Shown: piece by piece, positions 1 to 64,000 of the stretch
Layout of the letters: the number at the start of each line of letters is the position of its first letter
How positions within the stretch are numbered: the first letter of the stretch is position 1
DNA from: Asanoa sp. WMMD1127
GTDB taxonomy: Bacteria; Actinomycetota; Actinomycetes; Mycobacteriales; Micromonosporaceae
Length of the DNA stretch: 64,000 nt
Assembly (NCBI RefSeq): GCF_029626225.1
Contig: NZ_JARUBP010000001.1
Coordinates: 6,448,001-6,512,000 of the forward strand
Direction: 5' to 3'
Program-made: the position numbers and the translations under genes
The notes under the pieces: model-generated
Databases searched by the model: none
Seen by the model: the letters and a program-made list of their open reading frames with translations, nothing else
Told to the model about the DNA's origin: nothing

Positions 1-2
1 TG

Positions 3-686
3 GTGATCCTTTTCGAGGGGCGGGACGCGGCGGGCAAGGGCGGCACGATCAAGCGCTTCATGGAGCACCTCAATCCGCGCGGTGCCAGGGTGGTGGCGCT
101 GGAGAAGCCCAGCGAGCGCGAGCAGACCCAGTGGTACTTCCAGCGCTACGTCGCCCACCTGCCGGCGGCCCGCGAGATGGTGTTGTTCGACCGGTCCTGG
201 TACAACCGGGCCGGGGTCGAGCGGGTCATGGGCTACTGCACCCGCGCCGAATATCTCGAGTTCATGCGGGAGACGCCGGAGCTCGAGCGGATGCTGGTGC
301 GGTCGGGGATCAACCTCGTCAAGTTCTGGTTCTCGGTCACGCGGCACGAACAGCGCACCCGGTTCCTGATCCGGCAGGTCGACCCGGTGCGCCAGTGGAA
401 GCTCTCGCCGACCGACCTCGCCTCGCTCGACAAGTGGGACGACTACACGGAGGCGAAGGAGGCGATGTTCTTCTACACGCACACCGCCGACGCGCCCTGG
501 ACGATGATCAAGAGCAACGACAAGAAGCGGGCCCGGCTGGCGGCGATGCGGTACGTGCTGAAGAAGTTCGACTACGACAACAAGGACGAGGAGATCGTCA
601 ACACGCCGGACCCGCTGATCGTCGGCTCGGCCAGCGAGCTGTTCGAGGACGGCGAGCCGCCGGCCAAGGCGTTCACCGGCTTCTAG
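3..686 (+). CDS. ppk2: Polyphosphate kinase 2, 5' end cut by the window edge
   Basis: PPK2 enzymes move phosphate between polyphosphate and nucleotides in the cytosol. The frame is already open at the window edge. Residues FEGRDAAGKGG (Walker A) lie at about positions 4-14 of the visible fragment, whereas in the family they sit several tens of residues from the N-terminus, so the true start is outside the window and the GTG at base 3 is internal. LFDRSWYNRAGVE (Walker B and lid start) follows near residue 60, with WKLSP and KSNDKKRARL further on, as in single-domain PPK2. 227 residues are visible. The TAG stop shares the bases CTAG with the stop of the convergent gap gene. ADP/GDP versus AMP preference cannot be decided from the fragment. 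Confidence 0.93.
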   Translation: MILFEGRDAAGKGGTIKRFMEHLNPRGARVVALEKPSEREQTQWYFQRYVAHLPAAREMVLFDRSWYNRAGVERVMGYCTRAEYLEFMRETPELERMLVRSGINLVKFWFSVTRHEQRTRFLIRQVDPVRQWKLSPTDLASLDKWDDYTEAKEAMFFYTHTADAPWTMIKSNDKKRARLAAMRYVLKKFDYDNKDEEIVNTPDPLIVGSASELFEDGEPPAKAFTGF

Positions 687-1690
687 GCCGAGCCGCCGCC
701 GCCGATCCGCTCGCTGAACTCGACGAGCCGGTTGGCGAAGCCCCACTCGTTGTCGTACCAGCCGAACACCTTGACCTGGTTGCCGACGGCCTCGGTCAGC
801 GGCGCGTCGAAGACCGACGAGTAGGGGTTGCCGACGATGTCCGCGGAAACCAGCGGCGCCTCGGAATATTGCAGGTAGCGCCGCAGCCGCGGCGCGGCGG
901 CCGCTGCACGGAACGCCGCGTTGACCTCCTCGACGTCGGCGGCGCGCCGCAGCACCACGGTGAGGTCCGTGATCGAGCCCACCGGGACGGGTACGCGCAG
1001 CGCGGCGCCGGTGAGCCGCCCGTCGAGCTCCGGGATGACCTTGCCGATCGCCTTCGCCGCCCCCGACGACGTGGGGATCGTCGAGACCGCGGCCGCCCGG
1101 GCGCGGCGCAGGTCGGAGTGCGGTGCGTCGTGCAGCCGCTGGTCGCCCGTGTAGGCGTGGATCGTCGTCATCAGGCCCGACTCGATGCCGAAGGCGTCGT
1201 TGAGGACCTTGGCCAGCGGCGCCAGCGAGTTGGTGGTGCACGACCCGTTGGAGAACACGTCGTGGCTGTCCGGGTCGAGCGTGTCGTCGTTGACCCCGAG
1301 GACGAACGTGGGGACGTCGCCCTTGGCCGGCGCCGAGACGACGACCTTGCGCGCGCCGCCCTTGAGATGGGCCGCGGCCGCGACGCCGTCGGTGAAGTGG
1401 CCGGTGGACTCGATCACCACGTCGGCGCCGACGTCGCCCCACGGGATGGCGGCCGGGTCGGACTGCGCGAAGACCCGCATGCGCCGGCCCGCCACGACGA
1501 TCGCGTCGCCGTCGACGGCCACGCCGTCGAGGTGGCCGGAGACGGAGTCCCACTCCAGCAGGGTGGCCAGCGTGCGGGCGTCGGTGAGGTCGTTGACCGC
1601 GACCACCTCGACGTCGGCGTTGCTCGCCAGGGCGGCGCGCAGGTAGCTGCGGCCGATCCGCCCGAACCCGTTGATGCCGATGCGAACCAT
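683..1690 (-). CDS. gap: Type I glyceraldehyde-3-phosphate dehydrogenase
   Basis: Oxidises glyceraldehyde-3-phosphate to 1,3-bisphosphoglycerate with NAD(P). The 335-residue protein opens with the nucleotide-binding signature VRIGINGFGRIGR, has the catalytic cysteine in SNGSCTTNSLAP (C151), and ends with the family signature GWYDNEWGFANRLVE. Length is normal. The ATG overlaps the TGA of the upstream TetR gene by one base (TGATG), so the two are almost certainly co-transcribed and translationally coupled; the downstream neighbour is not pgk or tpi. That suggests an auxiliary, TetR-controlled GAPDH rather than the housekeeping gap-pgk-tpi copy. The 3' end overlaps ppk2. Confidence 0.95.
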   Translation of the reverse strand: MVRIGINGFGRIGRSYLRAALASNADVEVVAVNDLTDARTLATLLEWDSVSGHLDGVAVDGDAIVVAGRRMRVFAQSDPAAIPWGDVGADVVIESTGHFTDGVAAAAHLKGGARKVVVSAPAKGDVPTFVLGVNDDTLDPDSHDVFSNGSCTTNSLAPLAKVLNDAFGIESGLMTTIHAYTGDQRLHDAPHSDLRRARAAAVSTIPTSSGAAKAIGKVIPELDGRLTGAALRVPVPVGSITDLTVVLRRAADVEEVNAAFRAAAAAPRLRRYLQYSEAPLVSADIVGNPYSSVFDAPLTEAVGNQVKVFGWYDNEWGFANRLVEFSERIGGGGSA

Positions 1691-2274
1691 CACTTCCCCT
1701 TCTCGTCGGGCCTGGTGGGCGCCGCGGCCCGGAGCAGATCGAGCGCGCCGGCGCGGGCGTCGTCGAACGGGCCCGGGTCCTGCTGGGCGATCGCCAGCAC
1801 GTAGCCGCCCTGCAGCACGGCCATCAGCGTGTGGGCGAGGCGCTCGGGATCGAGGTCGGCGCGCAGCTCCCCGGCGGCGACCGCCTCGCGGAGCACGCTG
1901 ACCCAGCTGCCGTGGACCTGCGCGAACGCGCGCGCCACCGGGGCCAGCAGCACCGGGTCCTCGCGGACCTGCGGGTCCTGGGTCATCCGGCCGACCTTGC
2001 AGCCCTTGAGGGCGGCACGCGGGCGCATCAGGTAGGCCTCGATCCGGGCCATCGGGGCGCCCGGCCCGTCGAGCTCGGACGCCGCCGGCAGCAGGTCGGC
2101 GACGTTGCGCTCGAGGGCGGCCAGCGCCAGGTCGCGCTTGGTCGGAAAGTGGTGGTACATGCTGCCCTGGCCGACACCGGAGCGCTCGCGCACGGCACGT
2201 GGGCTCGTGTCGGCGTAGCCGCGCTCCCACATGAGCTGGCTCATCGTCTCGACGAGCAGGTGGCGCGAGTCCAT
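1690..2274 (-). CDS. TetR/AcrR family regulator, first gene of operon with gap
   Basis: A 194-residue DNA-binding protein. The N-terminal helix-turn-helix is plain (SPRAVRERSGVGQGSMYHHFPTKRDLALAAL, about residues 27-57, with the TetR-typical YHHF) and is followed by a C-terminal ligand domain of the LmrA/YxaF kind. The ATG at 2274 fits because a 20-bp inverted repeat lies just upstream at 2284-2303, where an autoregulated TetR operator would be. It overlaps gap by one base, so it probably controls its own operon. The ligand cannot be predicted. Longer readings of this frame run into the neighbouring membrane-protein gene and are not credible. Confidence 0.9.
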   Translation of the reverse strand: MDSRHLLVETMSQLMWERGYADTSPRAVRERSGVGQGSMYHHFPTKRDLALAALERNVADLLPAASELDGPGAPMARIEAYLMRPRAALKGCKVGRMTQDPQVREDPVLLAPVARAFAQVHGSWVSVLREAVAAGELRADLDPERLAHTLMAVLQGGYVLAIAQQDPGPFDDARAGALDLLRAAAPTRPDEKGK

Positions 2275-2283
2275 GCCCCAGTC

Positions 2284-2303
2284 TGTACATACCAGTAGGT
2301 ACA
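2284..2303. promoter_or_regulatory. Probable TetR operator upstream of the tetR-gap operon
   Basis: TGTACATACCAGTAGGTACA is an inverted repeat in which 8 of 10 arm positions pair. It lies 9 bases before the TetR start codon and inside the only non-coding stretch (2275-2347) that can hold the operon promoter. Position and size fit TetR autorepression; binding by this particular regulator is inference. Confidence 0.65.
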
Positions 2304-2347
2304 GCGCAAGCCCCTTTCGCACCGGCAACGGCTCGAACGGGGCGCCG

Positions 2348-3307
2348 CTAGCGCTTCTTCTTCTTGAGCTTCCGGTCGTCGCGCAGCTCGACGTAGGGCT
2401 CCTTGTCCTCGGGGTGCCCGCTGACGATCGCCCGGCTGCGCTGCAGCTCCGCGTCGTATTCCGCGCCCAGCAGGATCGCGTTGTTGGACAGCCACAGCCA
2501 GACCAGGAAGACGATGACGCCGGCGACGGCACCATAGGTCTTGTTGTAGGACGCGAAGTTGGCGAGATAGACCGCGAAGAGTCCGGACAGGACGATCCAC
2601 AGCAGCACGGCCAGCAAGCCGCCGGGCGTGACCCACTTGAACTTGCCGTGGCGGGCGTTGGGCGAGGCCCAGTAGAGGATCGAGAACATCAGGCTGACGA
2701 GGATCACCAGCACCGGCCACTTCGCGATGTTCCAGGCGGTCACGGCGGCCGAGCCGAGCCCGATCGCGTCGCCGATCGACTCGGCGAACCGGCCGGTGAA
2801 GACGACGATCAGCGCGCAGGCGATCAGCAGCAGCCCGACCGCGGCGGTCACCCCGAGCCGGATCGGCAGCGTCTTCCAGATCGGCCGGCCCTCGGGCACG
2901 TCGTAGATCGCGTTGGAGGCCCGCATGAACGCCCCGATGTAGCCGGACGCCGACCAGAACGCCAGCACGGCGCCGATCACCGCGCCGACGCTGGCCAGGG
3001 ACGCGTTGCCGGCCACCTGGTCGATCGCGGCGACCGTGAAGTTGGCGATGGTCTCCGGCAGGGTGGTCTGCAGGTTGTTCTTGACGGCCGTGATGGTGTC
3101 CGGACCGAGCAGGCCGAGGATCGAGACGATCACCAGCAGCCCCGGGAAGATGGACAGCACGCCGTAGTACGTCAGCGCCGCGGCCCAGTCGCTGATCGAG
3201 TCGTCCGAGAACTCCTTGGCCGCCCGCTTGGCGCTCGCCCACCACGAGCGGGCGGGCAGCTTGGCCGGGCTGTCCGGCGCGGGTCGGGCGGATGCGTCGT
3301 TGCTCAT
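2348..3307 (-). CDS. YihY/BrkB-family inner membrane protein
   Basis: A 319-residue integral membrane protein of the YihY/virulence-factor BrkB family, function poorly defined. The start is the ATG preceded by GGAGG at six bases. A soluble N-terminus of about 40 residues is followed by the family hallmark AALTYYGVLSIFPGLLVI and about six hydrophobic segments, with APNARHGKFKWVTPGGLLA before the last pair and a long basic tail (LKKKKR). Length and topology fit the family. It is transcribed alone towards the tetR-gap operon. Although early members were called ribonuclease BN, that activity belongs to another protein and should not be transferred here. Confidence 0.9.
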   Translation of the reverse strand: MSNDASARPAPDSPAKLPARSWWASAKRAAKEFSDDSISDWAAALTYYGVLSIFPGLLVIVSILGLLGPDTITAVKNNLQTTLPETIANFTVAAIDQVAGNASLASVGAVIGAVLAFWSASGYIGAFMRASNAIYDVPEGRPIWKTLPIRLGVTAAVGLLLIACALIVVFTGRFAESIGDAIGLGSAAVTAWNIAKWPVLVILVSLMFSILYWASPNARHGKFKWVTPGGLLAVLLWIVLSGLFAVYLANFASYNKTYGAVAGVIVFLVWLWLSNNAILLGAEYDAELQRSRAIVSGHPEDKEPYVELRDDRKLKKKKR

Positions 3308-3416
3308 GGGCACCTCCGGTCTCACCCGGCCATTTGCCCCGCTCGTTGCGGTTCAACCACATGATGCGTCCGCTGAGCGGGACACCTGCGGATCACCGTG
3401 CGCGCGGCGTGCCGCG

Positions 3417-3422
3417 TACCCT
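3417..3422 (+). promoter_or_regulatory. -10 element TACCCT of a leaderless promoter
   Basis: TACCCT (TANNNT type) is followed by six bases and then the ATG at 3429; no Shine-Dalgarno is present. Confidence 0.55.
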
Positions 3423-3428
3423 CTCGCC

Positions 3429-4031
3429 ATGGTCGATGCCCACCCCCAGGAGGCGCTGGTCGATCTCGACCGGCCACCGCCGCAACGACCGCTGGTCGAG
3501 CCCGGTGACCGACTGCGCGCCGGGTGGCGGCGGCTGCGCAACGCCCGCCTCCAGGCCGGCGCGGTGGTGCTGGCCGCGGTGGTCGGCGCGGTCGCCGGCG
3601 GGGTCGGGGTGCACCGGTGGGAGGCGCGGCAGCGGCTGGCGGCCGAGACGGGGACCGTCGAGCTGAGCGCGCAGCTGACCGACCCGGGCAACCTCGACGC
3701 GTCCGCCGACGGCGTCAACGCGTCGATCGTGACCAACCTGACGCTGGTCAACCTCGGCCCGCTGCCGATCCAGGTGCTGGACCTCGACGCCGCCCGCGAC
3801 GGGCTGGAGCTGCGCAACGCCGCCGAGAACGCCACGGTCCGCCCGGGGTTCCGGACGGTCGCGGTGTGGCTGACGTTCGCCTGCGTCCACCGCGACATCT
3901 CCACCGATCCGCTGCCGCTGCACGTGCGGGTCCGCACGCAGGACGGGCGGACCCGCGCCGTCGAGACGACGATGGAGATCGGCCGGGCGCAATGGCCCGC
4001 GCTGCTCGAGTCGAGGTGCGCGGGCCGCTGA
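3429..4031 (+). CDS. Single-pass membrane protein of unknown function
   Basis: A 200-residue protein not recognised as a named family. An N-terminal cytoplasmic part of about 45 residues rich in Arg and Pro is followed by one membrane segment (AGAVVLAAVVGAVAGGVGV, about residues 42-60) and a roughly 135-residue extracytoplasmic domain. That domain is rich in beta-forming alternations (TVELSAQL, IVTNLTLVNLG, TVAVWLTFAC, LHVRVRT) and looks like an immunoglobulin-like sandwich. It has two cysteines (in FACVH and ESRCAG) that could pair. The ATG is chosen because TACCCT lies six bases before it, as at other leaderless starts here. Its stop ends 3 bases before the stop of the convergent ABC gene. 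Confidence 0.75.
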   Translation: MVDAHPQEALVDLDRPPPQRPLVEPGDRLRAGWRRLRNARLQAGAVVLAAVVGAVAGGVGVHRWEARQRLAAETGTVELSAQLTDPGNLDASADGVNASIVTNLTLVNLGPLPIQVLDLDAARDGLELRNAAENATVRPGFRTVAVWLTFACVHRDISTDPLPLHVRVRTQDGRTRAVETTMEIGRAQWPALLESRCAGR

Positions 4032-4034
4032 CGG

Positions 4035-5765
4035 TCAGCCGTGCCAGGAGCGCCAGAGCGCGGCGTACGCGCCACCGGCGTCGACCAGCTCGTCGTGGGT
4101 GCCCAGCTCGGTGACCCGGCCCGCCTCCATCACCGCGACGCGGTCGGCGTCGCGGGCGGTGTTGAGCCGGTGGGCGATCGCGACGACCGTGCGGCCTTCG
4201 AGCACCGCGGCGAGGGCGCGCTCGGTCCGCCGGGCGGTGGTCGGGTCGAGGGCCGCGGTCGCCTCGTCGAGGATCAGCGTGTGCGGGTCGGCCAGCACGA
4301 TGCGGGCCAGCGCGAGCTGCTGGGCGTCGGCCGGCCCGAGCTCGCGGGCGCCCTCGCCGAGCCGCGTGTCGAGGCCCTCCGGGAGGTCGGCGTACCAGTC
4401 GGCGCCGACCGCGAGCAGCGCGGTGAGCATGTCGGCGTCGCTCGCGTCCGGCGCGGCGAACGACAGGTTGTCACGCAGCGTGCCGATGAAGACGTGGTGC
4501 TCCTGGGTGACCAGCGAGATCAGCTGCCGCCGCTGGGCCGGGTCGATGTCGGCGATCGGCACGCCGCCCAGGGTCACGGCGCCGCTGTCGGGCGCCTCGG
4601 TCCCGGCGAGCAGCCGGGCGAGGGTGGACTTGCCGGCGCCGGACGGCCCGACGATCGCGAGCCGCTCCCCCTGCCGCAGCTCGAGGTCGATCCCGTGCAG
4701 CACGTCGTGGCCGGAGCTGTAGGCGAACCGGGCGCCGCGCACCACGATCCGCTCGTCGCCGGGCGCGGGCGGCAGGCCGCGTTGCTCCGGCACACCGACC
4801 CCGACCCCGAGCACCCGGGCGTACGAGGCGATGCCGCGCTGGGTCTGCTCGATGAACTGGAGGATCCGGTCGAGCGGGTCGATCGCCTGTTGCAGCAGCA
4901 GCGCGGCGGCCACCACGTCGCCCACGGTCACGCCGCCGCCCCGGGTCAGCACGCCGCCGGCCAGCAGCACCAGCGCGATCGGCACGGCGTAGCTGGCCTC
5001 GACCACCGGAAAGAACACCGTGCGCAGCGCGAGCGTCGCCCGCCGGGTGGCCCACAGCCGGCCGACCCGGGCCGTGCCGTTGTCGATCCGGTCGTCGGCC
5101 AGCCGCAGCGCCTCGATCGTGCGGGCACCCTCGGCGGTGGTGGTCAGCGACTCGGTCAGGTCGGCGCTGGCGGCCCCCTCGGCCAGGTAGGCGGGCGTGG
5201 CCCGGCGCAGGTACCAGCGGGTGACCGCGAGGATCGTGGGCAGCCCGGTCAGCGCCACCAGCCCGAGCCACGGGTCGATCAGGAAGATCGCGCCGAACAG
5301 GAGCACGAGCTGGACGAACGCGATGACCATGATGGGCACGACGTCGCGCACCATCGTGCCGACCGTGGCCACGTCGACCGAGCTGCGGTTGGCCAGGTCG
5401 CCGGCGCCGGCCCGCTCGACGACGGCGGTCGGCAGGTTGAGGGTCCGGCGCACGAACTGCTCGCGGAGCCGGGCGATGGCCCGCTCCCCCAGCCGGTAGC
5501 CGACGAGGTGCCCGTAGCGCAGCAGCGCGCCCTGCACCAGCGTGCAGGCGACGATGGCGAGCGCCAGCTTGTCGACCGCGGCCGCGCCCTTGCCGGCGAT
5601 CACCTCGTCGACGATCGCGCCGAGCAGCCGGGGCGCCGCGAGGCCGGCGGCGACGGCGGCGCCCTGCAGCAGGAGCACCAGGACGACGGCGCGGCGCTCC
5701 CCCGCCACCAGGTCCCGGGTCGCCCGGCGGGTGGTCGCCCGGTCGGCCACCGGCAGCCCGGTCAT
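4035..5765 (-). CDS. ABC exporter half-transporter, catalytically competent NBD, degenerate signature
   Basis: A 576-residue half-transporter: six-helix membrane domain (about residues 20-310) then a nucleotide-binding domain. Walker A is intact (GPSGAGKST), as are the Q-loop (LVTQEHH), Walker B plus catalytic Glu (LILDEATAALD) and the H-loop (IAHRLNTA). The signature motif, normally LSGGQ, reads LGPADAQ, so it cannot act as a normal signature. The start overlaps the stop of the upstream half-transporter (ATGA), so the two are coupled and should form a heterodimer in which this subunit provides the Walker motifs of the single consensus ATP site. Substrate unknown; multidrug, lipid or peptide export are the usual options. 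Confidence 0.92.
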   Translation of the reverse strand: MTGLPVADRATTRRATRDLVAGERRAVVLVLLLQGAAVAAGLAAPRLLGAIVDEVIAGKGAAAVDKLALAIVACTLVQGALLRYGHLVGYRLGERAIARLREQFVRRTLNLPTAVVERAGAGDLANRSSVDVATVGTMVRDVVPIMVIAFVQLVLLFGAIFLIDPWLGLVALTGLPTILAVTRWYLRRATPAYLAEGAASADLTESLTTTAEGARTIEALRLADDRIDNGTARVGRLWATRRATLALRTVFFPVVEASYAVPIALVLLAGGVLTRGGGVTVGDVVAAALLLQQAIDPLDRILQFIEQTQRGIASYARVLGVGVGVPEQRGLPPAPGDERIVVRGARFAYSSGHDVLHGIDLELRQGERLAIVGPSGAGKSTLARLLAGTEAPDSGAVTLGGVPIADIDPAQRRQLISLVTQEHHVFIGTLRDNLSFAAPDASDADMLTALLAVGADWYADLPEGLDTRLGEGARELGPADAQQLALARIVLADPHTLILDEATAALDPTTARRTERALAAVLEGRTVVAIAHRLNTARDADRVAVMEAGRVTELGTHDELVDAGGAYAALWRSWHG

Positions 5766-7474
5766 CCCGCCACCTCCGCGTCGCTGTCGCGGGCGACCAG
5801 GGCCCGGTAGCCGGGCACGCGTTTGACGAGGTCGCCGTGCGCGCCGGTGGCCGCGACCCGGCCGTCGGCCAGGAACGCCACCTCGTCGGCCTGCCCGAGC
5901 AGCAGCGGCGAGGTGGCCAGCAGCACGGTGGTGCGGCCGGCCCGCGCCGCGCGCAGCCGTGCCGCGATGCGGGCCTCGGTGTGCGCGTCGACCGCCGAGG
6001 TCGGGTCGACCAGGATCAGCACCTCGGGGTCGGTGTGCACCGCGCGGGCCAGCCGGACCCGCTGCCGTTGGCCGCCGGAGAGCGTCCGGCCCTGGGTGTC
6101 GACCTCGGTGTCGACGCCCTCGGGCAGCGACTCGACGACGTCCTCGGCGGCGGCCGCGTGCACGGCCGGGCCCACCTCGCCGGGGCCGCCGCGGGTCAGC
6201 GTGGTGCGCAGCGGGCCGGCGAACAGGAAGGCGTCGTGGTCGCCGACCAGGATGCGGCGGCGCACGTCGGCCAGCGGCACGGCCGCGATCGGCACGCCGC
6301 CCCAGGTGACGTCGCTGTGGGTGAACCGGGCCAGCCGGTCGGCCAGCGCGGCCGCGGCGCCGGGGTCGTCGGCGGCGACCGCGACCAGTCGCCCCGCCGG
6401 CACGGTCAGCCCGCTGTCGGGGTCGTGGAGGTCGGCCGGCGCCGGGGGCGCCTCGTGGACCACCGGGCCGCCCGCGGTCTCGGGGCCGACGGCGAGCAGG
6501 GCCAGGATGCGCCGGGCGGCGACCCGGCCACGGATGACGTCGTGCGCGGAGCCGAGCAGGAACCAGCACGGCACGGCCAGGATGGCGACGTAGCCGTACA
6601 CCGCGACCATCTCGCCGACCGAGATGGTGCCGGCGGCGGCCATCCGGGCCGCCAGCCAGACGACCAGCGCGAGGAACAGCGCCGGGATCGCGATGGCCAG
6701 CGCCTCGATCCAGCTGTTGACGGTCGCCACGCGGTAGCCCTCGGCCATCAGCTCGCGCGACCGCCGCTCGTAGCGCCGGGCGAACAGGCCGCGACCACCG
6801 ACGCCGGCCAGCACCCGCAGCCCCGCGACGATGTCGCCCGACCGCGCGGTCAGCGCGCCCTGCTTGTGCCGGTAGTCGGTCTCGACGGCCTCCAGCCGGC
6901 GCAGCAGCGGCGAGATGACGGCGACCACGCAGGGCACGCCGAGCAGCACGGTGAGCGCCAGCGGCGGCGCGGCGTCCCAGAGCACGACCGCGACGGCGGC
7001 GTACGCGATGACCGCGCCGACGCCCGGGCCGGTGAACGTGAGCACCTGCGAGACGTAGCTGATGTCACGCCCGCCGACCGTGGCGACCTCACCGGCCGCG
7101 AGCCGCCGGGGCAGGGACGCGCCGGTGCGGGACAGGTGGCGCAGCAGCACCTCGGCCGAGCGGGCGGTGGCGTCCTCCCGGACCATCGTCATCGTGCGGT
7201 GGCGCATGATGCCGAGCCAGGCGAGCGCGAGGCCGCAGACCAGGATCGCGGCGACCCAGAGCACCAGCGCCCGCCGGTCGCCGTGGCGCAGGCCGTCGTC
7301 GACCGCGCGCGAGATCAGGTAGGGGCGCACGGCGAGGCCGACCATCCAGGCGGTGCCGACGACGGCACCGCGCAGCACCCGCCAGGGTTGGCAGCGGGTG
7401 AGCCACCACATGTAGCGGAACGGTCCCCGTGTGTCGGGCACCCCGGGATCGGCGTGAGGGATCTGCGGGGGCAC
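5762..7474 (-). CDS. ABC exporter half-transporter, degenerate NBD with intact signature
   Basis: A 570-residue half-transporter with an N-terminal six-helix domain and a C-terminal NBD lacking most ATP-binding residues. Where Walker A should be it reads VAVAADDPGAAAALA with no Gly-Lys-Ser/Thr; the Q-loop Gln is replaced (LVGDHDAF); Walker B reads VLILVDPTSAVD (Asp to Val, Glu to Asp); the H-loop His is replaced (LLATSPLLL). The signature LSGGQRQRVRLARA and D-loop SAVD are intact. This is the mirror image of its partner at 4035-5765. The GTG start is supported by TAGGTT six bases upstream with no Shine-Dalgarno. It is first in a two-gene operon. Confidence 0.92.
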   Translation of the reverse strand: MPPQIPHADPGVPDTRGPFRYMWWLTRCQPWRVLRGAVVGTAWMVGLAVRPYLISRAVDDGLRHGDRRALVLWVAAILVCGLALAWLGIMRHRTMTMVREDATARSAEVLLRHLSRTGASLPRRLAAGEVATVGGRDISYVSQVLTFTGPGVGAVIAYAAVAVVLWDAAPPLALTVLLGVPCVVAVISPLLRRLEAVETDYRHKQGALTARSGDIVAGLRVLAGVGGRGLFARRYERRSRELMAEGYRVATVNSWIEALAIAIPALFLALVVWLAARMAAAGTISVGEMVAVYGYVAILAVPCWFLLGSAHDVIRGRVAARRILALLAVGPETAGGPVVHEAPPAPADLHDPDSGLTVPAGRLVAVAADDPGAAAALADRLARFTHSDVTWGGVPIAAVPLADVRRRILVGDHDAFLFAGPLRTTLTRGGPGEVGPAVHAAAAEDVVESLPEGVDTEVDTQGRTLSGGQRQRVRLARAVHTDPEVLILVDPTSAVDAHTEARIAARLRAARAGRTTVLLATSPLLLGQADEVAFLADGRVAATGAHGDLVKRVPGYRALVARDSDAEVAG

Positions 7475-7480
7475 GCGTTC

Positions 7481-7486
7481 AACCTA
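7481..7486 (-). promoter_or_regulatory. -10 element TAGGTT of a leaderless promoter
   Basis: Read on the minus strand, TAGGTT is followed by six bases and the GTG at 7474, the start of the ABC exporter operon. Confidence 0.55.
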
Positions 7487-7541
7487 CCGTCGGCCCCTGT
7501 TCCGCCCCACGCAGTTTTCTGCCAGGATCATATCCAAGCAT

Positions 7542-7556
7542 TGAAGTATTTCTTCA
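7542..7556. promoter_or_regulatory. Perfect 5-5-5 dyad in an AT-rich promoter region
   Basis: TGAAG-TATTT-CTTCA is a perfect inverted repeat in an island of low GC (7530-7562) directly upstream of the M23 peptidase gene, 18 bases before its start. TTGAAG could also serve as a -35-like element. Regulator unknown. Confidence 0.4.
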
Positions 7557-7574
7557 TATGACTCGGAGGTGTGC

Positions 7575-8339
7575 ATGAAGCATCGGTGGTGGCGCCTGCT
7601 CGGTGCCGCGTGTGTCGCGTTCCTGCTGCTCCCGCCGGCTCCCGCGCTGGCCGCGCCGACGTTCAAGGTGCCGTTCCCGTGCGGGCAGGCGTGGTCGGGG
7701 CAGACCCGCACCAACCACAGCCCGGCCAACGCTATCGACTTCAACCGCACCAACGACGACGGCGACCCGGTGGTGGCCAGCGCGCCCGGCACGGTCGACG
7801 TGGTCACCAACCTGGGCAACACCAGCTACGGCCGGTACGTGCGGATCAACCACGGCGGCGGCTACACCACGTACTACGCGCACCTGAGCGCGTTCAACGT
7901 GTCGGTCGGGCAGTCGGTGGGCTACGGCCGGGTGATCGGCTACGTCGGCACGAGCGGCGGCTCGACCGGCCCCCACCTGCACTACGAGCAGCGGCTCAAC
8001 GGGTCGGCGGTGCAGGTCCGGTTCAACGGCGCGCTGGCGCTCTACTGGGGCACCAAGACCTACACCAGCGACAACGCCTGCTCCGGCGGCAACGCGACGG
8101 TCAACACGGCCGGCACGCCGCTGACGGTGCGGTCCGGCCCGGGCACGTCGTACGCCTCGGTGGGGACCGTCGCCGACGGCACGCGGGTGACCATCGCATG
8201 CCAGACTACCGGCACCTCGGTGACCGGCACCTACGGGACCAGCAACATCTGGGACCGGATCGGCTCCGGCCGGTTCATCGCGGACGCGTACGTCTACACG
8301 GGCTACGACGGGTTCATACCTGGCGTGCCGCGCTGCTGA
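7575..8339 (+). CDS. Secreted M23 (LytM-type) peptidoglycan endopeptidase
   Basis: A 254-residue exported zinc peptidase expected to cut cell-wall peptide bridges. A Sec signal (residues 1-27, ending ALAAP) precedes the M23 domain with zinc ligands H48 and D55 (NHSPANAIDFN) and the GPHLHYEQ motif near residue 135. A C-terminal SH3-like domain (TPLTVRSGPGTSYASVGTV, from about 180) probably binds the wall. The ATG at 7575 is chosen over the in-frame GTG at 7569 because the GTG is part of the GGAGG ribosome-binding site. A strong hairpin follows the stop. It is a single-gene unit, divergent from the ABC exporter. Confidence 0.92.
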   Translation: MKHRWWRLLGAACVAFLLLPPAPALAAPTFKVPFPCGQAWSGQTRTNHSPANAIDFNRTNDDGDPVVASAPGTVDVVTNLGNTSYGRYVRINHGGGYTTYYAHLSAFNVSVGQSVGYGRVIGYVGTSGGSTGPHLHYEQRLNGSAVQVRFNGALALYWGTKTYTSDNACSGGNATVNTAGTPLTVRSGPGTSYASVGTVADGTRVTIACQTTGTSVTGTYGTSNIWDRIGSGRFIADAYVYTGYDGFIPGVPRC

Positions 8340-8347
8340 CGGTCCGG

Positions 8348-8376
8348 GGGCGCGCGGGGTTCCGCCCCGCGCGCCC
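8348..8376 (+). terminator. Intrinsic-type hairpin after the M23 gene
   Basis: Perfect 12-bp GC-only stem (GGGCGCGCGGGG and its complement) with a five-base loop, nine bases after the stop; no T tract, as often in actinomycetes. Confidence 0.75.
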
Positions 8377-8417
8377 GCCCGCGTCGCACCGCTGCCCGGA
8401 CTTATCGTCAGTTCATC

Positions 8418-9155
8418 ATGATCGGGCCCATCCTCCTCGCGCTGGCCTCGGCCGCGACGACCGCCATCGGCGGGCTGGTCGCCATGCGCGTCACGGACCG
8501 CCGCCACCTGGTGCTCGGTGCGGTCGGCGGGGTGGTGCTCGGCGTGGTCGCCTTCGACCTGCTCCCGGAGGCGTTCGCCGGCTCGTCGGCCACGGTCGTC
8601 GGCATACCCACCGTGATGGTGCTGTTCGTCGCCGGCTTCCTGACGATCCACGTCATCGAGAAGGCGCTGGAGTCCTACCGGACGAGCGGCGCCCACTACA
8701 CCGCGCACCGCCACGACCTGCGCCCGCTGGGCCTGCTGGCCGGCGGCGCCCTGGTCGTGCACAGCTTCCTGGACGGCCTCGGCATCGGCGTCAGCTTCGC
8801 CGCCGGCGCGGCCACCGCGACCACGGTCGCGATCGCGGTGCTCGCCCACGACTTCGCGGACGGCTTCAACACCTTCACCCTGACCGCGATGTACGGCAAC
8901 GCCCGCCGCCGTGCCGTCCTGCTGCTGACCGCCGACGCCCTGGCCCCGGTGGCCGGCGCGATCGTCGGCTCGGCCATCCACCTGTCGGAGTCCGCGATCG
9001 CGCTCTACCTGGCCTATTTCGCGGGCTTCCTGCTGCACATCGCGACGGCGAAGATCATCCCGGAGGCCCACGCGGACCACCCGGCCTGGGGCACGCTGGC
9101 CGCCACCATCCTCGGCGTCCTCTTCATCGCGGTCGTCGTCGCCGCCGTCGGCTGA
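8418..9155 (+). CDS. ZIP family metal ion transporter
   Basis: A 245-residue polytopic protein of the ZIP family, which moves divalent metals (mostly zinc) into the cytoplasm. About eight hydrophobic segments are visible. The metal-binding helices carry HSFLDGLGIG (H115, D119) and AHDFADGFN (H144, D148), the paired HxxxD signatures of helices IV and V, and a HIATAKIIPEAHAD segment near the end. A His-containing loop (GAHYTAHRHD, about residues 91-100) lies between helices III and IV. There is no Shine-Dalgarno; TATCGT sits nine bases before the ATG, a possible but imperfect leaderless arrangement. No metal regulator is adjacent. Confidence 0.88.
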   Translation: MIGPILLALASAATTAIGGLVAMRVTDRRHLVLGAVGGVVLGVVAFDLLPEAFAGSSATVVGIPTVMVLFVAGFLTIHVIEKALESYRTSGAHYTAHRHDLRPLGLLAGGALVVHSFLDGLGIGVSFAAGAATATTVAIAVLAHDFADGFNTFTLTAMYGNARRRAVLLLTADALAPVAGAIVGSAIHLSESAIALYLAYFAGFLLHIATAKIIPEAHADHPAWGTLAATILGVLFIAVVVAAVG

Positions 9156-9156
9156 A

Positions 9157-9183
9157 CCGGGCGTCCCTTGTCGGGACGCCCGG
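9157..9183. terminator. Bidirectional hairpin between the ZIP and M1 genes
   Basis: Perfect 11-bp stem (CCGGGCGTCCC) with a TTGTC loop, placed between two converging stop codons. Confidence 0.8.
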
Positions 9184-9199
9184 CCCATCTCCCTCGAAA

Positions 9200-10729
9200 T
9201 CAGCCGCCGTGTTCGAACGGGTGGCCGTGGTGCGGTGTCTCGCCGGAGAGGACGCGGTCGACGTACTCCTTCGCCGCGCCTTCCGTCCTGGTGGTGGCCG
9301 TGCCGCCCGGGTGCGGGGGCTTGCCCGGCTGGTTCAGCCACGCGTCGAAGAGCGCGTCGAGCTGCTTGCCGGAGATGCGTTCCGCCAGGGCGATGAACTC
9401 CGGTGTGCTGCCCGTGGCGAAGCGGTTCTGCGCCAGCCACGCCCGGACGATGCGCCAGAAGGCGGCGTCGCCGACCGTGACCCGCAGGGCGTGGACGGTC
9501 ATGCCGCCGCGGGTGTAGACCGACAGGTCGAAGAGCTCGTCGGTGCCCGGGTCGCCGGGCGGCGGGTCCCAGTACGGCGCCGACAGCGGGGCCGCGTAGA
9601 AGTCGTCGAAGATGCTCTGCGGCGTGCCCTCGCCGATCTGGTCCAGCCAGAGCCACTCGGCGTACGTCGCGAAGCCCTCGTTGAGCCAGATGTCCCGCCA
9701 GCGGTCGACCGCCACGAGGTCGCCGAACCACTGGTGGGCCACCTCGTGGGCGACGACCTGGGTCTCCAGCGGGTTGACGCCCGGCGCGAACCAGCTCGCC
9801 GCGTAGATCGAGCGGGTCTGGTTCTCCAGCGCGAAGGCCAGCGGCGGGTGGTCGTCGACGATGGCCCCGTTGGACTCGAACGGGTACGGCCCGAACCTGG
9901 TCTCCAGGAAATCGGTGATCTCGTCGGTACGGCCGACCGCGTCGTCGGCGAAGCCCGGCGGCAGGTCCGGGTCGATCGCGATGATCGTCGGCCGGCCGTC
10001 GTGCCAGGTGGTGTCGACGTCGAACTCGCCGATCGTCGCCGTCGCCAGATAGCTGATCATCGGGGTGAGCTGCACCCACCGTGACGTGGTCCAGCCGCCA
10101 CGGGTGGTGTTGCCCAGCGGGAGCCCGTTGCAGATGACCTCGAGCCCCGCCGGCACGGTGACCGCGAACGAGTAGCTGGCCCGGTCGCGCGGATGGTCGT
10201 TGACCGGGAACCAGGTCGCGGCCACCTCGGGCTGGCCGGCGACGACCGCGCCGTCGTCGGTGTGCATGAACCCGGCCTCGTAGGGGAGTCCGGGCAACGT
10301 GAGGGTCTGCGGCACGCCGTGGTAGCGGACCTCGACGGCGAAGAACCGCCCGTCGCGGAGTCCGCTGCGCGGCCGGATCGTGAGCTCCTGGCCGGCCCGC
10401 GACCAGGTCGCCGCGCGACCGTCCACCGTGACCGCGTCGACGGTCAGGCCCACGAGGTCGAGGTTGAACGCGGACAGGCTCTGCGTGGCGCGGGCCCGGA
10501 TCGTCGCCTTGCCGGTGAGCTGGTCGCTCGCCGGGTCGTAGCGGACGTCGAGGCCGTAGTGCGCGACGTCGTAACCCCCGTTGCCGTACGTCGGGTAGTA
10601 GTCGTCGCCGACGCCGGGCGCGCCGGGGGTGAAGCGGGGGCCCGCCACCGCGGGCGAAGGCGCGGCCAACGCCGCGATCAGCAGGCCGGCCGCGACAGCC
10701 GCGCCGGCCCTGGTGTGCTTCCTGTGCAT
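9200..10729 (-). CDS. Secreted M1 family metallopeptidase (aminopeptidase N-like)
   Basis: A 509-residue exported zinc aminopeptidase. A signal peptide (about residues 1-29, AAPSPAVAG) leads into the M1 N-terminal beta domain. The catalytic domain has the substrate-binding LENQT (about 301-305, in place of GAMEN), zinc motif HEVAHQWF (328-335) and the third ligand in LNEGFATY about 20 residues later. The protein ends after the catalytic region without the large C-terminal domain of PepN, so it is a compact secreted member. The ATG at 10729 has GGAGG seven bases upstream. The in-frame extension to 10846 lacks signal-peptide character. It is transcribed divergently from a hydrolase pseudogene. 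Confidence 0.92.
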   Translation of the reverse strand: MHRKHTRAGAAVAAGLLIAALAAPSPAVAGPRFTPGAPGVGDDYYPTYGNGGYDVAHYGLDVRYDPASDQLTGKATIRARATQSLSAFNLDLVGLTVDAVTVDGRAATWSRAGQELTIRPRSGLRDGRFFAVEVRYHGVPQTLTLPGLPYEAGFMHTDDGAVVAGQPEVAATWFPVNDHPRDRASYSFAVTVPAGLEVICNGLPLGNTTRGGWTTSRWVQLTPMISYLATATIGEFDVDTTWHDGRPTIIAIDPDLPPGFADDAVGRTDEITDFLETRFGPYPFESNGAIVDDHPPLAFALENQTRSIYAASWFAPGVNPLETQVVAHEVAHQWFGDLVAVDRWRDIWLNEGFATYAEWLWLDQIGEGTPQSIFDDFYAAPLSAPYWDPPPGDPGTDELFDLSVYTRGGMTVHALRVTVGDAAFWRIVRAWLAQNRFATGSTPEFIALAERISGKQLDALFDAWLNQPGKPPHPGGTATTRTEGAAKEYVDRVLSGETPHHGHPFEHGG

Positions 10730-10821
10730 AGACGTTCCTCCCACCGAACGGGTGTTGGGCCTGTGCACCCCGGCAGACCTCCTGGCCGGGCCTACGGGTT
10801 GTCGGCCCCGCGCCGGTCGAG

Positions 10822-13600
<2,779 letters not shown>

Positions 13601-13623
<23 letters not shown>

Positions 13624-14551
13624 CGTGGCGGACCATCGGCGCGGTCTCGACCCGCTCGACCCCGTCGAGGGGGCCGATCCGCTCGGTGAGATAGCGATAG
13701 AGGTCGGGCATGTCGTGGCAGACGACCGTGGCCAGCACGTTGGTCGGGCCGGTGGTCGCGGCCGCGAACACGACCTCCTCGTGAGCCGCCAGCGCGGCGC
13801 CGACCGCGGCCAGGCGGGCCGGGGCGACCGAGAGCCAGAGCAGCGCGCGGGCACGGTAACCCAGCACGTCGGCGTCGACCTCGACGTCGAAGAAGAGGGC
13901 CCCGGTGGCGACCAGTTCGGCCAGCCGCCGGCGGACGGTCGACTCGGGCCAGCCGGTGACCGCGGACAGGTCGGCGTAGCCGCGGCGGCCGTCCCGCGCG
14001 AGGGCGTCGACCAGCGGCTGGTCGGCGTCGACGAGGACGGCCGGGCGGTCGCCGGCCGGCGGCAGGGTCAGCGCGGCCACCTGCTCGGGCCTGAGCACCG
14101 GGTCGCGGGCGTCGGGACCGACGGCACCGCCGGCGAAATGGTGGATCATGCAGTGGGCGCTGACGGACACGAGGCGGGGCGTACGCGGCAGCTTGCCGAG
14201 CAGCAGCGCGTCGCGGTCGGCGGTCGCGGGCAGCCGGACGTTGCAGGCGATCTCGGTGCCGCCGGAGGTGAGGCTGACCCAGCCGGTGTCGGACCGGCGG
14301 GCCAGCGCGGCGGCGATCGTGGCGGCCGCGTCCGGGGCCGTGCGCAGGCGGATCATCCACATCTCGTAGCCGAGGGCGATGGCGTTGGGCGAGGCGACGA
14401 CCCGCACGCCGGCGTGCTCGCGCAGGCGGCGGTAGCGCCGGGCCACGGTCTGGTCGGACACGCCGAGGACGCCGCCGATCTCGCGGAACCCGGCCCGGCC
14501 GTTGATCCGCAGCGCCTGGATCACTTGGCGGTCGAGCATGTCGACTTCCAT
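13601..14551 (-). CDS. Tandem (double) Lrp/AsnC family regulator
   Basis: A 316-residue protein containing two Lrp units in series. Residues 4-60 form a first winged helix (LDRQVIQALRINGRAGFREI, VSDQTVARRYRRLRE) followed by a RAM-like domain; a second unit starts near 168 (QPLVDALARDGRRGYADLSA, WPESTVRRRLAELVATGALF) and ends with a second RAM domain (LATVVCHDMPDLYRYLTERI). A double unit can act as a built-in dimer. The ATG at 14551 is preceded by TACCCT and six bases. An in-frame ATG at 14539 is an alternative. It is divergent from the MFS transporter, its likely target, and its 3' end overlaps the single-unit Lrp gene. Confidence 0.88.
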
Positions 14552-14557
14552 GGCTGA

Positions 14558-14563
14558 AGGGTA
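14558..14563 (-). promoter_or_regulatory. -10 element TACCCT of a leaderless promoter
   Basis: Read on the minus strand, TACCCT is followed by six bases and the ATG of the double-Lrp gene. Confidence 0.55.
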
Positions 14564-14637
14564 GCGTCGTGTCGAAATCCGCCATCATCCACCGCCTACG
14601 TGGTGCCGGGCTCGGGGCGCGACGCATGGTCCGAGGC

Positions 14638-16026
14638 ATGCGCACATGGTCACCGCTGATCGCGGTCTGTCTCGGAACCTTCCTGCTGCTCGTCGACGTC
14701 ACGGTCGTGGTCGTCGCGCTGCCCGCCATCGACGCCGACCTCGGCGCCGGCTTCGCGGGCCTCCAATGGGTGCTCGACGGGTACGCGCTCGCGCTCGCCA
14801 CCCTGCTGCTCGGCGCCGGATCACTGGCCGACCGGTACGGGCGCCGCCGCGCGTACCTCGTGGGGCTCGGGTTGTTCGCGGCGTCGTCGTTGCTGTGCGC
14901 GCTGGCGCCCGACGAGCGGGTCCTCGTCGCCGCCCGGGTGCTGCAGGGCGTCGGGGGCGCGGCGATGTTCGCCACCACGGTGGCGCTGTTGCACGTCAGC
15001 TACCACGGTCGGGACCGCGGGGTGGCCTTCGGCGTGTGGGGGGCCGTGAACGGCGCCGCGGCGGCGGCCGGGCCGGTGGTCGGCGGGCTGCTCACCGAAC
15101 ACGCCGGATGGCGGTGGATCTTCCTGGTCAACCTGCCGATCTGCCTCCTGGCCGCGTGGCTGACCGTGCGGACGGTGGCCGAGTCGCGGGCCGGGGCCGG
15201 CCGGTTCGACGTGCCGGGCACGGCGGCGTTCACGGTCGCGGCCGGCGCGACGACCTACGGGCTGGTGCGGGCCGGTGACGCGGGCTGGACCGACGGGGTG
15301 ACGCTGGGGGCGTTCGCGCTGGGGCTCCTGGCGGTCGTGGTGTTCGTGGTCGTCGAGCGCCGCCGCGCGTACCCGATGCTCGATCTCGCCCTGTTCCGTC
15401 GCCCTTCCTTCACCGCCCTCGTGGTGGCCGCGCTGCTGGCGCAGGCGGCGGCGTTCGCCTATCTGCCCTTTACGACCGTGTGGCTGCAGCAGGTGCTCGG
15501 GCACGGTCCCGTCGACGCCGGGCTGCTCGGCGCGCTCCCGATGAGCGCGGCCGCGTTGGTGGTCGGCGCCGTCGCGGGCGAGCGGCTGCAACGGTGGAGC
15601 CCGCGGTGGACGGTGGGGATCGGGTTGGTGCTCGTCGCGGTCGGCGACCTGCTGCAGTCGACGGTCGGCGCCGACAGCGGTGGTGCGGTGCTGGTGCCAG
15701 GTCTGGTCGTCGCGGGGCTGGGCGTCGGCGCCGTCCTGCCGACGCTGTCGTCGGCGGTGCTGGCGTCGGTGCCGCCGGAGCGCAGCGGGATGGCCGGTGG
15801 AGCGTTGAACACCGCGCGACAGCTCGGGTTCGCCCTCGGGGTCGCGGTGTTCGGCGGGGTCTTCCGGTCCACTGTGGATCAGGGCTTCGCGGACGGGCTC
15901 GGCACGACGCTCACGGTGGCGGCCGGCGTCGCCGCGTTCGGTGCGGTGCTGGCGCTGGTGTTCGTCCGCCGTCCGGCGCCGGCCTCGTCCCCTCGCGCGT
16001 CGAGGGTTCCGAGCGGCGTTTCCTAG
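14638..16026 (+). CDS. MFS transporter, DHA2 (EmrB/QacA) family, 14 membrane segments
   Basis: A proton-driven efflux pump of about 462 residues. Visible DHA2 features: TFLLLVDVTVVVVALPAI (helix 1 with D), LQWVLDGYALALATLLLGAG, the loop motif GSLADRYGRRRAY, RVLQGVGGAAMFATTVALL, and motif C-like GAVNGAAAAAGPVVGGLL. Fourteen hydrophobic segments can be counted. The ATG at 14638 is chosen because the longer frame from 14569 would leave only 17 bases to the divergent double-Lrp start; CATGGT seven bases upstream is a weak leaderless -10. Substrate unknown; its position beside two Lrp regulators and an aminotransferase makes amino-acid or amine export possible. Confidence 0.85.
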   Translation: MRTWSPLIAVCLGTFLLLVDVTVVVVALPAIDADLGAGFAGLQWVLDGYALALATLLLGAGSLADRYGRRRAYLVGLGLFAASSLLCALAPDERVLVAARVLQGVGGAAMFATTVALLHVSYHGRDRGVAFGVWGAVNGAAAAAGPVVGGLLTEHAGWRWIFLVNLPICLLAAWLTVRTVAESRAGAGRFDVPGTAAFTVAAGATTYGLVRAGDAGWTDGVTLGAFALGLLAVVVFVVVERRRAYPMLDLALFRRPSFTALVVAALLAQAAAFAYLPFTTVWLQQVLGHGPVDAGLLGALPMSAAALVVGAVAGERLQRWSPRWTVGIGLVLVAVGDLLQSTVGADSGGAVLVPGLVVAGLGVGAVLPTLSSAVLASVPPERSGMAGGALNTARQLGFALGVAVFGGVFRSTVDQGFADGLGTTLTVAAGVAAFGAVLALVFVRRPAPASSPRASRVPSGVS

Positions 16027-16090
16027 CCGCTTCGTCCGGATATGGGTCGGCGGGGTCGTGCGGTGGCGCGAGTCGATCCATACTGGACGG

Positions 16091-17005
16091 ATGTATGGCG
16101 TGATCGTCGCGGCGCACGGTGGGCCCGAGGGACTGCAGGTCGCCGAGCTGCCGGATCCGGTGGCCGGCGCCGGGCAGGTCGTGGTGCGGGTGCGGGCGGT
16201 GTGCGTCCAGCCGGCCGACATCGCGGCCCGGGTCGGGATGATCCCGGGTGGCCCGGTGCCGCCGCCGTTCCTGCCCGGCTGGGACGTGGCGGGCGAGGTT
16301 GCCACGGTCGGCCCGGACGTGACCGACCTGGCGGTGGGCGACCCCGTGGTGGGCATGATCCCGTGGTACCTGACCCGTGGCACGCCCGGCGGCTACGCCG
16401 AGCTGGTCGCGATGGACGCGCAGTGGCTGGTCCCACTACCCGCCGGCCTCGACGCCGCGGCGGCGGCGACCGCGCCGCTCAACGCGCTCACCGCCCACCA
16501 GGCCCTCTCGCTGCTTTCCCTGGCGGAGCCGACCACGTTGCTCGTCACCGGGGCGAGCGGCGGCGTCGGTGGCTTCGCGGCCCAGCTCGCCGCCCAGCGT
16601 GGCCACCGGGTGCTCGCCCAGGCCACCCACGACGACGCGGCCTGGGTCGGCGGTCTCGGCGCGGCCGAGGTGATCGCCCGCTCCGCCGACCTGGCCGCGG
16701 TCGGGCCGGTGCCGGCGGTGGTCGACGCGATCCCGCTCGGCGACGCCGCGGCCGCCGCGGTCGGGTCGGGCGGGGCCGTGGTCACCACCCGACCGACGCC
16801 GCCGCTCGACCCGAGCCGCGGGGTCCGACAGCACCTCCAGCTCATCCACCTCGACCGGGAGCCGCTGGCCGAGCTGATCGGTCAGCTGGCGGCGGGCAAG
16901 CTCCGCACGCGGGTGGCCGCCACGATGCCGCTCACCGAGGCGGCCGAGGCACACCGCCTGGTCGAGGCCGGGGGCCTGCGGGGCAAGGTCGTCCTGACGG
17001 CTTAG
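16091..17005 (+). CDS. NADPH-dependent MDR family oxidoreductase (quinone-oxidoreductase-like, zinc-free)
   Basis: A 304-residue medium-chain dehydrogenase/reductase. The GroES-like N-terminus (GPEGLQVAELPDPVAG, VCVQPADIAARVG, PGWDVAGEVATVG) is followed by a Rossmann domain with LLVTGASGGVGGFAAQLAAQ, the pattern of NADPH-binding quinone oxidoreductases. No structural-zinc cysteine cluster is present. The domain is somewhat shorter than the usual 320-330 residues but complete at both ends. CATACT six bases before the ATG is a weak leaderless -10. The stop overlaps that of the convergent small gene in TTAG. Substrate unknown. Confidence 0.88.
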   Translation: MYGVIVAAHGGPEGLQVAELPDPVAGAGQVVVRVRAVCVQPADIAARVGMIPGGPVPPPFLPGWDVAGEVATVGPDVTDLAVGDPVVGMIPWYLTRGTPGGYAELVAMDAQWLVPLPAGLDAAAAATAPLNALTAHQALSLLSLAEPTTLLVTGASGGVGGFAAQLAAQRGHRVLAQATHDDAAWVGGLGAAEVIARSADLAAVGPVPAVVDAIPLGDAAAAAVGSGGAVVTTRPTPPLDPSRGVRQHLQLIHLDREPLAELIGQLAAGKLRTRVAATMPLTEAAEAHRLVEAGGLRGKVVLTA

Positions 17006-17385
17006 GAACGCTTGTCCTCGACGTGCACGACGGTGAGCTCGTGCCCGTCGCTGTCCCGCTTGCCGCGCCCGTGCAGCCCGATGGCGAGGTCGCCGTCGTC
17101 GTCGTCGACCTCGTCGGGGCCGACGTAGGTAAGGACGTCGTTGTGGTGCCCCCAGACGACCCAGCCGGGCCCGTCCTCCAGCTCGATCGTGCCGAAGTCA
17201 CCGGCCGGCGAGCCGGGGTGGACGGGCCCGTACTCCCGCAGGATGTCGATCGCCCGCTTCGCCAGATCGTCCCTGGGCCGCGGCGCCGGCAGCACCACGC
17301 AGGTGCCGTGCGCGAACGCCACCCACGACTTGCCCTCGCCCCGGATGATCCGCCGCCACACCGCCGCCAGCTCATGCTCCGCCAT
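17002..17385 (-). CDS. Small conserved hypothetical cytoplasmic protein
   Basis: A 127-residue protein whose family I do not recognise. It is acidic, with no signal or membrane segment. Notable stretches are AEHELAAVWRRIIRGEGKS, the central WVVWGHHNDVLTYVGPDE and an Asp run (EVDDDDGD). The regular hydrophobic pattern and codon use indicate a real gene. The start is the ATG at 17385; an ATG four codons further upstream is also possible. Its TAA overlaps the stop of the convergent MDR gene in the four bases TTAG. Confidence 0.7.
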   Translation of the reverse strand: MAEHELAAVWRRIIRGEGKSWVAFAHGTCVVLPAPRPRDDLAKRAIDILREYGPVHPGSPAGDFGTIELEDGPGWVVWGHHNDVLTYVGPDEVDDDDGDLAIGLHGRGKRDSDGHELTVVHVEDKRS

Positions 17386-17411
17386 GCCGCAGATCATGGC
17401 GCATCACCGCC

Positions 17412-17417
17412 TACCCT
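17412..17417 (+). promoter_or_regulatory. -10 element TACCCT of a leaderless promoter
   Basis: TACCCT then six bases then the GTG at 17424. The element, spacing and following CGCC match the site before the gene at 3429. Confidence 0.55.
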
Positions 17418-17423
17418 GTCGCC

Positions 17424-18506
17424 GTGCGACGGATGATCGAGCGGGCGGCCGTGCTGCTGGTGCTGGCGGCCGCGGGCGCCGGCTGGTGGTTCGGTGGCGA
17501 GGCGATGTCGGCGATGCTGGAACGGCGTGTGGCGTCCGGCGTGCCGGTCACCGCCGTCGTCACCGACGCCAACTTAGCGGTGCGGCCGGGGATCTACCAC
17601 AGCGTCGACATCGCGTACGCCTATGCCGGCCGCCACTACACCGGCACGCTCGGCTGGCGCGACCGCGCCGGTGGGCGGCTCCGCACCGGTGAGCCGGTCG
17701 AGGTCTTCGTCGACCCGGCCGCGCCCCGGCGGGTGGCCAGCGCCGACGGTGGTGGCAGCGAGGGTCCGCTCCTGGTCCTGCCGGACGTCGGGCTGCTCTT
17801 CGCCGTCCTGGCCGTGCTCGCCGCGGCCCAGGTCCGGATGGACGGCCTGGGCCGGGTCAGCCGGCGCGAGCTGGGCCGCTCTCCCACCGGCGGCACAGTC
17901 TTCCGGTCGACCCGCTTCCTGACCGCCCTGCCCGGCGCCGTCGTGGTTCTCGCGGTGGCGGTGGCCGCCGCGCTCGCGCCGCATCCGGTCGGCCTGGCGG
18001 TCGGCCTGGTCGGCGCCGGAGGCGGTCTGTGGTACCTGCACACCGTCGTCTTCGGCACCAGGGTCGTGATCCGGGACGGCCGGCTGGTGATCCATAACCC
18101 GCGCCTGCACGCGGTGATCCCGCTCGCCGAGGTCGCGGCCATCACCCACCGCCCCAGCGGGGGCGTCGCCGCCAACCCGACGGCCGTTCCGGTGGTCGCG
18201 GCGGCCAGCGCCGTCACCGCGGGGCCGATCGCCGCCGCAGTCGGTGGCGTTCTGGACGCCGCGGTCGCCGGAACGGTCGTGACCACCAGGGACGGCATCG
18301 CGATACCGGTCGCCGCCACGCGGCACCGGGATCATGCCGACGCGGAGCGGCAGGCCCGCCGGATCGTCGCCCTCGCCGACGCGCACACCGAGCGGGCGAC
18401 CGGCCCGGTCTTCGTCCGACGGAACTGGCGCTACCTCGCCGTCCAGGCCGTCACCCTTACCGCGGTCGCGGCCGGCCTCGCGGTGCTCCTCGCGACAGCC
18501 GGATAG
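17424..18506 (+). CDS. DUF3592-like membrane protein with a TTA codon
   Basis: A 360-residue membrane protein. After a first hydrophobic segment (AAVLLVLAAAGAGWWFGG) there is a DUF3592-like extracytoplasmic domain (VPVTAVVTDANLAVRPG, IAYAYAGRHYTGTL, EPVEVFVDPAAPRRV, about residues 35-105), then three more membrane segments, a PH-like soluble domain (GTRVVIRDGRLVIHNPRL, VIPLAEVAAITHRPSG) and a final C-terminal helix. Codon 51 (17574-17576) is TTA, very rare in this DNA; in related actinomycetes TTA codons make expression depend on the bldA tRNA. The GTG start fits the TACCCT element. Function unknown. Confidence 0.75.
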   Translation: MRRMIERAAVLLVLAAAGAGWWFGGEAMSAMLERRVASGVPVTAVVTDANLAVRPGIYHSVDIAYAYAGRHYTGTLGWRDRAGGRLRTGEPVEVFVDPAAPRRVASADGGGSEGPLLVLPDVGLLFAVLAVLAAAQVRMDGLGRVSRRELGRSPTGGTVFRSTRFLTALPGAVVVLAVAVAAALAPHPVGLAVGLVGAGGGLWYLHTVVFGTRVVIRDGRLVIHNPRLHAVIPLAEVAAITHRPSGGVAANPTAVPVVAAASAVTAGPIAAAVGGVLDAAVAGTVVTTRDGIAIPVAATRHRDHADAERQARRIVALADAHTERATGPVFVRRNWRYLAVQAVTLTAVAAGLAVLLATAG

Positions 18507-18565
18507 CCCTCGCCGCCTTCGCCAGGTCGACCGCTTCGCCGGCCGCCGCCTGCCGCGGCGTGGCG

Positions 18566-19528
18566 TCAGCCGAACAGCTGCCGCAGCACCTTGATCGTGC
18601 GGATCGTGTCCTCGACACCGCCGCCGTCGTGGTCGTTGAAGGGCCACACGGCGATCTCCTTGGGGCCGGCCCAGACGTTGTGCGCGGCGTACACCGTGGA
18701 CGGTGGGCAGATCGGGTCCATCAGCGCCACCGAGAACGAGCCGAGGCAGGTCGCGCGGCGGGCGAACGACGTGCCGTCGAAGTAGGCCAGCGTCGCGAAC
18801 GCCTGGTCGGCCAGGTCGCGGTGGGTGGCGCACCAGCGCACGATCTCGGCGTACGGGTTGGCGTCCGTGATGACCGTGGCCCGCCTGAACGCGGACAGGA
18901 ACGGGACATGCGGCACCGCCGCGGCGATGTCGTGGCGCAGCCCGCCCACCGCCACCGACAGCGCGCCACCCTGGCTGCGTCCGGTCACCGCCACCCGGGT
19001 CGGGTCGACGTCGGGATGCGCCCGCACGGCGTCGACGGCCCGGTACGCGTCGACGTAGAGCCGTCGGTAGTAGTAGTCGTGCGGGTCGCGGATCCCCCGG
19101 GTCACGTAGCCCGGCACGGCCGGCCCCGAGGCGCCCGGGTCCGGTGTGTCGCCCGTCCGCCAGGTGCTCCCCTGCCCCCGCGTGTCCATCACGAAGTGCG
19201 CGTATCCGGCGCTCGCGTAGGCCAGCCACTCGATCGGCCGCCCGCGGCCCCCGCCGTACCCGATGTACTCGACGATCGCCGGAAGCGGCCCCGACCGGTC
19301 CGCCGGCAGGATGAGCCAGCCCTTGATCGGGTCGCCGCCGTAGCCGGCGTAGGTCACGTCGAACGCCTCGACCGTGCGCAGCAGCCCGTCGTGTGGCGCG
19401 AACTCGGCCGCCACCGGGATCCGGCCGGCCTCGTCCAGCGTCCGCCGCCAGAACTCGTCGAAGTCGGCCGGCTCGGGCTCCTCGTAGCGGTAGGCGGCGA
19501 GCTCGGCGACGGACAGGTCGAACTGCAT
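18566..19528 (-). CDS. CE7 family acetyl xylan esterase / cephalosporin-C deacetylase-like
   Basis: A 320-residue alpha/beta hydrolase removing acetyl groups from xylo-oligosaccharides (and, in the family, cephalosporin C). CE7 hallmarks: VMDTRGQGST (about 114-122), nucleophile in VTGRSQGGAL (S185), acid Asp in LMDPICPPSTVYAAHN and catalytic His in FNDHDGGG near the end. There is no signal peptide, so it acts in the cytoplasm on imported oligosaccharides, as most CE7 enzymes do. The ATG at 19528 is preferred because AGGAG lies five bases upstream; the GTG at 19534 is part of that site. It lies directly downstream of two exported glycosidases. Confidence 0.92.
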   Translation of the reverse strand: MQFDLSVAELAAYRYEEPEPADFDEFWRRTLDEAGRIPVAAEFAPHDGLLRTVEAFDVTYAGYGGDPIKGWLILPADRSGPLPAIVEYIGYGGGRGRPIEWLAYASAGYAHFVMDTRGQGSTWRTGDTPDPGASGPAVPGYVTRGIRDPHDYYYRRLYVDAYRAVDAVRAHPDVDPTRVAVTGRSQGGALSVAVGGLRHDIAAAVPHVPFLSAFRRATVITDANPYAEIVRWCATHRDLADQAFATLAYFDGTSFARRATCLGSFSVALMDPICPPSTVYAAHNVWAGPKEIAVWPFNDHDGGGVEDTIRTIKVLRQLFG

Positions 19529-19549
19529 GCGCACTCCTAGCGGCGGCCG

Positions 19550-19576
19550 GGCTGGTACGACGTGGTTCTACCAGCC
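19550..19576 (-). terminator. Hairpin between the GH99-like and CE7 genes
   Basis: GGCTGGTA and TACCAGCC pair perfectly around an 11-base loop. It lies after the GH99-like stop and just before the CE7 ribosome-binding site, so it could terminate or attenuate transcription; no T tract follows. Confidence 0.45.
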
Positions 19577-19608
19577 TGCCCCCGCCGCCGCCAGGACCTG
19601 CGCCACGC

Positions 19609-21246
19609 TCAGGAGGTGGCCAGGTCGAACTGCTCCCAGGGCCCGATCGCGGTGCGGTTGGCGATCAGCGGGTTGGCGCCGGCGTTGTCGGCGCAGACGT
19701 AACGGCCGTTGATCGTCGCCTGCAGGCTGACCGTGCCGTTGGCGTTGCGCACCAGCCGGAACGTCTCCCAACCCCCCACCGCCGTGCGGTTGGCGACCAG
19801 CGGGTTCGCGCCGGCGTTCTCGGCGCAGACGTAGCGGCCGTTGACCCGCGCCCGCAGCGCCACGTTGCCGCCGCTGAGCTGCACCAGGTCGAACTGCTCC
19901 CACGCGCCCAGCGCGGTGCCCCGCGCGGCCAGCGGTCCGTTGCCCGCGTCCCCGGCCTGCACCCAGAGGTTGTTGGCGCGCGACCGTAGCCCCACGAAGG
20001 CCGGCGGCGGCGTGGTCCCCACCACCGGCTGGGTCGGCCGGGTCGCGGTCAGGGCGAGCTGGCCCTTGAGCATCCGGCCGCCGTCGGCGGTGATCCGCAG
20101 GTAGTAGTCCGAGGAGCAGAACGTGCCGTCCTCGTCGAGAGCGCGGATGTTGGCGCCGGCCGGCGTGGTCGCCTGCGTCTCCGAGGTCTTCGCGATCTGG
20201 TTGCCCTCGTTGTACTCGTCGAACATCGACACATAGAGCCCGGCCGCCCCGAGCCGCACCATGTTGTAGATGTGCCGCCAGTAGAAGTCGCCGTGCCGCC
20301 GGTGGCCCGACGACAGGTCGCCCGGCATGACGCACGGCTGGTAGTCGATGCCGCTGGCCAGGCAGTCGGCCTGGTCGGGCACGTTGACGTTGGCGTAGAA
20401 GGAGTCCAGCCCGGCCAGGTCGCCCGTGCGGCCGACCATCCACGGCGAGATCATGTTGAAAGCGTGGTAGACCGCCGAGAACCCGGCGCGGGAGTCGTTG
20501 ATGCCCTGCCGCCAGTAGGTCGGCACGCCGCCGATGACGTAACAGCCCTGCGCCTTGAACCAGTTGACGACGTCGAGACAGGGCGCGGGCGCGAACGGGC
20601 GGCCAGGGTCGTTGAACCCGAACCCCCAGATGCACACGACCGGCTTACCGTTCTGCCGGGCGTACGCCGGCGAGGCCACGTGCGCCGACATCTTCGTCGT
20701 CCAGTCGGTCTTGATCTCCGACTGCATGTTCGTCCAGCTGGTGACGTCGTACATGATGTAGAACTTGCGGCCGTACTTCTCGGCCGCCGCCCGCACCTTC
20801 TGCGTCATCGCGTCGCGGGTCGGGCCCTCACCCGAGACCGGGTTGAACCGCTGCAGCGCCGCGGTGTCGCAGTTGTACTGCTGCATCCACTTGAAGTGCG
20901 TGTCGACAGTCTGGTCGTCATAGGAGGAAAACAGTTGGGCGGGCTGCCCGTTGCCGAGATTCGGGTACGCGGTCGTGTAGCCGCGGGTGTATTCGCGCAT
21001 GTCGGGCCAGGACACGATGGTCGTGTTGGCCGGCGACGGCGGCTGGAACCGGTCCCTCGACCAGTGCCACCAACCACCGATCGGCGCGCCGTCACCGGGG
21101 CAGGCGAACCAACCCTGGTAACCGACGGAGACCTTGCCGACGACGTCACCCGGCGGGCTGGGCGCGGCGGCGGCCGGCTGACTCACGGCGAGGGCGGCGG
21201 CGCTGGCGCCGGCGCCCGCGAGCACGGTTCGGCGGGTGATACCCAT
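19609..21246 (-). CDS. Tat-exported GH71/GH99-like glycoside hydrolase with C-terminal trefoil-type repeats
   Basis: A 545-residue exported protein. The N-terminus has a twin-arginine signal (MGITRRTVLAGAG, cleavage near PAAAA at about 27). The catalytic region (about 30-380) matches proteins annotated as glycoside hydrolase family 71/99-like or xylosidase/arabinosidase, with VGYQGWFACPGDG, IMYDVTSW, VCIWGFGFND and YVSMFDEYNEGNQ. The last roughly 150 residues hold three similar segments built on NGRYVCAENAGANPLVANR, typical of fascin-like beta-trefoil modules that bind sugar. AGGGAG lies nine bases before the ATG. Substrate is not determined; mannan or xylan side chains are guesses from the family. 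Confidence 0.82.
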   Translation of the reverse strand: MGITRRTVLAGAGASAAALAVSQPAAAAPSPPGDVVGKVSVGYQGWFACPGDGAPIGGWWHWSRDRFQPPSPANTTIVSWPDMREYTRGYTTAYPNLGNGQPAQLFSSYDDQTVDTHFKWMQQYNCDTAALQRFNPVSGEGPTRDAMTQKVRAAAEKYGRKFYIMYDVTSWTNMQSEIKTDWTTKMSAHVASPAYARQNGKPVVCIWGFGFNDPGRPFAPAPCLDVVNWFKAQGCYVIGGVPTYWRQGINDSRAGFSAVYHAFNMISPWMVGRTGDLAGLDSFYANVNVPDQADCLASGIDYQPCVMPGDLSSGHRRHGDFYWRHIYNMVRLGAAGLYVSMFDEYNEGNQIAKTSETQATTPAGANIRALDEDGTFCSSDYYLRITADGGRMLKGQLALTATRPTQPVVGTTPPPAFVGLRSRANNLWVQAGDAGNGPLAARGTALGAWEQFDLVQLSGGNVALRARVNGRYVCAENAGANPLVANRTAVGGWETFRLVRNANGTVSLQATINGRYVCADNAGANPLIANRTAIGPWEQFDLATS

Positions 21247-21358
21247 CGGGTCTTTCTCCCTTCGGGCCACCGCCGAATGGCCGCATTGTGTCGTTTGTTG
21301 GCTGAGCGGACCCCACGGTAGACCCGAGAGGTCCGATCAGTCAACGATCGTCGATGTG

Positions 21359-23248
21359 TCAGGCCGGCACGGTCCACTTCTGGTTGCCGGCGCCGGTGCA
21401 GGTCCAGATCTGCGCGGGCGTGCCGTTGGCCGAGTTGTTGTCGACCACGTCCAGGCACTTGTTGGCGCTGGCGCTGACCAGGTCCCGGGCCGCGGTCGCC
21501 GTCCAGCGCTGGTTTGCCGACCCGGTGCACGACCAGATCTGTGTCCGCGCGCCGTTGGCGGTCGAGTTGTCCCGCACGTCGAGGCACTTGCCCAGCGCCC
21601 GCACGGTGCCGTCGGCGCCCACCGTCCACTGCTGCGCCGCGGTGCCGTTACAGTCCCAGAGCTGCACCGCCGTACCGTCGGCGCTGTTGGCCCCTGCGAC
21701 GTCCAGGCACTTGCCGGCGAGGCCGACGATGGGACCGGTCCGTCCGGTGGGCGGGTTGGTCGGCCCGCCCGGGCCCTGGGTCCCCGACCACGTGAACGTC
21801 GCGGTCGTCCGGGCCGGCAGGGTGTAGGTGAACGACTGTCCACCCCAGACGACCCGGACCGACTGGCCGCTCGTGCCTCCATTGTGGGCGATCAGCGCCT
21901 TGGAGCCGTCACTGTTGCGCCAGGCCACGTTCTGCACGGTGCCGTTGGCGGTCGAGTCGATCCGCTGCGCGCCCGGCCGCACGAACTTGGTCAGATGACC
22001 GGTCGTGTAGTACTCGATGGTGTAGTCGACCTGACCGGCCCGGGCGCCGCCCTCCTGCACGGTGACCAGCCCGGTGCAGGTGCCGCAGCCGCCGTTGTGC
22101 GGGCCCATGTTCTGGTTGAGCGCGAGGCTCCACTTGACGACCGACTCGCTCCAGTTGCGGGTGTAGTTGACGATGTCGGCCATGTCCTCGTTGTGCTGGT
22201 TGCCGATCCAGGTGCCGCCGGAGTGCTCGGTGGAGAACATGTGCACCGCGGGGTACTGGCCGTGCACCTGTGAGCCGACCGACGGGTTGCCGCTGTAGCC
22301 GTGCCAGGCGATGCCGCCGAACAGCGGGTCGTTGCGCAACGCCGCGTCCGACACGATGCCGGCGCCGATCTGGTTCCAGTCGCCGTAGTTCCAGTCGTGC
22401 ACCATCACCTTGGTCGTGATCCCGGCCGCCCGGAACGCCGGCAGCAGGTGGTTCTTCGTGAACTCCAGCAGCCCCGACGAGTTCCAGCTCATCCCCGGGT
22501 AATTCATCGCCGTCGGGTTGCCGGCCTGGCAGCAGTTGGGCTCGTTCTGCACGGACACGTAGTTCACCGGGATCCCGGCGGCCTGGTACATCTGCACGTA
22601 CTTCACGAAGTACTGGGCGTACATCGGGTAGTACTCCGCCCGCAGCCAGCCCATCTGGTCCATCCGGCCGTTGTCCTTCATCCAGCCGGGCGCGCTCCAC
22701 GGGACGCCCTTCACGCGCAGGGCGGGGTTGAGCTGCTTCGCCTGCTGGGTCAGCAGCCGCACGTTCGTGTCGTACCCGTTGCTGTGGAAGTCGTTGAGGT
22801 TGCAGCACGTGTCGTCGAGCGAGACGTTGCCCGGCCGGGAGAGGTCGGACGCCCCGATCGGGTTGCGCACGAAGGAGAGCCCGATGCCGTCGGTGGGGTG
22901 GAACAGCCTGCGCATCACGGCGTCGCGGGTGGCCGCGCTGACGGGACCACCCCGCAGGAGGTACGCGGTGGTGTCGGTGATCGACGCGCCGGCGCCCTCG
23001 AACGTCTGGTAGCGGGTGTTCTCGTTGACCGTGATCGTGTGCGTGGCGCCCGGGCTGGTGGCCGCGAACGCGACGTTCGGCTGCTGCTGCAGGCCGCGCG
23101 TGACGGTCCGGCCGCCGCCGTCGGAGGTGGTGGTCAGCCAGACGCTGACCGGTTCGTTCGCGGCGTACGCGGGTGGGCTGAGCGCGAACGCGGTGGCCGC
23201 CGCGACGACGCCCAGCGCGATGCTGCCGGCGATCCTGGCGCGTGACAT
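21359..23248 (-). CDS. Secreted GH30 family glycosidase with C-terminal CBM13 (ricin-type) domain
   Basis: A 629-residue exported enzyme. A Sec signal (1-29) is followed by a GH30 (beta/alpha)8 barrel with acid/base Glu in VSVQNEPN (E236) and nucleophile Glu in FSTEHSGG (E341), and a beta-sandwich side domain to about residue 480. A Pro/Gly linker leads to a ricin B-type beta-trefoil with repeated KCLDV and QxW units (GKCLDVAGANSADGTAVQLW and two more). GH30 enzymes act on beta-1,6-glucan, xylan or glucosylceramide; several subfamilies fit. The ATG has GGGAG four bases upstream. It precedes the GH99-like and CE7 genes on the same strand, with gaps of 112 and 80 bases. Confidence 0.92.
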   Translation of the reverse strand: MSRARIAGSIALGVVAAATAFALSPPAYAANEPVSVWLTTTSDGGGRTVTRGLQQQPNVAFAATSPGATHTITVNENTRYQTFEGAGASITDTTAYLLRGGPVSAATRDAVMRRLFHPTDGIGLSFVRNPIGASDLSRPGNVSLDDTCCNLNDFHSNGYDTNVRLLTQQAKQLNPALRVKGVPWSAPGWMKDNGRMDQMGWLRAEYYPMYAQYFVKYVQMYQAAGIPVNYVSVQNEPNCCQAGNPTAMNYPGMSWNSSGLLEFTKNHLLPAFRAAGITTKVMVHDWNYGDWNQIGAGIVSDAALRNDPLFGGIAWHGYSGNPSVGSQVHGQYPAVHMFSTEHSGGTWIGNQHNEDMADIVNYTRNWSESVVKWSLALNQNMGPHNGGCGTCTGLVTVQEGGARAGQVDYTIEYYTTGHLTKFVRPGAQRIDSTANGTVQNVAWRNSDGSKALIAHNGGTSGQSVRVVWGGQSFTYTLPARTTATFTWSGTQGPGGPTNPPTGRTGPIVGLAGKCLDVAGANSADGTAVQLWDCNGTAAQQWTVGADGTVRALGKCLDVRDNSTANGARTQIWSCTGSANQRWTATAARDLVSASANKCLDVVDNNSANGTPAQIWTCTGAGNQKWTVPA

Positions 23249-23302
23249 GCTGCTCCCCTTCTCATCGATGGATGTCACCGCCCCCGCCGACAGGGCGTTA
23301 AC

Positions 23303-23331
23303 AGGAAACACCCTTTACAGATCGATGTCAA
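23303..23331 (-). promoter_or_regulatory. Possible promoter of the GH30 gene
   Basis: On the minus strand a consensus TTGACA (23331-23326) stands 17 bases before a weak TTTCCT, about 55 bases upstream of the GH30 ATG. Only the -35 box is convincing. Confidence 0.35.
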
Positions 23332-23350
23332 TGCGTACGCACGGCGGGGG

Positions 23351-23356
23351 TACGCT
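23351..23356 (+). promoter_or_regulatory. -10 element TACGCT of a leaderless promoter
   Basis: TACGCT, six bases, then the GTG of the molybdopterin oxidase gene at 23363. Confidence 0.5.
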
Positions 23357-23362
23357 CTGCCC

Positions 23363-24463
23363 GTGAGACTCGACGAGATCAGCACCCCCAGCCGCGTGGC
23401 CGACGCGGACGAGGGCGTCAGCGGCGCGGAGCTCGGCCTGGCCGCCCGAAACCACGGCATGCCGCTGGAGGCCATGCGTTACGACGTGACGCCGGCGGGC
23501 CTGCACTACCTGCTGATCCACTACGACATCCCGTTCGTCGACCCGGCCGCCTGGCGGCTGACCCTCGACGGCCTCGTCGACCGCCCGCTGACCATCGACC
23601 TCGAGACCCTGCGGGCCATGCCGGCCACCACCGTCCGCTCGACCATGGAGTGCGCGGGCAACGGCCGGGCCCGCCTGGAGCCGCGCCCGGTCAGCCAGCC
23701 CTGGCTGGTCGAGGCCGTGGGCACCGCCGAGTGGACCGGGGTGCCGCTGCGGGACGTGCTGACCGCCGCCGGCGTGCGGGACGGCGCCGTCGACGTGGTC
23801 TTCACCGGCGCCGACCACGGCGTCGAGCGCGGCGTCGAGCAGGATTACCAACGCAAGCTGACCGTCGCCGAGGCCCTCTCCCCCGACGTGCTGATCGCGT
23901 ACGCGATGAACGGCGCGCCCCTGCTGCCCCAGCACGGTTTCCCGGTCCGGCTGCTCGTGCCCGGCTGGTACGGCATGACCAACGTCAAGTGGCTCACCCG
24001 CATCGAGGTGCTCGACCACGCGTTCACGGGGTTCCAGCAGAAGGCGTACGTGGTGCGGCAGAGCGCCGACGAACCGGGCGAGCCGATCACCCGGATCGCA
24101 CCGCGGGCCCTGGTCATCCCGCCCGGCTTCCCGGACTTCATGACCCGCGGCCGGGTGGTCCGGCCCGGGCCGGTGCTGATCGAGGGCCGCGCCTGGTCGG
24201 GCCGGGCCCCGGTCGAGCGGGTCGAGGTGTCGGTCGACGGCGGTGAGACCTGGGCCGAGGCCGCGCTCGCGCCGGACGGCGGTCACCGCTGGGCGTGGCG
24301 GCGGTGGAGCTGGTCGTGGGTCGCCGAGCCCGGGCAGCACCTGGTCACGGCCCGCGCCACCACCTCCGACGGCGAGGTGCAGCCGGTCGACGCGCCGTGG
24401 AACCGGGGCGGCTTCGCCAACAACGCCGTGCACCGGATCCCGGTCACCTGCCTCGAAGCCTGA
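23363..24463 (+). CDS. Sulfite-oxidase family molybdopterin enzyme (cytoplasmic)
   Basis: A 366-residue member of the sulfite oxidase family. The molybdenum-ligand cysteine is in STMECAGNGR (C97). The molybdopterin domain continues through AEWTGVPLRDVL, FTGADHGVERGVEQDYQRKL, LPQHGFPVRLLVPGWYGM and VKWLTRIEVLD, and a C-terminal Ig-like dimerisation domain (VERVEVSVDGGETWAEA, ATTSDGEVQP) completes it. There is no heme b5 domain, signal peptide or Tat motif, so electrons go to an unknown cytoplasmic acceptor. Whether sulfite is the substrate is not certain. The GTG start follows the TACGCT element. Confidence 0.9.
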   Translation: MRLDEISTPSRVADADEGVSGAELGLAARNHGMPLEAMRYDVTPAGLHYLLIHYDIPFVDPAAWRLTLDGLVDRPLTIDLETLRAMPATTVRSTMECAGNGRARLEPRPVSQPWLVEAVGTAEWTGVPLRDVLTAAGVRDGAVDVVFTGADHGVERGVEQDYQRKLTVAEALSPDVLIAYAMNGAPLLPQHGFPVRLLVPGWYGMTNVKWLTRIEVLDHAFTGFQQKAYVVRQSADEPGEPITRIAPRALVIPPGFPDFMTRGRVVRPGPVLIEGRAWSGRAPVERVEVSVDGGETWAEAALAPDGGHRWAWRRWSWSWVAEPGQHLVTARATTSDGEVQPVDAPWNRGGFANNAVHRIPVTCLEA

Positions 24464-24519
24464 GCCACGCGCGTAGCGTCGGCCTTTGGATCTGTTTCAT
24501 CGGGGGAAGGAACAGCGCC

Positions 24520-25035
24520 ATGGCTGGGAGGCCAAGGAGTTTCTGGGCGAAGATCGGGGTCGGCGTGGCCGGTGCGGCGCTTGTGGTGGTCGGCGCCGCC
24601 GGTGCGACGACCGCCGGCGCGGCCGAGGCGAAGGGCGCGCCGCCGGCCAGCGTGACGGTGCAGGTCACCAACGGGCACTTGGCGGACGCGCAGGGCAACT
24701 CGCTCTACCTCTTCGTCGCCGACACCGGCAACACCTCGACCTGCAACGGCGCGTGCGCGGCCCAGTGGCCGCCGCTGGTCACACAGGGCGCGGTGCAGGC
24801 CGGCAACGGCGTCGACGCGAGCAAGCTCGGCACGTCGAACCGGCAGGACAACACCAAGCAGGTGACCTACAACAACCACCCGCTGTACCGGTTCATCGCC
24901 GACACGGCCCCGAACCAGACCAACGGCCAGGGCGTCAACGCCTTCGGCGCGCTGTGGTGGCTGGTCAACCCGAACGGCGACGCCATCACCAGCGGCGGCC
25001 AGCAGCCCACACCGGGCGGCGGCGTCACCTACTGA
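24520..25035 (+). CDS. Secreted repeat protein of the COG4315 / Lipoprotein_15 type
   Basis: A 171-residue exported protein of unknown function. A signal segment (about residues 1-34, GAAGATTAGAAEA) precedes two copies of the family repeat: NGHLADAQGNSLYLFVADTG with TCNGACAAQWPPLV, and NNHPLYRFIADTAPNQTNGQ with ALWWLVNPNG. The first repeat has two cysteines (TCNGAC). There is no lipobox, so it is likely secreted or anchored by its uncleaved signal. GGGGAAGG eight to nine bases before the ATG sets the start. Its stop ends three bases before the stop of the convergent LysR gene. Confidence 0.82.
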   Translation: MAGRPRSFWAKIGVGVAGAALVVVGAAGATTAGAAEAKGAPPASVTVQVTNGHLADAQGNSLYLFVADTGNTSTCNGACAAQWPPLVTQGAVQAGNGVDASKLGTSNRQDNTKQVTYNNHPLYRFIADTAPNQTNGQGVNAFGALWWLVNPNGDAITSGGQQPTPGGGVTY

Positions 25036-25038
25036 GTT

Positions 25039-25935
25039 TCATGGTCGACCGGTGGCCTGCCGCACGGCGGTGCGCAGCGCGTGCAGGAGCGGGCGGTCGT
25101 CGCCCGCGCGCCAGGCCAGCACCAGCTCCGCCGGCGGCAGGCCGGTCACGGGCCGCAGGGCGACGTCGGGCCGGCGCAGCAGCGCCGCGTTGCCGGCGGC
25201 CAGCAGGACCACACCGAGGCCGGCGGCGACCGACTCGGCCGTCTCCTCCGATGTGGACACTTCGGCGGCGATCCGGACCGGGTGGCCGGCGCGCTGGTCG
25301 GTGGCGAGCCAGAAGTCGCGCAGCGGGCCGCTCGACGGTGGCAGCGCGAGGAACGGCTCGTCGCGCAGGTCGGCGAACGCGATCGTGTCCCGCCCGGCCA
25401 GCGGGTGGGACGCGGCCAGCGCCACCAGCCGGTCCTCGGTCGCGACGGTGACCCACGCGAACCGCTCGTCGTCGGGCAGCGGCAACCAGACGAACGCGGC
25501 GTCGGTGGCCGCATCGCCGAGCCCACCGGTCGGGTCGCTCCACGGGACCTGGCGGAGCCGCAGCTCGGCGTCGGGCGCGGCCGCCGCGAACCGGGCCCGG
25601 ACCGCCGGCAGCAGGGACCGGCCGACGCCGGTGCTCATCCCGACCACCAGCTCGGCGGCCTGCCGGGCCAGCGCCGCCGCCAGGTCGGCCTCCGCCGCGG
25701 CCCAGGCCTCGAGCGCCGCCCGGGCACCAGGCAGGAGCGCCTCGCCGGCCGCGGTCAGCCGCACGGTGCGACGGTCCCGCTCGAACAGCGGCGCGCGGAG
25801 CTGCGTCTCCAGCGCGTGGATCTGCTTGGAGAGCGCGGGTTGGCTGACATAGAGCGCCTCGGCCGCCCGGGTGAAATGCAGCCGCTCGGCCACGGCGACG
25901 AAGTAGCGCAGCTCGCGCAGGTGCACGTCGGTCAT
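25039..25935 (-). CDS. LysR family regulator
   Basis: A 298-residue LTTR. The N-terminal helix-turn-helix is typical (LRELRYFVAVAERLHFTRAA, LYVSQPALSKQIHALETQL) and the C-terminal periplasmic-binding-protein-like effector domain follows from about residue 90. AGGAG lies two bases before the ATG. It is divergent from the SDR gene at 25998 with 62 bases between starts, the classical LysR arrangement, so the SDR is the likely target. Effector unknown. Confidence 0.93.
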   Translation of the reverse strand: MTDVHLRELRYFVAVAERLHFTRAAEALYVSQPALSKQIHALETQLRAPLFERDRRTVRLTAAGEALLPGARAALEAWAAAEADLAAALARQAAELVVGMSTGVGRSLLPAVRARFAAAAPDAELRLRQVPWSDPTGGLGDAATDAAFVWLPLPDDERFAWVTVATEDRLVALAASHPLAGRDTIAFADLRDEPFLALPPSSGPLRDFWLATDQRAGHPVRIAAEVSTSEETAESVAAGLGVVLLAAGNAALLRRPDVALRPVTGLPPAELVLAWRAGDDRPLLHALRTAVRQATGRP

Positions 25936-25997
25936 GACTCCTGGTTATCACAGCGGGTCTTGGACACCGACCGGGGCGGCGGTGGAGCGTTGACCTC

Positions 25998-26852
25998 ATG
26001 GACGTATGGCTGATCACCGGCGCCGGAAACGGCCTCGGACGGGCGATGGCGGAAGCGGCGGCGGAAGCCGGCAACGTGGTGGTGGCGACGTCGCGGAGGG
26101 TGGACGGGCTGACCTACGCGTACCCCGACCGGATCGAAGCCCTTCCCCTCGACGTCACCGACCCGACCGCGGTGGCGGCGGTCGTGGCCGACGTCGAGGC
26201 CCGCTACGGCCGAATCGACGTGCTCGTCAACAACGCGGGCCGCGGCCAGGTCGGCGCGGCCGAGGAGACCACCGACGCGGACCTGCGCGACCTCTTCGAG
26301 GTGCACGTCTTCGGCCCGGCGGCGCTGGTGCGGGCGGTGCTGCCCGGCATGCGCGCCCGGCGCTCGGGAACGATCGTGCAGATGTCCTCCTACGGCGGCG
26401 TGGTCGGCAACGCGGGCTTCTCGGCGTACTGCGCGACGAAGTTCGCTCTCGAGGGCTACTCGGAGTCGCTGGCGGCCGAGGTCGCGCCGCTCGGGATCCG
26501 GGTGCTGATCGTCGAACCCGGCAACTTCCGCACGGGACTGCTCGGCCCGCGCATGCACGAGACGAAACCGACCAGCGCGTACGCCGAGACGGTCGGCGCC
26601 ACCCGCGCGTTCCTGACGGCCTCGCACGGCGCCCAGTCCGGCGACCCGGCCCGCGCCGCGGCGGCGATACTGCGGGCCCTCGCCGCCGACGAGCCGCCGC
26701 TGCGCCTGCCGCTCGGCGGCGACGCGGTCGACGGCATCCTGGCCCACCTCGCCGCGGCCACCGAGGAGGTGCGCGCGTGGTCGGAGGTCTCCCGCGACAC
26801 GTCGTTCACCGACGCGGGTCCGGCCAGGTCGCTACCGCGTCCCGGCCGGTAG
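25998..26852 (+). CDS. Short-chain dehydrogenase/reductase
   Basis: A 284-residue classical SDR. The nucleotide-binding TGAGNGLGRAM is at residues 7-17, VNNAGRG near 80, the catalytic Ser in IVQMSSYGG and the Tyr-Lys pair in YCATKFAL. The C-terminus is longer than in minimal SDRs, as in the oxidoreductase subgroup that includes retinol-dehydrogenase-like proteins. Divergent from a LysR regulator. The last 21 bases overlap the 3' end of the convergent saccharopine-dehydrogenase-like gene. Substrate unknown. Confidence 0.9.
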   Translation: MDVWLITGAGNGLGRAMAEAAAEAGNVVVATSRRVDGLTYAYPDRIEALPLDVTDPTAVAAVVADVEARYGRIDVLVNNAGRGQVGAAEETTDADLRDLFEVHVFGPAALVRAVLPGMRARRSGTIVQMSSYGGVVGNAGFSAYCATKFALEGYSESLAAEVAPLGIRVLIVEPGNFRTGLLGPRMHETKPTSAYAETVGATRAFLTASHGAQSGDPARAAAAILRALAADEPPLRLPLGGDAVDGILAHLAAATEEVRAWSEVSRDTSFTDAGPARSLPRPGR

Positions 26853-27863
26853 GTCCGGCTCCACCGTGAGGTGCTCGGACAGGGCGCGGAGGAAGTCGGG
26901 CGCGTCGAACATCTCGCCCGCCGAGGCCACGCCGGTGGTCCTCGCGCGGCCGGTGCGGAGGCGGTGCACGGCCTCGACGGCCAGCGGCGCGCTGACCGCG
27001 TAGATGTCCTGGCCACTGGCGGTGATCCGGCGGCGGGTCGCGCCGCGCCGGACGACGACGTCGACGGTGAAGGTCTGGTCGGACCGGCCGCGCTCGTCGA
27101 CCGCCGTCGGAGCGCGGTGATCCAGGGCCGCCAGGTCGCCGGCCGCCTCGGTGGTCATGTAAGTGCGTACCTCCGGGATGGCCAGGTGGTGCGGGACCGT
27201 GACGATGTCGGCCATCGAGAAGTCGCCGAGGACGGTGCGGCGGCCCAGTCCAGGGAAATCCCAGTCGAGCGTCGGCAGGGGTGCGTCGGCGGTGTGGTAG
27301 TCCAGCTTTCCGCCGGTGTAACGAACCCGGCGGCCGTCGCGCCGCCGGCGGGAGACGGCGCCCGACGCGACGGTGCCCGGGGTGGGGTGCCAACTGCTCA
27401 GCGCGTACGCCACGTGCGCCTCGTCCGCGGCCGTCCAGTCTCCCATCGCGGCGGTGACCAGCAGATCGCCGAGCCCGCCGTAGAACGCCATCGCCGGGAC
27501 CACCGCCGTGTGGGCGCGGTCGGCGAATTCACGGAAGGTGTCGAGGTTGGCCTCGATCTCGGCGGCGACGTCGACGTACGGGATGCCGGCGCGCAGCGCC
27601 GCCTCGACCAGCGGGCGGGCGGTCTCGGCGAAGGGACCGGCGCAGTTGACGACGGCGGCCGCGCCGGCGAGCGCACGGTCGAGCGAGTCGGGGTCGGTCA
27701 CCTCGGCCGCCCGGTGTGCCCGGCCCGGGTGAGCCGCCGCCAGCTTGGCCGGGTCGCGGCCCAGCGCCAAGGGGACGAACCCGCGATCGTGCAACTCCGC
27801 GACGACGAAGCGGCCGGTGTGCCCGTACGCGCCGTACACCGCGACGGTCTCGTTCTCTGTCAT
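26832..27863 (-). CDS. Saccharopine-dehydrogenase-family NAD(P)-binding protein
   Basis: A 343-residue protein with an N-terminal Rossmann fold (AVYGAYGHTGRFVVAEL, about residues 8-24) and the family loop VVNCAGPFAETARPLVEAAL, followed by YVDVAAEIEAN. The second half (FPGLGRRTVLGDFSMADIVT) matches trans-acting enoyl-reductase or saccharopine-dehydrogenase-like proteins, whose activities are mostly unknown; lysine metabolism should not be assumed. It is divergent from the GlxA-type regulator at 27935 (71 bases between starts), which probably controls it, and overlaps the SDR gene by 21 bases at the 3' end. Confidence 0.85.
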   Translation of the reverse strand: MTENETVAVYGAYGHTGRFVVAELHDRGFVPLALGRDPAKLAAAHPGRAHRAAEVTDPDSLDRALAGAAAVVNCAGPFAETARPLVEAALRAGIPYVDVAAEIEANLDTFREFADRAHTAVVPAMAFYGGLGDLLVTAAMGDWTAADEAHVAYALSSWHPTPGTVASGAVSRRRRDGRRVRYTGGKLDYHTADAPLPTLDWDFPGLGRRTVLGDFSMADIVTVPHHLAIPEVRTYMTTEAAGDLAALDHRAPTAVDERGRSDQTFTVDVVVRRGATRRRITASGQDIYAVSAPLAVEAVHRLRTGRARTTGVASAGEMFDAPDFLRALSEHLTVEPDLPAGTR

Positions 27864-27921
27864 GCCGATGATCGTCGCGCCGGCGGGCGGAACCGGACAG
27901 TGTCTGGAACGCCGTGCCCCG

Positions 27922-27927
27922 TACAGT
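27922..27927 (+). promoter_or_regulatory. -10 element TACAGT of a leaderless promoter
   Basis: TACAGT, seven bases, then the ATG at 27935. Confidence 0.55.
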
Positions 27928-27934
27928 TTCGGAC

Positions 27935-28882
27935 ATGGCCACGATCGCGCTCGCCGCCACCGACGGCATGCTGCACTTCGAGTTCGCGCTGGCCTGCGAG
28001 ATCTTCGTCCGCGACCCGTCGGGCCTGGCCGACCCGTGGTACGACCTGGTGGTCTGCGGCCCGGGCCCGGTGCGGATGGGCCGGTTCCAGATCTCGCCCG
28101 ACGCGGGCCTGGACCGCCTCGTCGGGGCGGACACGGTCATCGTCCCGTCGATCGAGGACGTCGACGCTCCGCTGCCGCCGGCCCTGCTTGACGCTGTGCG
28201 CGCCGCCCACGCCGCCGGCGCCCGGCTCGTCTCGCTGTGCACGGGCGCGTTCGTGCTGGCCGCCGCGGGCGTCCTCGACGGCCTGCGGGCGACGACGCAC
28301 TGGGCGCACACGGACGAGCTGGCCGCCCGCCACCCGCTCGTGCGGGTCGACGCGGACGTCCTCTACGTCGACAACGGCACGGTCCTCGCCTCCGCCGGCA
28401 AGGCCGCCGCGATCGACCTCTGCCTGCACCTGATCCGCCGCGACCACGGCGCCACGGTCGCGAACGCGGTCGCCCGCCGCCTGGTCGTGCCACCCCACCG
28501 CGAGGGCGGCCAGGCCCAGTACGTCACGACCCCGGTGCCGGCGCGCGCGGACCACCCACTGGCGGCGCTGCTGCCGTGGGCGCTGGAGCGCCTGGACCGC
28601 CCGCTGACGGTCGAGGACCTGGCCCGCCGGGCCAACATGAGCTCCCGCAACCTGGCCCGCCACTTCCGCGCGGCAACCGGCGCGACCCCGCTGCGATGGC
28701 TGTCGACACAACGGATCCGCCGGGCCCAGGAGCTGCTGGAAAATACGGACCGCACCATCGACACGATCGCCGCGGAGTCGGGCCTCGGCACGGCCACCAC
28801 CCTCCGCCGCCACTTCCACCGCACGCTCGGCGTGCCCCCGGAGTCCTACCGCCGCACCTTCCGGACGGAACTCAGGCGATGA
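27935..28882 (+). CDS. GlxA-type transcriptional regulator (DJ-1/PfpI plus AraC domains)
   Basis: A 315-residue regulator with an N-terminal DJ-1/PfpI-like sensor (residues 1-190; nucleophile-position cysteine in VSLCTGAFVLA, C102) and a C-terminal AraC DNA-binding domain (VEDLARRANMSSRNLARHFR, WLSTQRIRRAQELLE, IDTIAAESGLGTATTLRRHF). The ATG at 27935 follows the TACAGT element with seven bases; the GTG seven codons upstream would lie before that -10 box. It is divergent from the saccharopine-dehydrogenase-like gene, and its end overlaps the convergent methyltransferase by 11 bases. Ligand unknown. Confidence 0.92.
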   Translation: MATIALAATDGMLHFEFALACEIFVRDPSGLADPWYDLVVCGPGPVRMGRFQISPDAGLDRLVGADTVIVPSIEDVDAPLPPALLDAVRAAHAAGARLVSLCTGAFVLAAAGVLDGLRATTHWAHTDELAARHPLVRVDADVLYVDNGTVLASAGKAAAIDLCLHLIRRDHGATVANAVARRLVVPPHREGGQAQYVTTPVPARADHPLAALLPWALERLDRPLTVEDLARRANMSSRNLARHFRAATGATPLRWLSTQRIRRAQELLENTDRTIDTIAAESGLGTATTLRRHFHRTLGVPPESYRRTFRTELRR

Positions 28883-29618
28883 GGAGGCGCAGGCCGAGCT
28901 CCGCCGCGTCCCGGTCGAGGAGGTCGCGGTTGCGGTCCGCCCAGTGGCCGGAGTCGAGGTCGGCGCGGAGCGCGTTCACCGCCCGGTGTTCGGCTCGGGC
29001 ACCGACCTTGGTCCAGACCGAGGTGCCGCGGCGGACGCGTTCGTCCAGGTAGGCCTGCGGTCGGCGCCAGTAGGCCTCGAAGAAGCCGTCGACGCAGTCC
29101 CACGGCACGGGCACCGGCTCGGTGCGGCCGCCGATCGCCTCGGCCAGCTCGGACAACGACGGCCGGCCGGCGACGAGGTCGCCGACCTCCGGCAGGTAGT
29201 CGCGGGTCAGCCAGAACCTGTCCAACCACCCGGCCGCCGTCGTCTCGTGCGTGAACACCACCACCCGCCGCGCGACCCGGCGAAGCTCGCGCAGCCCCGC
29301 GATCGGGTCGGGCCAGTGATGGATGGTGGCGAACGCCATCGCGGCGTCGAACGACTGGTCCGCGAACGGCAGGCGGTCGGCCGACGCGGCCACGCACGGC
29401 GCGGCATCCGCGGGCCGCTGTGCCCGCATGAGCGCCGACGGCTCGACGGCGGTGACGTCGCTGTGCGGCGGCTCGTAGGAGCCGGTGCCGGCCCCGACGT
29501 TGAGCACGGTCCGCGCGGGCCCGAGCGCCTCCCACAACTGCGCCGCGATCCGCGGCTCGGTCCGCCGGGTCACCGTGTAGGTGGCGCCGATGGTGTCGTA
29601 CAGCTGCGCGCTGGTCAT
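28872..29618 (-). CDS. Class I SAM-dependent methyltransferase
   Basis: A 248-residue methyltransferase. Motif I reads VLNVGAGTGSYEP (about residues 38-50) and motif II DVTAVEPSALM; the core follows with ASADRLPFADQSFDAAMAFA and IHHWPDPIAGLRELRRVARR. The second half (WLTRDYLPEV, GFFEAYWRRPQAYL) is typical of UbiE/Methyltransf_11-like proteins acting on small molecules. GGGAGAG sits directly before the ATG. The substrate cannot be named. Overlaps the GlxA-type gene by 11 bases. Confidence 0.88.
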   Translation of the reverse strand: MTSAQLYDTIGATYTVTRRTEPRIAAQLWEALGPARTVLNVGAGTGSYEPPHSDVTAVEPSALMRAQRPADAAPCVAASADRLPFADQSFDAAMAFATIHHWPDPIAGLRELRRVARRVVVFTHETTAAGWLDRFWLTRDYLPEVGDLVAGRPSLSELAEAIGGRTEPVPVPWDCVDGFFEAYWRRPQAYLDERVRRGTSVWTKVGARAEHRAVNALRADLDSGHWADRNRDLLDRDAAELGLRLLIA

Positions 29619-29844
29619 TCTCTCCCGCCTTCGTCACGCCCGGCTCCAGGCGCGTTGACCGAAGCGTCTCCCCTCACCCGCACCGCCGTCAAGGTATGCC
29701 GTCCATTGTAGACGTTGAATGCCGAACCAGCCCACATGCCTCATCCGACCCAGATTTCCGTTCATCGGTTCCCGCCCGCGAACCGCCCTACGCTCGAAAT
29801 GGGGGCCGCCTGGGCGGCCGATTCATAGTGGCGGGAGGAACGTC
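29619..29844. promoter_or_regulatory. Divergent intergenic region with a leader hairpin
   Basis: 226 bases between the methyltransferase and the unknown gene at 29845. TACGCT at 29789-29794 may be the -10 of the rightward promoter. A perfect 7-bp hairpin (GGCCGCC, TG loop, 29804-29819) lies in the presumed leader, 25 bases before the ATG and ahead of the GGGAGG ribosome-binding site. Nothing else recognised. Confidence 0.35.
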
Positions 29845-30291
29845 ATGGCGCGCGAAGTGAAGGATGTTGAAGTGGTCCTGGAAGCTCTCCAGTGCACGAA
29901 CGCCGAGGGCGACTCGGGCACCAATATCGAAGTCTTCGGTCAGCTCGAGGCACGCGGCGTCTTCATCGACGCCAACGGCGAGCCGCGGGCGGGCGCCCGC
30001 AAGGTCATGTGGCAACAGGACGACGGGATCAACCTGGCGCCGCGGACCGAGCTGAGGGTGAACAGTGTCGCGGCGTTCCCGGTGTTCAAGGGCGACTTCC
30101 TCTGGATCGGCGGACGGATCGTCGAGGAGGACGACTTCGACGACGACCTCCTCGGCGACGGCTTTCGCAAGCTGCGTTACCCCGAGATCAAGAACGGCAT
30201 CGTCAACGTAGGCTTCAACAAGGACGAGCAGGAAGTCATCGCCCGCTACAACATCAACGTCAAGGACATCCGCATCGACCCGAACGCCTGA
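29845..30291 (+). CDS. Conserved hypothetical cytoplasmic protein
   Basis: A 148-residue acidic protein that I cannot assign. It has no signal or membrane segment. The pattern is beta-rich (VKDVEVVLEALQC, TNIEVFGQLEARGVFID, GDFLWIGGRIVEEDDFDDDL, ARYNINVKDIRIDPN), suggesting a sandwich or jelly-roll fold. The start is the ATG at 29845, which has GGGAGG seven bases upstream; the longer in-frame reading from 29719 has no support. A strong hairpin follows the stop, so it is a single-gene unit. Confidence 0.75.
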   Translation: MAREVKDVEVVLEALQCTNAEGDSGTNIEVFGQLEARGVFIDANGEPRAGARKVMWQQDDGINLAPRTELRVNSVAAFPVFKGDFLWIGGRIVEEDDFDDDLLGDGFRKLRYPEIKNGIVNVGFNKDEQEVIARYNINVKDIRIDPNA

Positions 30292-30304
30292 CGGCGGCGC
30301 ACCG

Positions 30305-30338
30305 GTCGGACGGGCTCCCTTGCGGGAGCCGGTCCGAC
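30305..30338 (+). terminator. Hairpin terminator after the unknown gene
   Basis: A 15-bp stem with one mismatch (GTCGGACGGGCTCCC against its partner) and a TTGC loop, 14 bases after the stop. The next gene's TAGTGT -10 begins right at its foot. Confidence 0.8.
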
Positions 30339-30344
30339 TAGTGT
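30339..30344 (+). promoter_or_regulatory. -10 element TAGTGT of a leaderless promoter
   Basis: TAGTGT, seven bases, then the ATG at 30352, immediately downstream of the terminator hairpin. Confidence 0.5.
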
Positions 30345-30351
30345 CGGGCGC

Positions 30352-31077
30352 ATGCGAGCTCTGCTGACCTCGTCCGGGGTCAAGAACGCCAGCATCAACG
30401 ACGCCCTTGTCGATCTGCTCGGTAAGCCGATCGACCAGGCGAACGCGTTGTTCATTCCTACCGCGATCTATCCCTTTCCCGGCGGGCCGGCCATGGCGTG
30501 GCACGCGCTCTCCGGTCAGGCGCTGCCGCAGCTCGGGTGGAAGTCGTTGGGGATCCTGGAGCTGACCGCGCTCCCGCACATCGAGGAGGACGCCTGGGTG
30601 CCGACCGTGCGCGACGCCGACGCGCTGCTCGTGTGGGGTGGCGATCCGCTGTTCCTCGCCAACTGGCTGCGGCGGTCCGGGCTCGCCGCGCTCCTGCCGA
30701 CGCTGCGGCCCGAGGCGGTCTACGTCGGGGTCAGCGCCGGCAGCATGGCAGCCACCACGACGTTCGTCGAGACCTACCCAGAGCCGCCGCGTGGGACCGA
30801 CGGGCCGTTCGAGACCGCGCCCGTCGTCTTCGAGACGCCCGAGGGCGACCTCGACCGGCTCTTGGTCACCGGGCAGGGGGTGGGCCTCGTCGACTTCGGG
30901 TTCATCCCGCACTTCGCGCATCCGCACCACCTCGACGCGTCCCCGGCCAACGCGGAGCGGTGGGCGGCGCACATCCCCGCGCCCACCTACGCGATCGACG
31001 ACGAGACCGCCATCAAGGTGGTCGACGGCGCCGTCGAGGTCGTGTCCGAAGGGCAGTGGCGGCTGTTCAAGCCATGA
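30352..31077 (+). CDS. Peptidase E-like protein (S51 family)
   Basis: A 241-residue cytoplasmic protein with the dipeptidase E / cyanophycinase fold. The nucleophile Ser is in VGVSAGSM (S128), preceded by the strand LLVWGGDPLFLANWL that carries the family GGxxx loop. The C-terminal half includes LGLV-type strand GLVDFGFIPHFAHPHH. Peptidase E cleaves Asp-X dipeptides, but many actinobacterial members are uncharacterised. The ATG follows the TAGTGT element by seven bases. The convergent GH2 gene is separated by a bidirectional terminator. Confidence 0.85.
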   Translation: MRALLTSSGVKNASINDALVDLLGKPIDQANALFIPTAIYPFPGGPAMAWHALSGQALPQLGWKSLGILELTALPHIEEDAWVPTVRDADALLVWGGDPLFLANWLRRSGLAALLPTLRPEAVYVGVSAGSMAATTTFVETYPEPPRGTDGPFETAPVVFETPEGDLDRLLVTGQGVGLVDFGFIPHFAHPHHLDASPANAERWAAHIPAPTYAIDDETAIKVVDGAVEVVSEGQWRLFKP

Positions 31078-31086
31078 CCGCGGGAC

Positions 31087-31120
31087 GCGGGTGCGGCGGC
31101 GCCGACGCCGTCGCACCCGC
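31087..31120. terminator. Bidirectional hairpin between the peptidase E and GH2 genes
   Basis: A 15-bp stem with one mismatch (GCGGGTGCGGCGGCG against CGCCGTCGCACCCGC) and a CCGA loop, between converging stops. Confidence 0.8.
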
Positions 31121-31128
31121 GCGGTCCA

Positions 31129-33465
31129 CTAAGGCGCCCAGGGTGCCGCGATGTTCCAGGTGCTGTCGGCCGTCCACAGGCCCGGCGCGTTATAGGCGGC
31201 GCCGCCGGCACCGTTGGAGAGCCAGACCTCCGAGTTGTAGTGCCTCAGGTACGAGCCGCGGAAGTTCCACGACTCCAGCGACACGCCCGAACCCGTCAGG
31301 CCCGTCCGCGCGCACCACGTGGCGTCCGCCCGCAGCAGGGCCGAGCCGTCGTTCGGGGAATTCTGCACCCGCGAGTTCGCGTGCCGCAGGAACTGGCCCG
31401 GGAAGTTGACCGACTCGAACGAGTAGCAGGACCCGTCGGCGAGACCCGGACGGATCGTGTACGTGGCGTCGCTCTTCAGCAGCGCCGACGACCCGGCATT
31501 GACCACCTCGGTGTACGCCAGGCTGTTCTGGTGCCGCAGATAGCGGTCCGTGAAGCCGGGCGTCGTCACCTGCAGCGACCGTCGCTGGTTGACCGGCAAC
31601 GTCGTCGGCGCCAGCGCCGGCAGTGACCGGGACGCCGCGATCAGCGCCTGGTTGGCCGCCCGCACCCGGGCCTGGTCCATCTTCACGACCTGCCGGTCGT
31701 ACGTCACGAACCCGTTCAGCTCGCCCTCCAGATCGGTGATCTCCGTGTAGATCGCCGCCGACAGGCCCTTGCCCAGCATCAGGTTCTGCACCCCGGCGAC
31801 CAGCCCCACGTACCGATCGGTCAGCGCGGTCGCGTTGGCCTGCCACTCGTACGCGAAGAAGCCTCCGCTCGGCGACCACTCGTGGCCCGGCGTGTGCAGG
31901 CCCAGGCCGCCGAACTCGCCCAGCACCGAGATCCGCGACGATGCCACGGGGGCGTCCGGGCCGAGATAGACGTGCCAGTCGTCGATGTCGCCGTTGCCCG
32001 GGTTGCCCAACGACTGACAGCAGTTGTGCCCACTGTGGACGTTGACCAGCCGGGTCGGATCCTGCGCCTTGACCGCGTTGCCGAACCGCTGGGTGTCGAC
32101 CAGCGACCGCTCGCCCCAGCCCTCGTTGTAGACCGTGTAGGCGACGACCGCCGGCGACGACCGGTGCTCGTTGACGATCTCCCGCGCCTCGGCCTCGAGC
32201 TGGGCCTGCTGGGCCGCGTTCGGGTCGACGTTCTGTGCGGTCAGCGACGGCACGTCCTGCCAGACGAGCAGCCCCAGCCGGTCCGCGTGGTAGAACCAGC
32301 GCTGCGGCTCCACCTTGATGTGCTTGCGCACCATGTTGAAGCCCAGGTCCTTGTGCTTCTGCAGGTCGAACGCCAGCGCCGCGTCGGTCGGGGCCGTGTA
32401 GACGCCGTCCGGCCAGTAGCCCTGGTCGAGCGTGCCGGTCTGGAACACGAACTGGCCGTTGAGCAGCGGGCGGCGTACCCCGTTGACCAGGCCCGTCGTG
32501 ATCTCCCGCATCCCGAAGTAGTGCGTCGTGCGGTCCACGAGCGCCCCGGACGCGTTGCGCAGCGTCACCTGCAGGTTGTAGAGGAACGGGTCGTCCGGCG
32601 ACCACCGCCGCGCGGCCGGCACCGGCACGGCGAACTCGGTGAACCCGCCGGTCGCCGAGCCGACCACGGTGGACCCGTTCAGCGCCTCGGCCAGCACCGA
32701 GTGGCCCGAGACCGAGCCGCGCGTGAACACCCGTACCCGGATGGTGTTGTTGGCGAGGTTGGGATAGAGGTCGACCGAGCTGATCGACGACGCCGGCGTC
32801 GGCTCGAGCCACACCGTCTGCCAGATGCCGGAGCTCGGCGTGTAGAAGATGCCGTTGGGGGTCTTGGTCTGCTTGCCGATCGGCGGCAGGCTGCCGTTCT
32901 GCCGGGTGTCGCTCGGGTCCCAGACCTTGACGACGAGCTCGTTGGTGCCGCCGTTCAGCGCGGGGGTGATGTCGAACGTGAACGCGTCGTAGCCACCGAC
33001 GTGCCCGCCGACCTGCTGCCCGTTGACCCAGACGGTGGTCTGGTAGTCAACGGCGCCGAAGTTGAGCTGCACCCGCCGCCCGGCCCAGCCGGGCGGCACG
33101 GTGAACGTCCGCCGGTAGAACAGGTAGTTGCGGTTGTCGCCCGGCGCGCGCATGACACCGGACAGGGCCGACTCGACCGGGAACGGCACGTTGACGCGCT
33201 CCGGCAGGTTGGTGTTGAACTGCGGCGCGTCGTCGGTGGCCGACTGGCGCAGCTGCCACTCGCCGTTGAGGTTCTGCCAGTCGGGCCGGGTCATCTGCGG
33301 CCGCGGGTACTCCGGCAGCGGCGTGCCGTTGAGCGCCTGGGCGGTCCACGGCGTGGTCAGCGGCGGCGGTTTGGCCGGCGCGGCCTGGGCGGTGCCCGGG
33401 GCCGCCAGCAACCCGACCGCCAAGGCCAGGAGAGCGACAACGGAGGTACGACGGGACGGTTTCAT
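31129..33465 (-). CDS. Secreted GH2 glycosidase with C-terminal CBM42 (AbfB) domain
   Basis: A 778-residue exported enzyme. A Sec signal (1-29, GTAQAAP) is followed by the GH2 sugar-binding jelly roll (PDWQNLNGEW, NRNYLFYRRTF, VDYQTTVWVNG), an immunoglobulin-like domain and a TIM barrel with acid/base Glu in VYNEGWG (E448) and nucleophile in VLGEFGG (E517). From about residue 629 there is a three-unit beta-trefoil built on YLRHQNS, FLRHANS and YLRHYNS, the AbfB/CBM42 arabinofuranose-binding module. Sugar specificity (beta-galactosidase, glucuronidase or other) cannot be read off. GGAG precedes the ATG at six to seven bases. An 18-bp palindrome and a divergent LacI gene lie upstream. Confidence 0.9.
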   Translation of the reverse strand: MKPSRRTSVVALLALAVGLLAAPGTAQAAPAKPPPLTTPWTAQALNGTPLPEYPRPQMTRPDWQNLNGEWQLRQSATDDAPQFNTNLPERVNVPFPVESALSGVMRAPGDNRNYLFYRRTFTVPPGWAGRRVQLNFGAVDYQTTVWVNGQQVGGHVGGYDAFTFDITPALNGGTNELVVKVWDPSDTRQNGSLPPIGKQTKTPNGIFYTPSSGIWQTVWLEPTPASSISSVDLYPNLANNTIRVRVFTRGSVSGHSVLAEALNGSTVVGSATGGFTEFAVPVPAARRWSPDDPFLYNLQVTLRNASGALVDRTTHYFGMREITTGLVNGVRRPLLNGQFVFQTGTLDQGYWPDGVYTAPTDAALAFDLQKHKDLGFNMVRKHIKVEPQRWFYHADRLGLLVWQDVPSLTAQNVDPNAAQQAQLEAEAREIVNEHRSSPAVVAYTVYNEGWGERSLVDTQRFGNAVKAQDPTRLVNVHSGHNCCQSLGNPGNGDIDDWHVYLGPDAPVASSRISVLGEFGGLGLHTPGHEWSPSGGFFAYEWQANATALTDRYVGLVAGVQNLMLGKGLSAAIYTEITDLEGELNGFVTYDRQVVKMDQARVRAANQALIAASRSLPALAPTTLPVNQRRSLQVTTPGFTDRYLRHQNSLAYTEVVNAGSSALLKSDATYTIRPGLADGSCYSFESVNFPGQFLRHANSRVQNSPNDGSALLRADATWCARTGLTGSGVSLESWNFRGSYLRHYNSEVWLSNGAGGAAYNAPGLWTADSTWNIAAPWAP

Positions 33466-33532
33466 ACCTTGCTCCGTTCCAGTGAAGTAGAGATCGCGCC
33501 AGTGGTGGCCGGCCTGATACATCGATGGTTGG

Positions 33533-33550
33533 CTCTATAACGTTATAGAG
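33533..33550. promoter_or_regulatory. Perfect 18-bp palindrome, probable LacI operator
   Basis: CTCTATAACGTTATAGAG is a perfect inverted repeat centred on CG, the geometry of LacI-family operators, in a locally AT-rich stretch. It lies 68 bases before the GH2 start and 175 bases before the divergent LacI gene, so one bound dimer could control both. Assignment to this LacI is inference. Confidence 0.75.
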
Positions 33551-33711
33551 ACCGATCGACTTCTACAACGGGCACCGGGCCCGACCCGATCGCCGCGGTC
33601 GTGGTCGGCGGTACCCTGCTGGTCGGCGGCGCCGGCACGATCAGCGGCACCTCTCTGTTAGTCGTGATGGTGACGCCGAGTCGTTTGAGCCGGATCAGAC
33701 GGCTCCGCTGA
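33541..33711 (+). pseudogene. Start-less fragment encoding a C-terminal membrane anchor
   Basis: An open stretch with no ATG near its beginning encodes TGTGPDPIAAVVVGGTLLVG, a further hydrophobic run ending SLLVVMVTP, and a basic tail (SRLSRIRRLR) before TGA at 33709-33711. It contains a TTA codon. It looks like the last 50 residues of a surface-anchored protein, left between the GH2 and LacI genes. A chance open frame is possible. Confidence 0.35.
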
Positions 33712-33724
33712 TGGGGGTGTACGG

Positions 33725-34756
33725 GTGGGCGGCGTGAGCCTGAAGGACATCGCGGCGCGGGCCGGGGTGTCGTTGTCGACGGTGTCCAATGTGGTCAACG
33801 GCTACCGGCCGGTCGGCGAGGAGCTCCGGCAACGGGTGCAGTCGGCGATCGACGAGCTGGGCTACGCGCCGAACCTGTCGGCCCGCCACCTGCGCCTGGG
33901 CCGCACGGGCATCATCGCGCTGGCGATTCCGGAGCTCGACAACCCGTACTTCGCGGAACTCGCGGGCGCCGCGATCCGCGAGGCGGCGGGGCTGGGCTAC
34001 ACGCTGGTCATGGAGGACACGGCTGGGGCGTACGACCGCGAGCTCTCGATGATCGAGAACTCCCGCCGCCAGATCATCGACGGCCTCATCTTCAGCCCGG
34101 TCGCCGTCGCCCGCGAGGAGGTCCTGGCCCGCCCACCGGCGACACCGATGGTCCTGATCGGCGAGGGCGTCTACGACGTGCCCCACGACCACATCGCCAT
34201 CGACAACATCGCGGCAAGCCACGTCGCGGTGCAGCACCTGGTGTCGCTGGACCGCTATCGCATCGCCTTCATCGGCGCCCAGGCCGGCGACCATCGACAG
34301 TCGGCCCACCTGCGGCTGCGCGGGTATCGCGAGGCGCTGGCCGGGGCGGGGCTGCCCTGGGACCCGGCGCTGGCGGCGCCGACGTCGGCCTTCGGGCGGG
34401 CCGACGGGCTGCTCGCGATGCGTGATCTGCTGGCGCGGACGCAGCCGCCGGACGCGGTGTTCGCCTACAACGACCTGGTGGCGATCGGCGCTATGCGGGC
34501 GGTGGCCGAGGCGGGGTTGCGGATTCCGGACGATGTCGCGGTGATCGGCATCGACGACATAGAAGAGGGACGCTTCAGCAACCCGACGCTGACCACCATC
34601 TCGCCGGACAAGGAACACATCGGGCGGCTGGCCGTGCAGGCGTTGGTCGCCCGCATCGAAGGAAAGCCGGTCCAGCCGCCGTACGACATCCAGCCCCCGT
34701 TCCGCCTGTTGACCCGCGAGAGCACCCTGGGCGGCCATCGCCCGGTGCGGCCCTAA
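33725..34756 (+). CDS. LacI family sugar-responsive repressor
   Basis: A 343-residue LacI protein. The DNA-binding head is textbook (SLKDIAARAGVSLSTVSNVV, then the hinge NLSARHLRLGRTG) and the periplasmic-binding-like effector domain spans about residues 60-335, with YNDLVAIGAMRAVAEAGLRI and DVAVIGIDDIEEGR. The GTG at 33725 is used; the GTG three codons later (33734) would start the protein at SLKDIAARAG and is equally plausible. It is divergent from the GH2 gene with the CTCTATAAC palindrome between, so it very likely represses that gene until a sugar is present. Confidence 0.93.
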   Translation: MGGVSLKDIAARAGVSLSTVSNVVNGYRPVGEELRQRVQSAIDELGYAPNLSARHLRLGRTGIIALAIPELDNPYFAELAGAAIREAAGLGYTLVMEDTAGAYDRELSMIENSRRQIIDGLIFSPVAVAREEVLARPPATPMVLIGEGVYDVPHDHIAIDNIAASHVAVQHLVSLDRYRIAFIGAQAGDHRQSAHLRLRGYREALAGAGLPWDPALAAPTSAFGRADGLLAMRDLLARTQPPDAVFAYNDLVAIGAMRAVAEAGLRIPDDVAVIGIDDIEEGRFSNPTLTTISPDKEHIGRLAVQALVARIEGKPVQPPYDIQPPFRLLTRESTLGGHRPVRP

Positions 34757-34850
34757 AGCCTTCCGTGCCTCGCACACCGTCCGTCACCGGACAGTGTCAC
34801 ATGGCGTAGATGACATTGACGCATTTGCGGAGCCGCAACTGACCGACAAC

Positions 34851-35803
34851 ATGGATCCGGCCCTGCTCGCTGAGATGCGAAGGCAGTCAGAACTCGCGCC
34901 CGCGACCACAATCCCTACCGAAGCGGCGATGAAGGATCCAGCGGGTGGCTTCACCTCGGTGGCATTCGAGGGTGATGGCTTGACTTGACGTCGGCCCGAG
35001 GCGTCGCACCGGTCGCGGTTCGGCCAGCCCGCTTCTCGAAGGCCGAGCTCGAAGCGGAAGCGGAGAAGATCTGGACTGCGGTGAAGCACGCGGGCGTGAT
35101 CCAACCCATCACTGTCAAGTACGACGGCAGCGGATTGGGTGTTGAGCAGATGCCGGCGGCGGAGGCAGCCGCGGCGCGTGCCAAGGCCGGCCGCCTTCTC
35201 CCCGACGCCAAGGCGGTGGTCAACGCTGTGCGACCAGCGGTGCCGGTCGAGGTCACCGAAGCCGACCAGTCCATCGACTTCCTGGCCTGCCCGTCATCTG
35301 GCTGCACGAGGCGAAACACCATCCGCGTGGAACTCCGGCACCTACATGTGCCTCCCCGATGCGGGCGTCGGGCCGGGATCGTGTACCACGGGCTTCGGCG
35401 TCAACGTCGCTGCCCACGGCACGAACTATGTGCTCACCGCAGCCCACTGCGCCACCTGGTACGCCGACGGCGTTGACAACGCCTACGACGGCGCTAGGGA
35501 GCTGATCGGCCGCGCTACTCCGTCGGAGGATTGGGATCGGGACCTGTTGCTCATCAGCGCGCGGGGCTCGTACTGGATGTTCGACGGTGGCCCGAAATCT
35601 GCCGCCAAGAAGACGGGCAGACCGCAGGTCGCAAGGGGGACAGCGGTGGACCCGTCTTCTCGCTCGATGGCAGCGGCGTTCGTGCCAAGGGTGTGGTGTC
35701 CGCTGGTTCAGGATCGCGGATGTACGTCCAGGACATGGCCGACGTGACGACCTCGCGATCGGGCAGTTCGCCATGGAGCGGCGCCATTCCGCGGACTGGC
35801 GTG
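34851..35803 (+). pseudogene. Broken trypsin-like (S1) serine protease gene
   Basis: Pieces of one secreted S1 protease are spread over three frames. Propeptide segments come first: MDPALLAEMRRQSELAP and AGGFTSVAFEGDGLT, then a stop at about 34986, and in another frame ARFSKAELEAEAEKIWTAVK to DQSIDFLA. A further shift near 35310 gives SGTYMCLPDAG, the catalytic His motif NYVLTAAHCAT (35420-35455) and WDRDLLLISARG (probably the Asp region). After about 35620 another frame carries the Ser motif GDSGGPVFSLDG and YVQDMADV. At least three lesions (including lost bases before RKGDSGG) mean no working protease is made. It is followed closely by a second broken gene. Confidence 0.8.
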
Positions 35804-36309
35804 GTGACCGATACGGCGACACGCACGATCGCGCAACGGCGAGCGGGTTTGTCAGCGGGCGTCGTGGCGTTGGCGCTCGGGCTGTCAGCGTGCGCGCCGG
35901 CGCCCGTCCCAGCGGCCGCCCAGACGACGGAGATCACGCCGTCCAGTCCAGGCGCCGAGGGGTGCGCGGGATCCTTCGGCGCGCCAAGCGGCGTGCCCGT
36001 CGGCGACCAGTCGGTCGAGCTGGTGCCGACGGGTGCCGCTGAAGCTGTCGTTTGCAGCCATTTCGATCCGATGGCTTCAGACAGCCCTCCGCTGACGGAC
36101 GTCATCGCCGTGCCTGGCGACCCTGGGCGCCTCGTCGCCTATCTCAACGGTCCCTCGAAGGTCGGTGTTGACGACGGAACCGCTTCTCCTACTCTGACCA
36201 ACACGACGTCGCCGTCAACGTGCAACCCACCTGTGCAGCCGTCGAAAGAGAAGGCGTCCTGCGTCGCCTCGAGAGCTGCTCCGCGCTTCAAGAGTATTGG
36301 CGTGGCTGA
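35804..36309 (+). pseudogene. Frameshifted lipoprotein gene
   Basis: From the GTG at 35804 a lipoprotein signal is visible (SAGVVALALGLSACAPAP, lipobox LSAC), then a secreted domain (EGCAGSFGAPSGVPVGDQSV, VVCSHFDPMAS, DPGRLVAYLNGPSKVGVDD). Near 36175 the sensible reading moves to another frame, RNRFSYSDQHDVAVNVQPTC to LQEYWRG, ending at the TGA at 36307-36309. A single indel therefore splits it. Without the shift the frame runs on through the terminator into antisense of the next gene. The domain family is an uncharacterised actinobacterial lipoprotein; it sits just after the broken protease and may have been its partner. Confidence 0.7.
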
Positions 36310-36340
36310 CTGCCTGAGGGGGCCTTCTCCACTACCTGGA

Positions 36341-36374
36341 CCGACGGTGTGCGGCCGAGGCCGCACACCGTCGG
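36341..36374. terminator. Very stable bidirectional hairpin
   Basis: A perfect 16-bp stem (CCGACGGTGTGCGGCC and complement) around a GA turn, between the broken lipoprotein gene and the converging unknown gene at 36380. Confidence 0.85.
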
Positions 36375-36379
36375 GTGGG

Positions 36380-37567
36380 TCAGCGGCGCCAGCTCCAGGA
36401 ATAGCTGACGTCGTAGGTGCCGTCGTGGTCCTGGAAGCGGAACACTCCGCCCGGTAGGGCGTCGTCGATGCTGTTCAGGGTGATGGTGGACGTGCCGGCC
36501 TGCAGGAACGTGTCGTCCTGGAACGAGTTGACGATCCAGGTGATGAGCTCGCCGGCGAAGTAGCCGGCCAGCTGGCCCAATGCCTGCGCGATCAGTTTGC
36601 TCTTCAGGATCGGTTCCAGGACCTGGCCGACGCGTTCTGCGATCTTCTGCTGCACCACTCCGCGGACCTGTTGCCAGACCGTGGTCAGGACGTTGGCGAA
36701 GCCGCCCGCGTCGACCTCCGTCAGGAGGACCGTCGCGGTGTACACCGCCGGGTACGTCAGCGGCAGGTCGAAGTTTCCGAAGACGTGGCCCTGGTTGTAG
36801 AACGTCCAGATCGTCCCGTCGTCAAAGCCTTGCGGGATCTCGTACGCCGTCTTCTGGATCGTCTCCCCGCCCGGCGTGACGATGAGGCCGCCGAAGGCGA
36901 TCTCGTCCGAGCCCCACTCGGTGACGCCGCTGCCGGTCTCGTCGACGCAGGTCACGCGGTTGAGCATGAACTTCACGCCCGTCTTGGGGCGGGTCGGCAG
37001 CGGGTCCGGGTCGCAGTTGCCGAGCAGCTCGCAGTCCTCGTGCGGGTCCGGGCAGTCGCGGCAGACCGCATCCTGTTCTTCGCCGCCGCCGGCGACCGGA
37101 CGCTGGGCCAGCGAGCCCTTCAGCGCGGCGCCGAAGCGGCCCGCGTCGACCGGCAGCGGGCTCTCCGCGTAGGCGCCGGCGAAGCCGCGGCCCGCGAAGT
37201 CACCGGGCCGGATGCGGCTGTACTGCCCGAACTCGCCGGACGCCAGCGCCGCCTTGGCGCCCGAGCGGTAGGCGTCCCGCCGGGAGGCCGGCATGTCCCG
37301 GAACCCGGCCGCGAGCTTGGCCTCGACGCTGCCGGCCGGCCAGGCCCGGCCCGGGTCGGCCGCGGTCACGGCGAACGAGTACCGCAGCGCGTCGGCCGCG
37401 TCCGCGTAGATGGTGCGGGCCATCGCGGTGACGTCGGCCTGGGTGAGCGCGGGCCGGGCCTGGGCGACGCCGGCGCCGAGACCGAGGGTCATGGCGACGG
37501 CGCCGAGGACGGCGACGGCCCGGGCGAACCAGGCAGGCAGGGATGGTGGTGTGTGGTGTGTCGACAT
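36380..37567 (-). CDS. Large secreted protein of unknown function
   Basis: A 395-residue exported protein I cannot assign. The signal peptide is clear (RAVAVLGAVAMTLGLGAGVAQAR, cleavage near 36). An N-terminal helical region (TQADVTAMARTIYADAADAL to GEFGQYSRI) is followed by a Cys-rich hinge (CRDCPDPHEDCELLGNCDP), a beta-rich domain (VKFMLNRVTCVDETGSGVTE) and a helical section (VVQQKIAERVGQVLEPILKS) before a beta C-terminus. The ATG at 37567 puts the signal at the N-terminus; the in-frame ATG at 37642 adds a tail unlike a signal. No Shine-Dalgarno is obvious. It is divergent from the small exported peptide at 37726, with 158 bases between. Confidence 0.72.
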   Translation of the reverse strand: MSTHHTPPSLPAWFARAVAVLGAVAMTLGLGAGVAQARPALTQADVTAMARTIYADAADALRYSFAVTAADPGRAWPAGSVEAKLAAGFRDMPASRRDAYRSGAKAALASGEFGQYSRIRPGDFAGRGFAGAYAESPLPVDAGRFGAALKGSLAQRPVAGGGEEQDAVCRDCPDPHEDCELLGNCDPDPLPTRPKTGVKFMLNRVTCVDETGSGVTEWGSDEIAFGGLIVTPGGETIQKTAYEIPQGFDDGTIWTFYNQGHVFGNFDLPLTYPAVYTATVLLTEVDAGGFANVLTTVWQQVRGVVQQKIAERVGQVLEPILKSKLIAQALGQLAGYFAGELITWIVNSFQDDTFLQAGTSTITLNSIDDALPGGVFRFQDHDGTYDVSYSWSWRR

Positions 37568-37725
37568 GCGGACGATGCTCAGCGGGCCGGCCCGCCCACG
37601 GCATGGGTGCTCGCCACCCACATTTCCGCCGCCGCACGTCACGGCCCGGTCGAAAAGCTGACAACCGGAACCGCCGTCCAGCGCGCTTAAGATCTCGGGA
37701 CACCGCTTACCAACTTGGGGGGAAC

Positions 37726-37896
37726 ATGGGAATCAGGCGGCGGATTCTGGCTGCGCTCGCGGCCGCGGCACTGGTCGGGGCACCAGTGATCGGCGGTGTG
37801 GCGACCATCACGAGTGGACCGTCCACCGCGGACAAGGTGGTCGCGGAGCCGGTCGATCCGCACGGCTGCGCCGGCTGCGGCAACGGCGGCGCATGA
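37726..37896 (+). CDS. 56-residue exported peptide, translationally coupled to a LuxR/LAL regulator
   Basis: A short gene with a strong GGGGGG ribosome-binding site five to ten bases before the ATG. The peptide has a basic start (MGIRRRIL), a hydrophobic segment (AALAAAALVGAPVIGGVATI, residues 9-28) and a hydrophilic tail ending DPHGCAGCGNGGA with two cysteines. The TGA overlaps the ATG of the next gene (ATGA, 37893-37896), so its translation should feed that of the regulator. It could be a secreted signal, a small membrane partner of the regulator, or just a leader used for coupling. No peptide-modifying enzyme is nearby. Confidence 0.7.
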   Translation: MGIRRRILAALAAAALVGAPVIGGVATITSGPSTADKVVAEPVDPHGCAGCGNGGA

Positions 37897-40826
37897 CCGG
37901 TCCGACCCTGGCCGGCCTTCCCAAGGCGGCGGCAGCCACGTCTACCGTCCTCATCGGACGGACCCGTGAGCTGGACGTCATCGCCGAGGCGGCCGGCCAG
38001 GTTCGGCGTGGCGCCGGGCGGGTCGTGTTCGTCGCCGGCGAGCCCGGCATCGGCAAGACCCGGATGCTGCGGGAAGCGGCGGCGCTCGGCGCCGGCATGA
38101 CGGTGCTGACCGGACGGGCCACCCCGACCGGCGCCTCGACGCCGTTCCGGCCGCTCGTGGAGGCGTTCAACACCCGCCTGCGGTCCGGCCCGCCACCGGC
38201 CGACCCGGCGCTCGAGCCCTTCCGCCCCGCGCTGGCCCGCCTGTTCCCGGAGTGGCGGACGGCCCACAGCGGCCCGACCAGCGAGTCCACCCTGGTCGTC
38301 GCCGAAGGCCTGCTGCGGTTGCTGGCCGCCCTGAGCCGCGAGCGGCCCGTCGCGCTGCTGCTCGACGACCTGCACGACGCCGACCCGGAGACCCTGGACG
38401 CCTGCGGCTACCTGGTCGCCAACATCGCCGCCCTGCCGGTGCTGGTGCTGGCCGCCGCCCGCACCGGACCGTCCCCGGCCGAGCGCCTCGCCCACCGCCT
38501 GCACCGCGACCACCAGGTGCCCGTGCTCAAGCTGCACGCCCTGACCAGGTCGCAGGTCGCCGAGCTCACGGCCCAGTGCCTGGGCACGCGACCCGACCGG
38601 CTTCCGGACACCCTCGCCGACCAGCTGGCCCGCGACTCCGACGGCGTCCCCTTCGTGGTCGAGGAGCTGGTGGCCGGCATGGTGGCCACCGGCGTGCTCC
38701 GCCACGACGGACACGCCTGGCACACCGACCGCGACCTCGCGGGACGCGTCCCGGTGACCGTCGTGCACACCGTCGAGGACCGCGCCGACCGGCTGGGCCC
38801 CGACGGACGCCGGCTGCTCGAAGCGGCCGCCGTGTTCGGCAGCCGGTTTCCCTTGCCCGTGGTGCGCGCGATGCTGGACTGCACCCCGGACGAAGCGCAC
38901 CAGCTCATCCAGGCGGCGGCCGAAGCGCACCTGGTGCGCCCCGATCCCGCCGGCGACGGCTGGCACGCCTTCCGCCACGCGCTGACCGCCGATGCCCTCC
39001 GCACCCGGCTGACCCCGGACGACCGGCGCGCCCTCGCCGGCGCCGCCGCCCGCGCGCTCGAAGCGGCCCACCCGGACCTGCCCGGCGAGCTGGGCCCGCT
39101 CGCCGCCGAGCTGCGGCTGGCCGCCGGCGACGAGGTGGGCGCGGCCGACCTGTTCGCGACGGCCGGCAGAAGGGCGCTGGCCGAGGGTGCCGCCGCCTCC
39201 GCCGCGACCCTGCTCGAACGCGCCCACCAGCTGCTGCGCGACCGCCGCGACAAGCGGGACGCCGCGACCGCGGCCGCCGTGCTGGAGACGCTGCTCGTCG
39301 CCCTGGAGGAGACGGGCGAGTTCGACCGGGCCCGCCGCCTGGTCGACGCCATGCTGGCCCACCCCGACCTGCCCACCGACCAGGCGATCGCCCTGCAGTC
39401 TCGGCTCGGCTGGAACGCCTTCCACGGTGGCCGCACCGCCGACGCCGAGAGCCGGATCGCGGCGGTCCGCATGCTGCTCGGCCCGGACGCCGCGCCCGAG
39501 CAGCTCGCCGCGGCCGACGTCGTCGACGCCCACGTGCTCAGCCTCCACGCCGGCCGCGCCGACGAGGCCGAACAGGTCGCGCTGCGGGCGGTCGCGGCCG
39601 CGGAACGCGTACCCCTGCCGGAGGTGGTGTGTCGGGCCCGGCAGTTGCTGGCCCTGCTGGCCCGGCGGCACGGGTTCGCGGCGGCCGACCGGCATCTCCT
39701 CGCGATCCTGCGCATGGCCGACGAGCAGGACCTGCCACTGTGGCGTGTCCGGGCGGCGATCCGGCTGGCGTCCAACGAGATGATCCGCAGCGGGCGCAGC
39801 GAAGCGCTGCGGCAGGCCCGTGACGCGGCGTGGGCGATGGGCGCCGTGCACACCGGCTACGACGCTGACGCGAGCCTGGCGATGCACGAGGTCTTCTTCG
39901 GCCGGTACGCCGAGGCGGTCCGCCTGACGACCGAGTGCGCCACCGCCCTCACCCGGTTCGGCAAGGTCGTCGACCTCCAGTACGCGCTGGTGGTCCGGGC
40001 CGCCGCCCACGCCCACCGCGGCGCCCGCGCCGAGATGACCGCGACCCTCGCCGAGTACGACCGCCTCGGCGGCGCCGGCTCCTTCTACACCCCGCTGGTC
40101 CACGGCCTCTGCCGCGCGTTCAGCGCCCTGCTGGAGGAGGACCGGACCGGCGCCCGCGCCGAGCTCGAGGCGGCCCGCGCGTTCGAGGACCAGCACACCA
40201 CCATCTACTACCAGTGGGGCCGCTACGGCCTGCTGCTCCTCCTCGACGCGCTGGCCGGCACCGCACCGAGGACGACCACGCACCCCGCGTACGCGCTGCG
40301 CTGGAACCGACAGTTCGTCCACTTCGCGAAGGCCGTGCGGCACGGCGCGGCCGGCGACCCGGAGGGCGCGACCAGAGCGCTCGCCCGCGCCCGAGAAGCG
40401 GCGAGCGTCTTCCCCACCGCCCACCGGCTCGGCCTGCGCCTGGTGGCCGAGTCGGCGCTGGAGCACGGCTGGGGTGACCCGGCGGCCTGGCTCCGCGAGG
40501 CCGAGCACCACTTCCGCGAGCTCGACGCCCCGCTCGTCGCCAGCGCCTGCCGGACCCTGATCCGCCGGGCCGGCCAGCGCGCGCCGCAGCGCCGGGCCGG
40601 GCACGACCGCCTGCCGGCCGCGCTGCGGGAACACGGCGTGACCGTGCGCGAGTACGAGGTGCTGCTCCTGCTCGCCGACCGCCGGCCCAACAAGGAGATC
40701 GCCGAACGCCTCTATCTCTCCCACCGGACGGTGGAGAAACACGTCGCCAGCCTGCTGCGCAAGACCGGCCAGCCGGACCGGTCGGCTCTCTGCGGCTACG
40801 CCGACGCACTCCCCCGCGCCGAGTGA
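37893..40826 (+). CDS. Large ATP-binding LuxR (LAL) transcriptional regulator
   Basis: A 977-residue MalT/LAL-type activator. The N-terminal AAA/STAND ATPase has Walker A GEPGIGKT (49-56) and Walker B VALLLDD (153-159); a long TPR-like helical middle follows (residues about 400-880); the C-terminal LuxR helix-turn-helix is at about 910-970 (TVREYEVLLLLADRRPNKEI, LSHRTVEKHVASLLRKTG). Such proteins assemble on ATP and inducer binding to activate promoters. The start overlaps the stop of the 56-residue peptide gene. The 3' end overlaps the convergent APH-like kinase gene by 31 bases. Targets are unknown; the peptide and divergent secreted protein are the nearest candidates. Confidence 0.93.
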   Translation: MTGPTLAGLPKAAAATSTVLIGRTRELDVIAEAAGQVRRGAGRVVFVAGEPGIGKTRMLREAAALGAGMTVLTGRATPTGASTPFRPLVEAFNTRLRSGPPPADPALEPFRPALARLFPEWRTAHSGPTSESTLVVAEGLLRLLAALSRERPVALLLDDLHDADPETLDACGYLVANIAALPVLVLAAARTGPSPAERLAHRLHRDHQVPVLKLHALTRSQVAELTAQCLGTRPDRLPDTLADQLARDSDGVPFVVEELVAGMVATGVLRHDGHAWHTDRDLAGRVPVTVVHTVEDRADRLGPDGRRLLEAAAVFGSRFPLPVVRAMLDCTPDEAHQLIQAAAEAHLVRPDPAGDGWHAFRHALTADALRTRLTPDDRRALAGAAARALEAAHPDLPGELGPLAAELRLAAGDEVGAADLFATAGRRALAEGAAASAATLLERAHQLLRDRRDKRDAATAAAVLETLLVALEETGEFDRARRLVDAMLAHPDLPTDQAIALQSRLGWNAFHGGRTADAESRIAAVRMLLGPDAAPEQLAAADVVDAHVLSLHAGRADEAEQVALRAVAAAERVPLPEVVCRARQLLALLARRHGFAAADRHLLAILRMADEQDLPLWRVRAAIRLASNEMIRSGRSEALRQARDAAWAMGAVHTGYDADASLAMHEVFFGRYAEAVRLTTECATALTRFGKVVDLQYALVVRAAAHAHRGARAEMTATLAEYDRLGGAGSFYTPLVHGLCRAFSALLEEDRTGARAELEAARAFEDQHTTIYYQWGRYGLLLLLDALAGTAPRTTTHPAYALRWNRQFVHFAKAVRHGAAGDPEGATRALARAREAASVFPTAHRLGLRLVAESALEHGWGDPAAWLREAEHHFRELDAPLVASACRTLIRRAGQRAPQRRAGHDRLPAALREHGVTVREYEVLLLLADRRPNKEIAERLYLSHRTVEKHVASLLRKTGQPDRSALCGYADALPRAE

Positions 40827-41839
40827 GCCCGCGACGCCAACGCCCGCAAGCCCGCCGCCAGCAACGCCGGCACCGCCCGCTCCGCCTGCGCCGACGTCGC
40901 GTCCGCGGCCGCGCCCCGCCGGGCCCGGTAGCTGATGCCCTGCGCGATCACGGCCAGCTTGAAGTTGGCCAGCGCCAGATAGAACGGCCAGTGGTCGAGG
41001 TCCACGCCACGCCGCCGGGCGTACGCCTCGGCGATCGCGTCCGTCGGCGGGAGCCGGTCGCTGGCCCACGCGGCGTCGAGCCCGAGGATCGGGTCGAGCT
41101 CCGGCTGCCGGTAGACGCACATCAGCGCCACGTCGGTCAGCACGTCGCCGACCGTGGCCAGCTCCCAGTCGACGACCGCGAGCACCTTGCTGATGTCGGC
41201 GGCGTCGAGCAGCGTGTTGTCGATCCGGTAGTCGCCGTGCACCACACCGATGTGCGCGGACCGCGCCGGCAACGCCGAGGTCAGCAGGTCGTGCAGCCGG
41301 TTCGCGTCGGCGAGGTCGACACTCTTGACCTCGTTCCACTGCCGCCACCAGAGCCGCACCTGGCGGTCGAGGAACCCGTCCGGCCGCCCGAGACCGCCCA
41401 GCCCCACCGAGTCGACCGGCACCGCGTGCAGGTCGGCCAGCACCCGCACGAGTTCCGTGACGCACGCTTCCAGCGAGGCCGAACCATGGGCGGCCAACTG
41501 CCCCCGGGTACGCACGACCTGGCCGGCCACGAACCCGGTCACCGCGAACGGCGCGCCCAGCACGGTCTCGTCCGCGCAGAGCGCGACGGCCGGCGGCACG
41601 GGCACCGCGCTGTGCCGCAACGCCCGGGTGACCCGCCACTCCCGCGCCACGTCGTGGGCCGACTGGGTCAGGCCGGACAACGGCGGCCGGCGCAGCACCC
41701 AGCGGTGCACGCCGTCGAAGAGCGCGTACGTCAGGTTGGACCGGCCGCCGCTGATCAGCGACGCGGTCAGCTCACCGGCGACCGGGACGCCCTGCCCGGC
41801 CAGGAAGTCGCGCACCGCGGCCAGCGACGACGGGTTCAT
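40796..41839 (-). CDS. APH-like kinase of the ACAD10/11 N-domain (LvaA-like) type
   Basis: A 347-residue protein with the aminoglycoside-phosphotransferase fold. ISGGRSNLTYAL (nucleotide loop) is at about 29-40, the catalytic loop VVHGDYRIDNTLL near 199 and the metal-binding VVDWELATVGD near 222. The sequence belongs with the APH-like domains paired with acyl-CoA dehydrogenases (human ACAD10/11, Pseudomonas LvaA), which phosphorylate 4-hydroxyacyl-CoA, rather than drug-resistance kinases. It is the last gene of the long leftward operon; its ATG overlaps the SDR stop (ATGA). The dehydrogenase partner is at 50285. The specific substrate is inference. Confidence 0.85.
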   Translation of the reverse strand: MNPSSLAAVRDFLAGQGVPVAGELTASLISGGRSNLTYALFDGVHRWVLRRPPLSGLTQSAHDVAREWRVTRALRHSAVPVPPAVALCADETVLGAPFAVTGFVAGQVVRTRGQLAAHGSASLEACVTELVRVLADLHAVPVDSVGLGGLGRPDGFLDRQVRLWWRQWNEVKSVDLADANRLHDLLTSALPARSAHIGVVHGDYRIDNTLLDAADISKVLAVVDWELATVGDVLTDVALMCVYRQPELDPILGLDAAWASDRLPPTDAIAEAYARRRGVDLDHWPFYLALANFKLAVIAQGISYRARRGAAADATSAQAERAVPALLAAGLRALASRAHSARGSASA

Positions 41840-42573
41840 GCCGCGTACCCCCGGGTCCCGGCCCGGCTGAGCACGATCTCGTTGACCACCGTGCGCGCGG
41901 ACAGGTCGAGCAGCGTGGTGACCGTGTCGACCACGTCCGAGACCGGGATCATCGACGACGGCGGCACCTCGTCGTGCACCCAGGCGCTCATGTCGGTGTC
42001 GACGTAGCCGGGCGCGATGGCGGTCGCCAACACACCGGCGGCCGACTCCTCCGCGTTGAGCCCGCGGCACAGCGCGAGCAGCGCCGCCTTCGTGGCCCCG
42101 TAGACGGCCAGCGACGGCTCGGCGTAGACGCCGCCGATGGAGGCCAGCGCGATCACCCGCGCGCCGTGGGCCGGATCGCGTCGCGCGGCGGCCCGCAGCA
42201 ACGGCAGCGCCGACCGGATCAGCAGGAACGGCGCCCGGGTGTTCAGCGCGAACTGCTTGTCGTAGCGCCCGACCGGGTAGCCGTCCAGCGGAGCGGCCGA
42301 GCCGACGCCGGCGGCTAGCACGAGGGCGTCCAGCGCGTCGGGGCGATAACCGGACAGCACGGTCGCCGGCGCCGCCGGGTCGGCCAGGTCGACCGCCACC
42401 GTGTCCACATCGGACGCCCCGAGCTCGACGGCCGAGGCGGCGACGAGCGCCAGCCGGGCCGGATCGCGCGCGACCAGGGTGAGCCGCCAGCCCCGCCGGG
42501 CCAGGGCGAGCGCGATGCCCCGCCCGATCCCCCGCGACGCCCCGGTGACGACGGCCGATCGCGGCTCAGCCAC
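41836..42573 (-). CDS. Short-chain dehydrogenase/reductase of the operon
   Basis: A 245-residue classical SDR: VVTGASRGIGRGIALAL at residues 8-24, an AAGVG loop, catalytic Ser in VIALASIGGVY, and YGATKAALLAL with the Tyr and Lys. PGYVDTDMS follows as in FabG-like enzymes. The GTG start overlaps the TetR gene by 8 bases, and the stop overlaps the kinase start by 4, so it is translationally coupled on both sides. In this setting it could reduce or oxidise an oxo/hydroxyacyl-CoA, comparable to LvaD; that role is inferred from context. Confidence 0.88.
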   Translation of the reverse strand: MAEPRSAVVTGASRGIGRGIALALARRGWRLTLVARDPARLALVAASAVELGASDVDTVAVDLADPAAPATVLSGYRPDALDALVLAAGVGSAAPLDGYPVGRYDKQFALNTRAPFLLIRSALPLLRAAARRDPAHGARVIALASIGGVYAEPSLAVYGATKAALLALCRGLNAEESAAGVLATAIAPGYVDTDMSAWVHDEVPPSSMIPVSDVVDTVTTLLDLSARTVVNEIVLSRAGTRGYAA

Positions 42574-43177
42574 CGATGCCCACGATCGACCGCGCGATCG
42601 TCAGGTAGCGGTCGAGCAGCGCCTCGACGGGCAGGGAGCCGTCGGGCCGGTACCAGGAGGCGACACCGACACAGAGCGACGCGATGGCCCGGCTGGCGTC
42701 CTTCGGGTAGGGCGTGGTGAACACGCCGTCGCGTACGCCCGTGAGGATCACGTCGTCGAGCATGCGCTGCTGCTCGTCCCGCTTGGCCACGTAGCGCTCG
42801 CGGTTGCCGGGTTCGAGGCTGCGCAGCTCGGCGGTGGAGACCATGGCGCCGGTGCGCCGGTACATGTGGAACCGCAGCAGCGACTCGACCAGCGCGTCGA
42901 ACTGGGCCCGTGGCTCGGGCGGCGCGCCCGCCAGCGCGTCCCGGCTGCGGGTCAGCAGCTCGTCGATGACGACCATCATGAGGTCGACGAGGATGTCCTG
43001 TTTGGAGGCGTAGTAGTGGTAGACGCCCGGCACCGACAGCCCCGATCGGCGAGCCAGGTCGCGCGTGGTCGTGCCGTGGTAGCCGTGCTCGTAGAAGGCC
43101 CGCAGCGCGGCGTCGAGGATGCGCGGGAAATCGAGCGGCCCGTAGTCGCGCCAGTCGGACATCGTCACCTCGTTCAT
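42566..43177 (-). CDS. TetR family regulator inside the catabolic operon
   Basis: A 203-residue TetR protein. The helix-turn-helix is RILDAALRAFYEHGYHGTTT followed by DLARRSGLSVPGVYHYYASK (about residues 19-58). The C-terminal part (FDALVESLLRFHMYRRTGAM, SLEPGNRERYVAKRDEQQ) matches TetR regulators of acyl-CoA and fatty-acid type operons. The ATG at 43177 overlaps the stop of the ligase gene (ATGA); a second ATG at 43162 has a better Shine-Dalgarno (GAGGTG) and may be the real start. It probably binds the inverted repeats at 50166-50200 in the divergent promoter of the cluster, with an acyl-CoA as ligand; both points are inference. Confidence 0.88.
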   Translation of the reverse strand: MNEVTMSDWRDYGPLDFPRILDAALRAFYEHGYHGTTTRDLARRSGLSVPGVYHYYASKQDILVDLMMVVIDELLTRSRDALAGAPPEPRAQFDALVESLLRFHMYRRTGAMVSTAELRSLEPGNRERYVAKRDEQQRMLDDVILTGVRDGVFTTPYPKDASRAIASLCVGVASWYRPDGSLPVEALLDRYLTIARSIVGIGG

Positions 43178-45135
43178 CGGGCCCGCCGTCGGGCGTGCGC
43201 GGAGCTGATCAGCGTGTCGAGCGCCGCCGGGTTGTCGACCGCGCCGCGGTTGACCACCTGGGCGGGGTCGGCGCCCTGCAGGATGCGTTTGACCGGGACC
43301 TCGAGCCGTTTGCCGGTGCGGGTGTGCGGCAGCTCGGTCACGACGATCACGTCGTCGGGCACGTGCCGAGGCGAGGCCCGCTCGGCGATCCGCCGCCGGA
43401 TCCGCTCGACTAGGTCCGCGGGCGGCGGGTCGCCCTGCGGGACCACGAACAGCGGCAGCCAGTAGCCGCCGTCGGCCTCCTCCACGCCCACGACCAGCGC
43501 GTCGGCCACCTCCGGCAGCGAGAGCACCGCGTCGTAGATCTCCGCCGACCCCAGGCGTACGCCGTGGCGGTTGATCGTCGCGTCGGACCGGCCGAGGATC
43601 ACGACCGTGCCCCGCTCGGTGATCATCGTGAGGTCGCCGTGCCGCCACACGCCGGGGAACGCGTCGAAGTAGGTGGCGCGCAGCTTGCGGTCGTCGGGGT
43701 CGTCCCAGAAGCGCAGCGGCATCGACGGCATCGGCTCGGTGATCACCATCTCTCCCGGTGTGCCGGGCGGGACCGGCTCGCCGTCGGCGTTCCAGACCTC
43801 GACGGCGGCGCCCAGCGCCGGAGCGCTGATCTCGCCGTCGAAGACCGGGGTCGTCGGCGCGCTGGCGACGAAGATGCCGACGATGTCCGTGCCTCCGCTC
43901 ATCGATCCTAGTTGGACCCGCGCGCTGACGTGTTCCCGGAACCAGGCGTTGGCCGACGCGGGCAGCACCGATCCTGTCACCCCGACCAGCCGCAGCGCCG
44001 AGAGGTCCAGGTCCCGCCCGGGCGCGAGGCCCGCGCGCCGGGACGCCTCCAGGTACCCCGGACTGGTGCCGAGAACCGTCACGCCGAGGTCCGCGGCGAC
44101 GCGCCAGAGCGCGTCGGGGCCCGGTGCGGTCGGGCGGCCGTCGTAGAGGACGGTGGTCGCGCCGTGCAGCAGGCCGCACACCTGCGCGTTCCACATCATC
44201 CAGTTGGGCGTGGTGTACCAGAAGAAGACGTCGTCGGCGCCGAGGTCCATGTGCAGGCCGGGCGAGACCAGCTGCTCCAGGAGCACGCCGCCGTGGCCGT
44301 GCACGATGCCCTTGGGCTTGCCGGTGGTGCCCGAGGTGAACAGCACCCAGAGCGGGTGGTCGAACGGCACGGGGAGGGCGTCGGCGACCGGTGCCGCCGC
44401 CAGCGCGTCCGCCCACGTGCTGTCGGCGACGGCGGTGAGCCCGGCGGTCGGGACCGTGACGGTGTGCCGCAGGCCGGGCAACAGCTCACGCAGCGCCGCC
44501 GCCTCGTCGCGCCGGTCGTGCACCACTCCCCCGAACCGGTAGCCGGTCCCGGCGAACAGGACGGTGGGGCTCAGCTGGGCCATCCGGTCCGCCGCCGCCG
44601 TGGCCCCGTAGTCGAGCCCGGTCTGCGCCCACACCCCGCCGACCAGCGCGGTGGCGACGAACGCGACGACACCTTCGACGCAGTTCGGCAGGTACGCGGC
44701 GACCCGGTCGCCCGGCTGGACCCCGAGGACCCGCAACCGGCCGGCGACGGCGTACGACTGGGCCCGCAGCTCCGCGAAGCTGATCGCGGTGCGCGCGCCG
44801 TCCTCGCCGACCAGCACCACGGCGTCCCGGTCGGCGGCGCCGGCCCGCAGCAGGTGCGCCCCGAAGTTCAGCGTGCCGCCGGGGAACCAGACCGCCCCGG
44901 GCATCCGCCGGTCGGCCAGCGCGCGGCGCGGCCAGGCCGTCCACTCGACGTCGAAGAACTCGGCGACCGCCGCCCAGAACTGGCCCGGCTGCGCCACCGA
45001 CCAGGCGTGCAGCGCGCGGTAGTCGGTCACGTCGTCCAGCGACAGCCGGCCCTGCCCCTGGAGCCAGGCCGCGAACCGGACGATCCGGCTCTCCCGGACC
45101 GCGACCGGGTCGGGCACCCAGCCCGGAGCGGTCAC
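43174..45135 (-). CDS. Acetoacetyl-CoA synthetase-like acyl-CoA ligase
   Basis: A 653-residue adenylate-forming ligase of normal AacS length. The N-terminal acetyl-CoA-synthetase-like part (ALHAWSVAQPGQFWAAVAEF) is followed by the AMP-binding P-loop LFTSGTTGKPKGIVHGHGG (about 270-288), SMSGGTDIV, and the C-terminal hinge and lysine region (GRSDATINRHGVRLGSAEIY, and RTGKRLEVPVKRIL with the catalytic Lys). AacS activates acetoacetate or similar short oxo/hydroxy acids with CoA in the cytosol. The GTG start overlaps the permease stop (GTGA). In this operon it would activate the imported acid, as LvaE does for levulinate; the substrate is inferred. Confidence 0.9.
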   Translation of the reverse strand: MTAPGWVPDPVAVRESRIVRFAAWLQGQGRLSLDDVTDYRALHAWSVAQPGQFWAAVAEFFDVEWTAWPRRALADRRMPGAVWFPGGTLNFGAHLLRAGAADRDAVVLVGEDGARTAISFAELRAQSYAVAGRLRVLGVQPGDRVAAYLPNCVEGVVAFVATALVGGVWAQTGLDYGATAAADRMAQLSPTVLFAGTGYRFGGVVHDRRDEAAALRELLPGLRHTVTVPTAGLTAVADSTWADALAAAPVADALPVPFDHPLWVLFTSGTTGKPKGIVHGHGGVLLEQLVSPGLHMDLGADDVFFWYTTPNWMMWNAQVCGLLHGATTVLYDGRPTAPGPDALWRVAADLGVTVLGTSPGYLEASRRAGLAPGRDLDLSALRLVGVTGSVLPASANAWFREHVSARVQLGSMSGGTDIVGIFVASAPTTPVFDGEISAPALGAAVEVWNADGEPVPPGTPGEMVITEPMPSMPLRFWDDPDDRKLRATYFDAFPGVWRHGDLTMITERGTVVILGRSDATINRHGVRLGSAEIYDAVLSLPEVADALVVGVEEADGGYWLPLFVVPQGDPPPADLVERIRRRIAERASPRHVPDDVIVVTELPHTRTGKRLEVPVKRILQGADPAQVVNRGAVDNPAALDTLISSAHARRRAR

Positions 45136-46340
45136 AGCCGCCGCCCCGGCAGCAGCGACCCGCGGGTCAGCACCACGTCGACCGCCACGGCGACGATGAG
45201 CACGGCGCCGGTGGCGAAGTACTGCACCTCGGTCGAGAGGCCGAGCAGCTGGACGCCGTTGCTGATCGAGCCGATCACCAGGGCGCCGAGGAGGGCGGAC
45301 CAGATGGAGCCGCGGCCGGCGAACAGGCTCGTGCCGCCGACCACGGCCGCGGCGATCGCGTTGAGCATCAGCGGCCCGCCGCCCGAGGTGACCGAGACGC
45401 CGAGCTGCCGGGACGCGTCGACCATGCCGGCCACGGCGGCGCAGGCGCCGAGGACCAGGAAGGAGTAGAGCACCATGCGGCGGACCGGGATGCCGGCGCG
45501 CTGGGCGGCCTCGCGGTCACCGCCGGCGGCGTACAGGTGGATGCCGTAGCGGGTCTGGGTCGTGGCGTACCAGGCGATGAGCATCATCACCGCGAGGATC
45601 AGCAGGGGCAGCGGCAGGCCGCGCTGGCGGGTCAGGGTGAACACGCCCCCGAACAGCACGACGGCGACGAGCAGCGAGGGCACGACCACCGCGGCGAGTG
45701 AGGTGAGCGAGCCGGTGGAGAGGCGCTCGCGGTGCTGGAACAGGCGGTACGCGGCGTACGCGAGCGTGCCGACCGCGGCCAGCCCGTAGCTCGCGCCCGC
45801 CGGGACCGCCGTGCTGGCGATCTTGGCGAACGGGGTGCCGGCGACGCTGACCGTGAACTCCGGCGGCAGCACGACCAGGATCAGGCCCTGCAGGATGACC
45901 ATGCCGCCGAGCGTGACGATCAGCGACGGCACGCCGAACATGATGATCTGCGCCTCGACGAACGTGACGCCCATTCCGGCGACCACCGCGGCCGCGATCC
46001 CGACGGGCAGCGGGAGTCCACTGTTGACGGTCAACCCGGCCGCCACCGCCGCGCACACCCCGGACAGGACCGCCGACGACAGGTCGATCTCGCCGACGAG
46101 CAGCACGAAGACGACCCCGAGGGCGAGGATCGCGGTGGTCACGATCTGCAGGGTCAGGTTGGTGATGTTCTGGAAGCTGAGGTACGCGCTGCTCTGGCTG
46201 TAGAAGACGGCCCAGATGATCGCAAGCACGACGAGCACCGGGATGCTGCGGTGCCCCCGCGCGGCCGCCTCGATCGCCCGGGTGACCCGGGTGCGGGTGG
46301 CCGCGGGCGCGCCGACCGCGGGTGTGGTCGAGATGGTCAC
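45132..46340 (-). CDS. ABC importer permease, RbsC/XylH family
   Basis: A 402-residue polytopic protein with about ten membrane segments. Family features include ILALGVVFVLLVGEIDLSS, PSLIVTLGGMVILQGL, the cytoplasmic EAA-like loop AAGGDREAAQRAGIPVRR and NGVQLLGLSTEVQYFATGAV. It resembles XylH-type sugar permeases, but close relatives also carry other small solutes. The start overlaps the ATPase gene stop (ATGA) and its end overlaps the ligase start, so the importer and ligase are translated together. Confidence 0.92.
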   Translation of the reverse strand: MTISTTPAVGAPAATRTRVTRAIEAAARGHRSIPVLVVLAIIWAVFYSQSSAYLSFQNITNLTLQIVTTAILALGVVFVLLVGEIDLSSAVLSGVCAAVAAGLTVNSGLPLPVGIAAAVVAGMGVTFVEAQIIMFGVPSLIVTLGGMVILQGLILVVLPPEFTVSVAGTPFAKIASTAVPAGASYGLAAVGTLAYAAYRLFQHRERLSTGSLTSLAAVVVPSLLVAVVLFGGVFTLTRQRGLPLPLLILAVMMLIAWYATTQTRYGIHLYAAGGDREAAQRAGIPVRRMVLYSFLVLGACAAVAGMVDASRQLGVSVTSGGGPLMLNAIAAAVVGGTSLFAGRGSIWSALLGALVIGSISNGVQLLGLSTEVQYFATGAVLIVAVAVDVVLTRGSLLPGRRL

Positions 46341-47104
46341 GGCTCTCCGCCTTCGTCGTCGGTGGACTCGGCCGCACCGGTCATCGCGCTGACCAGGTCC
46401 GCCGGGGTGTAGCCGCCGCGGGTGAACTCGGCGACCTTCGCGCCGAGCCGCAGCACGACGACCCGGTCCGCCACCTGCCGCACGTCCTTCATGTCGTGCG
46501 AGATGACCACCACGCCGCGGCCCTGCTCCCGGAGGCGGGCGATCAGGTCCAGCACCTCACCGCGCTGCGAGACGCCGAGCGCCGCGGTCGGCTCGTCGAG
46601 CAGCACCACCGCCGGGTCGCTGATCAGCGCGCGGCCGATCGCGATGCCCTGGCGCTGGCCACCGGAGAGCGCGACGACCGGCGTGTTGAGCGCCCGCAGC
46701 TTGACCGACAGCGACTCGAGCACGCGCTGCGCCTGCTCCTCCATGACGTGCCGGCGGACCCGCCGCCCGGACCAGACCGGGCCGTAGCGCTCCTGCCCGA
46801 GGAACAGGTTCTGCACCGCGTCGAGGTTGTCGCAGAGCGAGAGGTCCTGGAAGACGGTGCGGATGCCCGCCTCGGCGGCGGCCCGTGGGGACTCCAGGCG
46901 GCGGGCCTCGCCGCGGACGCGGATCTCGCCCTCGTCGTGCGGCTCCACACCGGACACGATCTTGACCAATGTGGACTTTCCCGCGCCGTTGTCGCCGACG
47001 AGGGCCACCACCTCGCCCGCGTGCACCGACAGGTCGACCTCGTGCAGGGCGCGTACGCCGCCGAAGTGCTTCGACACCTTCGTCAGCTCGAGTAGAGGGG
47101 TCAT
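46337..47104 (-). CDS. ABC importer ATPase (single NBD, sugar type)
   Basis: A 255-residue ATPase. Walker A VGDNGAGKSTLVK (about 37-49), Q-loop FQDLSLCDNL, signature LSGGQRQGIAIGRAL and Walker B VVLLDEPTAAL with H-loop ISHDMKD are all intact. It is a single NBD (as in XylG-half or FrcA-type systems) rather than the tandem RbsA form, so two copies should pair. GGAGGAAGGAAG directly precedes the ATG. A strong hairpin separates it from the binding-protein gene upstream. Confidence 0.93.
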   Translation of the reverse strand: MTPLLELTKVSKHFGGVRALHEVDLSVHAGEVVALVGDNGAGKSTLVKIVSGVEPHDEGEIRVRGEARRLESPRAAAEAGIRTVFQDLSLCDNLDAVQNLFLGQERYGPVWSGRRVRRHVMEEQAQRVLESLSVKLRALNTPVVALSGGQRQGIAIGRALISDPAVVLLDEPTAALGVSQRGEVLDLIARLREQGRGVVVISHDMKDVRQVADRVVVLRLGAKVAEFTRGGYTPADLVSAMTGAAESTDDEGGEP

Positions 47105-47120
47105 GCTTCCTTCCTCCGCC

Positions 47121-47148
47121 GGGCGGCCGGCGTGCCCGCCGGCCGCCC
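47121..47148 (-). terminator. Intercistronic hairpin between the binding-protein and ATPase genes
   Basis: A perfect 12-bp GC stem (GGGCGGCCGGCG) with a TGCC loop in the 56-base gap after the binding-protein stop and before the ATPase ribosome-binding site. It may act as a partial terminator or 3' stabiliser so that binding protein is made in excess. Confidence 0.6.
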
Positions 47149-47160
47149 GCTGACGATGGG

Positions 47161-48302
47161 CTACTTGTTGCGGGTCTGGCAGGTCGGCGTCTGCGCCGCC
47201 GGGCCCGTGCAGATCTGCTGCCACGTGAACATGCCGAGGTCGACGGCCTGCTGCACCGCGTCGCCGGGGTCCTTGCCGTCCTCGAGGTGGATCAGCGTCG
47301 CGTCGAGCTTGGCCGTGGGCACCTGCATCGCGCCGTTGTCGATGGTGTCCTTGACCAGGTCGGCCGGCGGCTGCTGGCCACCGATAGCCGCAACGGCGAT
47401 CTTCGCGGCGGCCTCGGCCTCGACCTTGAACGCCTTGAGCACGTTGTCCTGCTGGTCGCCGGTCAGCATGTACTGCAGGCCCGTGAGCTCCGGGTTCTGG
47501 CCGCCGTACACCGGGATCTGAACGCTCTTGCCCTTGAGCGCGGCGATGATGCCGGCCGTGATGCCGTCGTAGAAGCCGAGGAACGCCCCGACGCCGTTCT
47601 GCGTCTTGGTCAGGCACTGCTCGGTCGCCTTCGTGGCGTTGTCCGGCGCCCAGTCCTTGATGTAGTCCTCGCAGACCACCTGGATGTCGCCGCTGCTGAT
47701 CAGCGGGTCGAGCACCTTGTTCTGCCCGGCCAGCATCTGCGTGGTGTAGACGTCGCCCTTGTTGCCGTACTGCCGAGCGATCTTGACCGGCTTCGCGCCG
47801 AGCTTGCCGCTGGTGACCTGCTCGGCGAAGTAGGTTGCCTGTTGCGCGCCGACCTTCTCCGGGTCGAACACGACCTGGGCGTAGAGGGTGCCCTTGATGG
47901 GCGGGTTCTCATAGCCGATGACCGGGACCTTGGCCTGCTCGGCGGCCTGCAGCAGGCCCGCGCTGGTGTTGGGGTCCGCGGCCACGACGACCAGCGCCTT
48001 GGCGCCGGCCGCGATCGCGGCGTTGGCCTGGGCGAGCTGCTGGTTGGAGTCGCCGCCGGCGTTGACGAACTTGACCTCGACGTTCGGGTCGAGCGCCTTG
48101 ATCGCCTTCTCGAACGCCGGGCCGTCCTGCTGGATGTAGCGGGTCGGGGTGGTGTTGGGGGCCATGAAGTAGACGAGCTTCGAGCCGGAACCGTCGCCCG
48201 AGCCGGCGTCGTCGCCGCCGCACGCGGCGACCGAGAGGAGAAGGCTGGCGCTGGCCGCTCCGGCGATGACCGCCCGGCGGAACGCGCCATGAGACGCTTC
48301 AC
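47161..48302 (-). CDS. ABC substrate-binding lipoprotein (Peripla_BP_4 type), apparent 1-base deletion near the 5' end
   Basis: About 380 residues. Mature features are intact: lipobox LLLSVAACGG, then VYFMAPNTTPTRYIQQ, VEVKFVNAGGDSNQQLAQAN, VVVAADPNTSAGLLQAAEQA, PVIGYENPP and YGGQNPELTGLQYML, a sugar-type periplasmic binding protein. The only good start is the GTG at 48302 with GGAG seven bases upstream; it gives MKRLMAR and then goes out of frame. The signal sequence FRRAVIAGAASASLLL is in another frame with no ATG, GTG or TTG. One base is missing between 48290 and 48283 relative to an expected MKRLMARFRRAV. Either a real null or leaky mutation, or a sequencing error. Confidence 0.8.
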
Positions 48303-48392
48303 TGGGTACTCCTTCTGGTGAACATCGGTGTGGAGGCGCGCGGCATCGGGACGGGACCCGGGCGGGGCCGTCCGTTGTCGTGCCTGTGCCCG

Positions 48393-50147
48393 TCAGGGCG
48401 TAGGGAGTCCCGCGTGCTTCGCGGTGATCTGCAGGGCCAGGTGCTTGGAGTAGATGCGGACCCAGGCGAGCGGTCCGCCCATGTACCAGAACGCGGGGTG
48501 ACCCGTGCGCCGGTACAGGCCGCCGATCTCGCCGTCTTCCCCGATGCCGAGGACGAGCGGGAGCCGGTCGGCGACCGCGTCGCCGAAGAGCCGGCGGGCG
48601 GTCTCGCGCATGTTCTTGTATCCCGTCGCGAGGACGACGAGGTCGGCCTCGAGCGTGCGGCCGTCCGCCAGGCGGATCCCGTCGGGCGTGAACGCGGCGA
48701 GGCCGGCGCCCTGCGCCAGCTTGATCTTCCCGTCGGCGATCAGCCCGGAGGCGCCCACGTCGATGTAGTAGCCACCGCCGTAGGCCAGCGCGTAACCCAT
48801 CAAACCGGTGCCGTCGGGACCGTCGTTGCGCTTGAAGCCGACCGCGTCGAGGGCGGCGAGCAGCGCGGCGTCCTTCTCCGCGGTGGCTTTGACGCCGTCC
48901 TTGGCGAACTCCAGGACCAGCGGCCACGGGGTTCCGGCGGCCAGCAGGTCGGCGTACGCCGTCGGCGGGCCGCCCTCGACGAAGTTGCTGCCGAAGATGG
49001 CCGGGATGCCGTGCTCCTGGCTGATGATGTGGGTCGACGAGCGCTGCACGAGCGTCACGTCCGCACCGGCCTCGTAGAGGTCCTGCGCGATGTCGTGACC
49101 GCTGTTGCAGGCGCCGACGACGACCGCCTTCTTCCCCGCCCAGTCGCCGGCCGCGCCGTGACGGCTGGAGTGGTAGGTCGTCCCGGCGAACGACTCGCGG
49201 CCCGGCACGTCGGGCACGTTGGGCTCGCCGGCCGCGCCGGTCGCCAGGATGACGTCGCGGGGGCGCAGCTCGCGCTCGCCCTGCGGCGTGCGGACCCGCA
49301 GCGTCCACCGGCCGGCGGCCTCGTCGAAGTGGCTGTCGGTCAGCTCGGCCGACGTCCAGACATTGAGCTCCATCGCCGCGGCGTACGACTCGAACCAGTC
49401 GGCGATCTTGTCCTTCGGGCAGTAGACGGGCCACGAGTCCGGATAGGGCAGGTAGGGCAGGTGGTCGGCCCACACCGGGTCGTGCAGCACCAGCGAGTGG
49501 TAGCGCTTGCGCCACCCGTCGCCGACCCGCTCGCTCTTCTCGAGGATGAGCGTGTCGACGCCCATGAGGCCGAGGTTCGCGGCGACCGTCAGGCCGCCCT
49601 GGCCGGCGCCGATCACCACGACGTCGGGGTCGGGGTCGGCAATCCTCTGCTGCCGCTGTTGCAGCCAGTTGCGGCCGCCGGCCGGGTTGTGCCGCGGGCC
49701 GCGGGACCGGCGCGGGCCGATCGCCCGCTCGTGCCCCCGCAGGTCGTCGAGCTCGGTCAGCACGGTCCAGGCGACCCAGTCGCCGTTCTCCCGTCGGAGG
49801 CGCACCGCGCCGCGGCCGAAGCCGAGCGGGGTCTCGAACGTGATGAACGCTTCGACCGTGTCGCCGGCGAAGCGGGGGCCGAACTCCGTGGTCAGCCGGA
49901 CGTTCGTGATCGCGTCGGGGGTCAGCCGCTCGGCCAGCATCGCGGCGACCTGCTCCTGGCCGTGGTAGGTGCCCAGGTCCCAGGTGAGCGCCAGCAGGTC
50001 GCGCCACCAGCAGTCGCGGGCCAGCAGCGCGGTGGTGCCCGCGACGTCGGCGGCGGCCAGTGTCGCGGTGATTCGGTCCAGCCACGCGGCGAACGTGGCC
50101 GCCGCCGTGGCTTCGGTCGCGATGGTCTGGTGTGTATCCGTCGCCAT
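48393..50147 (-). CDS. Flavin-containing monooxygenase with N-terminal NTF2-like domain
   Basis: A 584-residue FAD/NADPH enzyme. Residues 1-150 form a SnoaL/NTF2-like domain (FAAWLDRITATLAAADVAGT, RLRRENGDWVAWTVL). The FMO part has the FAD site VVVIGAGQGGLTVAANLG (about 174-191), the NADPH site AVVVGACNSGHDIAQDLYEA and the late ATG motif VVLATGYKNM. Such proteins hydroxylate or insert oxygen beside ketones, N or S. The ATG has GAAGGG eight bases upstream. It is first in the leftward operon, divergent from the acyl-CoA dehydrogenase. A Baeyer-Villiger role producing an ester or lactone is possible but not shown. Confidence 0.88.
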   Translation of the reverse strand: MATDTHQTIATEATAAATFAAWLDRITATLAAADVAGTTALLARDCWWRDLLALTWDLGTYHGQEQVAAMLAERLTPDAITNVRLTTEFGPRFAGDTVEAFITFETPLGFGRGAVRLRRENGDWVAWTVLTELDDLRGHERAIGPRRSRGPRHNPAGGRNWLQQRQQRIADPDPDVVVIGAGQGGLTVAANLGLMGVDTLILEKSERVGDGWRKRYHSLVLHDPVWADHLPYLPYPDSWPVYCPKDKIADWFESYAAAMELNVWTSAELTDSHFDEAAGRWTLRVRTPQGERELRPRDVILATGAAGEPNVPDVPGRESFAGTTYHSSRHGAAGDWAGKKAVVVGACNSGHDIAQDLYEAGADVTLVQRSSTHIISQEHGIPAIFGSNFVEGGPPTAYADLLAAGTPWPLVLEFAKDGVKATAEKDAALLAALDAVGFKRNDGPDGTGLMGYALAYGGGYYIDVGASGLIADGKIKLAQGAGLAAFTPDGIRLADGRTLEADLVVLATGYKNMRETARRLFGDAVADRLPLVLGIGEDGEIGGLYRRTGHPAFWYMGGPLAWVRIYSKHLALQITAKHAGLPTP

Positions 50148-50165
50148 TGACGCGCCCTTCCGTCC

Positions 50166-50181
50166 GTATCAGTCTTGATAC
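50166..50181. promoter_or_regulatory. Inverted repeat in the divergent promoter (candidate TetR operator)
   Basis: GTATCAGTCTTGATAC has perfect 6-bp arms with a 4-base spacer, 19 bases upstream of the monooxygenase ATG. Confidence 0.55.
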
Positions 50182-50184
50182 AGT

Positions 50185-50200
50185 CCGAGCGCTCGCTCGG
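50185..50200. promoter_or_regulatory. Second inverted repeat in the divergent promoter
   Basis: CCGAGCGCTCGCTCGG has perfect 7-bp arms and a CT spacer, four bases from the previous repeat. GAGCGCTC-type palindromes are common TetR-family targets. GAAACTTTC at 50247-50255 is a further small palindrome nearer the dehydrogenase gene. Confidence 0.55.
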
Positions 50201-50284
50201 TAGCGAGAGTCTGGACCCTCGACCTTGTGACGAGCAACACCTTCGTGAAACTTTCTCGCAACCCGGCCGACAAGTGAGGTGCCC

Positions 50285-51442
50285 ATGACCGATCGGTTGA
50301 CCGACCTCGTCGCGCGGACGAGGGCGTTCGTCGACGAGCACGTGATCCCCGTCGAGGACGCGTGGGACGGCGACGCCACCGCCGCGGGCGGCGACCGGCT
50401 CCGCGTCGACCTGCAGCGGGCGGCCCGGGCGGCGGGCGTGTTCGCCCCGCACGCGCCCCGCGAGTACGGCGGCCTGGGGCTTGGGATGGCCGACCGCGCG
50501 CCGGTGTTCGAGGCGGCCGGGCGGTCGGTGTTCGGGCCGATGGCGCTGAACCTCAACGCGCCCGACGAGGGCAACCTGCACCTGCTGGACCAGGTGGCGG
50601 TCGGCGAGCAGCGCACGCGCTACCTGGCGCCGCTGGCCCGCGGCGAGCAGCGGTCGGCGTTCGCGATGACGGAGCCGCCGCCCGGCGCCGGGTCGGACCC
50701 GAGCGCACTGTTGACCACGGCGCGGCGCGACGGTGCGGGGTGGCTGATCGACGGGCACAAGAAGTTCATCACCGGGGCCGACGGCGCCGGGTTCTTCATC
50801 GTGATGGCCCGGACCGATGGGGCCACCATGTTCCTGGTGCCGGCGGACCGGGCCGGACTGCGCATCACCCGGCATGTGCCCACAATGGACAAGTCGATGA
50901 TCGGCGGACACTGCGAGATCGAGCTGTCCGGAGTGCGGGTGGGTCCCGACGACGTGCTGGGCGAGGTCGACGAGGGGTTCCGCTACGCCCAGGTGCGCCT
51001 CGGTCCGGCCCGGCTGACGCACGTGATGCGGTGGCTGGGCGCGGCCCAGCGGGCGCACGAGACCGCGGTCGCCTATGTCGCGCAGCGCTCGTCGTTCGGC
51101 CGGCCGCTCGCGGAGCAGGGCATGGTCGAGCTGATGATCGCCGACAACGAGATCGACCTCGCCGCGACGCGGGCCCTGCTGCTGACCGCGTGCCGGGCGA
51201 TCGACTCCGGCGCCGCCGGGCGGGAGGAGACCTCGCTGGCCAAGGTGTTCGGGGCCGAGGCGGTGCACCGGGTCGCGGACCGGGCCGTGCAGCTGTGCGG
51301 CGGCGCGGGCGTGTCGGCCGATCTGCCGGTCGCCCGGATCGCCCGCGAGATCAGGCCGTTCCGGATCTACGACGGCCCTTCGGAGGTCCACCGGATGTCG
51401 CTCGCCCGGCGGGCCGTCCGAAGGTACGGCCGGCGCGACTGA
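50285..51442 (+). CDS. Acyl-CoA dehydrogenase of the ACAD10/11 type
   Basis: A 385-residue FAD enzyme with the three ACAD domains. FAMTEPPPGAGSDPSAL and GHKKFITGADGAGFFIV mark the middle domain; the C-terminal helices carry RLGPARLTHVMRWLGAAQRA, FGRPLAEQGMV, KVFGAEAVHRVADRAVQLCG and AGVSADLPVARIAREI. These match the ACAD10/11 group, as does RIYDGPSEVH, where the catalytic Glu of classical ACADs is Asp. In that group the enzyme works with an APH-like kinase on 4-hydroxyacyl-CoA; such a kinase is at 40796. AGGTG lies before the ATG. The TGA abuts the stop of the convergent sortase gene. Confidence 0.88.
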   Translation: MTDRLTDLVARTRAFVDEHVIPVEDAWDGDATAAGGDRLRVDLQRAARAAGVFAPHAPREYGGLGLGMADRAPVFEAAGRSVFGPMALNLNAPDEGNLHLLDQVAVGEQRTRYLAPLARGEQRSAFAMTEPPPGAGSDPSALLTTARRDGAGWLIDGHKKFITGADGAGFFIVMARTDGATMFLVPADRAGLRITRHVPTMDKSMIGGHCEIELSGVRVGPDDVLGEVDEGFRYAQVRLGPARLTHVMRWLGAAQRAHETAVAYVAQRSSFGRPLAEQGMVELMIADNEIDLAATRALLLTACRAIDSGAAGREETSLAKVFGAEAVHRVADRAVQLCGGAGVSADLPVARIAREIRPFRIYDGPSEVHRMSLARRAVRRYGRRD

Positions 51443-52126
51443 TCAGGCAGCCGTCGCGAACACGATGACATTGTCCTTGTAGGTGTGTGCCTTGTTGTCG
51501 AACACGCCGCCACAGGTGACGAGGCGCAGGCTCGGCTTGGCGCTCGGCCCGTAGACGAGCGTGGTCGGGAACGACTTCTTCGGGTACGACTTCACGCCGT
51601 CCACTGTGAACTTGGCGGTGCTGCCGTCCTTGCGGGCGATGGTGATGACGTCCTTCTTGCGCAGCGCGCCGAGCTGGAAGAACACCGCCGCGCCGGTCTT
51701 CGCCGTGGTCACGTGACCCACGACGACGGCGTTGCCGAGCTCGCCGGGTGACGGACCGCCGGAGTACCAGCCGGCCAGCTCGGGCTTGTCGAGCGGCGGC
51801 ACCGCCAGGGTGCCGTCGGCCCTGAGCCCGAGCTTCATGATCTTGGCCTTCAGGCCGATCTTCTTGATGGAGATGCTGACGGGCGCCGACCGGGCCAGCT
51901 GCTTGACCTTGGTCTTGGCCTTGACGGTGCCGCCGGTCGGCGGAGCGAAGCTCGGTTCCGCCTCGGCGACCGGCGCGGGTGGGGTCGGCGTCTGCTTGAA
52001 GGAGGCGCCGAGCAGCGCGACGCCCGCGAGCGCGACGAGGGCAACGAGGACGACGCCGGCGGCGCGCCACGGAATACCGCGGCGGCCGCCGGCTCGTGCC
52101 GTCGAGGCCTCAGGCAACGGCGCCAT
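51443..52126 (-). CDS. Class F sortase
   Basis: A 227-residue membrane-anchored transpeptidase. An N-terminal membrane segment (GVVLVALVALAGVALLG) and a Pro-rich spacer precede the sortase barrel: catalytic His in VVVGHVTT, Cys in RLVTCGGVFD and the trailing NVIVFATAA; the Arg is in SLRL. The TCGGxFD pattern is characteristic of actinobacterial class F. The ATG at 52126 lies inside the end of the upstream surface-protein gene (17-base overlap), so the two are translated together. Its substrate is probably that neighbour. Confidence 0.87.
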   Translation of the reverse strand: MAPLPEASTARAGGRRGIPWRAAGVVLVALVALAGVALLGASFKQTPTPPAPVAEAEPSFAPPTGGTVKAKTKVKQLARSAPVSISIKKIGLKAKIMKLGLRADGTLAVPPLDKPELAGWYSGGPSPGELGNAVVVGHVTTAKTGAAVFFQLGALRKKDVITIARKDGSTAKFTVDGVKSYPKKSFPTTLVYGPSAKPSLRLVTCGGVFDNKAHTYKDNVIVFATAA

Positions 52127-52535
52127 CGGTCCGGCGGCGGCGCAGGAGCACGAGACCGCCGAGCGCGGCCACCCCGACCAGCGCGGCGCCACTGGTGGCG
52201 AGCGTCGCGTCGGTGCTGACGCCGGCGGCGCCGCCGTCGACCGCACCGCGAGGCGCGCAGTCGTCCCCGCCCTTGGGGCCGTCCTTCTTGTCGCCGTCGT
52301 GCTTGGCGGACTCTTCCTTCTGCGCCTGCCACGGGGCGCCACCCTCGGACGCCTCCCCGTTGGGAGCCCCGCCCTTCGGCCCGTGCCACTCGGCGCACTG
52401 TGCCTTGTCGTCGTGGCCCTTCGGCCAGTCCCCGCCGGGGCCGTCGCTGGCCTGCGCGATGCCGGGCGCCATGAGCAGCGTCGCCCCACCCAGCGCGAGG
52501 CCGGCGAGTACCTTCCCGACGAACTTCTTCGACAT
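52110..52535 (-). CDS. Small secreted protein with sorting-signal-like C-terminus
   Basis: A 141-residue protein with a signal peptide (FVGKVLAGLALGGATLLMAP, cleavage after AQA near 29), a short hydrophilic Lys/Asp/Gly-rich middle with two cysteines, and a C-terminal anchor: LATSG, hydrophobic AALVGVAALGGLVLL and RRRR. The order motif-hydrophobic-basic is that of sortase substrates, but LATSG is not a canonical LPXTG or LAXTG motif. The sortase gene overlaps its 3' end. AAGGGG precedes the ATG. Function otherwise unknown. Confidence 0.78.
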   Translation of the reverse strand: MSKKFVGKVLAGLALGGATLLMAPGIAQASDGPGGDWPKGHDDKAQCAEWHGPKGGAPNGEASEGGAPWQAQKEESAKHDGDKKDGPKGGDDCAPRGAVDGGAAGVSTDATLATSGAALVGVAALGGLVLLRRRRTDGAVA

Positions 52536-52643
52536 CGGTGTCCCCTTCTACCCCCGTGTGCGACCCGACGGAAGTCGAGCCACGACCGACACTAGCCCTC
52601 TTGGGCGTTTTAGGGGGATTGATCGGGTAGATCCGATTTGGGG

Positions 52644-52985
52644 CTACTGTGACGCACCGCCGAAACCGATCTCATTGCCCTCGGGATCGCGATAGGTGAC
52701 CTTGCGTACGCCGTTCTCGTAGGTCTCGTCCTCGGCCGGCTCGAGCCCGCGCTCGGCCAGGCCGGCGACCCGCTGCGCGAGATCCTCGACGAAGAGGGTC
52801 GTCAGCGCATGACCGGCGTGCCCGGGTCGCTGTTCGATGTAGACGAACCGGTGCTCGGCCACCTCCCACACGGCCTCGACGTCGTTGGGCAGGAACGCCG
52901 GCGGCCCGCCGAACAGCCGCTCGTACCACGGAAGGGCGGCCTTCAGGTCCTGAACGGAAATACCCGCGAAGAGATCGACCGACAT
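52644..52985 (-). CDS. VOC (glyoxalase/bleomycin-resistance fold) protein
   Basis: A 113-residue single-unit VOC protein (ISVQDLKAALPWYERLFG; YIEQRPGHAGHALTTLFVED; VTYRDPEGNEIGFG). Both beta-alpha-beta-beta-beta halves are present and DPEGN is the usual C-terminal motif with the metal-site Glu nearby. Function (lyase, dioxygenase or binding protein) cannot be told. The ATG is preceded by TAGCAT and six bases, with no Shine-Dalgarno. It is divergent from the methyltransferase at 53014 with only 28 bases between start codons. Confidence 0.88.
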   Translation of the reverse strand: MSVDLFAGISVQDLKAALPWYERLFGGPPAFLPNDVEAVWEVAEHRFVYIEQRPGHAGHALTTLFVEDLAQRVAGLAERGLEPAEDETYENGVRKVTYRDPEGNEIGFGGASQ

Positions 52986-52991
52986 GTCGCC

Positions 52992-53007
52992 ATGCTAGAG
53001 CTAGCCT
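52992..53007. promoter_or_regulatory. Back-to-back leaderless promoters sharing 28 bases
   Basis: TAGCAT on the minus strand (52997-52992) serves the VOC gene and TAGCCT on the plus strand (53002-53007) serves the methyltransferase. Each is six bases from its ATG, and four bases separate the two hexamers, so polymerase can occupy only one direction at a time. Confidence 0.6.
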
Positions 53008-53013
53008 CACCGC

Positions 53014-53622
53014 ATGATCGAGCCGACGCGGGAGACACGCGAGACCTACGACCGGATCGCCACGGAGTACGCGCAGCGCAAGGCCGACGTGGACGCACGC
53101 CTGGTGCGCGACCTGAGCGAGCTCGCCGCCGCCGTGCCACCAGGCGGCGTCGTGGTCGACGTGGGGTGCGGGCCGGGGCGGGAGGTCGGACTGCTGCGCG
53201 AGCGCGGGTTCCTGGTGCTCGGGTTGGACCTCTCACTCGGCCAGCTGCGCGCCGGCCGTGTGGGCGGTGTCGCTCAGGCCGACATGCGGACGCTACCCGT
53301 CCGGAATGGATCCGTGGACGCGGTCTGGTGCCAGGCGGCGCTACTCCACCTGCCGCGGCCCGCGGTGCCCGCGGCCCTGGCCGAGTTCGCCCGGGTCGTA
53401 CGCCCCGGTGGCGCGCTGTTCCTGGCCGTTGCGGAGGGCGACGACGCCGACTGGGAAGTCGCCCGCAACTACGGCTCGGACCTGCGGCGCTGGTTCACCT
53501 ACCACCGCGAGCCGGACCTCACGGCGGCGCTGGCGACCGCGGGTTTCACCGTCCACACGGTGCGCCGGGAAACCGCACTCCGCGACTGGATGGCGGTGCA
53601 CGCCCGGCGGGTCAGCGCCTGA
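53014..53622 (+). CDS. Class I SAM-dependent methyltransferase
   Basis: A 202-residue methyltransferase. Motif I is VVVDVGCGPGREVGLL (about residues 46-61), with the acidic strand VLGLDLSLGQL, then ADMRTLPVRNGSVDAVWCQA and LHLPRPAVPAALAEFARVVR. It is compact, with no extra domain; acceptor unknown. The ATG follows TAGCCT by six bases. The 3' end overlaps the convergent DUF4132 gene by 11 bases. Confidence 0.88.
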   Translation: MIEPTRETRETYDRIATEYAQRKADVDARLVRDLSELAAAVPPGGVVVDVGCGPGREVGLLRERGFLVLGLDLSLGQLRAGRVGGVAQADMRTLPVRNGSVDAVWCQAALLHLPRPAVPAALAEFARVVRPGGALFLAVAEGDDADWEVARNYGSDLRRWFTYHREPDLTAALATAGFTVHTVRRETALRDWMAVHARRVSA

Positions 53623-55936
53623 TCTGGCTGAGGATCGTCGCATCCTTGATCGTGCCGTCGGATGCCAGGAGCAGCGCCTTGGAAATGATCACCGACAACG
53701 TCGGGTCGTCGTCGAACGGCAGCGCGACGCGCGCCGGCGCGCGGCCCGGGACGATGCACAGGTACGCGTCGTCCGGCTCCATCAGGACGTTGCCCGAGCC
53801 GAGATGGATCCTGTAGGTCCGCAGGGATCCGCGCACCCGCAGGAAACGGTCGCCCAGCTCGCACCGGCCCGCGATACGCAGCTTCGGCAGCATCCGCGCC
53901 AACGCGTCGCGCCGCACCTCGGCCCGCGCGCTCAGTTCGCCGAATCCCGACTCCCGCCAGTAGGCGAAGAAGCGGTGCTCGCCCCGCTCGGCCCAGGCGT
54001 CGTCGGTGCCGATCGACGCGACACCGACGAAGAGGTCGACGTCGCGCATCGCCTCGGAGAACACCCGCGGCGGCACCTCCGTGAGCGGGATCGCCGTCCA
54101 GCGCCGGCCCTCCCGGCGGGCGAACCGCACGGTCCCCGTGGCGCAGTGCTCGATCGGCGAACCCGCTTCGCCCAGGTCGGCGATCTCGTGCGCCAGCCTG
54201 GCCCGCCAGCCGCCGAAGACCTTCGTCGCCTCGCTCTGGTAACCGCCGCTCCAGCCGCCCAGGAAGGGCGCCTCCCAGCCACGGGCGCGCATCAGGGCGC
54301 TCGCCTGGCGGTAACGCAGGATGTGCGTGGCGAACCGGGCCGAGGCGTCGCCGGCCGTGGCCTCGGCCGGGGTGATCACGTAGGCCTCGCGATAGACCTG
54401 CTTGAACGGCTGCCGCACCCCGCCCGCCGCGATCCGGTCGCGCCAGGCGGCGACCTCGGCACGGTCCGTCGACAATGGATGCCACAGGCGCACCACGCCG
54501 GCGGCGCCGGCGAACGTGCCCGGGTCGAGGGCCGGGACGCCCGCCGTCCACCTCGCGCCGTCGTGGGACACCTCCCACACCAGGCGCTTCGCGTGCGCGG
54601 ACGTCACCGCATGGTCGAGATAGCGGGAGCGCCATTCGGCGAGCGGCCAGACCCGGTCGTGCGCCGACAAGCCCTCCAGGCGCTGGCGTTCGGCGGCCAG
54701 CGTAGCGGCGAGGCGCTTCTGTTCGGCCTTCGCTTCCCGGAACGCCGGCGCGGCGCGCACCGCGGCCGGCACCGTCTTGCGCGGCTCGCCGGCGTGCTCG
54801 TAGCGCAGTCGTGGCCCGTCCGTGGTCAGCTCCAGCACGATCGTCCACCCGTCGTGCGTCCAGGCGCGGCGGCCGTCGGCGTCGAGGCCGTGGTCGTCCA
54901 CCGCGAGCTCCAGCACCTCTCCCTCCTGCCACCCCCGCCGGGCACCGAGGTGGTCCAGGGCCGCCCGGACCCGCGTCGCCAACGCCTTGTTGCGCACGGT
55001 CAGCGACAGCCGGGCCAGTGTCCGGGCGGGCTCGTCGCCGTCGCGTTCGGAAAGGATCCGGCACGCGGCGTGGGCGGTCCTGGGCGCGTGAGGGTAACCG
55101 GTGGCCCAGCGCGGCGCCGCGGCCGCGGCCCGGGCCACCTCACAGATCAGTTCGGTGGCCGACGTCGACGGGTCGAGACAGTGGAGGTAGGTCAGGCCCC
55201 GGAGGAGTTCGTCGGTGTCCGGGTGAAGATCCTGCGGGTCCGCCGCGAAGCGGGCGAGCAGCGCCCGGATCGCTTCGGCGGCCGGCGGTCGCACGGTCGC
55301 CGCGGTGGTCAGCCAGCGCGCGGACGGCTTGGGGTCGACCAGCGTCGCGGCGTGCACGAGGGCGTCGCGGACCCCCGGCGCCGCCAGGACGGGCGCCAGC
55401 GCTGCGCGGGCGCCGGGACCGAAGTCGTCGCCCTGGTGCAGCAGCCGGGTGGGCACCGGGTCGCCCGTCGCGCGGTCGATGGCCGCACCGAACAGCGCGA
55501 CCAGCGGCCGGCGGACCGCCGCCGGAAACCTGCCGTCGAGCAGGTCACCGACCAGCGCCCGCAACGGCGCCACGAGGCCGGCCAGCTCTGCCGGCCCGAG
55601 AGCGGCGGCGATCCGCGCCGGAAGCTGGAACGCCTCGCCGTCGGCCAGGCCGCGCTCGCGCAGCAGCCGGCCGAGGCTCCAGACGAGGTCGGCGCGCGTC
55701 CACTCGATGCCGTTGTCGAGCAGGTCCAGCGCGTCGCCGTGGATGGTGGTCGGTGCGCCGCTGAGGGTCGCGTCGGCGTGCACCCCGAGGGCCGCGCCTC
55801 GGCGCTGCTCGGCCGACCAGGAGTGGAGGTCCGCCCGCGCGGCCGCGGTGTCGTCGTCGGTAACGCGCGAAGTCGCCCGGTAGGCGACCGCGGCCAGCGA
55901 GCCCCAACGGCCGACCAGCTCGACGGGCTTGTTCAC
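53612..55936 (-). CDS. DUF4132 domain protein
   Basis: A 774-residue cytoplasmic protein. The C-terminal half matches DUF4132 proteins (related to E. coli YehI): YLDHAVTSAHAKRLVWEV, PFKQVYREAYVITPAE, THILRYRQASALMRARGW, FGELSARAEVRRDALARMLP and IHLGSGNVLMEPDDAYLCIV. The N-terminal half is helical and repeat-like. No WGR domain is present. The GTG start overlaps the stop of the small upstream gene (GTGA), so the pair is an operon. The biochemical role of the family is unknown. Confidence 0.82.
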   Translation of the reverse strand: MNKPVELVGRWGSLAAVAYRATSRVTDDDTAAARADLHSWSAEQRRGAALGVHADATLSGAPTTIHGDALDLLDNGIEWTRADLVWSLGRLLRERGLADGEAFQLPARIAAALGPAELAGLVAPLRALVGDLLDGRFPAAVRRPLVALFGAAIDRATGDPVPTRLLHQGDDFGPGARAALAPVLAAPGVRDALVHAATLVDPKPSARWLTTAATVRPPAAEAIRALLARFAADPQDLHPDTDELLRGLTYLHCLDPSTSATELICEVARAAAAAPRWATGYPHAPRTAHAACRILSERDGDEPARTLARLSLTVRNKALATRVRAALDHLGARRGWQEGEVLELAVDDHGLDADGRRAWTHDGWTIVLELTTDGPRLRYEHAGEPRKTVPAAVRAAPAFREAKAEQKRLAATLAAERQRLEGLSAHDRVWPLAEWRSRYLDHAVTSAHAKRLVWEVSHDGARWTAGVPALDPGTFAGAAGVVRLWHPLSTDRAEVAAWRDRIAAGGVRQPFKQVYREAYVITPAEATAGDASARFATHILRYRQASALMRARGWEAPFLGGWSGGYQSEATKVFGGWRARLAHEIADLGEAGSPIEHCATGTVRFARREGRRWTAIPLTEVPPRVFSEAMRDVDLFVGVASIGTDDAWAERGEHRFFAYWRESGFGELSARAEVRRDALARMLPKLRIAGRCELGDRFLRVRGSLRTYRIHLGSGNVLMEPDDAYLCIVPGRAPARVALPFDDDPTLSVIISKALLLASDGTIKDATILSQIRR

Positions 55937-56265
55937 CCGCCCACCAAAGGGACCAGGCGCACGAACGCCACCGACGGCTCCGTCCGGAGGTCGATCATCT
56001 CGTCGAGACTTTCGATCTGCCGGTCGCCGACCAGCATGACAAAGCCGTTGCGGTCGAAGGCCCGGCACGCCGCGTCCGCCTGCGCTGCCCAGGGCTCGGT
56101 CGGGTCGGCCGGGACGAGCCCGGTCGCCCGGCGGCGGGCGACCTCGTCGCGGACCCGCAACCGCAGCAACTCGCGCGCGGACATCTCGACCGGGAGGCCG
56201 GGCAGCGACCAGGACTCGATCGCCTGCCCGGTCATCGTCTCGTCGCGCACGACCACGTCCACCAT
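55933..56265 (-). CDS. Small unknown protein paired with the DUF4132 gene
   Basis: A 110-residue cytoplasmic protein (VDVVVRDETMTGQAIESW, LPVEMSARELLRLRVRDEVA, DAACRAFDRNGFVMLVGDRQ, VAFVRLVPLVGG). It is not assigned to a family; the central helix with Arg/Glu suggests a binding partner or ubiquitin-like fold. The start at 56265 has no Shine-Dalgarno; CATGAT six bases before is a weak leaderless -10. The stop overlaps the start of the DUF4132 gene. Divergent from the CE4 gene across 143 bases that include a direct repeat GAGTTTCG (about 56307 and 56328). Confidence 0.7.
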   Translation of the reverse strand: MVDVVVRDETMTGQAIESWSLPGLPVEMSARELLRLRVRDEVARRRATGLVPADPTEPWAAQADAACRAFDRNGFVMLVGDRQIESLDEMIDLRTEPSVAFVRLVPLVGG

Positions 56266-56408
56266 ATGTTGATCATGGCATACGACAGGCCGCCGAAGCG
56301 ATCGGAGAGTTTCGGAAGTCGTTGACGAGTTTCGATGTGTGTGGCGAGACTGCAGCCAGTTGTCCATCGTCGCGGGCCGAGCGGCAGGGATCTGAGGAGG
56401 AGCTCGCC

Positions 56409-57389
56409 ATGTTCGGTGCCCGCTTCGCTGCGCGGTTGGCGGTGGTCGCCGTCGCCGTGGCCGCCGGTGCTGCCGCCGTCGCCACGGCGCCCGCCGCCGC
56501 CGCCACCTGCAACGGTTACGTCGGCCTGACGTTCGACGACGGGCCCACCGGCAGCACGAGCGCACTGTTGAGCGTGCTGCGCGCCAACGGCGTACGCGCG
56601 ACGATGTTCAACACCGGCCAGAACGCGCAGAACAACCGGTCGGCGGCGCAGGCGCAGGTCGCGGCCGGCATGTGGGTCGGCAACCACAGCTGGAACCACG
56701 CGCACCTGACGACGCTGAGCCAGGCGCAGATGCAGTCCGACCTGGCGCAGGCCAACAGCGCGATCCAGTCGGCGACCGGCGTACGCCCGCAGTTGTTCCG
56801 GCCGCCCTACGGCGAGACCAACGGCACGCTGCAGTCCGTCGCCTCGTCGCTCGGCCTGCGGCAGGTGATCTGGGACGTCGACTCGCAGGACTGGAACGGC
56901 GCCAGCACCGCGCAGATCGTCGCCAACGCCGGTCGGCTCCAGGCCGGGCAGGTCATCCTGATGCACGACGGCCCGCAGGCCACCCGCGACGCGATCCCGC
57001 AGATCATGGCCAACCTGACCAGCCGCAACCTGTGCCCCGGCATGCTCTCGCCGAGCACCGGCCGGGCCGTGGCGCCCGACGGCGGCGGTGGCACCACTCC
57101 CCCGCCCGGCGGCGGCTCCTGCACCGCCACGGCGGCGTACCCGAATGTCTGGGGTGACCGCTACAACACCTCGGTGACGGTCAGCGGCGCCGGCGCGTGG
57201 ACCGTGGTGGTCGCCGTCACGGCGCCGCAGCGGATCGTGACCACGTGGAGCGGCGCGGCGAGCCGGGACGGCAGCGGCACCGTGCTGACGATGCGGTCCA
57301 ACGGCAGTGGCAACACGTTCGGCTTCACGACGATGTTCAACGGCAACAGCGGCGGCCGGGCCCAGATCCGGTCGTGCGCCGCGGGCTGA
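56409..57389 (+). CDS. Secreted CE4 polysaccharide deacetylase with CBM2-type domain
   Basis: A 326-residue exported enzyme removing acetyl groups from xylan or chitin-type polymers. After a signal peptide (1-33) the NodB domain shows all CE4 motifs: TFDDGP (41-46, D43-D44), NHSWNH (92-97), RPPYGE, DVDSQDW and ILMHDG. A Gly/Pro linker (GGGGTTPPPGGG) leads to a CBM2-like module (CTATAAYPNVWGDRYNTSV to the final C). That domain order is common in actinomycete acetyl xylan esterases. GGAGGAG lies about eight bases before the ATG. Confidence 0.93.
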   Translation: MFGARFAARLAVVAVAVAAGAAAVATAPAAAATCNGYVGLTFDDGPTGSTSALLSVLRANGVRATMFNTGQNAQNNRSAAQAQVAAGMWVGNHSWNHAHLTTLSQAQMQSDLAQANSAIQSATGVRPQLFRPPYGETNGTLQSVASSLGLRQVIWDVDSQDWNGASTAQIVANAGRLQAGQVILMHDGPQATRDAIPQIMANLTSRNLCPGMLSPSTGRAVAPDGGGGTTPPPGGGSCTATAAYPNVWGDRYNTSVTVSGAGAWTVVVAVTAPQRIVTTWSGAASRDGSGTVLTMRSNGSGNTFGFTTMFNGNSGGRAQIRSCAAG

Positions 57390-57408
57390 CGGTCAGCTCG
57401 GCACACGC

Positions 57409-58212
57409 TCAGACGGCGAGCGCCGCCCGCGCGGGGACGGGGCCGGCGGTCAGGGCCGGGTCGGTCAGCACCGGGTGCTCCGCCCGGGCCAGCGCGAGCA
57501 CCTCCGGGTCGAGCCGGCCGACCGCGAGGGCCGGGTCGGTCGGGCCGGCGTCGGTCAGCAGGGTGCCGTCGGGATTCCAGATCGCGCTGCCACCGGCCGG
57601 GCCCGGATAGTCCGCCAGCACGGCGTACATCGTGTTGTCGAGCGCCCTGGCCGGCAGCTGGGTGGCGCGCCGGACGGCGCTCAGGCCGGGGCCGAAGAAC
57701 GCGCCGACGACGTACGCGTGGCAGTCGTCGAGGGCGGCGGCGCGCGCGTGTTCCGGGAAGCCGGTGTCGGCGCAGATGCCGAGACCCAGGCGCCAGCCGT
57801 CGAGCTCGACGGTGCACCCGCCGGCGCCGGCCGAGACGCCGGCGACCCGCTCCGTCGCGGTCGGACACTGCTTGTCGTAGCGACCGGCGACACTGCCGGA
57901 GCGGTCCACCACCAGGGCCGAGATGTACGCGAGCCCGTCGGCCACCACCGGCGCGCCCACCACCGCCGCCGTGCCGGTCTCCGCGCACGCCTTGGCCAAC
58001 GGCTCGAGGGCGTCCGGCACGGCGGCGGCGTGCGCGCGGATGCCGGCCAGCTCGTAGCCGGTCAGGAACAGCTCCGGCAGCACCAGCAGCGCCGCCCCGG
58101 CGTCGGCGGCCCGGCGGACCAGGTCGGCGGCGGTCGCCACGGTGGCCGGCACGTCGAGCGACACGGACCGCGCCTGGCCGGCGGCGACGGTGAGCGGTTC
58201 GGGCGGCAGCAT
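57409..58212 (-). CDS. Carbon-nitrogen hydrolase (nitrilase superfamily)
   Basis: A 267-residue amidase-like protein with the catalytic triad visible: Glu in LLVLPELFLTGYE (E47), Lys in GRYDKQCP (K114) and Cys in LGLGICADTGFPE (C147). A second Glu (PE after the Cys) supports catalysis. Many members hydrolyse small amides; substrate unknown. The ATG at 58212 follows TAGGCT by six bases; the GTG one codon earlier (58215) is possible. It converges closely on the CE4 gene (19 bases between stops). Confidence 0.88.
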   Translation of the reverse strand: MLPPEPLTVAAGQARSVSLDVPATVATAADLVRRAADAGAALLVLPELFLTGYELAGIRAHAAAVPDALEPLAKACAETGTAAVVGAPVVADGLAYISALVVDRSGSVAGRYDKQCPTATERVAGVSAGAGGCTVELDGWRLGLGICADTGFPEHARAAALDDCHAYVVGAFFGPGLSAVRRATQLPARALDNTMYAVLADYPGPAGGSAIWNPDGTLLTDAGPTDPALAVGRLDPEVLALARAEHPVLTDPALTAGPVPARAALAV

Positions 58213-58218
58213 CACCGC

Positions 58219-58224
58219 AGCCTA
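58219..58224 (-). promoter_or_regulatory. -10 element TAGGCT of a leaderless promoter
   Basis: Read on the minus strand, TAGGCT is followed by six bases and the ATG at 58212. The divergent intergenic region beyond it holds an AT-rich GAAAC-TTACTTAC-GAAAC direct repeat (58230-58247). Confidence 0.5.
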
Positions 58225-58296
58225 GCGGTGAAACTTACTTACGAAACGAGCGTACGGCGTGGCAGGTATTGACGCGGCTTACATCGATGGAGGAAG

Positions 58297-60258
58297 GTGA
58301 CCCGAGGCATGCCCCCGGGAGGCACCGTGCGACGAATCCTCAGCTGTCTGTCCGCCGCGACGCTCACGCTCGCGGGACTCACCCTCGTCTCGGGGCCGGC
58401 GAGCGCCGCCCCGACCAGCCGCCAACAGGTCTACGCCGACGCCGCCGCCGAGTTCGGCGTGCCGGAGAGCGTCCTGCTCGGCGTGTCCTACCTGGAGTCC
58501 CGGTGGGACCGCAACGCCGGCAAGCCGAGCACCAGCGGCGGGTTCGGTCCGATGCACCTGACCGACGCCGCCAACGTGCGCGCCGTCAGCCATCACGACA
58601 GCGGGACCGAGGACCCGCGCGGCGACGACAGCCGGCCGTTGACGGTGCGCGCGGCCACCCCCGCGGCACCTTTGGCCGCGTCGCTGCAGACGATCGACGC
58701 GGCGGCCGCACTGACCGGCGCGCCCAAGGAGGCGCTGCGCACCGACGCCACGGCCAACATCCGCGGTGGCGCGGCGCTGCTCGGCTCCTACCAGAAGGCG
58801 CTCGGCGCGCCGACGGGCGCCGGCAGCGACCCGGCGGCCTGGTACGGCGCGGTGGCCCGCTACTCCGGCGCCGACACGACCGACGCGGCGACGGCGTTCG
58901 CGGACGAGGTCTACGCGACCATCGAGTCGGGCGCCGCGCGCACGACCGACGACGGCCAGGCGGTCCGGCTCGAGGGGCGGTCGGTGGCGCCCCAGCGGGC
59001 CCAGGCGAACCGGCTCGGCCTGCGCGCCGCGCCCCGGGCCGACGGCGTCGAATGCCCGGTCACGGTGTCGTGCGAGTGGATCCCGGCGCCCTACGAGGCG
59101 TTCGGCGACGGCGACTACGGCAACCACGACCTGTCGGACCGGCCGGCCCGGCAGAAGATCGAATACATCATCATCCACGACACCGAGGGCTCGTACGCCA
59201 CGACGTTGAACCTGGTCCAGGACCCGACGTACGTGAGCTGGCACTACACGCTGCGCTCGGTCGACGGCCACATCGCGCAGCACGTGAAGACCAAGGACGT
59301 CGCCTGGCACGCGGGCAACTGGGACGTCAACGCCCGCTCGGTGGGCCTGGAGCACGAGGGCTTCGCGGCCGACGGCGCGTGGTACACCGAGGCGCTCTAC
59401 CGCTCGTCGGCCAAGCTGGTGCGCTACCTCGCGCACCGTTTCGGCATCCCGCTGAACCGCCAGCACGTCCTGGGCCACGACAACGTCCCCGGCACCACGG
59501 CGGCGACGGTCCGCGGCATGCACTGGGACCCGGGTCCGTACTGGGACTGGTCGCACTACTTCGACCTGCTGGGCGCGCCGTTCTGGTCGACCGGCACCGC
59601 GCTGACCGGCCTGGTGCAGATCGATCCGTCCTATGTCGACAACCAGCCGGCGTTCACGGGCTGCGTCACCGCCGGGGTGCCGTGCGCGCCGCACGGCTCG
59701 TCGTCGGTGGTCCTGCACACCGCGCCGTCGTTCGACGCGCCACTGGTGACCGACCTGGGCCTGCACCCGGACGGCGCACCGTCCACGATGCACATCTCCG
59801 ACCACGGCGCCCGCGCGTCGGCGGGCCAGACCTACGCGCTGGCCGGCCGCTCGGGCGACTGGACGGCCATCTGGTACCTGGGCCAGAAGGGCTGGTTCCA
59901 CAACCCACGCTCGGCGCCGACCGCGAACTGGCAGATCGGCCTGGTCGCGGTGCCGAAGAAGGACAAGGCCACGATCCCGGTGTACGGCCGCGCGTATCCG
60001 GAAGCGGAGGCGTATCCGGCCGGCGTGCCGGTCCAGGCGATCTCGCCGCTGCAGTACACGCTGTCGGCGGGCCAGCGCTACGCGGTGGGCGCGGTGCTGC
60101 CGGGCCAGTACTACCGCGCGACCACCTTCGCGGGCACCTCACCGGGCGACTGGACGGTCATCCAGGGCGACAAGACCTACGTCGAGATCCAGTTCGGCCA
60201 CCGGGTGGCCTTCGTCGACAAGGCGGACGTGGACCTGCGCCTCTCCATCGGAAGCTGA
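58297..60258 (+). CDS. Secreted two-domain peptidoglycan hydrolase: lytic-transglycosylase-like plus amidase_2
   Basis: A 653-residue exported protein. After the signal (to about residue 37, GPASAAP) comes a lysozyme-like domain with a likely catalytic Glu in GVSYLESRWD and GGFGPMHLTD. From about 285 an N-acetylmuramoyl-L-alanine amidase (PGRP/amidase_2) domain follows: IIIHDTEGS, WHYTLRSVDGHIAQHV, VGLEHEGF and GHDNVPGT carry the zinc and catalytic residues. The last 200 residues hold SH3-like repeats (HTAPSFDAPLVTDLG, IPVYGRAYPE). GTG 58297 or ATG 58309 could start it; GGAGGAAGG lies upstream of both. A strong terminator follows. Confidence 0.88.
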   Translation: MTRGMPPGGTVRRILSCLSAATLTLAGLTLVSGPASAAPTSRQQVYADAAAEFGVPESVLLGVSYLESRWDRNAGKPSTSGGFGPMHLTDAANVRAVSHHDSGTEDPRGDDSRPLTVRAATPAAPLAASLQTIDAAAALTGAPKEALRTDATANIRGGAALLGSYQKALGAPTGAGSDPAAWYGAVARYSGADTTDAATAFADEVYATIESGAARTTDDGQAVRLEGRSVAPQRAQANRLGLRAAPRADGVECPVTVSCEWIPAPYEAFGDGDYGNHDLSDRPARQKIEYIIIHDTEGSYATTLNLVQDPTYVSWHYTLRSVDGHIAQHVKTKDVAWHAGNWDVNARSVGLEHEGFAADGAWYTEALYRSSAKLVRYLAHRFGIPLNRQHVLGHDNVPGTTAATVRGMHWDPGPYWDWSHYFDLLGAPFWSTGTALTGLVQIDPSYVDNQPAFTGCVTAGVPCAPHGSSSVVLHTAPSFDAPLVTDLGLHPDGAPSTMHISDHGARASAGQTYALAGRSGDWTAIWYLGQKGWFHNPRSAPTANWQIGLVAVPKKDKATIPVYGRAYPEAEAYPAGVPVQAISPLQYTLSAGQRYAVGAVLPGQYYRATTFAGTSPGDWTVIQGDKTYVEIQFGHRVAFVDKADVDLRLSIGS

Positions 60259-60275
60259 CCGCCCGATCCAGCCGC

Positions 60276-60307
60276 GGCCGCCCAGGACATCGGGGTCCCG
60301 GGCGGCC
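60276..60307 (+). terminator. Intrinsic terminator after the amidase gene
   Basis: A 13-bp stem with one mismatch (GGCCGCCCAGGAC), a six-base loop, and TTTT six bases after the stem. Confidence 0.85.
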
Positions 60308-60383
60308 CCGGCTTTTCAAGCCCGGCGGCGTTCCCGACGGCGGGGAGCTGGGGCCGATGAGCGAGTGGCGATGAGCCCTGACG

Positions 60384-61283
60384 TCAGCGGAGGCGGCCGA
60401 GCATCGCGTCGATCGCGTCCGTCGTCAGTGGACGCTCCAGCATCGCGGTGAGGCGGGCGGCCGACCGATCGCGGGTCTCGGCTGACTCGGCCGGGTCCAG
60501 CGACCGGCGGGCGTAGAGCTCGAACAGGTGGCCCTGCACCGCGATCGCCATCGAGAAGTCTTCCGGCCGCGGTGGCGGGCCGCCGTATGCCGCCAGCGCG
60601 GCCGGCGCGTCGTCGCCCACCTCCCACAGCAGCGCGGCCAGCTCCCGGCGGGGCTCGGCCGGGCCGCTGTTCTCCCAGTCCAGCACCACCAGCGGGCCCG
60701 CCGTCGTGTGGCGGATGTTCTCGGCGTTGACGTCGCGGTGACACGTCCGCACCTGCGCCGGGTTTGGTGGGCGGACCAGGGCCTCGACCCCGACCAGCTC
60801 CGCCAGTCGTGCCGCCATCGCCGGCAAGGCGGCGGCAACGGCCGACCAGCGCTCCCGGCCCAGCGGCGCCGCGAACCAGTCGCCCACCGGGCCGGCGGCC
60901 CGGTGCGGCACACGATGCAGGCGGGCCAGCAGGGCGCCCAGGTCCGCGGCCGACGGGTCCGGGGCGGCCGGATCCAGGTCGACCCACTCGTAGACCCGCC
61001 ACACGGCATCGGCCCCACGGACCGTGACCTGCCCGTCGGTGGTCAAGACGGGCCGCGGCAGTGGCAAGCCCGCCGCCGCGGCCGCCAGCTGGAACGAGAC
61101 GTCGGCGGCCGCGTCGGACTCGGCCACCGGGACCAGCGCCTCCTTGACCGCCCACACTCCGCGCGTCGTCGCCAGCCGCCAGATGCGGCCCAGCTCGCCG
61201 CGGGCCGCGTAAGCGGGCAAGCCGACCGCCGAGCCCAGCCCGTAACGCGTGGTGACCATGGCCACGACCTCGGCAGACATCAT
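60384..61283 (-). CDS. APH-fold phosphotransferase of unknown substrate
   Basis: A 299-residue kinase-like protein. The catalytic loop is TCHRDVNAENIR (about 185-196) and the metal site VVLDWENSGPA; an N-terminal nucleotide-binding lobe is recognisable (IWRLATTRGVWAVKEALVP). HRD with a Trp-rich lobe suggests the broad APH/choline-kinase group, not a specific resistance enzyme. ATGs at 61283 and 61280 are both possible; GACACT six bases upstream is a weak leaderless -10. Divergent from an APC permease; the shared region holds direct repeats that may bind a regulator of both. Confidence 0.82.
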   Translation of the reverse strand: MMSAEVVAMVTTRYGLGSAVGLPAYAARGELGRIWRLATTRGVWAVKEALVPVAESDAAADVSFQLAAAAAGLPLPRPVLTTDGQVTVRGADAVWRVYEWVDLDPAAPDPSAADLGALLARLHRVPHRAAGPVGDWFAAPLGRERWSAVAAALPAMAARLAELVGVEALVRPPNPAQVRTCHRDVNAENIRHTTAGPLVVLDWENSGPAEPRRELAALLWEVGDDAPAALAAYGGPPPRPEDFSMAIAVQGHLFELYARRSLDPAESAETRDRSAARLTAMLERPLTTDAIDAMLGRLR

Positions 61284-61285
61284 TC

Positions 61286-61346
61286 GATCAGTGTCCTTGA
61301 CGCGGGGCGCGAAGGCGATCAATATCCACTCGATCGATGTCCACTC
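61286..61346. repeat. Three related direct repeats in a divergent promoter region
   Basis: GATCAATATCCACTC (61317-61331) is directly followed by GATCGATGTCCACTC (61332-61346), 13 of 15 identical; a shorter relative GATCAGTGTCC starts at 61286. They fill the gap between the kinase-like and APC permease genes and may be an operator array. Confidence 0.5.
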
Positions 61347-61360
61347 TGGAGGCGCATGCC

Positions 61361-62830
61361 ATGTCCGCTCCGTCCCGTTCCGTCGACGCCGAGGCCACCA
61401 GCGGATCGCTGGCCGCCGGGCGGCTCGGCGTACCCGCGGTGCTCTTCTTCGTCATGTCGGCGGCCACCCCGCTGACCGTGGTCGCCGGCGTGGTGACCAC
61501 CGGCTTCGCCACCACGGGACTGACCGGCATCCCGGTCGCGTTCGTCGTGGTCGGCCTCGTGCTCGCGGTGTTCTCGGTCGGCTACGTGGCGATGGCGCGG
61601 CACATGGCCAACGCGGGCGCCTTCTACACGTTCGTCGCCCGCGGTGTCGGGCGGCCCGCCGGCGTCGGCGCGTCCTGGGTCGCGCTGGTCGCCTACAACG
61701 CGTTGCAGGTCGGCCTCTACGGCGCCATCGGGTCCGCCGCCGGGCCGCTGCTCGACGAGTGGTTCGGCGTCAACCCCGACTGGTGGGTCGTCGCGCTGGT
61801 CTGCTGGGCGATCGTGGCCGTGCTCGGCGTGTTGCGCATCGACGTCAACGGCACCGTGCTGGCCGTACTCCTCTGCGCCGAGGTGTTGATCATCCTGGTC
61901 TACTCGATCGCCGACCTCGCCAGCCCGGCCGGCGGCGCGGTCAGCACGGCCACGCTCGATCCCGGCAACCTGTTCGGTGACGGCGTCGGCGCGATCCTGG
62001 TGCTGGCGCTGCTCGGGTTCGTCGGCTTCGAGGCGTCGGTGGTGTTCTCCGAGGAGGCCAAGGACCCGAAGCGGACCGTACGCACGGCCACCTATGTCGC
62101 CGTCGCCGCCACCGCCGTGCTCTACACGCTGGCGTCCTGGGCGATGACGGTCGCGACGGGGCCGGAGAACATCGTGGAGCGTTCGCAACAGGAGAGCGTC
62201 GGCCTCATCTTCGGCCTCGCGGGCGCCAACCTCGGCGACGCCTGGGTGACGATCGGCGAGGTGCTGTTCGCGACGTCGATCGTGGCGGCGATGATCTCGT
62301 TCCACAACACCATCGCGCGTTACATGTTCGCCCTGGGCCGCGAGCGGGTGCTGCCGGCCGCGCTCGGCCGCACCAGTGCCGGCTCGCGGGCGCCGCGCAA
62401 CGCGTCGCTGGTGCAGTCGGTGATCGGGCTCGTCGTCATCATCGTGTACGCGATCGGCGGCTGGGAGCCCACCGTCCACCTGTTCTTCTGGGCCGGCACC
62501 TCCGGCGGCCTCGGCGTGCTGTTCCTGATCACGCTGACCGCCCTCGCGGTGCTGCTCTTCTTCCGCCGCGACGGCCACGGCGAGTCGGTCTGGTCCCGCC
62601 TGATCGCGCCGGCGGTGGCCCTCGTCGTGCTGGTGGTCGTCGTCGTGCTGGCCGTCGCCAACTTCGACGCCCTGCTAGGCGTGGCCCCGGACAGCGCACT
62701 GGCGTGGGCCATCCCGGTCGCCTTCGTGGTCATCGGCCTTCTCGGCGCCGCCTACGCGATGCGGCTGAAGACCAGCCAACCCGAGGTGTACGCGTCGATC
62801 GGCGCCGGTGGCGAACGAGCGGGGAGCTGA
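61361..62830 (+). CDS. APC family amino acid permease
   Basis: A 489-residue transporter with about twelve membrane segments. The N-terminal GRLGVPAVLFFVMSAATPLT, ARHMANAGAFYTFVARGVGR, FVGFEASVVFSEEAKDPKRT and SFHNTIARYMFALGRERVLP are hallmarks of the APC superfamily (amino acid or polyamine uptake). The ATG at 61361 has GGAGG eight bases upstream; the ATG at 61337 is less well supported and lies in the repeat. Divergent from a kinase-like gene; specificity unknown. Confidence 0.9.
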   Translation: MSAPSRSVDAEATSGSLAAGRLGVPAVLFFVMSAATPLTVVAGVVTTGFATTGLTGIPVAFVVVGLVLAVFSVGYVAMARHMANAGAFYTFVARGVGRPAGVGASWVALVAYNALQVGLYGAIGSAAGPLLDEWFGVNPDWWVVALVCWAIVAVLGVLRIDVNGTVLAVLLCAEVLIILVYSIADLASPAGGAVSTATLDPGNLFGDGVGAILVLALLGFVGFEASVVFSEEAKDPKRTVRTATYVAVAATAVLYTLASWAMTVATGPENIVERSQQESVGLIFGLAGANLGDAWVTIGEVLFATSIVAAMISFHNTIARYMFALGRERVLPAALGRTSAGSRAPRNASLVQSVIGLVVIIVYAIGGWEPTVHLFFWAGTSGGLGVLFLITLTALAVLLFFRRDGHGESVWSRLIAPAVALVVLVVVVVLAVANFDALLGVAPDSALAWAIPVAFVVIGLLGAAYAMRLKTSQPEVYASIGAGGERAGS

Positions 62831-62878
62831 GCGAAGTCCGGCCGTGAGAAGCCCGCCAGGCCGGGTAGACGCTGGGGC

Positions 62879-64000
62879 ATGGATCTCCACTACCTGCGGC
62901 CGATCTACGCGCAACCGGGGCCCTGGGCGTCGGTCTACCTCGACGCCTCGCGCAGTGACGAGAGTGGCGGGCGGGAGGTCGAGCTCCGCTGGCGGGCGCT
63001 CGCGCAGCAGCTCGCGGAGCTCGGCGCCGACCAGCCGACCATCGAGGTCATCGGTGACACGCTGCTGAACTACCCCACCCAGGAGGGCCGGTACGGCCTG
63101 GCGGCGTTCGCCCGGGCCGGCCGGGTCGCCCTGGTCGAGCCGATGAACGCGCCGCCGCCGGCCGACGAGGCGCGTTACTCGGCGCTTCCGCACGCGATGC
63201 CGCTCGTCGCCCTCCGTGGGGAGGACGTCCCCTATGTCCGGGTCCTGGTCGACCGGTCCGGCGCCGATCTGGAAGGGCTGGCGGTGGCGACCACACCCCG
63301 GCTCCGCGAGGTCGACGAGACGGTACGCGGCCGTGAGCAGTACCCGCTGCACAAGGCGCACGCCGGCGGACAGGACCGGCGGGGCGACGACTACCGGGTC
63401 GACGAGATCTGGAAGCGGAACGCCGGTGACGTCGCCGGCGCCACGGCGGAGCTGGCCGAGGCCGTCGGGGCCGAGGTCGTGGTAGTGGGCGGCGACGTGC
63501 GTACGGTGCCGATGTTCGTGGAGAAACTGCCGAAGCGCTGGCAGGAGCGGACGGTGCGGACCGACGCGGGTTCGCGGGCGCCGGGCGCCGACGAGGACGC
63601 GCTGGACGACGTGACCATCCAGGCGATCGCCGACGTCGCGGACCGGCACACGCAGGCGGCGATCGACCGCTACCAGGTGCAGCGGGGCGAGCACGTGTCG
63701 GCGACCGGGCTGCCCGACGTCGTCGCCGCGCTGCAGCGCCGGCAGGTGGAGACGGTGCTGATGGTCAACGACCTCTCGTCGACCGACACGCTGTTCATCG
63801 GTCGCGACGACCCGTCCTTGATCGCCCTCGACGCCGACACGCTGATCGCCGAGGGGGTCGAGGACCCGCTGCGCGTACGGGCGGACCAGGCGCTGTTGCG
63901 GGCCATCACGGGGACGGACGCGGAGCTGGTGCTGGTGGGGCCGGACGAGGCGCCGCTGGAGCACGGGATCGGTGCGGTCATGCGGTGGGCGGACCAGCCG
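62879..64000 (+). CDS. Rv2629-like (bacterial release-factor-like) protein, 3' end cut by the window
   Basis: The frame stays open from the ATG at 62879 to the window end: 374 residues, close to the family length, so only the last residues are missing. Segments LHYLRPIYAQPGPWASVYLD, LVALRGEDVPYVRVLVDRSG, KRNAGDVAGATAELAEAVGA, VVVGGDVRTVPMFVEKLP and TGLPDVVAALQRRQVETVLM match actinobacterial proteins of the Rv2629 type, which have an eRF1/Vms1-like fold and are linked to hypoxia or ribosome rescue. Activity here is unproven. No Shine-Dalgarno is visible. Confidence 0.8.
   Translation, partial: MDLHYLRPIYAQPGPWASVYLDASRSDESGGREVELRWRALAQQLAELGADQPTIEVIGDTLLNYPTQEGRYGLAAFARAGRVALVEPMNAPPPADEARYSALPHAMPLVALRGEDVPYVRVLVDRSGADLEGLAVATTPRLREVDETVRGREQYPLHKAHAGGQDRRGDDYRVDEIWKRNAGDVAGATAELAEAVGAEVVVVGGDVRTVPMFVEKLPKRWQERTVRTDAGSRAPGADEDALDDVTIQAIADVADRHTQAAIDRYQVQRGEHVSATGLPDVVAALQRRQVETVLMVNDLSSTDTLFIGRDDPSLIALDADTLIAEGVEDPLRVRADQALLRAITGTDAELVLVGPDEAPLEHGIGAVMRWADQP

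Follow-up and report, generated by a model that had tools for sequence, protein, structure and literature searches.

A conserved actinobacterial gene cluster with a type II flavin monooxygenase, an ABC importer and a split ACAD10/11-type kinase-dehydrogenase pair, predicted to act through 4-hydroxyacyl-CoA

We analysed a 64,000-nt window (the whole stretch of DNA, on contig NZ_JARUBP010000001.1 of Asanoa sp. WMMD1127), to which all coordinates refer. Nine genes lie where a preliminary description of this DNA had placed them, and each assignment is backed by Pfam or NCBIfam (Table 1). Reading leftward are a flavin monooxygenase (FMO), a binding protein, a single-domain ATPase, a permease, an acetoacetate-CoA ligase (AacS)-like CoA ligase, a TetR regulator, an SDR and an APH-type kinase; an acyl-CoA dehydrogenase (ACAD) faces them, its start 137 bp from that of the FMO. 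The overlaps of 4-8 bases described from ligase to kinase are present (ligase/TetR 4 bp, TetR/SDR 8 bp, SDR/kinase 4 bp), and further overlaps of 4 bp join ATPase to permease and permease to ligase. The binding protein and ATPase genes are separated by 56 bp, and the tail of the kinase gene shares 31 bp with a convergent gene (37893-40826).

Table 1. Features of the cluster, in window coordinates.
Feature	Position	Strand	Evidence
APH-fold kinase, ACAD10/11 type, 347 aa, predicted 4-hydroxyacyl-CoA kinase	40796..41839	-	PF01636, 139 bits
SDR oxidoreductase, 245 aa, predicted 4-oxo/4-hydroxyacyl-CoA reductase	41836..42573	-	PF00106, 117 bits
TetR regulator	42566..43177	-	TetR_N, TetR_C_24
Acetoacetate-CoA-ligase family enzyme, 653 aa	43174..45135	-	TIGR01217, 708.9 bits
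ABC permease	45132..46340	-	PF02653, 114 bits
ABC ATPase, single NBD, 255 aa	46337..47104	-	PF00005, 108 bits
Lipoprotein binding protein, XylF/ChvE fold	47161..48302	-	PF13407, 138 bits
Type II flavin monooxygenase, SnoaL/NTF2-like N-domain, 584 aa	48393..50147	-	PDB 8acs, E 1e-137
Palindrome CCGAGCG-CT-CGCTCGG, predicted TetR operator	50185..50200	.	Between divergent promoters
LvaC/ACAD10-11-type acyl-CoA dehydrogenase, 385 aa	50285..51442	+	Residues, tree

The start of the ACAD was taken as the ATG at 50285 in preference to a GTG at 50279, and both motifs pointed out earlier in this protein, RLGPARLTHVMR and RIYDGPSEVH, were found. Mouse ACAD11 acts on 4-phosphoacyl-CoA via R626, R631, H634, R637 and D753, which correspond to Arg238, Arg243, His246, Arg249 and Asp363 of the window ACAD, the last being a catalytic Asp that replaces Glu. 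The phosphate-binding set (R626, H634 and R637 in ACAD11) is kept as Arg238, His246 and Arg249, with the Cys of HCMR changed to Val (HVMR). These ACAD11 residues are retained in all 11 aligned ACADs, including the second such ACAD of this genome; within the genome, two of 19 ACADs carry the set, and both adjoin its only two kinases of ACAD10/11 type. The ACAD tree, which includes seven of the remaining 17 genome ACADs for contrast, places the window ACAD in a 21-row clade that contains ACAD11 and LvaC and excludes the other ACADs (support 100/99), and in a 17-row clade with LvaC (also 100/99).

Among the best solved relatives of the kinase are PDB 3dxp, 9o56 and ACAD11 (8v3v), the last matching at 142 bits (HMMER). 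Its Asp203, Asn208 and Arg159 align with D220, N225 and R176 of ACAD11 (catalytic Asp, Asn and CoA-site Arg), and the Arg preceding the helix-C Glu is kept as Arg66, a residue whose correspondence to ACAD11 R86 the numbering does not place. It is 43% identical to the genome's second kinase of this type and lies nearer ACAD11-type kinases than LvaA, which sits at the end of a very long branch. Residues, neighbourhood and trees all concur with the split ACAD10/11-type pair proposed earlier, and the phylogenetic check placed neither protein outside the expected clades, the kinase tree being one without other APH families. Like mammalian ACAD10 and ACAD11, which serve 4-hydroxy acid catabolism, the window pairs a kinase with a dehydrogenase and keeps all the residues listed for both; unlike them, it has the two as separate, divergently transcribed genes linked to an importer, an FMO and an AacS-like ligase, and its dehydrogenase, with HVMR for HCMR, is nearer LvaC than ACAD11. 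The 4-phosphoacyl-CoA route was assigned to mammalian ACAD10 and ACAD11 only in 2024-2025 (PMC11342911, PMC12440821).

The importer resembles XylF/ChvE CUT2 sugar importers in binding-protein fold and permease family. The best NCBIfam match of the permease is GguB, below its cut-off, and the best Foldseek match of the binding protein is XylF (3ma0, E 2e-19, on a model with mean pLDDT 76). CUT2 ATPases usually have tandem NBDs, whereas the window ATPase is a single NBD that aligns to just the first half of AraG/XylG-type models (~500 aa). Also unlike XylF, in which Asp90-Arg91 has a role in sugar binding, the binding protein has Glu125-Asn126 at these positions, as do all 16 aligned cluster proteins (numbers counted on the alignment). 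An ordinary sugar-use operon was considered and rejected, because neither Pfam nor NCBIfam places any of the nine genes among sugar enzymes at a score over cut-off. Between 48168 and 48420 the frame of the binding protein contains no ATG, GTG or TTG, and the start matching its relatives is a GTG at 48302 in another frame, after the ribosome-site-like AAGGAGTA; the gene as assembled here therefore looks frame-shifted within the signal peptide, either genuinely or through a sequencing error. Searched as 47161-48282, at phylum level the protein was found at E 1e-30 in 22 of 396 genomes besides its own, always at 39% identity or less. A distant homologue in Aureimonas adjoins inositol-dehydrogenase and maleylacetate-reductase genes, which does not settle the ligand.

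The FMO had been described as NTF2-fused, and this stands by its near full-length similarity to PDB 8ACS (residues 19-584), SnoaL/NTF2 domain included, and not by Pfam, which calls no NTF2/SnoaL domain in it at E 0.001. Its His222, Asp223 and Tyr460 align with the catalytic H216, D217 and Y458 of JsFMO, and with these residues kept it is a type II enzyme of the kind with Baeyer-Villiger activity, in support of the earlier suggestion that it could turn a ketone into an ester or lactone. It shares the N-terminal SnoaL-like extension and the His-Asp-Tyr site with other type II FMOs (JsFMO 8ACS; R. jostii FMO-E/F/G; Pimelobacter PsFMO) and differs from them in sitting in a conserved importer-ligase-TetR operon. 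The JsFMO paper treats type II FMOs as biocatalysts, and the term 'gene cluster' has no occurrence in its main text.

The ligase passes the AacS equivalog TIGR01217 above its cut-off of 520.9; the substrate of that model, acetoacetate, is a 3-oxo acid. A second AacS-like ligase, 49% identical, is encoded elsewhere in the genome. The SDR is 61% and 53% identical to SDRs adjoining an ACAD-kinase pair in Georgenia and Rhodococcus, respectively.

A search of genomes for the same nine-gene set, as the preliminary description had proposed, recovered all nine in the same order (67-95% identity) in eight of the 17 relatives from the family that have a close ACAD; the cluster is not a chance arrangement. 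All nine are also present in 9 of 25 named loci, five species being common to the two sets. Inter-gene gaps measured at the TetR gene of L033, the ATPase gene of L035 and the ligase genes of L037 and L038 are distorted by a far start choice. The cluster consists of two modules, a finding new here: an FMO-importer-ligase-TetR core, which also occurs alone, and an ACAD-kinase(-SDR) module. Six of the 25 named loci hold the core with neither kinase nor ACAD (L071, L073, L075, L078, L079, L080), so supplying 4-hydroxyacyl-CoA may not be the core's role in every case. Nine core genomes were searched, and since six of them have no ACAD more than 42% identical to that of the window, the core's job need not use 4-phosphoacyl chemistry. 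Conversely, plasmids of Rhodococcus and Georgenia carry the same ACAD, kinase and SDR genes (49-67% identity); unlike in the window, the annotation within 10 kb of them shows neither an FMO nor a CUT2-like importer nor an AacS-like ligase. Some family relatives, too, have ACAD-kinase pairs and lack the core. In Georgenia, a differently annotated ABC transporter lies within this distance. The earlier proposal that kinase, SDR, ligase and dehydrogenase together match 4-hydroxyacyl-CoA catabolism is weakened by the loci with the core alone and by two clusters (L057, L064) that are complete but for the SDR. We found no description of the nine-gene cluster in a literature search whose depth was limited beyond the papers named.

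The palindrome CCGAGCG-N2-CGCTCGG stands at the FMO start in every one of the 23 loci for which that start was called, and in all nine aligned FMO-ACAD intergenic regions, and is predicted to be a TetR operator between the divergent promoters. The copy in the window is the sole exact site in the 7.97-Mb genome; ten of 12 relatives likewise have one, with two in G594 and four in G598. Three sites fall outside the relatives' clusters, and no cluster genes were found at the two inspected (L155, L158), the third being G598:C442; this search of the genome and 12 relatives for further regulon members yielded none tied to the pathway. With up to one mismatch, the genome has 19 sites against 30 in a reversed control, per strand, which leaves the exact motif, in this position, as the only informative form. 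Where ACAD and kinase lie downstream of TetR, a second palindrome is found 34-35 bp before the ACAD in two of three loci (exact in L074, one mismatch in L069), and L070 has none.

Gene content, residues, co-conservation and the conserved palindrome are read directly from the DNA, and the substrates, the directions of the SDR and FMO reactions, what TetR senses and that it binds the palindrome are inferred. We favour with moderate confidence an inducible operon by which an imported ketone-type compound would be catabolised through 4-hydroxyacyl-CoA. A polar precursor would be brought in by the CUT2-like ABC importer, and the type II FMO would convert a ketone to an ester or lactone in Baeyer-Villiger fashion, whose hydrolysis, spontaneously or by an enzyme outside the cluster, would give an oxo- or hydroxy-acid. 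The AacS-like ligase would then form the CoA thioester, the SDR, where present, would reduce 4-oxoacyl-CoA to 4-hydroxyacyl-CoA, the kinase would phosphorylate the 4-hydroxyl, and the ACAD would remove the phosphate to leave a 2-enoyl-CoA for beta-oxidation. TetR may sense acyl-CoA and repress both promoters from the one shared palindrome. Counting against this pathway, the nine genes include neither a lactonase nor an esterase; the core-only loci, L070, the SDR gaps, the acetoacetate model of the ligase and the binding-protein frame were also counted against it.

Two independent functions might instead share one regulator, the core making a 3-oxoacyl-CoA (e.g. acetoacetyl-CoA) to be split by thiolase and the ACAD-kinase(-SDR) module clearing 4-hydroxyacyl-CoA by-products or a second substrate. 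The occurrence of each module without the other and the AacS equivalog match both fit such a division, which we nevertheless consider rather unlikely, as a single palindrome lies between both promoters, and also before the moved ACAD in two of three loci, and as the nine-gene grouping persists across several genera. A route breaking down a cyclic alcohol or ketone, for instance a terpenoid or a cyclobutanone derivative, in which a mycofactocin-type SDR would oxidise the alcohol and the FMO open the ring, seems improbable. A mycofactocin-coupled SDR (TIGR03971, over cut-off) does follow a fused ligase-TetR gene in Pimelobacter and a Nocardioides, and one follows a related FMO in R. opacus (by annotation), but the window cluster has none, and polar solutes are the usual ligands of CUT2-type binding proteins. 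Type II FMOs convert cyclobutanones to lactones (JsFMO paper), in keeping with such a ring opening. This would be a substrate variant of the favoured pathway and not exclusive of it.

The bacterial 4-phosphoacyl-CoA route is known mainly from levulinate use, and a close parallel to the levulinate operon had been drawn for this locus. By class, the window shares ligase, SDR, kinase and ACAD with the Pseudomonas lva operon, and its ACAD, in the LvaC clade, is 54% identical to the LvaC homologue of a Stutzerimonas lva-like operon. The parallel does not hold further: against the Stutzerimonas homologues, the kinase is 26% identical to LvaA (48.5 bits by BLAST), the SDR 29% to LvaD and the ligase 27% to LvaE, none being orthologous, and the ligase families differ (AacS against PRK08162). 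The LvaB family (DUF6285, PF19802) has no matches in the genome, its control responding in 2 of 14, and in place of the PrpR-like regulator and cation-acetate symporter the window has TetR and an ABC importer, with an FMO added. With kinase, SDR and ligase not orthologous and LvaB absent, a plain lva operon was rejected. That the cluster is nonetheless a levulinate/4-hydroxyvalerate operon equivalent to that of P. putida, with FMO and importer as accessories, is very unlikely; besides these differences, levulinate use is not known to need a monooxygenase. Finally, that the kinase is an aminoglycoside-resistance enzyme in a metabolic operon by chance, as its membership of the Pfam APH family might suggest, can be practically dismissed, since it scores 29 against the APH(3') cut-off of 205, ACAD11 is among its best solved relatives, and its orthologs adjoin metabolic genes in the loci examined.

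If the favoured pathway holds, this conserved operon would give the 4-phosphoacyl-CoA route a natural context of importer, oxygenase and ligase, and an FMO acting at the entry step would point to a physiological function of type II FMOs. Only tentatively do we raise the possibility of an actinobacterial pathway, not described before, that has its own importer and a ligase-repressor sensing unit and in which Baeyer-Villiger cleavage of a ring or chain by a type II FMO is coupled to 4-phosphoacyl-CoA elimination; such a unit would set the enzyme that makes acyl-CoA beside the regulator that reads it. The defined palindrome offers a handle for seeking the natural inducer. Like the palindrome at the FMO start, a fusion of ligase and TetR is new here: the two are joined in one frame as one protein in six core-only loci, the fused form occurring in Nocardioides, Pimelobacter and Aeromicrobium, and it could serve as a natural acyl-CoA sensor. 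The ligase also matches in two pieces in seven loci from five species (L037/L062, L038/L068, L058, L063, L066), where the pieces lie in one frame with no stop and 159-336 bp of extra sequence between them.

The gene cluster consists of a core (importer, flavin monooxygenase or FMO, AacS-like ligase and TetR regulator) to which a module of acyl-CoA dehydrogenase (ACAD) and kinase, with or without the SDR, has been added. Gene positions were rechecked, and the coordinates and overlaps of the cluster genes agree with those of the preliminary description. As a best single account we favour, by a modest margin over even odds, a chain in which a ketone-type compound would be imported, oxidized in a Baeyer-Villiger reaction, activated with CoA and, by 4-phosphoacyl elimination, passed to beta-oxidation. 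The idea that the core strictly requires 4-phosphoacyl chemistry is countered mainly by the core-only genomes described below.

We surveyed 200 genomes of the family, including that of Asanoa sp. WMMD1127. An ACAD at least 52% identical to that of the window is encoded in 18 of them, the next best among the matches listed being 44% identical. Regions fetched for all 17 other genomes with a close ACAD contain the complete nine-gene set in the order of the window in eight cases; in region L040 the core is joined by ACAD and kinase but by no SDR, and a kinase match is present in the region of every relative except L046 (16 of 17). A profile search with the binding protein yielded 25 named loci from Asanoa, Paractinoplanes/Actinoplanes, Micromonospora, Actinomadura, Pimelobacter, Nocardioides, Aeromicrobium and metagenome bins; five share their contigs with five of the eight nine-gene relatives, and L069 is on the contig of L040. 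Counted within these loci, some of which are truncated at contig edges (L067, L069, L072, L074 and L076), the ACAD is found in 14, the kinase in 17, the SDR in 10, and the ligase and TetR in 23 each. The nine genes are complete in 9 of the 25, and L067 makes a tenth if the FMO and ACAD found on a different contig of that genome are counted. Only the SDR is missing from L057 and L064, the kinase stands without an ACAD in L065 and L077, and in six loci (L071, L073, L075, L078, L079 and L080) the core is accompanied by neither kinase nor ACAD nor a window-type SDR. When nine core genomes, some of them draft assemblies, were searched with the window ACAD, an LvaC-type ACAD (67–69% identity) was found elsewhere in three from Nocardioides (L075, L076 and L078), and the best match in the other six (L065, L071, L073, L077, L079 and L080) was at most 42% identical. 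Plasmids of Georgenia and Rhodococcus carry the module unaccompanied by the core. On the plasmid of Rhodococcus sp. ZPP, ACAD, kinase and SDR genes lie beside genes for an AtuA-like protein, a biotin-dependent carboxylase, a thiolase and a ligase.

Features of the cluster in the window (bases 6448001–6512000 of contig C1; genome G000, 7.97 Mb) and of related loci
Feature	Location	Assignment or remark
Kinase		PF01636
SDR		PF00106
TetR regulator		TetR_N + TetR_C_24
Ligase		TIGR01217 acetoacetate-CoA ligase, 709 bits vs cut-off 521
Permease		PF02653
ATPase		single NBD
Binding protein		Peripla_BP_4, lipobox-like LSVAACGG
FMO		flavin monooxygenase
ACAD		acyl-CoA dehydrogenase
Palindrome	window 50185-50200	FMO-ACAD gap
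Large gene next to kinase	window 37893-40826	LuxR-type ATPase regulator by eye
Second ACAD-kinase pair, own genome	L050:6776-8952 (C1, about 3884.8-3887 kb)	ACAD11 type
Second ligase, own genome	G000:C1:754536-756437	AacS-like
Module, Rhodococcus sp. ZPP plasmid	L052:4441-18249
Importer genes, Aureimonas plasmid	L053:8866-20978
ACAD match in two pieces	L044:13641-14752	LvaC-type
Ligase-TetR single frame	L071:13158-15782; L073:13203-15830; L075:13147-15750
Ligase-TetR single frame	L078:13244-15847; L079:13157-15757; L080:13210-15813
Stretched ligases, Paractinoplanes	L037:11005-13341 (= contig L062); L038:10224-12377 (= contig L068); L058; L063; L066

Rashan and colleagues (PMC12440821) show that mouse ACAD11 holds the 4-phosphate with R626, H634 and R637 and uses D753 as the base, R631 being general; according to PMC11342911, ACAD10/11 orthologs make up a distinct ACAD subgroup. 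In our alignment Arg238, His246, Arg249, Asp363 and Arg243 of the window ACAD stand at R626, H634, R637, D753 and R631, and this residue set is found in only 2 of the 19 ACADs recovered from the genome with PF00441, that of the window and a second one (L132). In a tree of 28 ACADs one clade (support 100/99) unites the rows of ACAD11 and LvaC and leaves out all seven other ACADs of the genome used as contrast, from the 17 available, and the window ACAD groups with LvaC (100/99), not with ACAD11. The lva reference was a Stutzerimonas plasmid operon (regulator, phosphotransferase, DUF6285, histidine phosphatase, ACAD, SDR, acyl-CoA synthetase and symporter), equated with lva by the gene order given in PMC6692424. 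In relative L044, the LvaC-type ACAD match next to the kinase is split into two overlapping parts lying in different frames, as in a broken gene.

Asp203, Asn208 and Arg159 of the window kinase align with D220, N225 and R176 of ACAD11. The APH family as a whole has 50 matches in the genome, some of which are fragments of the same gene; the window kinase has only one relative at E 0.001 or better among 23 candidates scored, itself included, and this relative directly adjoins the second ACAD with the residue set. The window kinase is 49–54% identical to the Georgenia and Rhodococcus kinases, 43% to the second kinase of its own genome, but 26% to the LvaA homologue. P. putida LvaA acts together with LvaB (PMC6692424); a family search found no match to LvaB in the Asanoa genome. 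The pair thus combines an LvaC-type dehydrogenase with an ACAD10/11-type kinase. That kinase and ACAD act on a 4-phosphoacyl route is, in our view, likely. The second ACAD–kinase pair of the genome, whose ACAD has the motifs HCMR and LADGPDEVH, is 38–44% identical to the window pair. The large gene that converges on the kinase gene overlaps its tail by 31 bp.

The FMO matches the type II enzyme JsFMO (PDB 8ACS) over nearly its full length, including the N-terminal domain (E 1e-137), and retains His-Asp-Tyr; its natural substrate may differ. We regard a Baeyer-Villiger step by this enzyme as evenly balanced. The structure model of the binding protein (mean pLDDT 76) has as nearest folds XylF and other CUT2-type binding proteins, including ChvE, and XylF Asp90-Arg91 is replaced by Glu125-Asn126 in all 16 aligned cluster binding proteins. 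From model and alignment we read the importer as CUT2-like, one that would carry a small polar solute, not necessarily a sugar. The window binding protein has an open frame of at least 373 residues, with no usual start codon found in its own frame near the beginning of the gene (region 48168–48302); the GTG at 48302, the start that matches the relatives, is out of frame with the remainder. This reflects either an assembly error or a real frameshift damaging the importer of Asanoa sp. WMMD1127. The binding-protein genes of the relatives are undamaged, and their intact transporter very probably imports a solute of some kind. On an Aureimonas plasmid, genes for a homologue of the binding protein (40%), an ATPase and a permease stand in a row with those for an inositol-dehydrogenase-like protein, a maleylacetate reductase and an intradiol dioxygenase.

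The gap between FMO and ACAD contains a palindrome, CCGAGCG-N2-CGCTCGG, that is kept in all nine aligned gaps and lies near the FMO start in each of the 23 named loci with a called start: 37–61 bp upstream in 20 and 149 bp upstream in L064. In L075 and L076 it falls 21 and 26 bp, respectively, within the gene as called, whose start has probably been placed too early. A single exact copy is present in the Asanoa genome, as in 10 of 12 relatives searched; a reversed-motif control gave 0–2 matches per genome, so that one match by itself carries little weight and its position carries much. In three loci ACAD and kinase are placed after TetR. L074 has a second exact palindrome 35 bp before the ACAD and L069 a one-mismatch copy 34 bp before it, and none precedes the ACAD in L070; thus, in two of the three, the pair keeps the motif though placed elsewhere. 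We infer that the cluster TetR binds this palindrome.

An acid-CoA ligase step is probable. In the six core-only loci (Pimelobacter, Nocardioides and Aeromicrobium) ligase and TetR form one stop-free open frame of 866–875 residues; the other 17 loci that carry the two genes all lack this arrangement. Both halves exceed the Pfam cut-off in the two frames tested (L071 and L080), and a separate TetR could possibly be made from an internal start. A mycofactocin-coupled SDR comes next after the fused frame in Pimelobacter and Nocardioides sp. LHD-245. The Paractinoplanes ligases listed in the table, which match in two pieces, have an extra in-frame stretch of 159–336 bp after about residue 235. The second AacS-like ligase of the Asanoa genome (49% identity) has another ACAD, at 758805, about 2 kb away.
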